Below, one piece after another: positions 1 through 37,032 of a stretch of 37,032 nt of DNA. A model generated the notes under the pieces. The model saw only the letters and a program-made list of their open reading frames with translations, did no database searches and had not been told where the DNA came from. The DNA comes from Planctomycetia bacterium (lineage in GTDB: Bacteria; Planctomycetota; Phycisphaerae; Phycisphaerales; SM1A02). The DNA lies in contig SYHM01000036.1 of assembly GCA_005799205.1 (NCBI GenBank), forward strand, positions 1 through 37,032. Direction: 5' to 3'. Numbering within the stretch: the stretch's first letter is position 1; each line of letters starts with the position of its first letter. The position numbers and the translations under genes were made by a program.

Positions 1-50
1 AGCGGTGGCGTGTGCGACGCCGCGCGGCCGCGCTCGCGCGCTCACCTGAA

Positions 51-137
51 CGGACAGGGGGAGATTCGAACTCCCGATACGGTTACCCGTATACAGCATT
101 TCCAATGCTGCTCCTTCAACCGCTCGGACACCTGTCC
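51..137 (-). tRNA. tRNA-Ser (anticodon GGA)
   Basis: On the minus strand a full cloverleaf can be drawn. The acceptor stem GGACAGG pairs with CCTGTCC, with discriminator G at position 51. The anticodon stem CAGCA/TGCTG encloses the loop TTGGAAA, giving anticodon GGA, which reads UCC and UCU codons. A long variable arm (TACGG/CCGTA around a short loop) is typical of class II serine tRNAs. The T-arm is GGGAG-TTCGAAT-CTCCC. The 3' CCA is not encoded. It lies head to head with truB, only 21 bp away. Confidence 0.95.
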
Positions 138-146
138 AGGGAGGAC

Positions 147-152
147 TAGTCT
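147..152 (+). promoter_or_regulatory. Putative -10 hexamer of a leaderless truB transcript
   Basis: TAGTCT lies 6 bases upstream of the truB ATG, so transcription would begin at or next to the start codon. The only Shine-Dalgarno-like run (GGGAGGA, 139-145) lies upstream of the hexamer, 13 bases from the ATG, which is too far for normal use. No -35 consensus is visible. Confidence 0.4.
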
Positions 153-153
153 A
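148..153 (-). promoter_or_regulatory. Putative -10 hexamer of the tRNA-Ser gene
   Basis: TAGACT on the minus strand ends 10 bases before the mature tRNA 5' end, as expected for a -10 element with a very short 5' leader. No TTGACA-like -35 is visible at the usual distance. It overlaps the opposing TAGTCT hexamer of truB; together they form the near-palindrome CTAGTCTAG. Confidence 0.4.
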
Positions 154-158
154 GCGAG

Positions 159-899
159 ATGGACGCACGACCGATCGGCGCGACAACTCTCGAAGGCATT
201 CTGCTGATCGACAAACCTGAAGGTCCCACCAGTATGCGCGTCGTCGAACGCGTCCGTCGCGCAGCGGGCGGTGTCCGCTGTGGACACGCGGGCACCCTTG
301 ATCCTCTTGCAACGGGGCTCCTCGTTGTCGCACTGGGTCGCTTCACCAAAGAGATCGACAAACTCATGGGTGGCGACAAGCGGTATGAAACCGTCATTGA
401 TCTCTCCGCGTTCACTGCCACCGATGACCGCGAGGGGGAACGCACTCACGTCGCGATCGACCACCCGCCAACGCAGCAACAGATTGAAGCGGCGCTCGAG
501 CGTTTTCGCGGATCGATCATGCAGACTCCGCCCGCGTTCAGCGCCGTCAAGATCGCTGGTCGCCGCTCCTATGACATTGCTCGGCGTGCAACGAAAGCCG
601 CTCAGTTCGATGACGCCTCCGTCCCTCCCCCACCAACTCGTTCCGCACCCCGCCCAGCACAGGTTCACGCACTCACCCTGCGCACATTCGCGTGGCCACT
701 CGTCACGCTCGACATCCACTGCGCGAAGGGGTTCTACGTTCGCAGTCTTGCACGCGAACTCGGCACTGCTCTGAAGACGGGAGGACATTGCATCTCGATT
801 CGCCGCACATGGAGCGCTCCGTTCTCGATCGAAAACTCGCGTGCGCTCGACTCACTCCCCGCCGTGCTCACCGCGAGCGATCTGATTCGTGTTCCGTGA
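159..899 (+). CDS. truB: tRNA pseudouridine(55) synthase TruB
   Basis: TruB converts U55 in the T-loop of tRNAs to pseudouridine in the cytoplasm. The protein has 246 residues. The catalytic motif GHAGTLDPLATG spans residues 42-53, with the nucleophile at Asp48. The base-stacking Tyr is in RYETVIDL (Tyr76). Both positions match E. coli numbering. FYVRSLARELG (about 192-202) is the other family signature. A Pro/Ser-rich insert sits around residues 147-170. The protein is shorter than E. coli TruB (314 aa) and shows no C-terminal PUA domain. The start follows TAGTCT-N6-ATG and has no properly spaced Shine-Dalgarno. The last 48 bp overlap the 3' end of lspA on the other strand. Confidence 0.95.
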   Translation: MDARPIGATTLEGILLIDKPEGPTSMRVVERVRRAAGGVRCGHAGTLDPLATGLLVVALGRFTKEIDKLMGGDKRYETVIDLSAFTATDDREGERTHVAIDHPPTQQQIEAALERFRGSIMQTPPAFSAVKIAGRRSYDIARRATKAAQFDDASVPPPPTRSAPRPAQVHALTLRTFAWPLVTLDIHCAKGFYVRSLARELGTALKTGGHCISIRRTWSAPFSIENSRALDSLPAVLTASDLIRVP

Positions 900-1517
900 C
901 TCCCCTGCGACCTGCTGCTTTCTCTGATCCTCTCGACGGGCATGCAGCACGAGAAGGGCCATGCCACAGAGCAGAAACATGTCGGCGCCATTGAAGATCC
1001 ACGGAAAGATCTCCCGACTTCCACCGGGCCACGCGAGATCGAAAGGCAGGTGGCGACGGGGAAACAAGTAGAGAAAGTCGCGCACCGCTCCATAGACGAT
1101 GCGGTCATAGAGATTTCCGATTCCTCCCGCGAGGATCAATCCAATGGCGACATGAGCCCAGGTCGCACCAGCGCGCGTCCACCATCCGAAGATGAAGACG
1201 CCGGCGACCACGGCGAGTGCAGTGAAGCTGATGAACAGTCCGCGCGCGCCTTGCCCGATTCCAAAGACCGCACCGTGATTCACGACAAGGTGGAAGTCCA
1301 AGAGATCTGGAGCAATCGCATGCACCCCCTCGTGCCACGGAAGCCGATACGAGGGCTCTGCAACCACCTCACGCGGCGAGAGAGTCACTGGCGATTGAGC
1401 AACGCGCTCGAACGCCTCCGATTTGCTCCACAGGTCGATCGAGAGTGCAACTCCCCACACCAGAAGCAGCGTGACCCACGCGCGCGGCGAACGCCACGCG
1501 GCATCAGCTTGGTTCAC
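852..1517 (-). CDS. lspA: Lipoprotein signal peptidase (signal peptidase II)
   Basis: LspA is the inner-membrane aspartyl protease that cleaves prolipoprotein signal peptides before the lipid-modified Cys. The protein has 221 residues, longer than the usual 150-170. The extra length is a hydrophilic segment after TM1 (about 32-72) and a polar C-terminal tail (about 194-221). The catalytic dyad is visible as Asp147 in GAVRDFL and Asp179 in FNGAD. GGIGNLYDR (131-139) is the family signature. Four hydrophobic segments lie near 13-29, 93-111, 120-137 and 174-192. The ATG overlaps the stop of the upstream dksA-like gene (ATGA), so the two form a coupled operon. Substrates in this window include the predicted lipoproteins MltA and the 27423-27920 product. 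Confidence 0.93.
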   Translation of the reverse strand: MNQADAAWRSPRAWVTLLLVWGVALSIDLWSKSEAFERVAQSPVTLSPREVVAEPSYRLPWHEGVHAIAPDLLDFHLVVNHGAVFGIGQGARGLFISFTALAVVAGVFIFGWWTRAGATWAHVAIGLILAGGIGNLYDRIVYGAVRDFLYLFPRRHLPFDLAWPGGSREIFPWIFNGADMFLLCGMALLVLHARREDQRKQQVAGESRNTNQIARGEHGGE

Positions 1518-2437
1518 ACGCGGCCTCGAGATCGCTCGTCCACGCGCTCTGCCTCAATGACGTAGCGAGCCCATGGCTTCGCGTCGAGGCGACCCTTGGG
1601 GATCGGCTTTCCTGTCTGCATGCAGAGTCCAAACGTCCGATCCTTCACACGCCCGAGTGCGTCATCGATCTCGCGCACCAGTTCGCGATCCTGCTGTGCG
1701 AACTCAAGCGCAAAGCTCTGCTCGAACGTGTCGGTACCGATGTCGGCCATGTGCAGCGGCATCGTCGAGAGATTGCCGTCGTTGCTCTTGAGCGCTTCCT
1801 TCTCAGTAATCTCGACGCGACCAACCAGCTCAGACCTCGCCTTCAACAGCATCTCGTGATATCGATCAAGATCTCGATCCGACATCTTGGACGATCCCGC
1901 CTTGATGATTCGAACTTCCGCATCCTGTGCTGCCGCCAGCGCCTTCTCTGCTTTCGAAGCCGGCTTTTTCTTCGGCACCTTGATGCCCTTTGTTGACATC
2001 ACTCGAACGCGTCGGCCATTGATAATCACGAACCCTGGAGAATGCTTCTGTGATGCAGCTGCCTGAACGGCGGCTGCGGAGACTGAAATCGCATTAGCGA
2101 AATCGATTTTCTTCTTCGCTTCCTTCGGTCGATCGCTTGGACGAACCGGCTTCGGCTTCATCTTGGGTTTTGCAATCACTGGCGGCGGGGCACCCTTTGA
2201 TCGCTTTGGAGGCGGAGGAGGCTCTCCCACGATGCTCTTGGGCATCACGTAGACAAGTTTCGGCGGCGGAAGCTTGGTCAACTGCGGGGCGGTCGGAGGA
2301 GCCTGCTTCTTCGTAGGCACTGTCGGAATGGGTTTTGATTGAGCCTTCCCCGATGGGCGCTTGACTTGGGAGGACTTCGCGACCCCCTTGGATACCTTGT
2401 CCTTCTTCTTAATCGTGGCTTTTGACTTCGCGGGCAT
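1514..2437 (-). CDS. TraR/DksA-family protein with degenerate zinc finger and long basic N-terminus
   Basis: The 307-residue protein ends in a DksA/YocK-like core (about 187-307). This has the helical segment, then ADIGTDTFEQ (231-240), then the zinc-finger fold region with GKPIPKGRLDAKPWARY (276-292). DksA-family proteins bind the RNA polymerase secondary channel. Of the four zinc cysteines only Cys272 remains; the others read Thr275, Val293 and Ala296, so zinc binding is unlikely. Residues 1-170 are rich in Lys, Pro and Ala, probably disordered, with a short ordered-looking patch near 134-150. The start at 2437 was chosen because GGGAGAGGAG lies 6 bases upstream; an upstream TTG at 2455 would overlap that ribosome-binding site. 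The gene is first in an operon with lspA. The regulatory role is inferred from the family, not shown. Confidence 0.85.
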   Translation of the reverse strand: MPAKSKATIKKKDKVSKGVAKSSQVKRPSGKAQSKPIPTVPTKKQAPPTAPQLTKLPPPKLVYVMPKSIVGEPPPPPKRSKGAPPPVIAKPKMKPKPVRPSDRPKEAKKKIDFANAISVSAAAVQAAASQKHSPGFVIINGRRVRVMSTKGIKVPKKKPASKAEKALAAAQDAEVRIIKAGSSKMSDRDLDRYHEMLLKARSELVGRVEITEKEALKSNDGNLSTMPLHMADIGTDTFEQSFALEFAQQDRELVREIDDALGRVKDRTFGLCMQTGKPIPKGRLDAKPWARYVIEAERVDERSRGRV

Positions 2438-2487
2438 CGTGGGCTCCTCTCCCAATACAGGTCACTGCGCCGAGGGTGAAACGGCAG

Positions 2488-2516
2488 ATTTTAGCCTGTT
2501 TTTCACAATCCGTCAA
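2488..2516 (-). promoter_or_regulatory. Sigma70-type promoter of the dksA-like/lspA operon
   Basis: On the minus strand, TTGACG (2516-2511), a 17-base spacer, then TAAAAT (2493-2488). Transcription would start near 2481, giving a leader of about 44 nt that carries the strong GGGAGAGGAG ribosome-binding site. This is the best consensus promoter in the window and contrasts with the TANNNT-only starts elsewhere. Confidence 0.7.
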
Positions 2517-2526
2517 CCCCACGCGT

Positions 2527-3507
2527 TCATCGTGACCTTGGCGAGGATGACCCAATGCGCCGAAACTTCTCATATCTGCACCTCACGAGCGTTTCGCTGT
2601 CGAGGCGAGTCAGCTCGCTGAGTTGCGAGAGGATCCATGACTGAACCGCCTGCGCAGTTCCCTTCGGGTCGCGGTGCGCGCCTCCGAGGGGCTCTGGAAT
2701 CACAGCGTCGATCAGTCCGTTGCGAAGGTTGTCGCGGGCGGTGAGAGCGAGTGCCTTTGCAGCGAGCGGATTCGTGCGCTCGTTCGCCTCCTTCCAGAGA
2801 ATCGCCGCACACCCCTCAGGCGAGATGACCGAGTACCACGAGTGTTCGAGCATTGCGACGCGATCTGCAACCGCGATCCCGAGGGCCCCACCAGACCCTC
2901 CTTCTCCGATCACGACCGAGACGATCGGCGTGCGAATTCGACTCATTTCGCGCAGGTTGACTGCGATCGCCTCTGCCTGCCCCCGCTCCTCACTATCAAT
3001 ACCCGGATACGCCCCTGGCGTATCGACAAGCGTCACGATTGGAAGCCCAAACTTCTCCGCCAACCGCATCTTGATGAGTGCCTTGCGATACCCCTCGGGG
3101 TTTGCACATCCGAAACGACATGAGATACGTTCGGCCGTCGTGCGCCCCTTCTGATGCCCCACCAGAAGCACCTTCCATGGACCAATCCTCGTGAAACCAG
3201 CGACCATCGCGGGGTCATCCGCAAAGCGCCGATCGCCGTGAAACTGGCTGAAATCGCGACACATCAAGTCGGTGTAGTCGAGGGTCTGAGGTCGCGCTGG
3301 GTGCCGAGCGACCCGCACCGTCTGCCACGGGGAGAGCTCTTTATATGCCTTCGCGAGCAGCGTTGATCGGGTCGCGCGAAGCGTGTTGAGTTCGTCGCAC
3401 TCCTGCAACTGCACCGTCGCTTCGAGCGCCGTGATCTGCCGTTCGATCTCGATGATCGGCTGTTCGAAATCTAGCATCGACACTGCGCCCGACATCGCTC
3501 TTGACAT
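2527..3507 (-). CDS. accA: Acetyl-CoA carboxylase carboxyltransferase subunit alpha
   Basis: AccA pairs with AccD to transfer the carboxyl group from carboxybiotin to acetyl-CoA, the committed step of fatty-acid synthesis. The 326-residue length is normal for the family. Recognisable motifs are the N-terminal helix (LDFEQPIIEIERQI), FHGDRRFADDPAMV, GHQKGR, the oxyanion-hole region LVDTPGAYPG, GEGGSGGALGI and VISPEGCAAILWK. The start ATG at 3507 is preferred because the minus strand reads TACGAT-N8-ATG with no Shine-Dalgarno. An upstream in-frame TTG (3525) would overlap that hexamer; ATGs at 3495 and 3477 are also possible. It is divergent from proC across 36 bp. Confidence 0.93.
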   Translation of the reverse strand: MSRAMSGAVSMLDFEQPIIEIERQITALEATVQLQECDELNTLRATRSTLLAKAYKELSPWQTVRVARHPARPQTLDYTDLMCRDFSQFHGDRRFADDPAMVAGFTRIGPWKVLLVGHQKGRTTAERISCRFGCANPEGYRKALIKMRLAEKFGLPIVTLVDTPGAYPGIDSEERGQAEAIAVNLREMSRIRTPIVSVVIGEGGSGGALGIAVADRVAMLEHSWYSVISPEGCAAILWKEANERTNPLAAKALALTARDNLRNGLIDAVIPEPLGGAHRDPKGTAQAVQSWILSQLSELTRLDSETLVRCRYEKFRRIGSSSPRSR

Positions 3508-3515
3508 AGTCCGAA

Positions 3516-3521
3516 ATCGTA
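3516..3521 (-). promoter_or_regulatory. Putative -10 hexamer of a leaderless accA transcript
   Basis: TACGAT on the minus strand, 8 bases before the accA ATG. It is the same hexamer as at mltA. No -35 consensus is visible at 17-18 bases upstream. Confidence 0.35.
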
Positions 3522-3531
3522 CCAAGTCTGA

Positions 3532-3537
3532 TAAGGT
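3532..3537 (+). promoter_or_regulatory. Possible -10 hexamer / ribosome-binding site of proC
   Basis: TAAGGT lies 6 bases before the proC ATG and fits TANNNT. The same bases contain AAGG, 7 bases before the ATG, which could instead be a Shine-Dalgarno. A perfect TTGACA at 3501-3506 is 25 bases upstream, too far for a standard -35, so the assignment is ambiguous. Confidence 0.25.
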
Positions 3538-3543
3538 TTCAGG

Positions 3544-4392
3544 ATGAACGATGGCATCGCAGTCTTCGGCTTTGGCACGATGGGAAGCGCGCTCGTTGGA
3601 GGAATGATTCGATCCAATCTGGTTTCTCCCGAGTCCATTCTGGTTGTCGATCCCGAGCCACTCGCGCGAACACGTGCGGCGAACCTCGGCTGCCGTGTGT
3701 CGGAATCACCTTCCGACTCGGCGCACTGCACCCGAGTAATCATTGCCGTCAAGCCGCAAACATTTCCAGAACTTGCACTCGCTCTTGGTGCACTGCAGTC
3801 GCCCGCGCTCGTCCTCTCGTTGATGGCTGGTGTCTCAATTGCTCGGGTGCAATCAGCGCTCGGCGCGCACGCCCGATGTGCTCGATGCATGCCCAACATC
3901 GCTGCGCAGATTGGGCTCGCCGTCACGACCTACGCACTCGCTCCCAACTGCACAATCGCAGATCGCGATTTCGTCGAGCGGCTGCTGGGGTCCGTTGGAA
4001 CGACTGTCGAGATCGGCGAACCGCTCTTCAATGCTGCGACCGCTGCGGGCGGATCTGGACCCGCGTATCTCTTCTTTCTTGCCGAGACCATGATCGAAAG
4101 CGCCGTGCGCCTAGGGTTTGATCAGCCAACTGCAGATCGCATCGTTCGGCAGTCGTTGCTCGGGGCAGCAACATTGTTGGCACGGGGACCTCGCTCAGCG
4201 GCAGAACTGAGAGGAATGGTGACAAGTCAGGGAGGCACCACGAGCGCGGCCATGGCAATCTTCGACTCGTACGGTTTTCGAACGATGATGCATGATGCAC
4301 TGCGTGCCGCAAACGATCGAGGACGCGACCTCGCGCTGACTGCGGCATCGCAACAGAATTCCCACGCCAACGGTGCCTCGAGTTCGCACTGA
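3544..4392 (+). CDS. proC: Pyrroline-5-carboxylate reductase
   Basis: ProC catalyses the last step of proline synthesis, the NAD(P)H-dependent reduction of 1-pyrroline-5-carboxylate. The 282 residues match the family length. The N-terminal dinucleotide-binding loop reads GFGTMGSALVGGM. AVKPQ follows the Rossmann core, and MPNIAAQIG is the substrate-side loop. The C-terminal dimerisation domain carries GGSGPAYLFFLAE and GMVTSQGGTTSAAM (usual form VTSPGGTT). The tail after about residue 265 is polar and unconserved. It is divergent from accA and followed 14 bp later by the ABC exporter genes, whose function is not obviously linked. Confidence 0.95.
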   Translation: MNDGIAVFGFGTMGSALVGGMIRSNLVSPESILVVDPEPLARTRAANLGCRVSESPSDSAHCTRVIIAVKPQTFPELALALGALQSPALVLSLMAGVSIARVQSALGAHARCARCMPNIAAQIGLAVTTYALAPNCTIADRDFVERLLGSVGTTVEIGEPLFNAATAAGGSGPAYLFFLAETMIESAVRLGFDQPTADRIVRQSLLGAATLLARGPRSAAELRGMVTSQGGTTSAAMAIFDSYGFRTMMHDALRAANDRGRDLALTAASQQNSHANGASSSH

Positions 4393-4406
4393 ACATTGGC
4401 GACTTG

Positions 4407-5393
4407 ATGCTTCACGAATCCCCAGAACTTGCCGTCAATCTGAGCGACGTCCGCAAGCGCTACGGACGGACGATCCATGCTTTGCGTGGGGTCTCGATTT
4501 GCGTGCGCCGCGGCGAGATTTTTGGATTGCTCGGACCAAACGGCGCGGGCAAGAGCACTCTTGTCAAGATCATGATGACGATCGTTCGGCCAGAGAGCGC
4601 ACTCGGCGAAGTGCTCGGCCGAGCCGTAGGAGATCCTGATGCACTCGCGCGCATCGGATACCTGCCCGAACATCATCGATTTCCAACTTATCTCACAGGA
4701 CGGCAGATTGTCGAATTCAGCGGCGCAATGTCGCGGGTCGATCGTCCAACACGCAAGCGACGCGCGAGCGAGTTGCTCGACCGCGTGGGAATGGGCGCGT
4801 GGAAGGACAGGCCGCTCGGGTCGTACTCGAAAGGAATGAGACAGCGCACTGGACTCGCGGCTGCACTCGTCAACGATCCACAGCTCGTGGTCCTTGACGA
4901 ACCGACCGACGGCGTCGACCCAGTTGGGAGGCGCGAGATTCGAGATCTCCTCGTTGGTTTCCGTGACGAAGGAAGAACGGTTCTCCTCAATTCACACTTG
5001 CTCTCTGAGATTGAAACGGTTTGTTCGCGCGTTGCAATCATGGTGCAGGGGCGCATGGTGGCACAAGGCACGATTGACGAACTCACAGCATCGAGCCGGC
5101 GGTACGAGATCATCGTCGAGGGTCCCCCCCCACCGTGGGGTTCGGATCATGCATCCGTGCAGGCAATTCCTGCGGGTCACTTGCTCGCTGCCGGAGTCGC
5201 ACAAGCATCGACGCGGCTCATCTTTCTCGGACTCGACGCGCAGGGGGCCCAGCCGATTCTCGATCGCCTCCGCGCAGAATCGCGAACCGTAGTTGCGGTG
5301 CAGACGGTGCGCGAGTCGCTCGAAGATCTCTTCATGCGCGCAGTAACCGATCCTGACACCGGCCTCATCTACCGACCAGGCGCCGCGACATGA
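4407..5393 (+). CDS. ABC-2 type transporter ATP-binding protein
   Basis: ATPase subunit of an ABC exporter, 328 residues. Walker A is GLLGPNGAGKSTLVKI (about 41-56), the signature is YSKGMRQRTGLAAAL, Walker B is LVVLDEPTDGVDP, and the switch His is in NSHLLSEIE. The layout matches the CcmA/NosF-type subfamily. Beyond about residue 220 there is a C-terminal extension of unknown role. The start ATG at 4407 follows an in-frame TTG at 4404, and no convincing ribosome-binding site is seen. The stop overlaps the ATG of the permease gene (ATGA), so the two are translated together. The substrate cannot be told from sequence. Confidence 0.9.
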   Translation: MLHESPELAVNLSDVRKRYGRTIHALRGVSICVRRGEIFGLLGPNGAGKSTLVKIMMTIVRPESALGEVLGRAVGDPDALARIGYLPEHHRFPTYLTGRQIVEFSGAMSRVDRPTRKRRASELLDRVGMGAWKDRPLGSYSKGMRQRTGLAAALVNDPQLVVLDEPTDGVDPVGRREIRDLLVGFRDEGRTVLLNSHLLSEIETVCSRVAIMVQGRMVAQGTIDELTASSRRYEIIVEGPPPPWGSDHASVQAIPAGHLLAAGVAQASTRLIFLGLDAQGAQPILDRLRAESRTVVAVQTVRESLEDLFMRAVTDPDTGLIYRPGAAT

Positions 5394-6457
5394 TGCAAAC
5401 CATCGCCATCTTCGTCGCTGCGTACCGCGAACTCAGCGCGAGACGACTCTTCTGGCTTGCACTCGGAATCACGCTCGTTGTCGTTGGGCTCTTTGCCTGC
5501 CTGGGACTCAATGAAACCGGAATCAGCTTCCTCGGATGGACCTTCGACAGCCCTTTCTACAACACGACGACGACTTCTCCTGAGACCTTTTACAAGCAGC
5601 TCTTTGTGAGCCTTGGAGTCGAGTGGTGGCTTGGGCTCATCGCCACGCTTCTCGCGCTCGTGACCACCTGCGGGATCGTTCCCGACCTCGTTGCACCAGG
5701 GTCGGTTGACCTGCTGCTTGCGAAACCGATTACGCGATCTCGACTCTTCCTCACCAAGTACGCGAGCGGATTACTGTTTGCGGCACTTCAAGTATTGGTG
5801 TTCACGACGGCAAGCTTCATCGTCATCGGAATTCGAGGAGGCGCGTGGGAGATTTCACTCTTCGCTGCGGTCCCCATCGTGACTTTTTTCTACAGCCTGC
5901 TCTTCAGCATCTGCGCGCTCATCGGGGTTGTGACACGATCATCCGTTGCTTCATTGATCCTCACCCTGCTTGCGTGGGCAGTCATCTTCACGATCAACTT
6001 CGCAGAAATGATCGTCAGCCGCGGTCGACTCGCCAACGAAATGGAGGGGCGATCGATCGTCGCTTCGCTCGCGAGTACTGAAGATCCACCTGACGACGAG
6101 ACTCGTGAAGAGCTCGAGGCAGACCTCGCGCGTGTTCGAGAGCACGAACCGAATTGGAACACCGCACACGGCTGGCTCTTTGGAATCAAGACGTGCCTGC
6201 CGAAAACCACCGACACGTTGGCGCTGCTCGATCGGTGGCTCATCGATCCTGCAATGCTTCCACAGCGGGGCGAAGATTCAACTCGCGGTGCGGAAGGCGC
6301 ATTCGGCTCGCGCAGAGTTCGCGGCGGCGAGTTCGAACGCGCGGTGCGCGACGAACGTCGCGCTCATTCGCTCTGGTGGATTGTCGGCACGAGTCTGCTC
6401 CTTGAAGGATGCATCCTCGCGCTTGCAACGCTCATCTTTGCCAGACGCGACTACTAG
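5390..6457 (+). CDS. ABC-2 type transporter permease
   Basis: Membrane partner of the preceding ATPase, 355 residues. Hydrophobic segments lie near 19-41, 80-100, 126-148, 155-178, 184-206 and 332-351, six in all, as in ABC-2 permeases. The conserved loop PGSVDLLLAKPITRSRLFLTKY (given as PGSVDLLLAKPITRSR plus LFLTKY, about 102-123) is the cytoplasmic coupling element found in NosY-like permeases. A large soluble loop (about 207-330), rich in acidic and basic residues, separates the last helix from the rest. It overlaps the ATPase gene by 4 bp and ends 21 bp short of the convergent mltA. Confidence 0.85.
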   Translation: MMQTIAIFVAAYRELSARRLFWLALGITLVVVGLFACLGLNETGISFLGWTFDSPFYNTTTTSPETFYKQLFVSLGVEWWLGLIATLLALVTTCGIVPDLVAPGSVDLLLAKPITRSRLFLTKYASGLLFAALQVLVFTTASFIVIGIRGGAWEISLFAAVPIVTFFYSLLFSICALIGVVTRSSVASLILTLLAWAVIFTINFAEMIVSRGRLANEMEGRSIVASLASTEDPPDDETREELEADLARVREHEPNWNTAHGWLFGIKTCLPKTTDTLALLDRWLIDPAMLPQRGEDSTRGAEGAFGSRRVRGGEFERAVRDERRAHSLWWIVGTSLLLEGCILALATLIFARRDY

Positions 6458-6478
6458 CGCCCACTCACCCGCCTCGAC

Positions 6479-7768
6479 TCACCCCGCGCTCGGCTTCGAC
6501 TTCGCTGCGGGCTTTCGTGCAGGAAGTGGATACTGCGAGACGTACTCGGGCTTCAAGAAGAAGTAGTAGAGCGTGCCTTCACAGTATTGGCCTCCAGCGA
6601 GAATCTCTGCCGAAGGCCCGATTCCCATGAAGATGTCCGCTCGGCCAGGGGCGCGAATGGCACCTCCAGTGTCCTGATCAAGCATGAATCGCGTGAAGGG
6701 TTGGCGCGATCCACCGTATGAACTCGACTGCGTGTTAACAAACATCACCCCGCCTGGCGGATAGACGCTCTTGTCGGTTGCGAGTGAAACCTTGTCTGTG
6801 ACCTTGACGCCCAGGCTTCCTGCAGGCCAAGTCTTTCCGTCGTACTGCTGAAAGAATGTGTAGCGGTTGTTGAGATTGATCGCCGCCAACACGGGTGCAG
6901 GATCCTTCTCATACAGCCGACGAATCGCCGAAAGATTCAGTTGATTCTCAGGGATCGCGCCGGCTGCGACGAGGCTTGTTCCCAGTCCCACATACTCGCC
7001 ATCGGTTGCTCCCGCGTAGCCAATGAACATGATCTTCCCATCGGGCAGCAGCAACTTTGCGCTCCCGTTGACTTGCACGATGTACGCGTCGAGCGCCGTG
7101 GGAAACCACGCGAGTTCTAGCCCGTTGAGCATTCCAGAGGTCTGAATCTGCTCTCTGTTTGGCCACGGAGCGATTTCGCTGGGCGAGATACGTCGACCAA
7201 GTGCCTTGCCAGTCGTTGGATCCGTTTCGAGTTCCTTCGGTCGCTTGTAAATCGGGAACTCGAATCCAGGAGCCTTGACCAGACTCGCCTTGAATTCGGG
7301 CGCGTAGTACCCCGTGAAGAGCACTCCACCCTTTCCGTTCCAGCCCTTCGTCTGCCAGCAATCGAACATCTGCATGAGCGCACTCGTGAATGCAGCGTGA
7401 TCGGCGCTCTCATTGAGAATCTGCCGAAACGCGATCACACTCGACGAGGCCTGATCCCACGTGCAGACTTCTGGAAATGGAAACATCTGTGGAAAGCGCG
7501 AACGACTCGATGGACTCTCGTACCACGTCTGATCCTGCGCGAGCGCTTCCGTGAGATAGGCGTCACGCGCGTTCCATGCTCCGGTCAAGTCAGGCCACGC
7601 TTCGCCTGGTTCGAGTTTTCGCAAAGCACACTCACCAGGAGCGAGCGGCCGCGCAAAGTCGGCGACTGGACCTGGTGCAGGTGGAGTCTCGCATCCAACG
7701 AGCGCGATGGTCGCGCAGCAGATGGTGACGCAGAAAGAAAGGCCGATAGTTTGTTTGCATCCTTGCAT
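6479..7768 (-). CDS. mltA: MltA-type membrane-bound lytic murein transglycosylase (lipoprotein)
   Basis: MltA cleaves peptidoglycan between MurNAc and GlcNAc to give 1,6-anhydro-MurNAc ends. The 429-residue protein begins with a lipoprotein signal ending in ALVGC; Cys26 would be the lipidated residue processed by LspA. Family motifs are LFTGYYAPEF near the start of the domain, AYIVQVNGSAKL, and in the C-terminal 3D domain QDTGGAIRAPGRADIFMG, which carries the conserved aspartates. The tail is Lys/Ala/Pro-rich. The start at 7768 fits TACGAT-N7-ATG. The alternative ATG at 7777 lies inside that hexamer and would add three residues. No Shine-Dalgarno is present. Confidence 0.92.
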   Translation of the reverse strand: MQGCKQTIGLSFCVTICCATIALVGCETPPAPGPVADFARPLAPGECALRKLEPGEAWPDLTGAWNARDAYLTEALAQDQTWYESPSSRSRFPQMFPFPEVCTWDQASSSVIAFRQILNESADHAAFTSALMQMFDCWQTKGWNGKGGVLFTGYYAPEFKASLVKAPGFEFPIYKRPKELETDPTTGKALGRRISPSEIAPWPNREQIQTSGMLNGLELAWFPTALDAYIVQVNGSAKLLLPDGKIMFIGYAGATDGEYVGLGTSLVAAGAIPENQLNLSAIRRLYEKDPAPVLAAINLNNRYTFFQQYDGKTWPAGSLGVKVTDKVSLATDKSVYPPGGVMFVNTQSSSYGGSRQPFTRFMLDQDTGGAIRAPGRADIFMGIGPSAEILAGGQYCEGTLYYFFLKPEYVSQYPLPARKPAAKSKPSAG

Positions 7769-7775
7769 GGAATGC

Positions 7776-7781
7776 ATCGTA
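7776..7781 (-). promoter_or_regulatory. Putative -10 hexamer of a leaderless mltA transcript
   Basis: TACGAT on the minus strand, 7 bases before the ATG at 7768. A TTGACG occurs only 10 bases upstream of it, too close to act as its -35. The mltA and tatA starts are divergent across 86 bp. Confidence 0.35.
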
Positions 7782-7823
7782 GCGATTTGCGCGTCAAACT
7801 CCCATCATCAGTTGCGATCTGTG

Positions 7824-7829
7824 TATGAT
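7824..7829 (+). promoter_or_regulatory. Putative -10 hexamer of tatA
   Basis: TATGAT, with transcription expected near 7836. This gives a leader of about 19 nt that contains CGGAG (7845-7849), six bases before the tatA ATG. No clear -35 is visible. Confidence 0.35.
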
Positions 7830-7854
7830 TTGCCGACAAATTCTCGGAGCAACC

Positions 7855-8175
7855 ATGACAACAACACAACAGACACTCCTCGCCTTTTTCAATTTTTCGG
7901 GATGGGAACTGGCGATCATCCTTGTCCTAGGACTCCTCATCTTCGGTCGGCGACTGCCTGAACTTGGCCGGTCAGTCGGAAAGACGATCGTCGAGTTCAA
8001 GAAGGGGCTCGCGGACGTCAATACCGAAGTACGGGATGCCACGAACCAGACCAATTCAGGGGCGCAGTCGACCCAATCGCTCCCGCCGAGTACTCCTTCT
8101 GGAAGCGGCGCAGGCCATGCGAGCCAAAAGTCAGACCCCTACGCTCAGGGGCAGTACCGGCCGCCGCAGTCCTGA
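7855..8175 (+). CDS. tatA: Sec-independent translocase subunit TatA/TatE
   Basis: TatA forms the pore-like assembly that moves folded proteins across the cytoplasmic membrane with TatC. The protein has 106 residues. An N-terminal membrane helix (about 14-31, in GWELAIILVLGLLIF) leads into the hinge FGRRLPELGRSVG and an amphipathic helix (TIVEFKKGL). A polar Ser/Gln/Pro tail (about 65-106) is typical and unconserved. The start at 7855 is favoured by CGGAG six bases upstream; an in-frame ATG at 7825 lies inside the likely -10 hexamer. tatC is not in this window. The next gene follows after 20 bp. Confidence 0.93.
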   Translation: MTTTQQTLLAFFNFSGWELAIILVLGLLIFGRRLPELGRSVGKTIVEFKKGLADVNTEVRDATNQTNSGAQSTQSLPPSTPSGSGAGHASQKSDPYAQGQYRPPQS

Positions 8176-8195
8176 CGGCACGACTGCGGGATCGC

Positions 8196-9380
8196 ATGCC
8201 GCGAGTGCTTGTCTTAGGTTCGGGATTGGTTGGCAGCCTCATCGCTGCCGATCTGGCGCTGACTCCTGGGCTGCGGGTGTCACTCGTCGACGCTCATCAC
8301 GAGTCTCTTGCGAAGGCGCGCGAGCGAACGATGCTCTTGGCAAAGTCTCGCAAGCGCCCTCTCCCCCGCGTGACCGAGATAGTTGCCGATTGTTCATCGA
8401 AACATGAACTCACTCAACTTGCGAGTCGCGTCGATCTCGTCGTAGGAGCCCTCCCCTCGCGCTTTGGCTTCGAGACGCTCAAGACGCTGATCGAGTGCGG
8501 GGTTCCATGCGTTGACATCTCGTTCATGCCCGAAGATTTTCTCTCTCTCAACGCCCTCGCCAAACGAAAGCGCACCGTTGCAGTGGCCGACTGCGGAGTC
8601 GCCCCAGGGATGAGCAACATCCTCGCATCGGCAGCGGAACGGGCGCTCACTCCTTGTGAGCGAATCGAAATCATGGTTGGCGGACTTCCCGTCGATCGCC
8701 ACTGGCCATTCGAGTACAAGGCTGGGTTCTCCCCACTCGATGTGATCGAGGAGTACACACGCCCTTCGAGGGTTGTGGAGCATGGCAAGCAGGTCACGCG
8801 CGAAGCGCTGTGCGACCGCGAACTGATCTCGGTAGAAGGCCTTGGCACCCTCGAAGCGTTTCTCACCGATGGCCTGCGAAGCCTCGCGACAACGCTCGCT
8901 GTGCCCCACATGAGAGAGCGCACACTTCGATGGCCCGGCCATGTCGAACTCATGCGGGTCTTTCGGGAAACTGGGTTCTTCTCCACGACTCCAGTTGAAG
9001 TCAAGGGGGCCATGGTTCGGCCGCTCGATCTGACCGCTGCACTGCTCTTCCCGAAATGGAAGTTCAACAGTGGCGAGGTCGATCTGACCTATCTGCGGGT
9101 CGAAGGAGAGGGCATGGACAGGGGAAGGTCCGTCCGCATGCGATTCGAATTGCTCGATCGGGCCGACCTCGCAAACGCCTGTACAAGTATGGCTCGAACG
9201 ACCGCATTCCCAGCGACTTCGGTTGCACGGTCACTCGTTCAGGGAATGATCGCCGGGAGCGGAGTCTTCGCCCCAGAACAACTGCTCGGGCATCCTCGCG
9301 TGATGAAGAGGCTGTTCGCCGACCTCAAGGCGCGCGGAATCACCGTGAGCTGCGAAGTGGTCGAAGCAGCATCTCTCTGA
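8196..9380 (+). CDS. Saccharopine dehydrogenase family oxidoreductase
   Basis: The 394-residue protein starts with a Rossmann fold loop, VLVLGSGLVGSLIAADLA (about 4-21), followed by VSLVDAHHESL, the dinucleotide ribose end. LVVGALPSRFGFETLKTLIECG and VDISFMPED match the saccharopine dehydrogenase/reductase family NAD-binding domain. VADCGVAPGMSN is the linker to the catalytic domain, which holds GGLPVDRHWPFEYKAGFSPLDVIEEY as two adjacent conserved blocks (GGLPVDRHWPFEYK, then AGFSPLDVIEEY). Relatives act on lysine or saccharopine, or in carboxynorspermidine synthesis; the substrate here cannot be assigned. It lies 20 bp after tatA and may be co-transcribed. No good ribosome-binding site precedes the ATG. 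Confidence 0.85.
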   Translation: MPRVLVLGSGLVGSLIAADLALTPGLRVSLVDAHHESLAKARERTMLLAKSRKRPLPRVTEIVADCSSKHELTQLASRVDLVVGALPSRFGFETLKTLIECGVPCVDISFMPEDFLSLNALAKRKRTVAVADCGVAPGMSNILASAAERALTPCERIEIMVGGLPVDRHWPFEYKAGFSPLDVIEEYTRPSRVVEHGKQVTREALCDRELISVEGLGTLEAFLTDGLRSLATTLAVPHMRERTLRWPGHVELMRVFRETGFFSTTPVEVKGAMVRPLDLTAALLFPKWKFNSGEVDLTYLRVEGEGMDRGRSVRMRFELLDRADLANACTSMARTTAFPATSVARSLVQGMIAGSGVFAPEQLLGHPRVMKRLFADLKARGITVSCEVVEAASL

Positions 9381-9479
9381 ACACTCCCTTTCGGCTCGTC
9401 CTAGCGCGAGTGGATTTCCCGACGACTCAGCACGCATGAGAAATTCCGGTCGTTTTGCGAGGCAACGCAGGCGCGGCTC

Positions 9480-9485
9480 TAGGTT
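9480..9485 (+). promoter_or_regulatory. Putative -10 hexamer of the secreted-protein pair
   Basis: TAGGTT, with TTGCGA (9455-9460) 19 bases upstream as a weak -35. Transcription would begin near 9492, exactly at an in-frame ATG. A second start at 9546 has the strong ribosome-binding site TGGAGG, so both a leaderless and a leadered start are possible. Confidence 0.35.
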
Positions 9486-9545
9486 CGTCAGATGCCAATG
9501 CACGGAGCGGCGTCGCTCTGCTCTGGCGAAGCACTGGAGGACCTT

Positions 9546-10490
9546 ATGACACGAAGAATTCCATCCCCGACTTGGCAGTTGTTAAGTATTGCGCTGTGTG
9601 TGGCACTTGGACTGACCGCACGACCGACGATGGTCCTCGCGCAAGGCGGCGGATCGTCTGCAGATCCTCCACTGCCGTGCGAGTCCATCGAGTTGCTTTG
9701 TGGCGCACACGGACCTCGTGGCGACCCCGCCGAGGACCCAAACTGCGAGTGCGGCTTGGGAGAGTGGGTTCGCATTGACACTCCGCCAGACCTCGATCCA
9801 GAGATCCCGGTCAACATGCGAATCGCACGATCTGCTGACTTCGTTGATTGGAAACTGCAGTGCACCCGGAGGGCAACTGCATCTCTGGTCAGCGTTGAAG
9901 TGGACGCCTCTGCAGTGAGCCATTTTGGTGCGACTGGCAGCGATACAACCAAGGCGAAGGCGAGTTGTTCTGGAGGCTGGCGAGAATTGTGGCGAGGAAC
10001 CCTGCCGGCCTGTCCGCGTCGTGTCAGTCTCGCGGCGATTGGAAGCGGTTCGCTGTCGATCGCCGCGAGTTGTGCCGCAGAACCTGGCTGCACCGCGTCA
10101 GCTGCAACCTCTGCATCAGGCTCTGCGTCGAGTCGCGGCGATGCAAGCGCGTCGATCGACGGACTCCATCTCGACGGTACGGTCGGCTTTCAAGAATCAT
10201 CTCACAGCACTGAGCTCAGTGGCAACTTCGGCGCGACCGTGGACTTCATCGCTCCATCCATCGATGGTTCGTTGTCGAGTGAGCGGCGGTGGTCCGTGAA
10301 GGGTGATGGATCGGCGACTGGAACGCTCTCGTACACAGTCAAGCCCAATCGCACCTACTGCGCGTTGACGAATCTCCCGATTCATGCGCATTGGGACTTG
10401 AGCGCGGTCGCGACGACGGCACTCAGCGTCGATCGTGGCGGCACTGCCGCCGCGACAGCGGGTGCAACCATGTTGCTGAGGATCCAGTGA
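9546..10490 (+). CDS. Secreted protein of unknown function, first of a coupled pair
   Basis: The 314-residue product is not recognised. It begins with an N-terminal signal: basic MTRR, a hydrophobic stretch (about 10-24), and a probable cleavage near VLA/Q (32/33). A cluster of Cys residues follows (PCESIELLCG, CECG), with further Cys at CTRR, SCSGG, ACPRR and the CAAEPGC pair, suggesting disulfides outside the cytoplasm. The central part (about 180-205) is Ser/Ala/Gly-rich and low in complexity. The last 100 residues look like beta-strands (repeated S-x-S/T patterns). The start at 9546 was chosen for TGGAGG five bases upstream and the clean signal peptide; ATG at 9492 would add 18 residues. 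The stop overlaps the next start as TGATG. Confidence 0.7.
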   Translation: MTRRIPSPTWQLLSIALCVALGLTARPTMVLAQGGGSSADPPLPCESIELLCGAHGPRGDPAEDPNCECGLGEWVRIDTPPDLDPEIPVNMRIARSADFVDWKLQCTRRATASLVSVEVDASAVSHFGATGSDTTKAKASCSGGWRELWRGTLPACPRRVSLAAIGSGSLSIAASCAAEPGCTASAATSASGSASSRGDASASIDGLHLDGTVGFQESSHSTELSGNFGATVDFIAPSIDGSLSSERRWSVKGDGSATGTLSYTVKPNRTYCALTNLPIHAHWDLSAVATTALSVDRGGTAAATAGATMLLRIQ

Positions 10491-12340
10491 TGGCTCGAAC
10501 GACGTTTGCGGCGTTCCTCCTTGCACTCAGCATGGCGGTGATCACACGGGCTCAGGTGCAGGAGGAGGGCGCGGGGGCGCGCTCCCTCCTGTATGGGGCC
10601 TTTGATGAGCTCGTCCGTTCGATGCGCGACCAGTTTGCAGCAGAGGATCACGCCTTGCTCGTGGGGAGAAAACTCTCAGTCGATTGGTCGCTCGCGCCTG
10701 CGCTCTTGATACGAGACATCATCGACGGCCAGCCGCCAAGTCATTGGTGCGCACACCTCGACGACGGATACGGATCGGCCGACCCGCTTTCTATCCAACC
10801 GCAATTCGTTCCTCCCGAGGTTGCGATGGGATGCGACCGATTGCGCTCGCACTTCCACGAGCTCGAAGTGGAGTATCTCGCCGAGCGCCAAGAAGGAACA
10901 GGAGCTGAGGTTCCACCAGCAATCTCATGGAGGTGCCTCTTCACATCGACGACAACGCGGATGCGCACAAGCTGGTACGAGCCGCAGGTCAGCCTGCGCG
11001 GCATCGACTTCCCACTTCCTGCTGATCGCACACTCCTCGAGTGGGACGCACGTTCGATGCGAGTTCGTGTGCTCGATGGTTCAGCCCACTTAGAAGCAGT
11101 GTGGCCACAGGCAGTGCCGACCTTGGACAACCTTGGAGACTGCTACGACCTCTTTGACACATTGCGCGCGTGGCACTGGTCGAAGCGACTCGATGCATCG
11201 GGCCACGAGGCACGCGCACTGGCGTGCACTCACGGCGAAGATCAGCACATCCCTCGGACGGCTACCTGGACCCGTCTTGGCGAGGGCGCGTGGCAGCTCT
11301 CGATCGCTCTGCGACCTGCGGTTGCTGAGAGGAGTGCGGGATTTACAGTGGAACAAGTTGGGATCGACCCCAACTCGCCTCGACCGGGACGCCTGACCGC
11401 GCGAGTGCCGATCGTCGAGGAGGGGACCCAGTTGCTCATTCGGTTTGAGGCGCCGAGCGAGCCCGACCCGCGCTCGCGAGAGAGCAACTTGAACGGGGCC
11501 TGCTTTCCCCAAAGGATGTCACTGCTGGTCGATCAACGAGAAATCGCGTCTGCGACTCTTGCGCCGATCCAATGTGGAGTCGTCCGCGATCACGCGGCTC
11601 CCGATCCCCTGCTGCCGACTGGTGCCTGGGCCGATGCGATCATGCGCACTCGACTCGCTCAAGAATCGCCAGCGGTGCCAGATCCCTACCCAGCAGCGCT
11701 GTTGACATCACGATGGCCAGTTGACGTTGTACGCGCTCGACTCACGGCGAATTCGTGGGTCTTCGCGATGCGCGGAGACGCAGCGGGGGTCATCGAGGCG
11801 CAGACCGCAGCACAAGTCCTCCGTCAACGAGCCGGCCTCGGCCACCACCAGCTTGCGGCGCTGCAGACTCTCGCTGAGTCTTTCACCCTCGCGGATGCCC
11901 CCGACAATGTCATCAGCACCGTTGCACTCCGACATGCACTTGCTGCGAGCGAACTTGCAGACGAGGCGCTTGTGCCAGCGTGTCTTGCTGCAACTGGCTC
12001 GGGACGATTCTGGGCTGCGCTCGACATCGCACGTGCTGCGCTTTCTCGGCTCGAGCACGGCGACACCACCGCTTCGCGATGGCACGCCGTCGAGGCAGAA
12101 TTGCTCCACTGGTGCGACGATCCAGCGTCGCACTGTGCACGCGGAGCCGACCCCGCTGTTCTCTTGTTCGCGGAGCGATACAGACTCGACCTCCCATCGA
12201 TCTCGCAGCGAGTTCAACCGCGCCAGCCCCTCTCGACAGTCGATGGGCGTGCCGCTGGGATTGCCTATCGAGTCGTCGATGCGTGTCTCAGTGCGCCCAT
12301 GCCCCCCATGCCACCCATGATTACTCACGACCATCGATGA
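10490..12340 (+). CDS. Secreted protein of unknown function, second of a coupled pair
   Basis: The 616-residue product begins MARTTFAAFLLALSMAVITR, a signal peptide with likely cleavage after TRA. I recognise no known domain. The first half contains regularly spaced Trp and Cys residues (HWCAHLDDGYG, SWRCLF, GDCYDLFD). The second half (about 400-580) is Ala/Leu-rich and helical, resembling alpha-solenoid packing (for example LRQRAGLGHHQLAALQTL and ALRHALAASELADEALV). The C-terminus is Pro/Met-rich, then THDHR. Translation is coupled to the upstream gene by the overlap TGATG. The two products probably act together outside the cytoplasm (inference). Its 3' end overlaps the convergent cytochrome gene by 20 bp. 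Confidence 0.7.
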   Translation: MARTTFAAFLLALSMAVITRAQVQEEGAGARSLLYGAFDELVRSMRDQFAAEDHALLVGRKLSVDWSLAPALLIRDIIDGQPPSHWCAHLDDGYGSADPLSIQPQFVPPEVAMGCDRLRSHFHELEVEYLAERQEGTGAEVPPAISWRCLFTSTTTRMRTSWYEPQVSLRGIDFPLPADRTLLEWDARSMRVRVLDGSAHLEAVWPQAVPTLDNLGDCYDLFDTLRAWHWSKRLDASGHEARALACTHGEDQHIPRTATWTRLGEGAWQLSIALRPAVAERSAGFTVEQVGIDPNSPRPGRLTARVPIVEEGTQLLIRFEAPSEPDPRSRESNLNGACFPQRMSLLVDQREIASATLAPIQCGVVRDHAAPDPLLPTGAWADAIMRTRLAQESPAVPDPYPAALLTSRWPVDVVRARLTANSWVFAMRGDAAGVIEAQTAAQVLRQRAGLGHHQLAALQTLAESFTLADAPDNVISTVALRHALAASELADEALVPACLAATGSGRFWAALDIARAALSRLEHGDTTASRWHAVEAELLHWCDDPASHCARGADPAVLLFAERYRLDLPSISQRVQPRQPLSTVDGRAAGIAYRVVDACLSAPMPPMPPMITHDHR

Positions 12341-13763
12341 CCTGCACATCAGGTCGACTCACACGAAATCGATCGACTCCCGCGGATGTGGTTGCACTCG
12401 ACCACAGGTAAAGCTTCTGGAGCGACTTGAGGTTCCGAAGCGAGTCGAGCCCTCGATCGGTCAGAGGAGTCGCCACGAAGTTGATCGACCGCAGATTCGG
12501 CAGCGTTGCGACAGCAGCCGCGACATTGTCTCCTGCCTCAGTGTGATCCAGCCGAAGAGCACGAAGGTGGTTGAGTTGAAGGAACGAACCTCCAACAAGG
12601 TCTCCGAACTCCCCGTGAGCAAGGTTCAGGATCACAAGAAACTCTGCGAGTGAAGTGATGCGCTCGAGGTCGTTCGCCGTCACTGGCGGGGTCGCGCGTG
12701 ACGCATCCACTTCGAAACTCGAGCTCCCAGCCGCCACTGGCGCGACCGAGATTCCTCGCTTCGCGAGCACGCGTGTCTCAGCCTGAATTCGCGCGAGTTC
12801 ATCCTGAGTAAGCGAGCGCTCTGGAATCGACCACCCCGAGTCACTGAGCGCACCAGGGGATGTGGTCGCCCCTCGCGGCGCTCCCTGCGAGATCCACTGC
12901 CGGATCAGTGCAATCTCGCCTTGCGGCACACGATCGCCTTCTGGAGGCATTGCGCCTTCGTCATCCGCGGGCAACTCGATGTAGTTCACCATCAAACTCG
13001 CCAGCACATCGCCAGGCTTCACAACCCACTCTCCCGCGCGCTCCGCGGTCATCCGGTCGTAGTCGTCGAGTCGGACGCCGCCCTTTTTCTTGCCGTTGCC
13101 GTGACACTCGTAGCAACGAGACTTCAGAATTGGCACGATCTGTGAATCAAAATCGATCACTGCATCACCATGAGCCACAACAACGGGGGCTGATTCACCG
13201 CTCGCAAGCACCACCTCCGGCGCGGAAGCGATACCGAGCCGCTCCTTCGCGGCACGGACTGCGTCATCGCGCTGAGCCCTTTCAGTCTGGTCAAGTGCGG
13301 CCCACACGGCGTCAGCGAGGTACGAATCTCCATACACCATCGATCCGCCAAAGTGGCCTGTGAGCGAGACCGCTCCAGCGGCAGCGATCAGAGTCATGCG
13401 CCACAACCCCACGCGGCCACCCAGTCGCCTCTGCTGGATCACTCCCCCGCCAACTGCGAGGGCGAGCAGGACCACGGCTGAGCCGACCCCAAGCCACCGA
13501 TGAAGAAAGAGGGTTCCTGAACTCGGGTGTGATTCATACTCAGCGCTACACCAGCCACTTGCCGCTGTCGCGAGCGACGCGATTGCCGCGAACCAAATCG
13601 CGACAAGCGCAAATGCTGAGAGTGCTTGATCGCGGCGAATCGCTCGCCAGCACTCAACGAGTGCCGCTGCGACGGCGAGTGCGATCGGAAAGTGCACAAA
13701 CACGGGATGCAGCCGACCCAGAACAGTCAGCCACGCATCAAGTGGAAAAGCTGCCACAACCAT
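12321..13763 (-). CDS. Membrane DUF2231 / planctomycete-type cytochrome c / LRR fusion protein
   Basis: 480 residues in three parts. Residues 1-165 form a four-helix DUF2231-like membrane domain (RLHPVFVHFPIALAVAAAL near the start; paired His residues could hold heme). Residues 200-300 are a planctomycete-type cytochrome c domain with the heme site CYECH (217-221), RLDDYDRM, and a likely distal Met in GAMPPEGDRVP. Residues 360-470 are leucine-rich-repeat-like (LNHLRALRLDHTEAGDN, LPNLRSINFVATPLTD, LKSLQKLYLWSSATTSAG). The family is common in Planctomycetota. The heme domain should face the periplasm; its electron partner is unknown. The start fits TATTCT-N7-ATG without a ribosome-binding site. 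Confidence 0.85.
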   Translation of the reverse strand: MVVAAFPLDAWLTVLGRLHPVFVHFPIALAVAAALVECWRAIRRDQALSAFALVAIWFAAIASLATAASGWCSAEYESHPSSGTLFLHRWLGVGSAVVLLALAVGGGVIQQRRLGGRVGLWRMTLIAAAGAVSLTGHFGGSMVYGDSYLADAVWAALDQTERAQRDDAVRAAKERLGIASAPEVVLASGESAPVVVAHGDAVIDFDSQIVPILKSRCYECHGNGKKKGGVRLDDYDRMTAERAGEWVVKPGDVLASLMVNYIELPADDEGAMPPEGDRVPQGEIALIRQWISQGAPRGATTSPGALSDSGWSIPERSLTQDELARIQAETRVLAKRGISVAPVAAGSSSFEVDASRATPPVTANDLERITSLAEFLVILNLAHGEFGDLVGGSFLQLNHLRALRLDHTEAGDNVAAAVATLPNLRSINFVATPLTDRGLDSLRNLKSLQKLYLWSSATTSAGVDRFRVSRPDVQVIDGRE

Positions 13764-13770
13764 CAGTTCA

Positions 13771-13776
13771 AGAATA
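13771..13776 (-). promoter_or_regulatory. Putative -10 hexamer of a leaderless cytochrome-fusion transcript
   Basis: TATTCT on the minus strand, 7 bases before the ATG at 13763, within the 36 bp that separates this gene from murG upstream. No -35 consensus is seen. Confidence 0.4.
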
Positions 13777-13799
13777 GCGCAGCTCGCAGCCCACTCAGC

Positions 13800-15008
13800 C
13801 TATGCAGGGCTGCAGTGCGATCGAAACGCACTGCCGCGCAAAAGGAACTCGGCGATTTGTTCGGCGCTGTCAGGTGGCGGCAGCACTTGGAGTGCCTTGC
13901 GCATTGCGTAGCGCGCTTCGCCAGACCCCATCAACGCAAGAACGCGGGCGCCCAGCCCAGCCGCGTTCTTCTGTGGATCTACCGCGTCGAGCTCCATCGC
14001 CGCTGCCCCCGCGTTCACAAGTGGGAGCGCATTCTCGCGCTGATGCAAGTCGTGGTGGTACGGGTAGGGAGCGAAGACCGTGGGAGTTTGATTCGCCTGC
14101 GCCTCAGCGACTGAACTCGCCCCAGCCCGACTCAGTGCGAGATCAGCCGCTCCCCATGCAATTCCGATTCGGTGCATGAAGGGCACCACCGCCGCGCGGA
14201 CTCCCGACTCACGCCAAGCCCGTTCGTATCGCGTGACGCCCCCCACGGGGTTTGCGCCGCACAAGTGCAGCACCTGCCAGTTCGCGAAGCGATCCGCATG
14301 TACTCGCGCCAAGTACACAGCAAGTTCGTTCAGACTCTGCGCTCCCTGTGACGCCCCTGTGATCAAGAGCACGGGGACGGCCGGATCGAGTCCGAGTTCG
14401 GCGCGACAGAGTTCCTTCGACGCTGGTGCGATTGCGATCCTGCGAATTGGCATCCCAATGACGGCAGTGGCGAATCCAGGAATCCCTGGGACGGCAACAG
14501 CCGAAACCGTTTGCGTCGCAGATCGAGCCACCAGTCGATTGGCTCGGCCAGGCGTTGCATCGAGATTGACCAGCAAAACTCGTACACCGGCACGCCTCCC
14601 AGCACGCGCAACGACAGGAGTCACGAATCCGCCGAGAGAAACGATCCAGTCTGGCTTCGTACGAGCGATGAGCGCGCGCGCATCCGCCCTCCCGCGGGTG
14701 ATCCCGACAAGGAATCGAATGAACTTGCGCGGATCGGTCGAGAATGGCTGCGCGCGGATCGGCGCAAACTCGGCTCCAGCCTCTCGCAACATCGACGCAT
14801 CGATCGCTCTCGACGAACATGCGAAAATGGTTCGGGCGCTCGGATGAAGCGACCGGATGCGTTCAGCGATCGCCAGCCCTGGAGCGATGTGACCGCCAGT
14901 CCCGCCGCCAGCTAGGAGAATCACGGGGGCCCCACCATTCCCTGAGCTTGTGTTCAGTCGATTCGTGTGCCACCTCCCTGATTCGACGCCAACGACCGCC
15001 CCAGTCAT
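13800..15008 (-). CDS. murG: UDP-GlcNAc--lipid I N-acetylglucosaminyltransferase MurG
   Basis: MurG adds GlcNAc to lipid I to form lipid II on the inner face of the membrane. The protein has 402 residues. The glycine-rich loop LLAGGGTGGHIAPGLAIAE (about 31-49), the second loop VSLGGFVTPVVARAG, and the C-terminal donor-site motifs LLITGASQGAQSLNEL, LSRAGASSVAEAQA and PYPYHHDLHQRENA are all recognisable. GASQGAQ replaces the more usual GGSLGA. The first 25 residues are an unconserved extension. Its ATG overlaps the ftsW stop (ATGA), so lipid II synthesis and the lipid II polymerase are translated from one mRNA. Confidence 0.94.
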   Translation of the reverse strand: MTGAVVGVESGRWHTNRLNTSSGNGGAPVILLAGGGTGGHIAPGLAIAERIRSLHPSARTIFACSSRAIDASMLREAGAEFAPIRAQPFSTDPRKFIRFLVGITRGRADARALIARTKPDWIVSLGGFVTPVVARAGRRAGVRVLLVNLDATPGRANRLVARSATQTVSAVAVPGIPGFATAVIGMPIRRIAIAPASKELCRAELGLDPAVPVLLITGASQGAQSLNELAVYLARVHADRFANWQVLHLCGANPVGGVTRYERAWRESGVRAAVVPFMHRIGIAWGAADLALSRAGASSVAEAQANQTPTVFAPYPYHHDLHQRENALPLVNAGAAAMELDAVDPQKNAAGLGARVLALMGSGEARYAMRKALQVLPPPDSAEQIAEFLLRGSAFRSHCSPA

Positions 15009-16222
15009 TGCGCGGCCCGTGCGTGGGAACCTACAACCAGCGGATCATCGCCCACTGAGTGGCTGTGGCTTTCAACTGCTTCCTCTCGCGCGAGCCTTCG
15101 GTCCATCGAGATGATGAGGCCGAGTGAAAAGCATGTCAGCATCCAGCCTGTGCCGCCTCGCGAAAGCAGTGGAAGCGCGATCCCCTTTGTTGGAGCGAGC
15201 CCGGTCACAACAAGGATGTTGATGAGCGCTTGAAACCCGATCGTCGCGAGCACACCGAGCCCAACCAATTGCGAGTATGGATCAAGTCTCGGCGACTGCA
15301 CAGTGCCGCGCACCCCACGGGCCGCGCCGATCACAGCCCATCCGCATCCGAGCAAGAGTGCGTAGAGCGCGATGACGAGGAACGCTCCGATGATTCCTGT
15401 CTCCTCACAGATAATCGCGTAGATGAAATCGGTTGTCCCCTCTGGCAAGTATCCAAACTTCTGGACGCTGTTGCCAAGCCCTCGACCAGTGAGTCCTCCG
15501 CCACTGATCGCCCCCATCGACTGAATGATGTGATACCCAATTCCCTGTGAGTCGGCGTACGGATCGAGATAGGCGATGATGCGATTCACGCGGTATGGGC
15601 TCACAATGATCAGCCCTATAAATCCGACGATCGCCACAGGGGCGAGCAGCGCGGCGTGCCACCAGCGACAGCCCGCAGCAACCACCACGATGAGGGCGAT
15701 CAACATCACAAGGGTGGCCGTCCCGAGGTCTTCGATTGCGATCCCCATCGCCACGAGCGCTGTGAATGCGATCGGAGGAAGGAATCCACCCCAGAATGAC
15801 TTCAGCCGCTCGCCTCGAGTGCAACACCACCACGCAAGAAGCAGCGGCATTCCCCACTTGGCAAGCTCGCTTGGTTGAAAAGTGATTGGCCCGATGCTGA
15901 TCCAACGGCTCGCTCCATTCACTTCGCGACCGATTCCTGGCACGTGCACGAGCACGATTCCCGCGAAGATCATCGCGATGATCGGCCAGACTGGATTCCA
16001 GATTCCGCGCGCGGCCCCCAACCTCTCGACAGAAATCCGCGCACCAATCAGCAGGCAGAACGCCGATGCGACGGCGAAGAGAGTTGAACGACCCAGGAGG
16101 ATCGCCTCAAAGGTCGTGCTGCCCTCTCCCGAGACGTCAAGGCTCGCCGAACTCACAAAGACCACCCCCATCACGAGGAGGCAGATCGCGCACAGACCGA
16201 TACCGTGACCAGCTCTCAGCAC
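15005..16222 (-). CDS. ftsW: FtsW/RodA/SpoVE-family peptidoglycan polymerase, FtsW-like
   Basis: SEDS-family lipid II glycosyltransferase with 405 residues and about ten membrane helices. Diagnostic motifs are GREVNGASRWISIGPITFQP followed by SELAKWG, EDLGTATLVMLIAL, YLPEGTTDFIYAIICEETG, and the C-terminal LPLLSRGGTGWMLTCFSLG (usual form PFLSYGGSS). The conserved Asp of the TDFI motif and the E-D-L-G stretch are present. Pairing with murG argues for FtsW rather than RodA. The start is GTG at 16222, immediately before TM1; no ribosome-binding site is seen. Divergent from miaB. Confidence 0.9.
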   Translation of the reverse strand: MLRAGHGIGLCAICLLVMGVVFVSSASLDVSGEGSTTFEAILLGRSTLFAVASAFCLLIGARISVERLGAARGIWNPVWPIIAMIFAGIVLVHVPGIGREVNGASRWISIGPITFQPSELAKWGMPLLLAWWCCTRGERLKSFWGGFLPPIAFTALVAMGIAIEDLGTATLVMLIALIVVVAAGCRWWHAALLAPVAIVGFIGLIIVSPYRVNRIIAYLDPYADSQGIGYHIIQSMGAISGGGLTGRGLGNSVQKFGYLPEGTTDFIYAIICEETGIIGAFLVIALYALLLGCGWAVIGAARGVRGTVQSPRLDPYSQLVGLGVLATIGFQALINILVVTGLAPTKGIALPLLSRGGTGWMLTCFSLGLIISMDRRLAREEAVESHSHSVGDDPLVVGSHARAAQ

Positions 16223-16294
16223 CGTGCATCTATCGGCAACTCTGTGTCGCTTCCACCAAGATTGCCACGCTGGGTAGTACCCTCACCCCTCCGT

Positions 16295-17902
16295 ATGGTG
16301 CCTGTCTACCTCGAAACATTCGGATGCCAAATGAACGAACTCGACAGCGAACTTGTCGAGGGACAATTGATCGCGCTGGGGTACACGATGGTTCGGCACG
16401 TCGACGAAGCGTCCATCATTCTGTTCAATACATGCTCAGTTCGCGAGCAAGCCGAACAGAAGGCCTATAGCCGGATTGGCATCGTCGGAGCGCGAAAACG
16501 CGCGGGTGAAGAGCTCATTTTGGGAGTCATCGGCTGCATGGCTGAGCGGGACGGGCTCGACCTCTTTCGGCGCCATCCACAGGTGGACCTCATGTGCGGC
16601 CCTGGCGAACTCGATCGACTCCCACAACTCATCGACAATGTTCGGCGCACCCAGTCCATGCAGCGGCAGGGTGATGCAGACCCCCTTGCGCTTGCGGATC
16701 GCAGTGCGCTTGCAGGTAACCGGAGTCGCCGTTCGACGACGCTTGCTGCGGCTGAAGACAACCTTGAGTCCCTCGACCTCTCGAGGGCATTCACACCCAG
16801 GTCCCGCTCAACCAAAGAGCACAGCGCTTACGTGCGAATCACACGTGGATGCAACAAATTCTGCACGTACTGCGTCGTCCCCACAACGCGCGGCGCTGAG
16901 GTTCATCGCCCACCAGATCACATCGTTGAGGAATGCAAGCGACTCGTCGACGCGGGGGTGGTCGAGATCACGCTGCTCGGCCAAACGGTCAACCACTACC
17001 GATATCAACATGGCACAGCCGTGACCGTCGATGGTCGAGAGGCGCCTCAAGTGGGACCTGGACTCTCTGCCTTTCGAACCGCCTACTCAGGAACAGCGCG
17101 CATCACGACATTTGCTGCGCTTTTGCACAGAATCCACCATGAGATCCCCGCACTGCGTCGTTTGCGCTTCATCACGAGTTATCCGCGCGATTTCGGCGAC
17201 GACATCCTCGCAGTTCTGCGCGATTCACCGCGGATTTGCCGCTATCTGCACGCGCCAGCTCAGAGTGGATCCGACCGAATCTTACGACTCATGAACCGTG
17301 GATACACCGTGAGCGAGTACACCGAGTTCATCGATCGGTCACTGGGGATGCTGCCTGATCTTTCAATTGCTGGCGACTTCATCGTCGGATTCCCGACCGA
17401 GAGCGATGAAGACTTCGAAGCGACTTGCGCACTCGTGAAACGCATTCCGTACAAGAACAACTTTATCTTTAAGTATTCGCCGCGACCTGGAACCACCGCG
17501 TTCGAGCGACTCAAGGATGATGTGCCCGACGCAACCAAGCGGGCACGAAACAACCACCTCCTCGCACTTCAGACCGAGGTATCTCGGCAAGTGCATCAGC
17601 GAATGGTGGGTGCGACCGCGGAGGTTCTTTTCGACGAAGTACGAGTGCGTCGAAGCCCTCGCGCTAAGGCGATTTCGCCACAACTCACCCTGCGAGGAAA
17701 GCCTTTCCACGAGGCAACTGTCGGCCACACTGACGAAGGGCACGAGCAAGTGCAATGCGTCGGGCGAACCTCCGGCGATCTGATTTGCGCCATCACCTGT
17801 AAATCTGAGGAATCTGCCTCATTTTTGATTGGAAAAACTGCTTTTGTTGAGATCACGGCTGCCACTCCGCTCCTCCTCAGCGGAGCACTGACTCACTCGT
17901 AG
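16295..17902 (+). CDS. miaB: tRNA-2-methylthio-N6-dimethylallyladenosine synthase MiaB
   Basis: MiaB is a radical-SAM methylthiotransferase that thiomethylates i6A37 in tRNAs reading UNN codons. The 535-residue protein has the UPF0004 domain with Cys11 (YLETFGCQMN), Cys47 (NTCSVRE) and Cys81 (GCMAE) for the auxiliary cluster. The radical-SAM site CNKFCTYC has Cys186, Cys190 and Cys193. A TRAM-like domain closes the C-terminus. Two inserts are unusual: a polar stretch at about 118-172 before the SAM domain, and about 30 residues after LLGQTVNHY. The start at 16295 gives the canonical N-terminus; GTG at 16205 would add 30 unconserved residues. No ribosome-binding site is evident. Confidence 0.93.
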   Translation: MVPVYLETFGCQMNELDSELVEGQLIALGYTMVRHVDEASIILFNTCSVREQAEQKAYSRIGIVGARKRAGEELILGVIGCMAERDGLDLFRRHPQVDLMCGPGELDRLPQLIDNVRRTQSMQRQGDADPLALADRSALAGNRSRRSTTLAAAEDNLESLDLSRAFTPRSRSTKEHSAYVRITRGCNKFCTYCVVPTTRGAEVHRPPDHIVEECKRLVDAGVVEITLLGQTVNHYRYQHGTAVTVDGREAPQVGPGLSAFRTAYSGTARITTFAALLHRIHHEIPALRRLRFITSYPRDFGDDILAVLRDSPRICRYLHAPAQSGSDRILRLMNRGYTVSEYTEFIDRSLGMLPDLSIAGDFIVGFPTESDEDFEATCALVKRIPYKNNFIFKYSPRPGTTAFERLKDDVPDATKRARNNHLLALQTEVSRQVHQRMVGATAEVLFDEVRVRRSPRAKAISPQLTLRGKPFHEATVGHTDEGHEQVQCVGRTSGDLICAITCKSEESASFLIGKTAFVEITAATPLLLSGALTHS

Positions 17903-17947
17903 CCCCCCCTAAGAGCGCTTTTTCGCGGTTATTTTGTCTCACAAAAC

Positions 17948-17975
17948 TTGACTCAACCTAGATCGGGGTTAGGTT
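17948..17975 (+). promoter_or_regulatory. Promoter of the first PEP-CTERM-like gene
   Basis: TTGACT (17948-17953), a 16-base spacer, then TAGGTT (17970-17975). Transcription near 17982 would give a leader of about 67 nt. It lies in the 146-bp gap after miaB. Confidence 0.45.
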
Positions 17976-18048
17976 GCAGGTGGAGAGTCTGGAAAAGGGA
18001 TGTGTCGATCCTGTATCGCTTCCCCCTTTTTGGAAAGGTCTCGTCCCT

Positions 18049-18699
18049 ATGAAATCTTACGCAGTTCTTGGCGCAGTGGCGCTCATCTCGTCAGCCGCGA
18101 GCGCGACATTCACCGGCATCACGGTCACTGAAACGACCGTCGGTGGGCGCACCGTTTCGTCCATTTTCGCGAATTTCAGCGTCTCCACCGACCGAATCCT
18201 GAACGTCTTCGACTTCATGAATGTTTCGGGATCGATGAACGCCCTTCACACTGACACCGCCTTCGGTGACATCGATACCGACGGCGACGGCTATGCCGAC
18301 GTCTTTGGCGCAACTGGCGCTTGGTCACAAACATTCAACAGCACCGCTGGCATCCCATCGGACTCATTCGTCTCGATCGGTACGCCAGGACCAGTTGCTC
18401 TTGACCCTGGCTTCACTGGTCCATTCGTGAGTGGTTCGATTGCCAACCTCTCGGGTTGGTATGACAGCACCCCAGGTTCACAGAACCTCGCTGGTGCGAC
18501 CCTCAAGATCAAGATCATGCAGCTCGCACGTGCAGTCAATAGCGCCTACTACACCGCAAACTTCACAGTCGGCTACGCCGCTCTTGGAAGCACAACGGCT
18601 CAGTTCGGTGCGGGTACCTACACCGTTGGAACTCCAGCGCCAGGCGCAGTTGCTCTGCTCGGCCTTGCTGGCCTCGTCAGCCGCCGTCGTCGCGCCTAA
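18049..18699 (+). CDS. Secreted protein with PEP-CTERM-like tail, paralogue 1
   Basis: 216 residues. A signal peptide (MKSYAVLGAVALISSAASA) is followed by a beta-rich domain that begins FTGITVTETTVGGRT, with the Ca-binding-like loop DIDTDGDGYADVFG (about 73-86). The C-terminus has the sorting-tag architecture: PAPGAVALLGLAG, a hydrophobic helix, then RRRR at the end. This resembles PEP-CTERM tails, with PAPG in place of VPEP. AAAGG lies 13 bases before the ATG, a weak ribosome-binding site. It shares patches with the next gene (YANFS/FANFS, STLKVKIMQ/ATLKIKIMQ), so the pair arose by duplication. Surface function unknown. Confidence 0.8.
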   Translation: MKSYAVLGAVALISSAASATFTGITVTETTVGGRTVSSIFANFSVSTDRILNVFDFMNVSGSMNALHTDTAFGDIDTDGDGYADVFGATGAWSQTFNSTAGIPSDSFVSIGTPGPVALDPGFTGPFVSGSIANLSGWYDSTPGSQNLAGATLKIKIMQLARAVNSAYYTANFTVGYAALGSTTAQFGAGTYTVGTPAPGAVALLGLAGLVSRRRRA

Positions 18700-18761
18700 G
18701 CGGCACGGCCTTCGGCGGGGCTCTCAGGTTCTGACCTGAGGACCCTTTGGGAAGCGATTTC

Positions 18762-18796
18762 AAACCACCACCTCTAAAAAAGGTGGTGGTTTTTTC
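18762..18796 (+). terminator. Intrinsic terminator after PEP-CTERM-like paralogue 1
   Basis: A perfect 12-bp stem (AAACCACCACCT with AGGTGGTGGTTT, 18762-18773 and 18781-18792) with a 7-base A-rich loop, running into a T-tract to 18795. It is the strongest hairpin in the window. The loop-side A-run and terminal T-run make it partly symmetric, but there is no gene on the other strand to use it. Confidence 0.9.
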
Positions 18797-18805
18797 CTTT
18801 ATAAT

Positions 18806-18835
18806 TTGCAATAGTCTGATCCTGTGGAATAGTCT
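18806..18835 (+). promoter_or_regulatory. Possible promoter of PEP-CTERM-like paralogue 2
   Basis: TTGCAA (18806-18811), 18 bases, TAGTCT (18830-18835), giving a leader of about 95 nt. A perfect TATAAT at 18800-18805, right after the terminator, is an alternative -10, but its -35 region falls in the hairpin and does not match. Confidence 0.3.
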
Positions 18836-18936
18836 CGGCGTTGCCAGATCGCCTCAGGGCATTGGCGGTTCGGAGTGGATGGGAAAGCGGACCGAAGCTG
18901 GGAGGCTTCGACCCGATCGAAAGGGAAGTGGAAAAG

Positions 18937-19581
18937 ATGAAACTGCAAACGATTGGTTTTTGGGGCGTTGCCGTGGTCAGTGTCGCAGTGGCGCAGTCCG
19001 CCAGCGCAGCCTTCATGGGAGTCTCTGTGGCTCCCGTGACGATCGCGAACGGTCGTTACGTCTACAGCGTCTACGCCAACTTTTCACTCGCAACCGATCA
19101 GATCGTCAAGGTCAAGAACTGGCAGGTCACAAGCGGCACGATGCAGAATGTCCAACATTCTGACACCGCACTTCCGCTTGGATCGTGGAATCCAAACTGG
19201 ACAACTGCCGAATCGGGCGCGGCGCTCAGCGACTCGTACGTCTCAATCACTGGACTCTGGAACGATCAAAGCACGCAATTGAACTGGACAAATGGTGGCC
19301 CCACAATCGCTGCGGGCGCAGCATGGGGACTTCCAGCTCTCAGTTCGGGTGGCGTGGTCGTTGGTTCAACTTTGAAAGTCAAGATCATGCAGATTGCGGG
19401 CACATATCTGCTGCCAACAGTCTTTCAGTTTTCAGCCTCGATGGAGGTTGAGTGGCGAGCGTCTTCGGCGACGCCTACCCAGTCTGGGGATTCGACTCTC
19501 ACCCTTCCAGCGCCACCAGCACTCGTGGTTGCTGCTCTGGGACTGCTTGTCAACCCAAGCCAGCGCAAGCGCCGCCAGTAA
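18937..19581 (+). CDS. Secreted protein with degenerate PEP-CTERM-like tail, paralogue 2
   Basis: 214 residues. The signal peptide MKLQTIGFWGVAVVSVAVAQ...ASA precedes FMGVSVAPVTIANGRY, which aligns with FTGITVTETTVGGRT of the upstream paralogue. Also shared are VYANFSLATDQIVKV, SGTMQNVQHSDTA and STLKVKIMQIAG. The Ca-binding-like loop of paralogue 1 is missing. The tail (LPAPPALVVAALGLL, then RKRRQ) keeps the Pro-hydrophobic-basic layout but not the PAPG glycine. GGAAAAG directly precedes the ATG and supports this start over an upstream TTG at 18841. Function unknown. Confidence 0.78.
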   Translation: MKLQTIGFWGVAVVSVAVAQSASAAFMGVSVAPVTIANGRYVYSVYANFSLATDQIVKVKNWQVTSGTMQNVQHSDTALPLGSWNPNWTTAESGAALSDSYVSITGLWNDQSTQLNWTNGGPTIAAGAAWGLPALSSGGVVVGSTLKVKIMQIAGTYLLPTVFQFSASMEVEWRASSATPTQSGDSTLTLPAPPALVVAALGLLVNPSQRKRRQ

Positions 19582-19622
19582 CGACGACTTGTCGCAAATC
19601 CAAATTTCTCTGCACTCGCATG

Positions 19623-19655
19623 GCACCGGTGGCTACCCACCGGTGCTTTGGTTTT
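19623..19655 (+). terminator. Intrinsic terminator after PEP-CTERM-like paralogue 2
   Basis: A 10-bp perfect stem (GCACCGGTGG with CCACCGGTGC) with a 4-base loop CTAC, followed by TTTGGTTTT. The T-tract is interrupted, so it may be a moderate terminator. It lies 42 bp after the stop codon. Confidence 0.75.
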
Positions 19656-19740
19656 GCACGAACACGGATTTCCTCTGATGCATGCGCCTAATTCATGCGT
19701 CCACGAATCGCCAAAACTTGCGCGGATTCTCTAGGAATTG

Positions 19741-19769
19741 TTGCCGCGGGGTGCTTTCGGGGTTATCGT
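19741..19769 (+). promoter_or_regulatory. Promoter of the first dockerin-tailed gene
   Basis: TTGCCG (19741-19746), a 17-base spacer, then TATCGT (19764-19769). Transcription near 19777 would give a leader of about 70 nt with GGAG before the GTG start. The rest of the 265-bp gap holds the terminator above and nothing else recognisable. Confidence 0.45.
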
Positions 19770-19846
19770 GTTGCCGTGGTGGTGCTCGACTCTCGAACCG
19801 CGTCGCGTGACGCTGTTCTCGCATTCATTCATTGGAGAAACTAATC

Positions 19847-21277
19847 GTGAAGACTGGAACAATTGTGGGCGCACTTGGACTTGGAGGCTTGGCTGTCTTT
19901 CTTGGTCAACTCAATGCGACTGCATTGCCAGGCGGAAGCGGCGACGATGGAGGTGTGGCTGCTGGGCCCGACGTGATCGTCGGTGCGCTTCCAGACATCT
20001 CGGCATATGCGCCCGCGGTGTGGCAGGGAGTGACGTACTGCGCGTATGCGGTGGGTACGACGAGCTGCAACATTGGAAATCAACAGTTGCTCTGGGAACC
20101 AAATCCTGCGACGACGCATCCAGTCATGCCTCAGAATCTGTACCGCGTCAAGAATGGCGTCATCAAGCAGATCGGCCAGAGTTGGATCAAGCACGGATTC
20201 TGTGCGCTCCAAGGGACCCTCTGTGGAGCGTGCACCCCAGCTGGCGGTGGTTGTCCAACGGTTCTTGGAGTGGGATGCTCTGATCCCTATTCGTCGGGGC
20301 TGAACGGCGGACAGGGAGATTTGAAGAGCCGATACGGAGTCAATGCAGCGACTGGTGTCTATTCGGGCACCTACTCCGACCCTGCCATTCCTAGTGGATA
20401 TCCGAGTTCAATTCGTGAGCGCATCACCGTGCCGAAGAACGATCTTGATTCGACGATGAACGCTGGAGCCCAGTACTTCATCGAAGGCCAATATGTTCAG
20501 GTGCAAGATGCAGCCGCTGGAAACGACAACAACAACGCGTCGTACCGCAAGGTCACCGTTGGCACGACGTACTCGACCTCGACGGGTTACTCGCTCACGC
20601 TCACTGGGGCGACGTTCCAGCAGATTCCAGCGATCTACGCGTGGCAGTCTGTCCACAGTGATGTTGCGATTCGAGAGTACGACGTCGCTGGCGATGGCCG
20701 ATTTATCGTCGGCAGCCGAGTCACCCTCAACACAGATGGCACCTATCACTACTCATACAACGTCTTCAACCTCAACAGCGACCGAAACGGCGGCTCGTTC
20801 TCCGTGCCGATCGCGACCGGGGTCGTTCTGACGAACATCGCCTACAGCGCTCCATTCAATCACTCAGGAGACACCTACACCAATGTTCCGTGGACAGCGA
20901 CCCAAGCTGGCGGATCGATCACATGGGCGTGCGAGCCAAACACCAACGCCAATGCTCACGCCATTCGATGGTCAACGATGCACACATTCGAGTTCGATGC
21001 GAATTCGGCGCCAACGGACGCTTCGCAGATCCTCACGCTGGGCATTTGGAAGGCGCCTACCGCAAGCAGCACCGCGACATCAATTTCTGTCCAAGGAAAG
21101 AAGCCGCTGCCTGTCGCTCCTCCCTGCGCCGATGCTGACCTTGATTGCAACGGCAGCGTTGACGGAGCCGATCTCGCGGCCCTTCTGAGTTGCTGGGGAA
21201 TTGCATGCGGCGATGTCAATGGTGACAACCTCACCGACGGCGCTGACCTCGGCATCATGCTGTCGGCGTGGAACTGA
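19847..21277 (+). CDS. Secreted protein with C-terminal dockerin-like repeats
   Basis: 476 residues. A short basic N-terminus and the hydrophobic stretch GTIVGALGLGGLAVFLGQL form a signal peptide, cleaved near ATALP. The body (about 40-420) is rich in Thr, Ser, Asn and Gly and looks beta-stranded; I do not recognise its fold. Several Cys pairs (YCAYAVGTTSC, CALQGTLCGAC) fit an exported protein. The last 48 residues carry two dockerin type I-like calcium loops, DLDCNGSVDGADL and DVNGDNLTDGADL, each followed by a hydrophobic stretch ending in Trp. The GTG start at 19847 is preferred over TTG 19832 because GGAG lies nine bases before it. Terminator follows. Confidence 0.8.
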   Translation: MKTGTIVGALGLGGLAVFLGQLNATALPGGSGDDGGVAAGPDVIVGALPDISAYAPAVWQGVTYCAYAVGTTSCNIGNQQLLWEPNPATTHPVMPQNLYRVKNGVIKQIGQSWIKHGFCALQGTLCGACTPAGGGCPTVLGVGCSDPYSSGLNGGQGDLKSRYGVNAATGVYSGTYSDPAIPSGYPSSIRERITVPKNDLDSTMNAGAQYFIEGQYVQVQDAAAGNDNNNASYRKVTVGTTYSTSTGYSLTLTGATFQQIPAIYAWQSVHSDVAIREYDVAGDGRFIVGSRVTLNTDGTYHYSYNVFNLNSDRNGGSFSVPIATGVVLTNIAYSAPFNHSGDTYTNVPWTATQAGGSITWACEPNTNANAHAIRWSTMHTFEFDANSAPTDASQILTLGIWKAPTASSTATSISVQGKKPLPVAPPCADADLDCNGSVDGADLAALLSCWGIACGDVNGDNLTDGADLGIMLSAWN

Positions 21278-21313
21278 TCTACGCCAACACTTCAATTCAA
21301 GGCAATGATTCTC

Positions 21314-21343
21314 AAACTGCCCAGCGCGAGCTGGGCAGTTTTT
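21314..21343 (+). terminator. Intrinsic terminator after the dockerin-tailed gene
   Basis: A 12-bp stem (AAACTGCCCAGC with GCTGGGCAGTTT) and GCGA tetraloop, continuing into a short T-tract to 21343. It lies 36 bp after the stop codon. The GNRA-type loop adds stability. Confidence 0.85.
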
Positions 21344-21394
21344 CATTCGTCAATCTCGTTGTTTTTCAGAGTTCGGGTGGATGAACTGATCTCT

Positions 21395-21408
21395 CGAACT
21401 ATAGTTCG
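21395..21408. promoter_or_regulatory. 14-bp perfect palindrome holding the metalloprotease -10 hexamer
   Basis: CGAACTATAGTTCG is its own reverse complement. It contains TATAGT (21400-21405), which ends 6 bases before the metalloprotease ATG, so the mRNA would be leaderless. A dyad centred on the -10 could be an operator for a dimeric repressor. Neither a -35 consensus nor a Shine-Dalgarno is present. Confidence 0.4.
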
Positions 21409-21411
21409 CGC

Positions 21412-23727
21412 ATGCAGACACCCCACATCGGACGCCCCGCTGGCGCCGCCGCTATGACCCTTGCCGCCCTCATCGCCTTTGTAGCGCTCAACGCAGGTGC
21501 TGAGGTCTCGAAAAAGAGTTCTCGGTTGAGCGCAGATGAACTCACGATTCGCGAGCTCTCGAGTTTTCATCTCTCGATCCCAGCCCTCCCAGAGGGTCTG
21601 CCAGCCCATGTCGAGTTCGCCCTTCCTGTTGGGCCAACCGCCGAAGTCGTGCTTCTCGACAAGGTGTCGATTCGCAGTGACAACTTCCGAGTCCTCGTCG
21701 ATTCAGGTGACGGCGCGCTCAACGAAGTCGCCGCCCCACCTGTTCGCACCTATCGCGGCTCGCTCGCAGGCCGTCCTGGGACGATCGTGACCGGGTCGCT
21801 TCTCTCAACCGGATTTAGCGGGATCGTCCACCTTGAAGATGAGTCGACGTGGGTGATTCAACCTCTGAGTGACTTCCGCGCAGACCTGCCTCGCCTGGGC
21901 CAACATGTTTCGTATGCAAGCTCCGACGCGATCCCTGATGGGCGGGGCTGTGCACTTGGACGCCCTGGGTTTCCTCTGGCGAAGTATCGGTCGCCGTTGT
22001 CGGCAGCGATCGAAGCTGGACAGGGTTCAGATCAGGGTGGACTCGCTGGAACCACCCCATCGCAAGTCGAGCTCGCTTGTGAGACCGACTACGAGTTTTT
22101 CCAAAAGAACTCGTCAAGCGTGCCGAACACGATCAATGACATCGAGCTCATCGTCTCTAATGTCAACACGATTTACGATCGGGACGTCAATATCACATTC
22201 GAGCTTGGAACGGTTGTCGTTCGATCTGCTACGACAGACCCCTACACGACCACCACCATCGACGGCAGGCTCGGTGAGTTCGGCGCCAAGTGGGGTACCG
22301 CTCCAGAATCGGGCATTTATCGCGATGTTTCACACATGTTTTCTGGGTACTCGTTCTCTGGCGGAACGATTGGACTGGCCTACCTTGGAGTCATCTGTCA
22401 GCCAGTCAGCGGGGCCCAATACGGAGTTGTTGAGAGTCGATACACGACAACTCTCGGATACCGAATCTCGCTCTCCGCCCACGAGCTTGGGCACAATTGG
22501 GATGCAACCCACTGTGATTCCCAAGGGGCGACCGCATGCCACATCATGTGCTCAGCGAATGGGGGATGCGGTGGCATCTCTGGATCAAATCTCAAGTTCG
22601 ATCCGCTGACGATCTCTGAGGTCACCACGTTTCTAGGCCAGGTCGGGTGCGACTTCGTGCGCCCAGCTCCCGCGGCTGTTCCATTCGCTGAGACCTTTGC
22701 TGCCACCACACTCGCAACTGCGCGCTGGACCTACAACGATGGTGGGGCCGTCAATGGAAACGCGTCCGCCGAACCTACAACCCCCTATTCACTCAATCTC
22801 AGCTCGGTCGGAGCGAATGCCTACGACGACGATGAAGTTCGAACGAACTACATTTTGCTGGGTGGAACTGCGGCAGCGACCGCGAGTTATAAAGTTGAAC
22901 GAAGCGGCGTCGAGGCTGGAGAGACCTTCATCGTCGAGTACCTCAACAGCTCGCTCGATTGGGTCTCGCTCAACACACTGACCTCGGATGGCACGAACCA
23001 AACAACTTTTACCACCTATACGCACGCTCTCCCAACGAACGCGCGACACAACCAGTTTCGCTTGCGCTTCCGGGTCGACGGAAATGACACTGGCGACAAT
23101 TGGTACCTCGACGATGTGAACGTGTACGTCGTGCAAGCTCCACCCCCGCCAGCGAACGACGAATGCGAAGCTGCCACCGCGATCTCGCTCGGATCAACCG
23201 CGTTCAATTCAACCGATGCCACCGACAGTCCCTACACGCTTCCCTCATCGTGCACCGCCAATGGCACAGGTGAGATCGTGAATGATGTGTGGTTTGACTA
23301 CCAAGCCACTTGCAGCGGACTGACAACCGTCTCCACGTGCGGCACCGCGCCATTCGACTCCCGTATCGTCGTGTACACCGCGAGTTCCCTCTGTCCGACC
23401 CAGTCATCTGCAGTCGCTGGATGCAACGACGATGCAGCAGGCTGCGCCAACGGCACCTCAACGGCGACCTTTAGCGCACTTGTCGGCAACCACTATCACA
23501 TCCGTGTCGGTGGAGCGAGCGCTGGCGGATCAGGGTCAGTGACCGTCTCATGTGTGGTGAACTGCCCAGCAGATCTCGATGGAGATCTGTATGTCGATGC
23601 GGCAGACCTCACGATCGTGCTCGCGGCGTGGGCCTCAACTGGCCCCTCGGGTGATGTCAACGGAAGTGGTCTGGTCGACGGGCTCGACCTGTCGATCATC
23701 CTCGCCGCATGGGGCGCCTGTCCATAA
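21412..23727 (+). CDS. Secreted reprolysin-like zinc metalloprotease with dockerin-like C-terminus
   Basis: 771 residues. Signal peptide about 10-30. Residues 45-200 look like a propeptide of the M12B type (FRVLVDSGDG, GTIVTGSLLSTGFSGIVHL). The catalytic domain (about 218-415) has the zinc site HELGHNWDATHC: His357, Glu358, His361, His367. CHIMC holds the Met-turn (Met379) and paired Cys residues surround it. A beta-sandwich-like region (about 425-575) and a second Cys-containing domain starting NDECEAATAISLG (about 580-720) follow. The C-terminus has dockerin-like loops DLDGDLYVDAADL and DVNGSGLVDGLDL with AAW repeats. An ADAM/reprolysin-type secreted endopeptidase is inferred; the substrate is unknown. 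The start is TATAGT-N6-ATG. Confidence 0.88.
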   Translation: MQTPHIGRPAGAAAMTLAALIAFVALNAGAEVSKKSSRLSADELTIRELSSFHLSIPALPEGLPAHVEFALPVGPTAEVVLLDKVSIRSDNFRVLVDSGDGALNEVAAPPVRTYRGSLAGRPGTIVTGSLLSTGFSGIVHLEDESTWVIQPLSDFRADLPRLGQHVSYASSDAIPDGRGCALGRPGFPLAKYRSPLSAAIEAGQGSDQGGLAGTTPSQVELACETDYEFFQKNSSSVPNTINDIELIVSNVNTIYDRDVNITFELGTVVVRSATTDPYTTTTIDGRLGEFGAKWGTAPESGIYRDVSHMFSGYSFSGGTIGLAYLGVICQPVSGAQYGVVESRYTTTLGYRISLSAHELGHNWDATHCDSQGATACHIMCSANGGCGGISGSNLKFDPLTISEVTTFLGQVGCDFVRPAPAAVPFAETFAATTLATARWTYNDGGAVNGNASAEPTTPYSLNLSSVGANAYDDDEVRTNYILLGGTAAATASYKVERSGVEAGETFIVEYLNSSLDWVSLNTLTSDGTNQTTFTTYTHALPTNARHNQFRLRFRVDGNDTGDNWYLDDVNVYVVQAPPPPANDECEAATAISLGSTAFNSTDATDSPYTLPSSCTANGTGEIVNDVWFDYQATCSGLTTVSTCGTAPFDSRIVVYTASSLCPTQSSAVAGCNDDAAGCANGTSTATFSALVGNHYHIRVGGASAGGSGSVTVSCVVNCPADLDGDLYVDAADLTIVLAAWASTGPSGDVNGSGLVDGLDLSIILAAWGACP

Positions 23728-23742
23728 GCGGACTTCACCCCC

Positions 23743-24372
23743 TTGCACACTCGACCTCGGATCGACCCACTCGCGTGCGTTGCGCTCGCTGGTGCGGCGC
23801 TTGCGTGCTGCCCTGCAGCCGCAATCGGCGGGTTGATTGCTGGAGTGATTTCACTCGCACGAGTTCGTGCGTCGCATGGTGCCCTCGCCGGACGCGGACT
23901 CGCCATCGGTTCGATGATCGCGTGCGTGGTGCTCGGCACGATCTCGTGGAGAGCAGGGACTCGATTTCAGGGTGCTGGCCAGACCGTGATGAGCGCCCAA
24001 GTGCGACAGGCCGTCGATCAGTTGCTGGCTTCAGAACTCGATCCGTCAGCGTGGTGGATCCAGAGCGACCCACGAGCGCTTCTTGACTTCCAGAGAGATG
24101 TGCGCCAGCGCCTTGGCCCGCTCAGCGCAGCGGGAGTCACTCAGGTCGAGCTGACCGCTGGATATCCCGCGCGCGCGCAGTACCGCGTACTCGTCGAGTC
24201 GCCGCATGTGCAGGCGTTTGCATCGGTCGAGGTCGACATTGGATCGGACTTTCAATCACTCCTTCCCACTGTTCGTCTTCGATCGATCTCGATTGCACCA
24301 CCAGATGAGGATTCGAGCGACAACTCTGTTCCCCCCCTGACCTTCTCAGTGCCGAGCGATCCTGGCTCCTGA
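23743..24372 (+). CDS. DUF4190-like membrane protein, paralogue 1
   Basis: 209 residues. Residues 9-66 form two membrane helices in a DUF4190-like arrangement (CVALAGAALACCPAAAIGG, ISLARVRASHGALAGRGLAIG). The remaining 140 residues are a soluble domain with ASELDPSAWW and QYRVLVESPHVQAFASVEV, probably beta-rich. No function is known for the domain. The start is TTG at 23743, 15 bp after the protease stop; no ribosome-binding site is obvious, so the exact start is uncertain. It parallels the next gene in layout. Confidence 0.7.
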   Translation: MHTRPRIDPLACVALAGAALACCPAAAIGGLIAGVISLARVRASHGALAGRGLAIGSMIACVVLGTISWRAGTRFQGAGQTVMSAQVRQAVDQLLASELDPSAWWIQSDPRALLDFQRDVRQRLGPLSAAGVTQVELTAGYPARAQYRVLVESPHVQAFASVEVDIGSDFQSLLPTVRLRSISIAPPDEDSSDNSVPPLTFSVPSDPGS

Positions 24373-24387
24373 TACGCTCGGCCTCGA

Positions 24388-25071
24388 ATGAACAACGAAC
24401 TTCAAGTCGGAACCCCAACCTTCGGTTTCGACGAATCCGCTCGCGAGTCAACGCCTCAAGTCAGCAAGCTCGCGGTCGCGTCTCTCATTCTTTCGATCGT
24501 CGTGTGCTGTCCGTTCACCACCATCGCCGGCCTCGTGACGGGACTTCTCGCGCTGCGCGCCACATCCAAAGATCGCGCGCTCACAGGTCGCTGGCTTGCG
24601 ATCGTCGCGATCGTTGTCTCGCTGCTTGCAACGTTGGGGCAATTCGTGATGGCGTCCCAGGCGTACAACAACATCTTCGTGCCGATCTTCTCAGGCCCAC
24701 AGAGTGCGCTGCTCGCGGGCGCGCGAGGTGACGTCAGTGGGTTTCAGAGTGGTTTCATCGCGACCGCAGCCAATGGGAACACTCCAGAAACCGCCGAGGC
24801 CTTTCTTGCTGCCGTCAAGGAACGCTACGGCGAGTTCGAGAGTGCCAGCCTTGACACGACGACGGCACCTCAGCAACCGCCCGCTGCAGGGCAGGATCTC
24901 GTTGCCGAGTACCAGCTCGACTTTGCCAAGGGCCGAATGCGGGCGACCTGTGCAACCGAGATTGCAACCCAATCTGGAGCGTTCAGCATGCGGTTGCGGA
25001 GCCTCGTGATTCACGACGCAGCTCTTGGTGACCTTCGATACCCGCCTGCACCCACGAGCGAAACCCCCTGA
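24388..25071 (+). CDS. DUF4190-like membrane protein, paralogue 2
   Basis: 227 residues. After a polar N-terminus (1-24) comes the same two-helix DUF4190-like block (LAVASLILSIVVCCPFTTIAG, LLALRATSKDRALTGRWLAI). Then comes a soluble domain (about 95-227) with a helical segment (TPETAEAFLAAVKERYGEF) and strands (LVAEYQLDFAKGRMRATC). The CC-P motif in helix 1 and the R-x-S/K-x-G-R-x-L-A-I motif are shared with paralogue 1, which points to tandem duplication. A weak TACGCT lies 9 bases before the ATG. It ends 3 bp before the mlaF-like gene, so they are probably co-transcribed. Confidence 0.75.
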   Translation: MNNELQVGTPTFGFDESARESTPQVSKLAVASLILSIVVCCPFTTIAGLVTGLLALRATSKDRALTGRWLAIVAIVVSLLATLGQFVMASQAYNNIFVPIFSGPQSALLAGARGDVSGFQSGFIATAANGNTPETAEAFLAAVKERYGEFESASLDTTTAPQQPPAAGQDLVAEYQLDFAKGRMRATCATEIATQSGAFSMRLRSLVIHDAALGDLRYPPAPTSETP

Positions 25072-25074
25072 ATC

Positions 25075-25968
25075 ATGCAAAGCGATGAAATTCGAATCTC
25101 TGTACGCGATTTGGTCAAGACATTCGGCTCCCAGACGGTGCTGACTGGTGTCAACCTAGATATTCGCGCTGGCGAGACGGTCGTCATCATGGGTGGCTCA
25201 GGGTGCGGAAAGACAACGCTGCTTCGTTTGCTCATCGGATCACACACCCCCACCAGCGGTTCAATCTCGCTGCTTGGAAAGGACATCTCAACACTCGACG
25301 CTCAGCAGTCAGACGCGCTCAAGCGGCAGTTCGGCATTCTCTTCCAGTCTGGGGCGCTCTTTCAGTCGATGACGATTGGCGAAAATGTGGCGCTTCCTTT
25401 GCAGGAACACACCGACCTTGCCCCAGAGATCATCGACATTCAAGTCAAGATGAAGCTCGAGCTCGTTGGACTTCGACCACACGCAAACAAGCTTCCTTCG
25501 CAAATCTCAGGAGGAATGATGAAGCGTGCTGGACTCGCGCGCGCGATGGCGATGGATCCAAAGATTCTCTTCTATGACGAGCCAAGCGCTGGACTCGATC
25601 CAGTGACGAGTGCCGAAATCGACCAACTCATCCTTGAACTCACGCGTAGTTTCGGAGTCACGAGTGTGGTGGTCACTCATGAAATGGATAGCGCCTTCAC
25701 GATCGCTGATCGCATGGTCATGCTCGACGGTGGGCGCGTGCTGAAAGTTGACACACGCGAGGCCTTTGATCGAATCCGAAAACTCAGCGAGGCAGACGCT
25801 GCGTTGCTCTCCGAGGATGAGCAGATCGTCTACCAGTTCCTTCGAGGTGCAGCGAATGGTCCGATCACGCGACGGCGCAGTGCAGACGACTATCGCGAGG
25901 ATCTCTTGGGAATTGATTCGCAAGGCAACGACCTAGCAAGCCAACGCGCTTCGGCCGCGCGTTTCTGA
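25075..25968 (+). CDS. MlaF-type ABC transporter ATP-binding protein
   Basis: 297 residues. Walker A is GGSGCGKTTLLRL (about 40-52), the Q-loop is in FGILFQSGALFQSMTIGENV, the signature SGGMMKRAGLARAMAMDP, Walker B ILFYDEPSAGLDPVTS, and the switch His is in VVVTHEMDSAFTIADRMVML. The FQSGALFQSMTV-type Q-loop and SGGM-KRAGLARA are diagnostic of the MlaF family, the ATPase that drives retrograde phospholipid transport. The C-terminal 60 residues are an extra Arg/Asp-rich tail. The usual partners mlaE and mlaD are not adjacent; instead the gene sits between two DUF4190-like genes and murD (6 bp downstream). Confidence 0.88.
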   Translation: MQSDEIRISVRDLVKTFGSQTVLTGVNLDIRAGETVVIMGGSGCGKTTLLRLLIGSHTPTSGSISLLGKDISTLDAQQSDALKRQFGILFQSGALFQSMTIGENVALPLQEHTDLAPEIIDIQVKMKLELVGLRPHANKLPSQISGGMMKRAGLARAMAMDPKILFYDEPSAGLDPVTSAEIDQLILELTRSFGVTSVVVTHEMDSAFTIADRMVMLDGGRVLKVDTREAFDRIRKLSEADAALLSEDEQIVYQFLRGAANGPITRRRSADDYREDLLGIDSQGNDLASQRASAARF

Positions 25969-25974
25969 CCTGCG

Positions 25975-27387
25975 ATGAACGACACGGCGAACCCGATTGT
26001 GAACCCAACTCACTCGGACGAGTGGTTTTCGGGTCGGCGCATCACGCTGATGGGGCTGGGACAGTTCGGCGGAGGCCTCGGAGTAGCTCGATGGCTGCTT
26101 GCTCGCGGCGCTCGGGTGACCATCACGGACCTCGCGAGTGACGCGACACTCGCACCGTCCCTCACTCCCATTGCTGACGCTGTTGCTGATGGCCGAGTCG
26201 ACCTTCATCTTGGGTCACACGACACTCGGGATTTCGAAGGGGCAGACCTCGTGGTTGCAAACGCAGCGGTCCCAAGACCGTGGACCAACAAGTACCTCTG
26301 CGCAGCGCGTGACGCTGGAGTCCCAGTCACAACTGAGATCAGGCTCGCCATCGAGCGCCTCGGCACGGGTCGCATCGTTGGAATCACTGGAAGTTCCGGC
26401 AAGTCGACAACAACTGCGATGACGGCCTGCGCACTCGCGGGGTCTGGACGCGAGGTGCGCTGCGGAGGCAACATTGGGGGATCGCTCCTAGGCGCTTCTC
26501 CGCCATCTGTGCGAGAGTGGATCGTGCTCGAACTCTCGAGCGCTCAACTCTGGTGGCTCTCACGAGATGCTGGGGCTGCAGGATGGTCGCCTCGGGTCGC
26601 TGCACTCACAAACATCGCCGCGAATCATGTCGATTGGCATGGATCGCTCGAGCACTACATTGAATCAAAACGGCAGATCCGTCGCGAGCAACGAGAGGAC
26701 GGAGTCTTTGTGACCGCGTTCACGCGCGAAAACCGAGTCGAATCGGAGGCGTTCGCCCGCTCGACGGCTGGGGGAGGATGGTGGATCGGCGGGAACGATC
26801 CTGCATCGCTCGGAATGGAGGAGGTTGCGCTCGCGATCCCCGGCGAGCACCAACAGCGCAATGCGCAATTGGCGCTCGCAATCGCGGCAACCTGCGCGGA
26901 CATCGATGGAGAACCAGCAAACCTCAGCGGCGCGCGCGCTGCGCTGCGCTCATTCCAAGGGCTTGAACACCGACTTCAAGCAGTCGGAGTCGTGAACGGT
27001 GTTCGTTGCTTCAACGACTCAAAGGCGACGACTCCACAAGCAACTCACCTCGCCCTTGCATCGCTCGGCAACCTCTCTCGCATCCACCTGATCGCTGGTG
27101 GGTACGACAAGAAGATCGACCTCTCCTCGATTCGGGATCTCGCAGGCAAGGTCGCCGGGCTTTATGCCATTGGTGAGACCGCGCGAGCGATCGCACCCGC
27201 TCCCCCAGCGTTGCGATTCGACTCCTTGGCCGAGGCTGTCGCGAGCGCCTTCGCACATGCCAAGAGCGGAGACACGCTGCTGCTTTCGCCAAGTTGTGCG
27301 AGCTTCGATCAGTTCACGAATTATGAAGCGCGCGGACACGCCTTTATCAAACTCGTGCGAGATCGTGTGGCAGGCAGTCATTGCTAG
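25975..27387 (+). CDS. murD: UDP-N-acetylmuramoyl-L-alanine--D-glutamate ligase
   Basis: MurD adds D-glutamate to UDP-MurNAc-L-Ala in the cytoplasm. The 470-residue protein has the N-terminal UDP-binding Rossmann fold (TLMGLGQFGGGLGVARWL), the ATP P-loop GITGSSGKSTTTA, the central motif LTNIAANHVDWHGSLEHYIE plus SK with the catalytic His, and the C-terminal GLEHRLQAVGVVNGVRCFND plus SKATTP signature, then LIAGGYDKKIDL. PSCASFDQFTNYEARGHAF is the terminal Mur-ligase motif. The first 17 residues are an unconserved polar extension. It is separate from murG/ftsW, so the mur genes do not form one dcw cluster here. Confidence 0.94.
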   Translation: MNDTANPIVNPTHSDEWFSGRRITLMGLGQFGGGLGVARWLLARGARVTITDLASDATLAPSLTPIADAVADGRVDLHLGSHDTRDFEGADLVVANAAVPRPWTNKYLCAARDAGVPVTTEIRLAIERLGTGRIVGITGSSGKSTTTAMTACALAGSGREVRCGGNIGGSLLGASPPSVREWIVLELSSAQLWWLSRDAGAAGWSPRVAALTNIAANHVDWHGSLEHYIESKRQIRREQREDGVFVTAFTRENRVESEAFARSTAGGGWWIGGNDPASLGMEEVALAIPGEHQQRNAQLALAIAATCADIDGEPANLSGARAALRSFQGLEHRLQAVGVVNGVRCFNDSKATTPQATHLALASLGNLSRIHLIAGGYDKKIDLSSIRDLAGKVAGLYAIGETARAIAPAPPALRFDSLAEAVASAFAHAKSGDTLLLSPSCASFDQFTNYEARGHAFIKLVRDRVAGSHC

Positions 27388-27390
27388 ACT
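27385..27390 (+). promoter_or_regulatory. Possible extended -10 of the lipoprotein gene
   Basis: TGC-TAGACT overlaps the murD stop codon TAG. Transcription near 27397 would give a 25-nt leader. A -35 is not visible. Because TAG is a stop codon here, the match could be coincidental. Confidence 0.25.
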
Positions 27391-27422
27391 CTCAGCGTGC
27401 GCTCTCGTTGCAGACTTCTCAC

Positions 27423-27920
27423 ATGAAATCACTCACATCCATCGCTCTCGCATCGCTCTGGGCTGTTGCTTTCTTCGCACTTCTCGTGGGTTGCTACACC
27501 CCAGCGGGCGGATTCAATCCTGGTACCGGCCGAGGGTTTGTCTACATTTCGACACCAACCCGTCCTGTGACGATCACGCTCGTGGACACTCGAAATGGTG
27601 AGGCGTTCTTCAAGTTGGACATTCCCGTTGGAGAGCAATTGACCTTCAAGTTTGTTGAGGGTTCTGGAACTGGTGCACGCATGGAGCCAACCAAGATGCT
27701 CTGGTCGGTGTGGGAGGCGAAGACCGAGTTTGGGTCGCTCAATAATCAACTCATCTGCCCTCCTGAGTCTTGCCGCAGAATCGACGTGACCTATCGACCG
27801 GCTCCCGAGGATCCACCGGTTGATCCAACCCTTTTGATCCCGCCCGACTCGGCCGCTCCAACGTCCGGTCCTGACACCCCCGCGGGTGGGGCTCAGCTTC
27901 CCAATCGCCCGAAGGACTGA
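27423..27920 (+). CDS. Predicted small lipoprotein of unknown function
   Basis: 165 residues. The signal peptide ends in the lipobox LLVGC, so Cys24 would be lipidated after LspA cleavage. The mature part begins YTPAGGFNPGTGRGFVYIS and has a compact beta-type domain (TITLVDTRNGEAFFKLDIPV, TEFGSLNNQLICPPESCRR) with one Cys pair. It ends in a Pro-rich, low-complexity tail (about 125-165). Not recognised beyond the lipoprotein signal. The start at 27423 was chosen for the signal peptide; an upstream TTG at 27381 would add 14 residues and overlap murD. It ends 7 bp before ispF. Confidence 0.75.
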   Translation: MKSLTSIALASLWAVAFFALLVGCYTPAGGFNPGTGRGFVYISTPTRPVTITLVDTRNGEAFFKLDIPVGEQLTFKFVEGSGTGARMEPTKMLWSVWEAKTEFGSLNNQLICPPESCRRIDVTYRPAPEDPPVDPTLLIPPDSAAPTSGPDTPAGGAQLPNRPKD

Positions 27921-27927
27921 CCGAGCG

Positions 27928-28422
27928 ATGCGGGTTGGCCACGGGTACGACCTACACCGACTTGAACCGCACCCGCCTCGTGGGCAAGGGCGTCCATTCG
28001 TACTCGGCGGTGTTGCGTTCGATCATCCAACGGGACCCGTTGCGCACTCGGATGGCGATGCACTCTTGCACGCGCTCACGGATGCAATACTTGGAGCCAT
28101 CGGATCGGCTGATATCGGGCAACTCTTTCCAGACAGCGACCACGCCAACGAAGGAGCGAACTCTGCTCGGTTTCTTCGCGAGGCCATCACGCGCATGAGA
28201 GGTGCCGGATTCGAAGTGGGCAACATCGACTGCACTGTGATCTGTGAACGCCCCAAGATCGGACCTCGCCGCGGCGAGATCGTGAACCACCTCGCGCGAC
28301 TGCTCGGCTGCGATCCAGTGTGCATCAATGTGAAGGGCAAGTCTCATGAGCAAGTGGATGCAGTCGGTGAGGGGCGTGCAATCGAAGTGCACGTGGTCGC
28401 CCTCTTGCAACCATCGGGATGA
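27928..28422 (+). CDS. ispF: 2-C-methyl-D-erythritol 2,4-cyclodiphosphate synthase
   Basis: IspF closes the cyclic diphosphate in the MEP pathway of isoprenoid synthesis. The protein has 164 residues. GHGYDLHRL supplies zinc ligands Asp8 and His10. His48 in SDGDALLHALTDAILGA is the third ligand, shifted from E. coli His42 by a six-residue insert after HRLEP. Other family motifs are GDIGQLFPDSD (as SADIGQLFPDSD), ERPKIGP and NVKGKSHEQVDAVGEGRAIE, the last read as NVKGKSHEQVDAVG plus EGRAIE (usual KATT-E-LG-GR-EGIA). The start at 27928 is supported by GAAGGA ten bases upstream. The C-terminal ERPKI and KGKS regions are conserved. Confidence 0.94.
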   Translation: MRVGHGYDLHRLEPHPPRGQGRPFVLGGVAFDHPTGPVAHSDGDALLHALTDAILGAIGSADIGQLFPDSDHANEGANSARFLREAITRMRGAGFEVGNIDCTVICERPKIGPRRGEIVNHLARLLGCDPVCINVKGKSHEQVDAVGEGRAIEVHVVALLQPSG

Positions 28423-28436
28423 AATGAACCGAACCC

Positions 28437-28442
28437 TATACT
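28437..28442 (+). promoter_or_regulatory. Putative -10 hexamer of a leaderless transcript
   Basis: TATACT, 7 bases before the ATG of the kinase-like fusion gene, in the 27-bp gap after ispF. This is close to the TATAAT consensus. No Shine-Dalgarno and no -35 consensus are seen. Confidence 0.45.
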
Positions 28443-28449
28443 CGCTTGC

Positions 28450-29583
28450 ATGAGAGCTGTCGTCACTGGGCAAGTTGGCATTGACAAAAAGCACTACCTG
28501 CAAGCAGTTGTCACAGCGGGCGGCGAGCGCGGTGACCGGATCGACCTCTTTAATATCGGCGACCGGATGTACGCCGAGGCGACCGATGTGCGCCCTGGAC
28601 GCATTCTTGACCTTCCGATTTCGCGCCTCGCGAGCCTGCGACGCGCCGCGTTCAAGGATGTGATCGCCGCGACCCAACCCAAACAGAGCCATCCACATCT
28701 GATGGTGAACACACACGCGACCTTTCGGTGGCGTCACGGCCTCTTCAGTGCGTTTGACTTTGACCAGTTACTCAAACTTGAGCCGAACTGTTTCATCTGT
28801 CTGGTTGACAATGTCGAGACGATTCACCATCGACTTCACCGGGACCACGTCATCGACGCAACGCTCAAGGATTGTATGGTTTGGCGCGAAGAGGAGATCC
28901 TCGCAACCGAACTCATGGCGCAGGCGCTTGGGTGCAGTAACAATTTCTATGTTCTCAGTCGTGGACGGCAGCAGGACACCGTCGAGACATGCCTGAGGCT
29001 TATCACGCGGCCTGAGATGCGCAAGGTCTACCCGTCGTTTCCGATGAGCCATGTGATGGACATGGCAGATGTGATGGCTGAAATCAATCACTTTCGAGCG
29101 GAACTCGCGAAGCACTTCATTACGTTCGATCCAGGCGATGTCGACGAGAAGTTGCTGCTCGATCGTGCGCTCGACGCTGCGCGCAAGGGCGAGGACTTTG
29201 TCGAAGTGCAGCCGCACTCCTTCGGTGGTCGCGAGGGGAATCCAACGATGCGGCTCCCGGTACGTGAAGTGCTCGACATTGCGGGAGATATCGATGGGCA
29301 GATCTACATGCGCGACTTCAAGCTCGTTGACCAAAGCGACATGATTGTTTCGCTCGTGCCAGAACTTGCCGGCGGAGTGCCTGGCCTCTCGAGCGGGGTC
29401 GAACGCGAACTGCATCATGCCTTCGAACACACGAAAGAGGTGTATGTCGTCTGGAAACCAAAGAAGAACCCAAGCCCGTTCATCACCGAAACTGCAACGC
29501 GCATCTTTCGCAGCGTCGATGAGGCTCTCGGGTTCTTCGATAGCGAGGGGATGCTCGCTCCGACATCCCTCTTCGGGCACTGA
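28450..29583 (+). CDS. Fusion: archaeal adenylate-kinase-like domain plus nucleoside deoxyribosyltransferase-like domain
   Basis: 377 residues in two halves. Residues 1-190 follow archaeal AdkA-type adenylate kinases in layout: a P-loop-like start, FNIGDRMY, LMVNTHATFRW (usual form VDTHATIK) and CFICLVDNVETIHHRLHRD. The P-loop is degenerate: TGQVGIDKKHY keeps Lys13, but the last Gly is Asp12 and the Ser/Thr is Lys14. Residues 193-335 resemble the nucleoside 2-deoxyribosyltransferase/TIR-like Rossmannoid: VYPSFPMSHV, EINHFRAELAKHFITFDP, RDFKLVDQSDMIVSLVPE and SSGVERELHHAF, where Glu318 or Glu320 is placed like the catalytic Glu. The domain calls are from motifs only. Nucleotide binding, cleavage or sensing is inferred; the real role is unknown. 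Confidence 0.6.
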   Translation: MRAVVTGQVGIDKKHYLQAVVTAGGERGDRIDLFNIGDRMYAEATDVRPGRILDLPISRLASLRRAAFKDVIAATQPKQSHPHLMVNTHATFRWRHGLFSAFDFDQLLKLEPNCFICLVDNVETIHHRLHRDHVIDATLKDCMVWREEEILATELMAQALGCSNNFYVLSRGRQQDTVETCLRLITRPEMRKVYPSFPMSHVMDMADVMAEINHFRAELAKHFITFDPGDVDEKLLLDRALDAARKGEDFVEVQPHSFGGREGNPTMRLPVREVLDIAGDIDGQIYMRDFKLVDQSDMIVSLVPELAGGVPGLSSGVERELHHAFEHTKEVYVVWKPKKNPSPFITETATRIFRSVDEALGFFDSEGMLAPTSLFGH

Positions 29584-29604
29584 TGGCGCCCAGAACGCCG
29601 CGAA

Positions 29605-30405
29605 GTGCCACGATTCCATCTGCGAGTTGCATACGACGGCACTGACTTTCACGGCTGGCAGCGGCAAGAACCGCCCGACCTCGAACCACTGCGCACCGCA
29701 CAGGGAGTGTTGACCGACGCGATCGCGCACTTACTGCACGAGCGTGTCTCGGTCAATGGAGCGAGCCGGACCGATCGCGGCGTCCACGCGAGAGGCCAAG
29801 TCGCAGCTTTTTCGGCGACGCATTGCCGCGTGCCACTCGAGCGACTCCCAATGGCAATCAACTCGCGCCTTCCACCAGACATCGAAGTGCGTGAGGCCAA
29901 GCTGGTTCGTGACGAGTTTGATCCGGTGCGTGACTGCGTCAGCAAGAGCTACTCGTACCGCCTCAGACATGGATCTCTCGGGCGACCACCGCATGTGAAC
30001 GGGAGACCTGACCCATTCGACCGGGACATGACTGCAAGCTGCCACCAAGCACTCGATCTCGCCGCGATGCAGCGGGCGACTCACGCAATGACAGGCACCG
30101 CCGATTTCAAGTCGTTCGCTCACGCTCCTGAACAGCGTGAGACGACGGTGCGCACGGTCCACACATGCACGGTCAATGCGATAGGCCCTGGATTGCTGCG
30201 ATTTGATGTGGCAGGAAGCGGGTTTCTCTATCACATGGTGCGCATCATGGTTGGCACACTCGTCGATGTTGGGCGCGGCCGCCTTGATGCGAGCGCGATC
30301 CCACAGATCATCGCCTCGTGCGACCGCACACAGGCCGGTCAGACGATGCCTGCACAGGGCCTCTGCCTCGAGTGGATCCACTACGGCGGAAAGGACTGCC
30401 TGTGA
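29605..30405 (+). CDS. truA: tRNA pseudouridine(38-40) synthase TruA
   Basis: TruA makes pseudouridine at positions 38-40 of the tRNA anticodon arm. The 266-residue length is standard. VAYDGTDFHGWQRQ (8-21) is the N-terminal signature, and GASRTDRGVHARGQVAAF (52-69) holds the catalytic Asp57. Further family motifs are AINSRLPPDI, SYSYRLRHG, GTADFKSFAH and FLYHMVRIMVGTLVDVGRGR. The start is GTG at 29605. A nearby ATG (29583) is in another frame, and no ribosome-binding site is obvious. Its stop overlaps the GTG start of the glycosyltransferase gene by GTGA, giving coupled translation. Confidence 0.94.
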   Translation: MPRFHLRVAYDGTDFHGWQRQEPPDLEPLRTAQGVLTDAIAHLLHERVSVNGASRTDRGVHARGQVAAFSATHCRVPLERLPMAINSRLPPDIEVREAKLVRDEFDPVRDCVSKSYSYRLRHGSLGRPPHVNGRPDPFDRDMTASCHQALDLAAMQRATHAMTGTADFKSFAHAPEQRETTVRTVHTCTVNAIGPGLLRFDVAGSGFLYHMVRIMVGTLVDVGRGRLDASAIPQIIASCDRTQAGQTMPAQGLCLEWIHYGGKDCL

Positions 30406-31571
30406 GAATCCTGCACATTTCGACACGCCTCATCCTCGGAGGGTCGCAGGAGAACACCTTGCTCTCATGCACCATTAGCGCCGACCGTGGCCATGAAGTC
30501 GCGCTCGCGTTTGGTCCAATCCACGGACCTGAAGGATCTCTCCTACCACGCCTCGCCGCCGACACTCGCATTGAGCGGTTCGAGGTGCCAACGCTCACGC
30601 GCTCTGTCGACCCCATACGTGACTGGCAATGCGCGAGGCAACTGCGGGCACTGATTCGAGAGTGGAAGCCGGATGTCGTGCACACGCACTCGTCGAAAGC
30701 AGGAATTCTCGGGCGTGCGGCTGGGTGGGACGAAGGCGTGCCTGCAGTGGTGCACACGATTCACGGACTCCCTTTTCATCCATACCAGTCTTCGCTCAAG
30801 AATTGGGCGTTTGTTCGCGCCGAGCGGTGGGCTGCAAAGCGATGTCACGCAATTGTGAGCGTGGCGGATGCAATGACGGCGACCGCACGGTCGCATGGCA
30901 TCGGCCGGGCAGAACAGTTCGTGACGATTCGAAGTGGGATGGAGGTCGCCGCGTGGCAGAACTCCGCGAACGATCGAGCACGTACGCGCGCTCGGTTTGG
31001 GTGGGACGATCAGACGATCGTTCTTGGCACCGTTGCGCGACTCGACCGGCTCAAAGGCCATGATGACTTGATCGATGCCTTCGGTGGACTGCTCAGCCGC
31101 GAGACCGGAGGTCCGATCGCGATGCTGTGGGTCGGGGATGGGTGGTGGCGAGAGCGGCTCGAAGCGCGGCTCGCACGAAAGAACCTCTCGCACCGCGTGA
31201 CTCTGACTGGGCTCGTCGATCCAGCTGAAATCCCAGCGCTCGTCTCTGCGATGGATCTCGTCGTGCATCCCTCGTACCGAGAGGGACTCCCTCGTGCTGT
31301 CGTGCAGGGGCTCCTCGGGGGCAAGCCCGTGATCGCATACGACATCGACGGAGCCCGCGAAGTCTGCAAGCACGGTGAGACGGGATTGCTCGTCAAAGCA
31401 GGAGACCTCACTGGGCTACAAGCTTCCGCCGCACAACTCATCGCCGATCCAGCCCTTCGCGCAGCCATGGGATCGCGCGGCCGTGAGTTGGCTCAAACTG
31501 AGTTCGACGCCCAAACGATGGTCGATCAATTGCTCGCCCTTTACACGCGAATCCTCAGCCTGGGAAAGTAG
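30402..31571 (+). CDS. GT4-family glycosyltransferase
   Basis: 389 residues with the two Rossmann domains of a GT-B enzyme. The N-terminal acceptor domain opens RILHISTRLILGGSQENTLL, with HTHSSKAGILGR and HTIHGLPFHPYQ further on. The C-terminal donor domain has GTVARLDRLKGHDDLIDAF, LWVGDGWWRERLE, VTLTGLVDPAEIPALVSAMD and HPSYREGLPRAVVQGLLGG. In this last motif the second Glu of the usual E-x7-E pair is Gln. The donor sugar is unknown. The GTG start is supported by GGAAAGGA 4-5 bases upstream. The adjacent deacetylase suggests both act on one GlcNAc-type product (inference). Confidence 0.88.
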   Translation: MRILHISTRLILGGSQENTLLSCTISADRGHEVALAFGPIHGPEGSLLPRLAADTRIERFEVPTLTRSVDPIRDWQCARQLRALIREWKPDVVHTHSSKAGILGRAAGWDEGVPAVVHTIHGLPFHPYQSSLKNWAFVRAERWAAKRCHAIVSVADAMTATARSHGIGRAEQFVTIRSGMEVAAWQNSANDRARTRARFGWDDQTIVLGTVARLDRLKGHDDLIDAFGGLLSRETGGPIAMLWVGDGWWRERLEARLARKNLSHRVTLTGLVDPAEIPALVSAMDLVVHPSYREGLPRAVVQGLLGGKPVIAYDIDGAREVCKHGETGLLVKAGDLTGLQASAAQLIADPALRAAMGSRGRELAQTEFDAQTMVDQLLALYTRILSLGK

Positions 31572-31574
31572 AGT
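31569..31574 (+). promoter_or_regulatory. Putative -10 hexamer of a leaderless deacetylase transcript
   Basis: TAGAGT, 6 bases before the ATG at 31581. Its TAG is also the stop codon of the glycosyltransferase gene, which weakens the case. GGGAAAG lies 13 bases before the ATG, too far for a normal Shine-Dalgarno. Confidence 0.3.
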
Positions 31575-31580
31575 CACAAC

Positions 31581-32258
31581 ATGCGAATCGCAGTCTTCGG
31601 TCCCCACCCTGATGATCAAGAGCTCGGCATGGGAGGGACGATCGCGAAACTGGCGTCGCTTGGTCATTCCGTGACCCTCGTCGACATGACGGATGGCGAG
31701 CCGACTCCGCACGGATCTCGCGAGATTCGCGCACGTGAAGCTGCGGCAGCGGCAGCAATTTTGGGGGCAACTCGCGTGCAACTCGGTCTTGAGAATCGGT
31801 CACTCGTCAACGACCTCGAGTCGCGCGCACGAGTGGCGGGCGCCATTCGCTCACTGCAACCTGACATCATCTTCGCACCACACCCCGATGATGTGCACCC
31901 CGATCACATTGCCGCATGTGCTCTTGTCGAGGCGGGGCGATTTGCCGCGAAGTACACCAAGAGCGACCTCGCCGGAGCACCCTGGCACGCGCCGCTGCTC
32001 TTTCACTACTACGCGATTCACTTACGCTCGGTGCCGCAGCCATCGGTCGTGGCAGACACGACCGGCTTCGCAGCTGCCAAGAGTCGCGCGATCCTCGCGT
32101 ACGAGAGTCAGTTTGTTGTCAACGAGTCCAATCGCAAGGTGCCTCAGTGGATCGACGCGGCCGGCGTTTACTTTGGCAGTCGAATCGGAACCGATACCGC
32201 GGAACCATTCTTCACTCGCGCGTCTGTGGCATTCGACTTCTCATCGGTGCGGGTCTGA
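31581..32258 (+). CDS. PIG-L/LmbE-family deacetylase, BshB1-like
   Basis: 225 residues. Zinc-dependent amidases of this family remove acetyl groups from GlcNAc-type substrates. FGPHPDDQELGMGG holds ligands His9 and Asp12 with the general base at Asp11; His109 in HPDDVHPDHIAA completes the site. DMTDGEPTPHGSREIRAREA plus AAAAAILGA matches the BshB1 form, in which N-acetylglucosaminyl-malate is deacetylated in bacillithiol synthesis. The upstream GT4 gene lacks the BshA signature and bshC is not here, so a glycan or thiol role is equally possible. Ends near dut (convergent, 15 bp gap). Confidence 0.85.
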   Translation: MRIAVFGPHPDDQELGMGGTIAKLASLGHSVTLVDMTDGEPTPHGSREIRAREAAAAAAILGATRVQLGLENRSLVNDLESRARVAGAIRSLQPDIIFAPHPDDVHPDHIAACALVEAGRFAAKYTKSDLAGAPWHAPLLFHYYAIHLRSVPQPSVVADTTGFAAAKSRAILAYESQFVVNESNRKVPQWIDAAGVYFGSRIGTDTAEPFFTRASVAFDFSSVRV

Positions 32259-32273
32259 GAACCGCGGCACCCA

Positions 32274-32717
32274 TCACCCGCCGGTTGAACCAAATCCACC
32301 ACTGCCGCGCACTGTCTCCGTCAGCGTCGCACACTCCACGATGCACGCTCTCGCCACTGGCGCAATGACCAGCTGAGCCACACGCATCGATGGCTCCACC
32401 GTGAACGCGCTGCGACCGTGATTGATGAGCGCGACCCTCATCTCACCGCGATAGTCACTATCGACGGTGCCAGGCGCATTCGGAATCGAAATGCCGAACT
32501 TCGACGCGAGCCCGCTGCGAGGACGCACCTGCCCCTCAAACCCATGGGGAATCTCGAGCGCAAACCCGCATGGAATCATCGCGATCGCGCCTGCCTCGAT
32601 CACGAGTGGTTGGTCGATCGCTGCGTGGAGGTCTAACCCAGCGGCGTGTTCGCTCTGGTAGGCAGGAATGACCGCGAGCGGACTCAGTCGACGAAACTTC
32701 AGTTCAACCTCGTGCAT
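32274..32717 (-). CDS. dut: dUTP diphosphatase
   Basis: Dut hydrolyses dUTP to dUMP and keeps uracil out of DNA. The 147 residues match the trimeric family, and all five motifs are present: [45 protein letters not shown] and the C-terminal [11 protein letters not shown] with the capping Phe. The start at 32717 matches the family N-terminus and follows TACACT-N6-ATG. Upstream in-frame ATGs exist at 32750 and 32759, but they would add unconserved residues and overlap the divergent promoter. It is convergent with the deacetylase gene and divergent from the zinc-ribbon gene. Confidence 0.95.
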
Positions 32718-32723
32718 CCCTCG

Positions 32724-32729
32724 AGTGTA
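32724..32729 (-). promoter_or_regulatory. Putative -10 hexamer of a leaderless dut transcript
   Basis: TACACT on the minus strand, 6 bases before the dut ATG. It sits 15 bp from the opposing TAGCAT of the zinc-ribbon gene, so the 40-bp intergenic region holds both -10 elements. GAGGG directly abuts the ATG, too close to act as a Shine-Dalgarno. Confidence 0.4.
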
Positions 32730-32744
32730 GAGATCGACGCCAGC

Positions 32745-32750
32745 TAGCAT
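32745..32750 (+). promoter_or_regulatory. Putative -10 hexamer of a leaderless zinc-ribbon gene transcript
   Basis: TAGCAT, 7 bases before the ATG at 32758. No Shine-Dalgarno lies in the gap. Any -35 would fall on the dut -10, so the two promoters may compete for polymerase. Confidence 0.4.
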
Positions 32751-32757
32751 CGATCTC

Positions 32758-33093
32758 ATGATCTGCGCCGTGATCGGGATTCTGCTCCTCGCAATCGTTG
32801 CGTGGCTCGCCGTGTCGGGACTGCGGATGCGAGACCTCGCTCGAGCGCCGGCAATTGCTTGCGGACGGTGTGGGCACTTTCTTGCACCCGATCAGCGGAG
32901 TTGCCCAGAATGCGGGACTGCGTGGGATGATGTATGGCTCGCACGACTTACGGCAGCCCGCGGCCGATCGGGGACTTATCGACTTGCTCTCGCGAGCGCA
33001 GTGTTGCTGCTCATCGCCGTCGGAATTGTCGCGGCGGTACTCCCGCTGATTACCTACCTCGATCGCGCGCCAACCGCGGCACCTCTTCGATAG
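32758..33093 (+). CDS. Small membrane protein with zinc-ribbon motif
   Basis: 111 residues. An N-terminal membrane helix (about 1-21), a zinc-ribbon with two CxxC-type knuckles (CGRCG at 36-40 and CPECG), then a second hydrophobic helix near 78-101 ([19 protein letters not shown]). The ribbon probably faces the cytoplasm. Such small proteins are common in Planctomycetota; no function is known to me. The 3' 40 bp overlap the convergent oppD stop region. Confidence 0.7.
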
Positions 33094-34280
33094 TCAAGGT
33101 CGGCGCGCGGCGATGGATGCGCTTCGATGTGCGCTGTACGCCAACAGCCGACCCAGCGACCAGGCTCGATCTCGTGAAGGGCGTACGCGTCCCGACCTGG
33201 AACGACAGCTGGACGCTCGGTGGTGGGCGTGAATGGCCACCACGGGATGACCCCCCGCTCGAATCCAGGCAACTTCTTGAACTCCTGCGGATCGTTGACG
33301 ACATCCTCGACGGTCGTCAACCGTGCGCGGTGGTCGCGCAACCCTGGGATCGACTTGAAGAGCCCCCGCGTGTAGGGATGCAGCGGGCGCGCAAAGAGTT
33401 CTTCGACGCGCGCGTATTCGACGACGCGTCCCGCATACATCACACAGACGACATCGGCATTCTCTGCGACGACTCCGAGGTTGTGAGTGATCAGCATCAC
33501 TCCCATCCCGCGCGCGTGCTGAATCTCACCAAGCAATTCAAGAATCTGCGCTTGGATTGTGACATCGAGCGCAGTGGTTGGCTCATCCGCGAGGAGCAAC
33601 TTCGGATGGCATGCGAGCGCCATTGCAATCATGACTCGCTGGCGCATGCCACCTGAATATCGGTGCGGATAATCCGAGAGCAACTGAAGGCGTGCTCGGC
33701 GCATCCGTTCGGGAAGCGCTCCCTCGGCTGTAAGCAGTTCAGTGGGAGTTCGGCGCTGCGCTTCGACGTCGACCTTGAGCGCCGCAAGTTCGCGGCTGAA
33801 CCGGCCATCGAGTGGCTGATACATGCCGACCTCATCAAGCGCGCGCATCGCAATCTCAACCGCCTCATCGGGGCTCGCCTTCTGATGCAGCAGGATCGCC
33901 TCGAGAATCTGATCGCCGATCGAGTACACGGGATAGAGGCTGGTCCTCGGCTCTTGGAAGATCATCGCAATGTCACGCCCTCGCACAGCGAGCATCTCGC
34001 GTTCACTGAGCGAGAGCAGATCGCGTCCGTTCAGCAGAATTGTCCCGCCGTCGATTCGTCCTGGAGGACATGGGACGAGCTGCATGGTCGTCATCGCAGT
34101 CACACTCTTGCCGCAACCAGACTCGCCAACCACCGCGAGGGTTTGGTTGGGATGGATCGTCATTCCAACTCCTGCGACCGCAGCGATGCGTGGCCCTCCT
34201 CCTGAGTTGTCGAATGAGACTGCCAGATCAGCAACTTCAAGCAACGGTCGGGAGCAACTTGTTGCGTGTTCATCTGTCAT
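33054..34280 (-). CDS. Oligopeptide/dipeptide ABC transporter ATP-binding protein (OppD/DppD-like)
   Basis: 408 residues. Walker A is [14 protein letters not shown], the Q-loop lies in [20 protein letters not shown], the signature is [16 protein letters not shown], Walker [17 protein letters not shown], and the switch His is in [15 protein letters not shown]. The C-terminal oligopeptide-transporter extension [16 protein letters not shown] is present. About 40 extra residues (EALKVD-type charged stretch with [11 protein letters not shown]) precede the signature. The Cys-containing C-terminal motif common in OppD/OppF is replaced by a Trp/Pro-rich stretch. The ATG at 34280 overlaps the oppC stop by one base (TGATG), so the frame upstream of it is a shadow. 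No oppF follows. Confidence 0.88.
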
Positions 34281-35923
34281 CAGTGCGCTGCCTTCCGAAG
34301 TTTTGGATCGATCGCATCTCGCAGTGATCCACCGAGAATGTTGTACGCCAGGACCGAGAAGAAGATGGCTGCGCCTGGGAAGATCGCGAGCCACCAGACA
34401 AATGTCCCAGTCGTTCCAGTGGCACTCGACAACAGCTTGCCCCACGAAGCTTGGTTGTCGGGACCGAGCCCGAGATACGAAAGCGTTGCTTCCGCAATGA
34501 TCGCCCCGGCGATCGCAAAGCTCGCATCCACGAGCACGGGGGTGACTCCATTTGGAAGCATGTGGCGAAAGAGAATGGAGCGAAGTGGCAATCCAGAGGC
34601 GCGCGCACCCTGGACGAAGTCTTGGTGGCGCAGTTTCATGAACTCGGCACGCGTGAATCGCGCCGCACCTGTCCACGAGAGGCACCCAATGATTGCCATC
34701 ATCACGTAGGTGCTTCGCGGCAAGACTCCCGCTGCGACGATGAGCAAGAACAGCACAGGGACTGCCATGAAGATCTCGACCACGCGGAACAAGAGCAAGT
34801 CGACCTTTCCGCCGAAGTACCCCATGATCGATCCCATCGTGACACCGATGATGACGGCGATTCCCGTCGAGACAAACCCGACAGAAATCGAGAGCCTGCA
34901 CGCCCAGAGCAGTTGTGCAAGGACATCCGCGCCATTCGAATCGGTCCCGAGCAGAAACAGGTGCGCAGCAAATGGGCTCGCGAGGAGTGGCTTCCATTCG
35001 CGCTGCAATGACGCGCGCTGTCGCGCCACCTGCTCAACATCGCCACGCGCTCGTGCCGCGAGTTCTTCATTTCCGTCACGGTTCGCTTTCGCTACAGCCG
35101 CTGCGAAGCGATCAAACTCGCGCCCTGCGGCCGCGTCCTTCGCGACGTACGCGCGTGCCACACTCGTCATCGGAGGGACTGCGATCAACTCACTGCGCAA
35201 TCGATCCGGACTCCACGGAATCAGCGTGTAGACACAGCGAATCTTTCCAACAGCCTCATCGGTGACGTAACGGTCAAAGTCGACTGGCGACGACTGCCAG
35301 CGCGAACCAGCCGCGAGCGACACGGCGGCCAGCGCGAGCGTGACTGTCACAAGTCGCCCACGCGCTGAAAGCAGAAACGGAACCATGAATGCAAGCCCAG
35401 CAATCGGAAGCGCAATCACGGCTGCGCACATCACGCGCCGCCAGTGTCCCTGCGGATCTGCGATCCACCGTGCAAGCTCGCGCGTCCATCCTGTTCGTGT
35501 GGGTTCGTCGAGCCAGTCCGCGGCAACACTGGTGAGAACAATCGTGACGCCTGCGATGACTGCCATGACGACGAGCGCTCCGAGGCGCTCGCCGCGCGGC
35601 ATCGCCAAAGGAAGCGAAAGCCAAAGTCCTCCAGCGATCGCTCCGCAGAAGAGCAGAATGTCTGCGGCGGTCAGCGAGTCCCAGAGTGGCGATCGAGATG
35701 AAGTCACCGTTCCCCCTGGCCCAAGGACTTCAAGCCAGATTGGATTCGCATTCGCGATGAAGGGGGCGAACACCGCTCCCATCGCAACGAGACCGATCCA
35801 TGCGATCGCGAAGAGTGCTGGTCGACCCTTGAGAACTCTTGACCACGCATCAGCCCAAAAGCCGCGAGCCTCTGCCGCGCCGATCCCTCGCATCGCTTCG
35901 ACCCCTGAGATCGCGTCAGGCAT
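34280..35923 (-). CDS. Oligopeptide/dipeptide ABC transporter permease (OppC/DppC-like), enlarged
   Basis: 547 residues, far above the usual 280-320. TM1 lies near 33-53. The conserved permease domain starts only at FLLGTDSNGADVLAQLLW and continues through the EAA loop DFVQGARASGLPLRSILFRH with MLPNG, ending in GGSLRDAIDPKLR. Between them are about 270 extra residues, containing four more hydrophobic segments (near 88-105, 114-134, 168-189, 195-215) and a charged, helical soluble stretch (about 216-325). The start at 35923 overlaps the oppB stop by 8 bp. Function of the insert is unknown. Confidence 0.88.
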   Translation of the reverse strand: MPDAISGVEAMRGIGAAEARGFWADAWSRVLKGRPALFAIAWIGLVAMGAVFAPFIANANPIWLEVLGPGGTVTSSRSPLWDSLTAADILLFCGAIAGGLWLSLPLAMPRGERLGALVVMAVIAGVTIVLTSVAADWLDEPTRTGWTRELARWIADPQGHWRRVMCAAVIALPIAGLAFMVPFLLSARGRLVTVTLALAAVSLAAGSRWQSSPVDFDRYVTDEAVGKIRCVYTLIPWSPDRLRSELIAVPPMTSVARAYVAKDAAAGREFDRFAAAVAKANRDGNEELAARARGDVEQVARQRASLQREWKPLLASPFAAHLFLLGTDSNGADVLAQLLWACRLSISVGFVSTGIAVIIGVTMGSIMGYFGGKVDLLLFRVVEIFMAVPVLFLLIVAAGVLPRSTYVMMAIIGCLSWTGAARFTRAEFMKLRHQDFVQGARASGLPLRSILFRHMLPNGVTPVLVDASFAIAGAIIAEATLSYLGLGPDNQASWGKLLSSATGTTGTFVWWLAIFPGAAIFFSVLAYNILGGSLRDAIDPKLRKAAH

Positions 35924-37032
35924 ACGAGACTCTCGGATCTGCCAGGGCATAGAGGATGTCGGCAACGAGCAATGCGATCAAGCTGACGCAACCAACCATG
36001 ATGGTGTTCGCAAGCATGACCTCAGAATCATGCAGACTCACCGCCTCGAGCATGAGCGAACCCATTCCAGGAATGGAAAAAATCTTCTCGACAATCACGC
36101 TGCCAGAGAGCATCGCTGGAAAGATCGAGACAAACATTGTGATCAACGGCAGCAACGAGTTTCGAAAGACATGTCGCAGCACGATGTCGCGGCGCGAGAC
36201 TCCTTTGGCCTTTGCGGTGCGCACATAGTCCGCATTGAAGTTGTCGAGCATCGCCGCGCGCGTCTGACGCGAGAGGACCGCGAAGCCCGCATACACAAGG
36301 CAGACGACGGGAAGGACGAGATGCCATCCAAGATCGAGAATCCATCCAGGTTGAAAACCGCGATCGTCCCACCCAGGAAGGAATGCAATCGATGATGCGT
36401 TGGTCGCATGTAATCCTGCAACCGGAAAGAGACCGAGGTACTGCTGGTTCGCAAGGAACCCGACCGCGAGGACTCCAGCCCACACGACTGGAATCGACCA
36501 GAGCGCGATGAAGAGCCCGCCTGTCAGCACATCGAACCACGACCCACGCCGCGCGGCTGCGAGCATGCCAGTCGGAATCGCGACGAGGTAAATCAACGGG
36601 AACGCGATGAGGTTGATGAGCAGGGTGACTGGCAGCGCTTCCAGTATCAGGCTCGCCACGGGGCGATTCTTCGTGCGACTCCATCCCATGTCTGGAGCCC
36701 CGACTGAAAGCACTCCAGGAATCAGTGGAACACCCGCCTGCGCAAATGGAACAGCGCGAAAGCACAACGCGAGCGATGTCCGTGCAGTTGCGGCGGTGAC
36801 CTGCGCTGCAAGCGCTTCCTCTGCAGCAATCTGCACCACTCTCCATGCTGGAGCAGCGACATCGACGCGAAGTGCGCCCACGCTCGCTGCTGGAAGTTCT
36901 CCGCGTGCATCGACGAGTGCCGATTGATCTGTCGCTTCTGCGTACTTTGCGAGCGCAATTCGCAGTGTCGCGAGTGCGCCAACAAAACTTTCTCGTGCGG
37001 CACTGTTCTCTCGCGCAAGCATCCGATACTGC
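35916..37032 (-). CDS. Oligopeptide/dipeptide ABC transporter permease (OppB/DppB-like), 5' end outside window
   Basis: Partial gene: the frame stays open upstream to the window edge, so the N-terminus and TM1 are missing. The visible part has about 120 residues of soluble, Ala-rich sequence, then DMGWSRTKNRPVASLILEAL leading into TM helices. The EAA loop is YVRTAKAKGVSRRDIVLRH plus VFRNSLLPLI, and the end is LVADILYALADPRVSYA. A stretch of this length before the GxS/RPV site is more than twice the usual. oppB, oppC and oppD form one operon by short overlaps. The periplasmic binding protein gene is not seen and may lie upstream. Confidence 0.88.
   Translation of the reverse strand, partial: QYRMLARENSAARESFVGALATLRIALAKYAEATDQSALVDARGELPAASVGALRVDVAAPAWRVVQIAAEEALAAQVTAATARTSLALCFRAVPFAQAGVPLIPGVLSVGAPDMGWSRTKNRPVASLILEALPVTLLINLIAFPLIYLVAIPTGMLAAARRGSWFDVLTGGLFIALWSIPVVWAGVLAVGFLANQQYLGLFPVAGLHATNASSIAFLPGWDDRGFQPGWILDLGWHLVLPVVCLVYAGFAVLSRQTRAAMLDNFNADYVRTAKAKGVSRRDIVLRHVFRNSLLPLITMFVSIFPAMLSGSVIVEKIFSIPGMGSLMLEAVSLHDSEVMLANTIMVGCVSLIALLVADILYALADPRVSYA

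Follow-up and report, generated by a model that had tools for sequence, protein, structure and literature searches.

The tRNA-Ser(GGA) gene and truB, which point away from each other in the planctomycete DNA analysed here, very probably share a conserved bidirectional promoter in which two opposing -10 elements overlap in the symmetric core TAGTCTA (147-153, both strands), and the overlap is unlikely to be a product of chance. The window, by which we mean the whole analysed stretch of 37,032 nucleotides (contig SYHM01000036.1, positions 1 to 37,032), comes from a member of a little-studied group of aquatic bacteria and carries both genes at its left end. Comparison with related genomes brings out a recurrent TAGT[CG]TA motif, its symmetry, a fixed spacing to the truB start codon and an apparent constraint on the one position that only truB would use.

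tRNA-Ser(GGA) lies on the minus strand at 50-138 according to ARAGORN and at 51-137 according to the Rfam tRNA model (54.6 bits), which places the mature 5' end at 138 or 137, respectively. truB, which encodes the 246-aa tRNA pseudouridine(55) synthase, is an open reading frame at 159-899 on the plus strand, recognized by Pfam PF01509 and by TIGR00431, against which it scores 174.7 bits at an equivalog cut-off of 151.45. An in-frame stop codon (TAG, 147-149) makes a truB start further upstream impossible, and no start codon other than the ATG at 159 is plausible. The sequence between the two genes is GGGAGGACTAGTCTAGCGAG, 21 bp long with the Rfam end at 137 and 20 bp with the ARAGORN end. In relatives, tRNA-Pro(GGG) lies on the same strand just downstream of tRNA-Ser(GGA) (L179, L181), and the two tRNAs may be co-transcribed there; the window contig stops before this point. 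Elsewhere in the window, 1514-2455 on the minus strand encodes a DksA/TraR-like zinc-finger protein of 313 aa with a long Lys/Pro-rich N-terminal extension, flanked by lspA and accA genes.

The near-palindrome CTAGTCTAG occupies positions 146-154 and contains both putative hexamers, TAGTCT for truB (147-152, plus strand) and TAGACT for tRNA-Ser (148-153, minus strand, read from 153 to 148). A sequence-only reading of this DNA had noted that the two hexamers have five bases in common within a 21-bp gap, and their coordinates hold, with 148-152 as the common bases and the gap shortened to 20 bp if the ARAGORN end is used. The -10 elements are inverted and overlapping, and the -11A and -7T of both directions are reciprocally base-paired (at 148 and 152), as in the Warman class of bidirectional promoters. 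The naive chance of finding TANNNTA in such a gap, given the base composition, is 2.5%. TANNNTA occurs only once in the 37-kb window against a first-order Markov expectation of 4.5. Among TA-TA spacings, TA-N3-TA is the least frequent in the window, and it is also the least frequent of the fourteen compared in 390 kb of the congener G005. In the window (1-37032) together with G005 (L159-L178), TA itself is depleted about 3.6-fold and TANNNT occurs at about half its Markov expectation. These rarities look as if selection acts against stray and bidirectional -10 elements. A second exact copy of CTAGTCTAG is present in the assembly within an apparent ORF. Taken by themselves, before relatives are considered, the window statistics are only suggestive.

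On the tRNA side, the hexamer belongs to a common type. The 22 tRNA promoters inspected in the window genome and G005 have TANRCT-like -10 elements, including TAGACT at tRNA-His and tRNA-Tyr and TACACT at tRNA-Ser(GCT), tRNA-Leu, tRNA-Arg and others. A consensus sigma-70 scan of window positions 1-600 predicted no promoter, and such a scan misses the TANRCT promoters of the clade because it demands TTGACA/TATAAT-like hexamers. With the -10 ending at position -7, transcription of tRNA-Ser is predicted to start at 141 (~141-142) on the minus strand. In relatives in which the tRNA gene is linked to truB, a minus-strand TTG is found at -35 with a 16-bp spacer. It appears on the plus strand as a CAA at a fixed 19 nt beyond the 7-mer TAGT[CG]TA and falls within truB codons (GAC-AAC or AAC-AAG, for example); the TTG is retained in 43/64 genomes and 20/27 genera. 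The corresponding site in the window (170-175, minus strand) is degenerate, reading ATCGGT from 175 to 170 where relatives have TTGTCS or TTGTTC, and thus lacks the TTG that a sigma-70 -35 element with a 16-18 bp spacer would supply. The -35 of most relatives is gone in the window genome and apparently also in G015. The tRNA-Ser promoter resembles ordinary sigma-70 tRNA promoters in its TANRCT -10, its short leader and, in relatives, its TTG -35 at 16-17 bp, but differs from them in having the -35 within a divergent coding sequence and, in the window genome, in the degeneracy of that element.

On the truB side, the features point to a leaderless mRNA. The TANNNT hexamer ends 6 nt before the truB ATG, and with the -10 ending at -7 the predicted transcription start is the A of the start codon itself (159, plus strand). 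G005 has 24 cases in which a TANNNT ends exactly 6 nt before an ATG or GTG start, compared with about 2 at most other offsets, which suggests that leaderless genes are common in this Phycisphaerales genus. A smaller second peak of TANNNT lies at 9-10 nt. In the leaderless (TA-led) bacterial genes described by Zheng et al. 2011 (PMC3160421), a TANNNT precedes the start codon by about 10-12 bp; the class is known from other phyla and only hinted at in Planctomycetes (PMC5397173). truB is like these genes in its TANNNT and in the absence of a well-placed Shine-Dalgarno sequence, and differs from them in sharing that hexamer with the promoter of a divergent tRNA gene. GGAGG at 140-144 could be a badly spaced Shine-Dalgarno sequence; its distance to the ATG is 14 nt, and relatives do not keep it. 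Judged by -10 counts from these genomes, the truB hexamer is poor at its inner positions (-0.3 bits for TAGTCT and -3.4 bits for TAGTGT). The tRNA-side hexamer scores 1.9-2.3 bits, exceeding the truB side by 2.2 bits here and by 5.7 bits in the TAGTGTA form. The truB direction has no recognizable -35. A candidate -35 inside the tRNA gene (CGGACA, 125-130, 16-bp spacer) was dropped as a conserved element because the distance from the tRNA gene to the motif varies from 8 to 79 nt among relatives.

Of 101 related genomes, 96 yielded a truB locus, from which the tRNA-Ser spacer was extracted. The divergent tRNA-Ser(GGA)/truB pair is widespread in the family of the window genome (f1) and in the order. 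Spacers of f1 carry TAGT[CG]TA followed, mostly after exactly 5 nt, by the ATG or GTG of truB; this spacing is found in 57/64 relatives, and in G048, read by eye, it takes the form of TAGTGTA, five nucleotides and GTG. The tRNA gene lies 8-25 nt from the motif in relatives, except in G058 and G044 (72 or 79 nt), which are among the 57 and in which the motif has stayed with truB. Across 25 genera, columns 1-4 and 6-7 of the 7-mer are 96-100% conserved and column 5 is C or G. Conservation in the columns that flank it towards the tRNA gene is only 36-52%, compared with 96% T at position 1. The sequence-only reading had named conservation of the near-palindrome between the two genes in relatives as a check, and its promoter proposal passes it: the core dyad is kept wherever the gene order and a nearby truB start are kept. 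The conserved unit is TAGT[CG]TA and not the 9-mer CTAGTCTAG as such.

The two directions can be separated at the ends of the 7-mer. Numbering it T1 A2 G3 T4 S5 T6 A7, the truB hexamer comprises positions 1-6 and the tRNA hexamer positions 7-2, so that position 1 is needed by truB only and position 7 by the tRNA gene only. Position 1 is T in 63 of the 65 genomes (28 genera) whose truB has an in-frame start codon at 4-8 nt from the motif; the exceptions, G044 and G045, retain the nearby start and have another base. Among the 16 remaining loci at which truB adjoins, 7 have the T, and in genus g26, in which truB adjoins and starts elsewhere, position 1 is G, C or A throughout. Genomes that keep the T and have no in-frame start at 4-8 nt are G008, G013, G021, G033, G042, G056 and G151, with the start at 11-12 nt or unclear. 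The T is present in 5/33 split loci, at which tRNA-Ser(GGA) does not adjoin truB, and in 1/19 loci at another tRNA-Ser isoacceptor. Fisher tests that treat genomes as independent give 3e-17 against the split loci and 4e-15 against the other tRNA-Ser loci, and the weakness of the TruB single-gene tree means that these genome-level values overstate independence. At genus level, after exclusion of g75, a split genus of mixed state, the T is present in 26/28 genera compared with 0/7 (Fisher 5e-6). The TruB tree (85 rows) requires at least 11 changes at position 1 and 13 in the nearby-start trait, and by inspection all losses of the T, except those of G044 and G045, fall in lineages without a nearby truB start. 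A formal independent-pairs test on this tree is not significant, with only 4 well-supported pairs, too few to reach significance. The T equivalent to T147 appears to be held under constraint for the truB direction, the core dyad generally losing it when the truB start moves away. The proposal of two divergent -10 elements gains from this general loss of the truB-specific T where gene order or the nearby start is lost, and from the match of both hexamers to promoter classes found elsewhere in these genomes, namely the -10s of tRNA genes and of leaderless genes.

All five split loci with T at position 1 belong to genus g75 (L351-L355), and in each of them another ORF starts 9 nt after TAGTGTA. 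By phmmer (Geobacter SMUG1, E 6e-77) and Pfam (UDG), this ORF encodes a uracil-DNA glycosylase of the SMUG1 type. The six g75 congeners without the T have no ORF start that close to the motif. Position 1 thus tracks a close divergent gene and not truB as such, and the site may serve whichever divergent gene adjoins it. That a SMUG1-type gene can stand in for truB also speaks against a partnership peculiar to tRNA modification.

Two further families, f5 and f6, show a looser version of the arrangement. TANNNTA lies between tRNA-Ser and truB in 8/8 loci of f5 (shuffle expectation 1.2) and in 6/7 loci of f6 (shuffle expectation 0.9). The inner bases in these two families differ (TATCGTA, TATCCTA, TATGGTA), the truB leader is longer than in f1, and several f5 loci have an AAGGAG-like Shine-Dalgarno sequence. 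TANNNTA is found between the genes in 0/8 loci of f2 and 0/3 of f4, in which the tRNA -10 stands without the T, and in G099 at least, truB has a TACACT of its own, 7 nt before its ATG. As judged from these motifs, the order includes three families with a putative shared -10 and two with apparently separate promoters.

These features are best accommodated by a sigma-70-type bidirectional promoter with TAGTCTA (147-153) as its shared -10 core. RNA polymerase bound in one orientation would use TAGACT and transcribe tRNA-Ser(GGA) from about 141, and in the other orientation it would use TAGTCT and produce a leaderless truB mRNA beginning with A159, the A of the start codon. If each transcript starts seven bases beyond its -10, the predicted starts at 159 and 141 lie 18 bp apart. 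The tRNA direction would be the stronger one in most relatives, with its consensus -10, a G at -14 and the TTG -35 in truB codons, while the truB direction would depend on a weak -10. Two polymerases would exclude each other, truB being transcribed only while the tRNA direction is unoccupied, and a strong tRNA promoter may occlude truB. We infer the start sites, the leaderless translation of truB, the difference in strength and the mutual exclusion of polymerases from this geometry. In the known bidirectional promoters, starts on opposite strands lie 7-25 bp apart, with 18 bp the commonest distance in E. coli and Salmonella, and the initiating A pairs with a T at -18 of the opposite promoter (PMC12825309, PMC10268837); mutual exclusion of RNA polymerase has been established for this class in E. 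coli (PMC12825309). Here, A159 as the predicted truB start places a T at -18 of the opposite promoter; for the tRNA direction, the predicted start at 141 is a minus-strand C and not an A.

To judge from its sequence, the promoter belongs to this known class in an unusual form. Like the Warman promoters (Warman et al. 2026, PMC12825309; Salmonella, PMC10268837), it has opposite-strand -10 elements offset by one base with -11A and -7T paired, and it shares with them, as predictions, starts 18 bp apart and a binding event in one direction that excludes the other. Unlike them, it would produce a tRNA and a leaderless mRNA; the truB start codon falls within the spacer between the tRNA promoter elements, and truB codons contain the site of the tRNA -35. 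It is also kept across a family, and more loosely in two others, whereas the Warman class is known from the start-site map of one strain. Bidirectional promoters have so far been defined by start-site mapping in a few species, and here sequence comparison alone reveals apparent selection on a shared -10 for both of its directions. A base that serves one direction, kept while a gene starts close by and mostly lost after the gene moves, offers a route to finding functional bidirectional promoters in uncultured bacteria. The arrangement also illustrates the compactness that a divergent gene pair can reach, in which the start codon and following codons would double as promoter DNA. A literature search returned no relevant prior report of divergent truB/tRNA promoters, of leaderless genes at bidirectional promoters or of planctomycete start-site maps.

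A simpler account would keep only the tRNA promoter, with AGTSTA as its -10, the leading T and the truB hexamer as accidents, and truB transcribed from elsewhere. AGTGTA by itself is a standard tRNA -10 in these genomes, and the weak inner positions of the plus-strand hexamer would fit a promoter of the tRNA alone. This account is nevertheless quite improbable, as the base before AGTSTA is T in 63/65 cases with a nearby truB start and rarely elsewhere, the flanks drift while that base stays nearly invariant, and the truB start codon is fixed at 5 nt while the distance on the tRNA side ranges over 8-79 nt. The dyad symmetry of CTAGTCTAG could also mark the binding site of a repressor or other regulator of both genes in place of overlapping -10 elements. 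We rejected a regulator-binding dyad, which we regard as highly improbable, on the ground that conservation on the tRNA side ends with the 7-mer; moreover, the same 6-mer stands at unrelated tRNA genes, and other families exchange the inner bases and keep only the key -10 bases TA...TA.

A further reading extends the bidirectional-promoter explanation, with which it is compatible, by making the shared -10 regulatory: strong initiation at tRNA-Ser would occlude truB, and a shutdown of tRNA promoters, as by the stringent response for instance, would raise truB output. The asymmetric promoter strengths favor such an effect, as does the direct competition seen in E. coli once one direction is activated, although five E. 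coli promoters tested at basal activity showed no competition (PMC12825309). The partner gene is also exchangeable, as with SMUG1 in g75, the pair is split in many lineages, and compactness alone could maintain the arrangement. On balance, we lean against regulatory occlusion while granting it some likelihood. We find it more doubtful again that the promoter is a polymerase switch conserved throughout the family, with TruB synthesis running inverse to tRNA promoter activity and rising, for instance, under stringent control. A functional coupling of tRNA-Ser supply and U55 modification is possible but unsupported. If mutual exclusion holds at the bidirectional promoter, a tRNA gene would compete with its modification enzyme for one polymerase site.

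A candidate for another leaderless bidirectional promoter lies in G005 (L173:15202-15208), where TAGGATA stands five nt before the ATG of an ORF beginning MAKARTVKGR and a divergent ORF adjoins.
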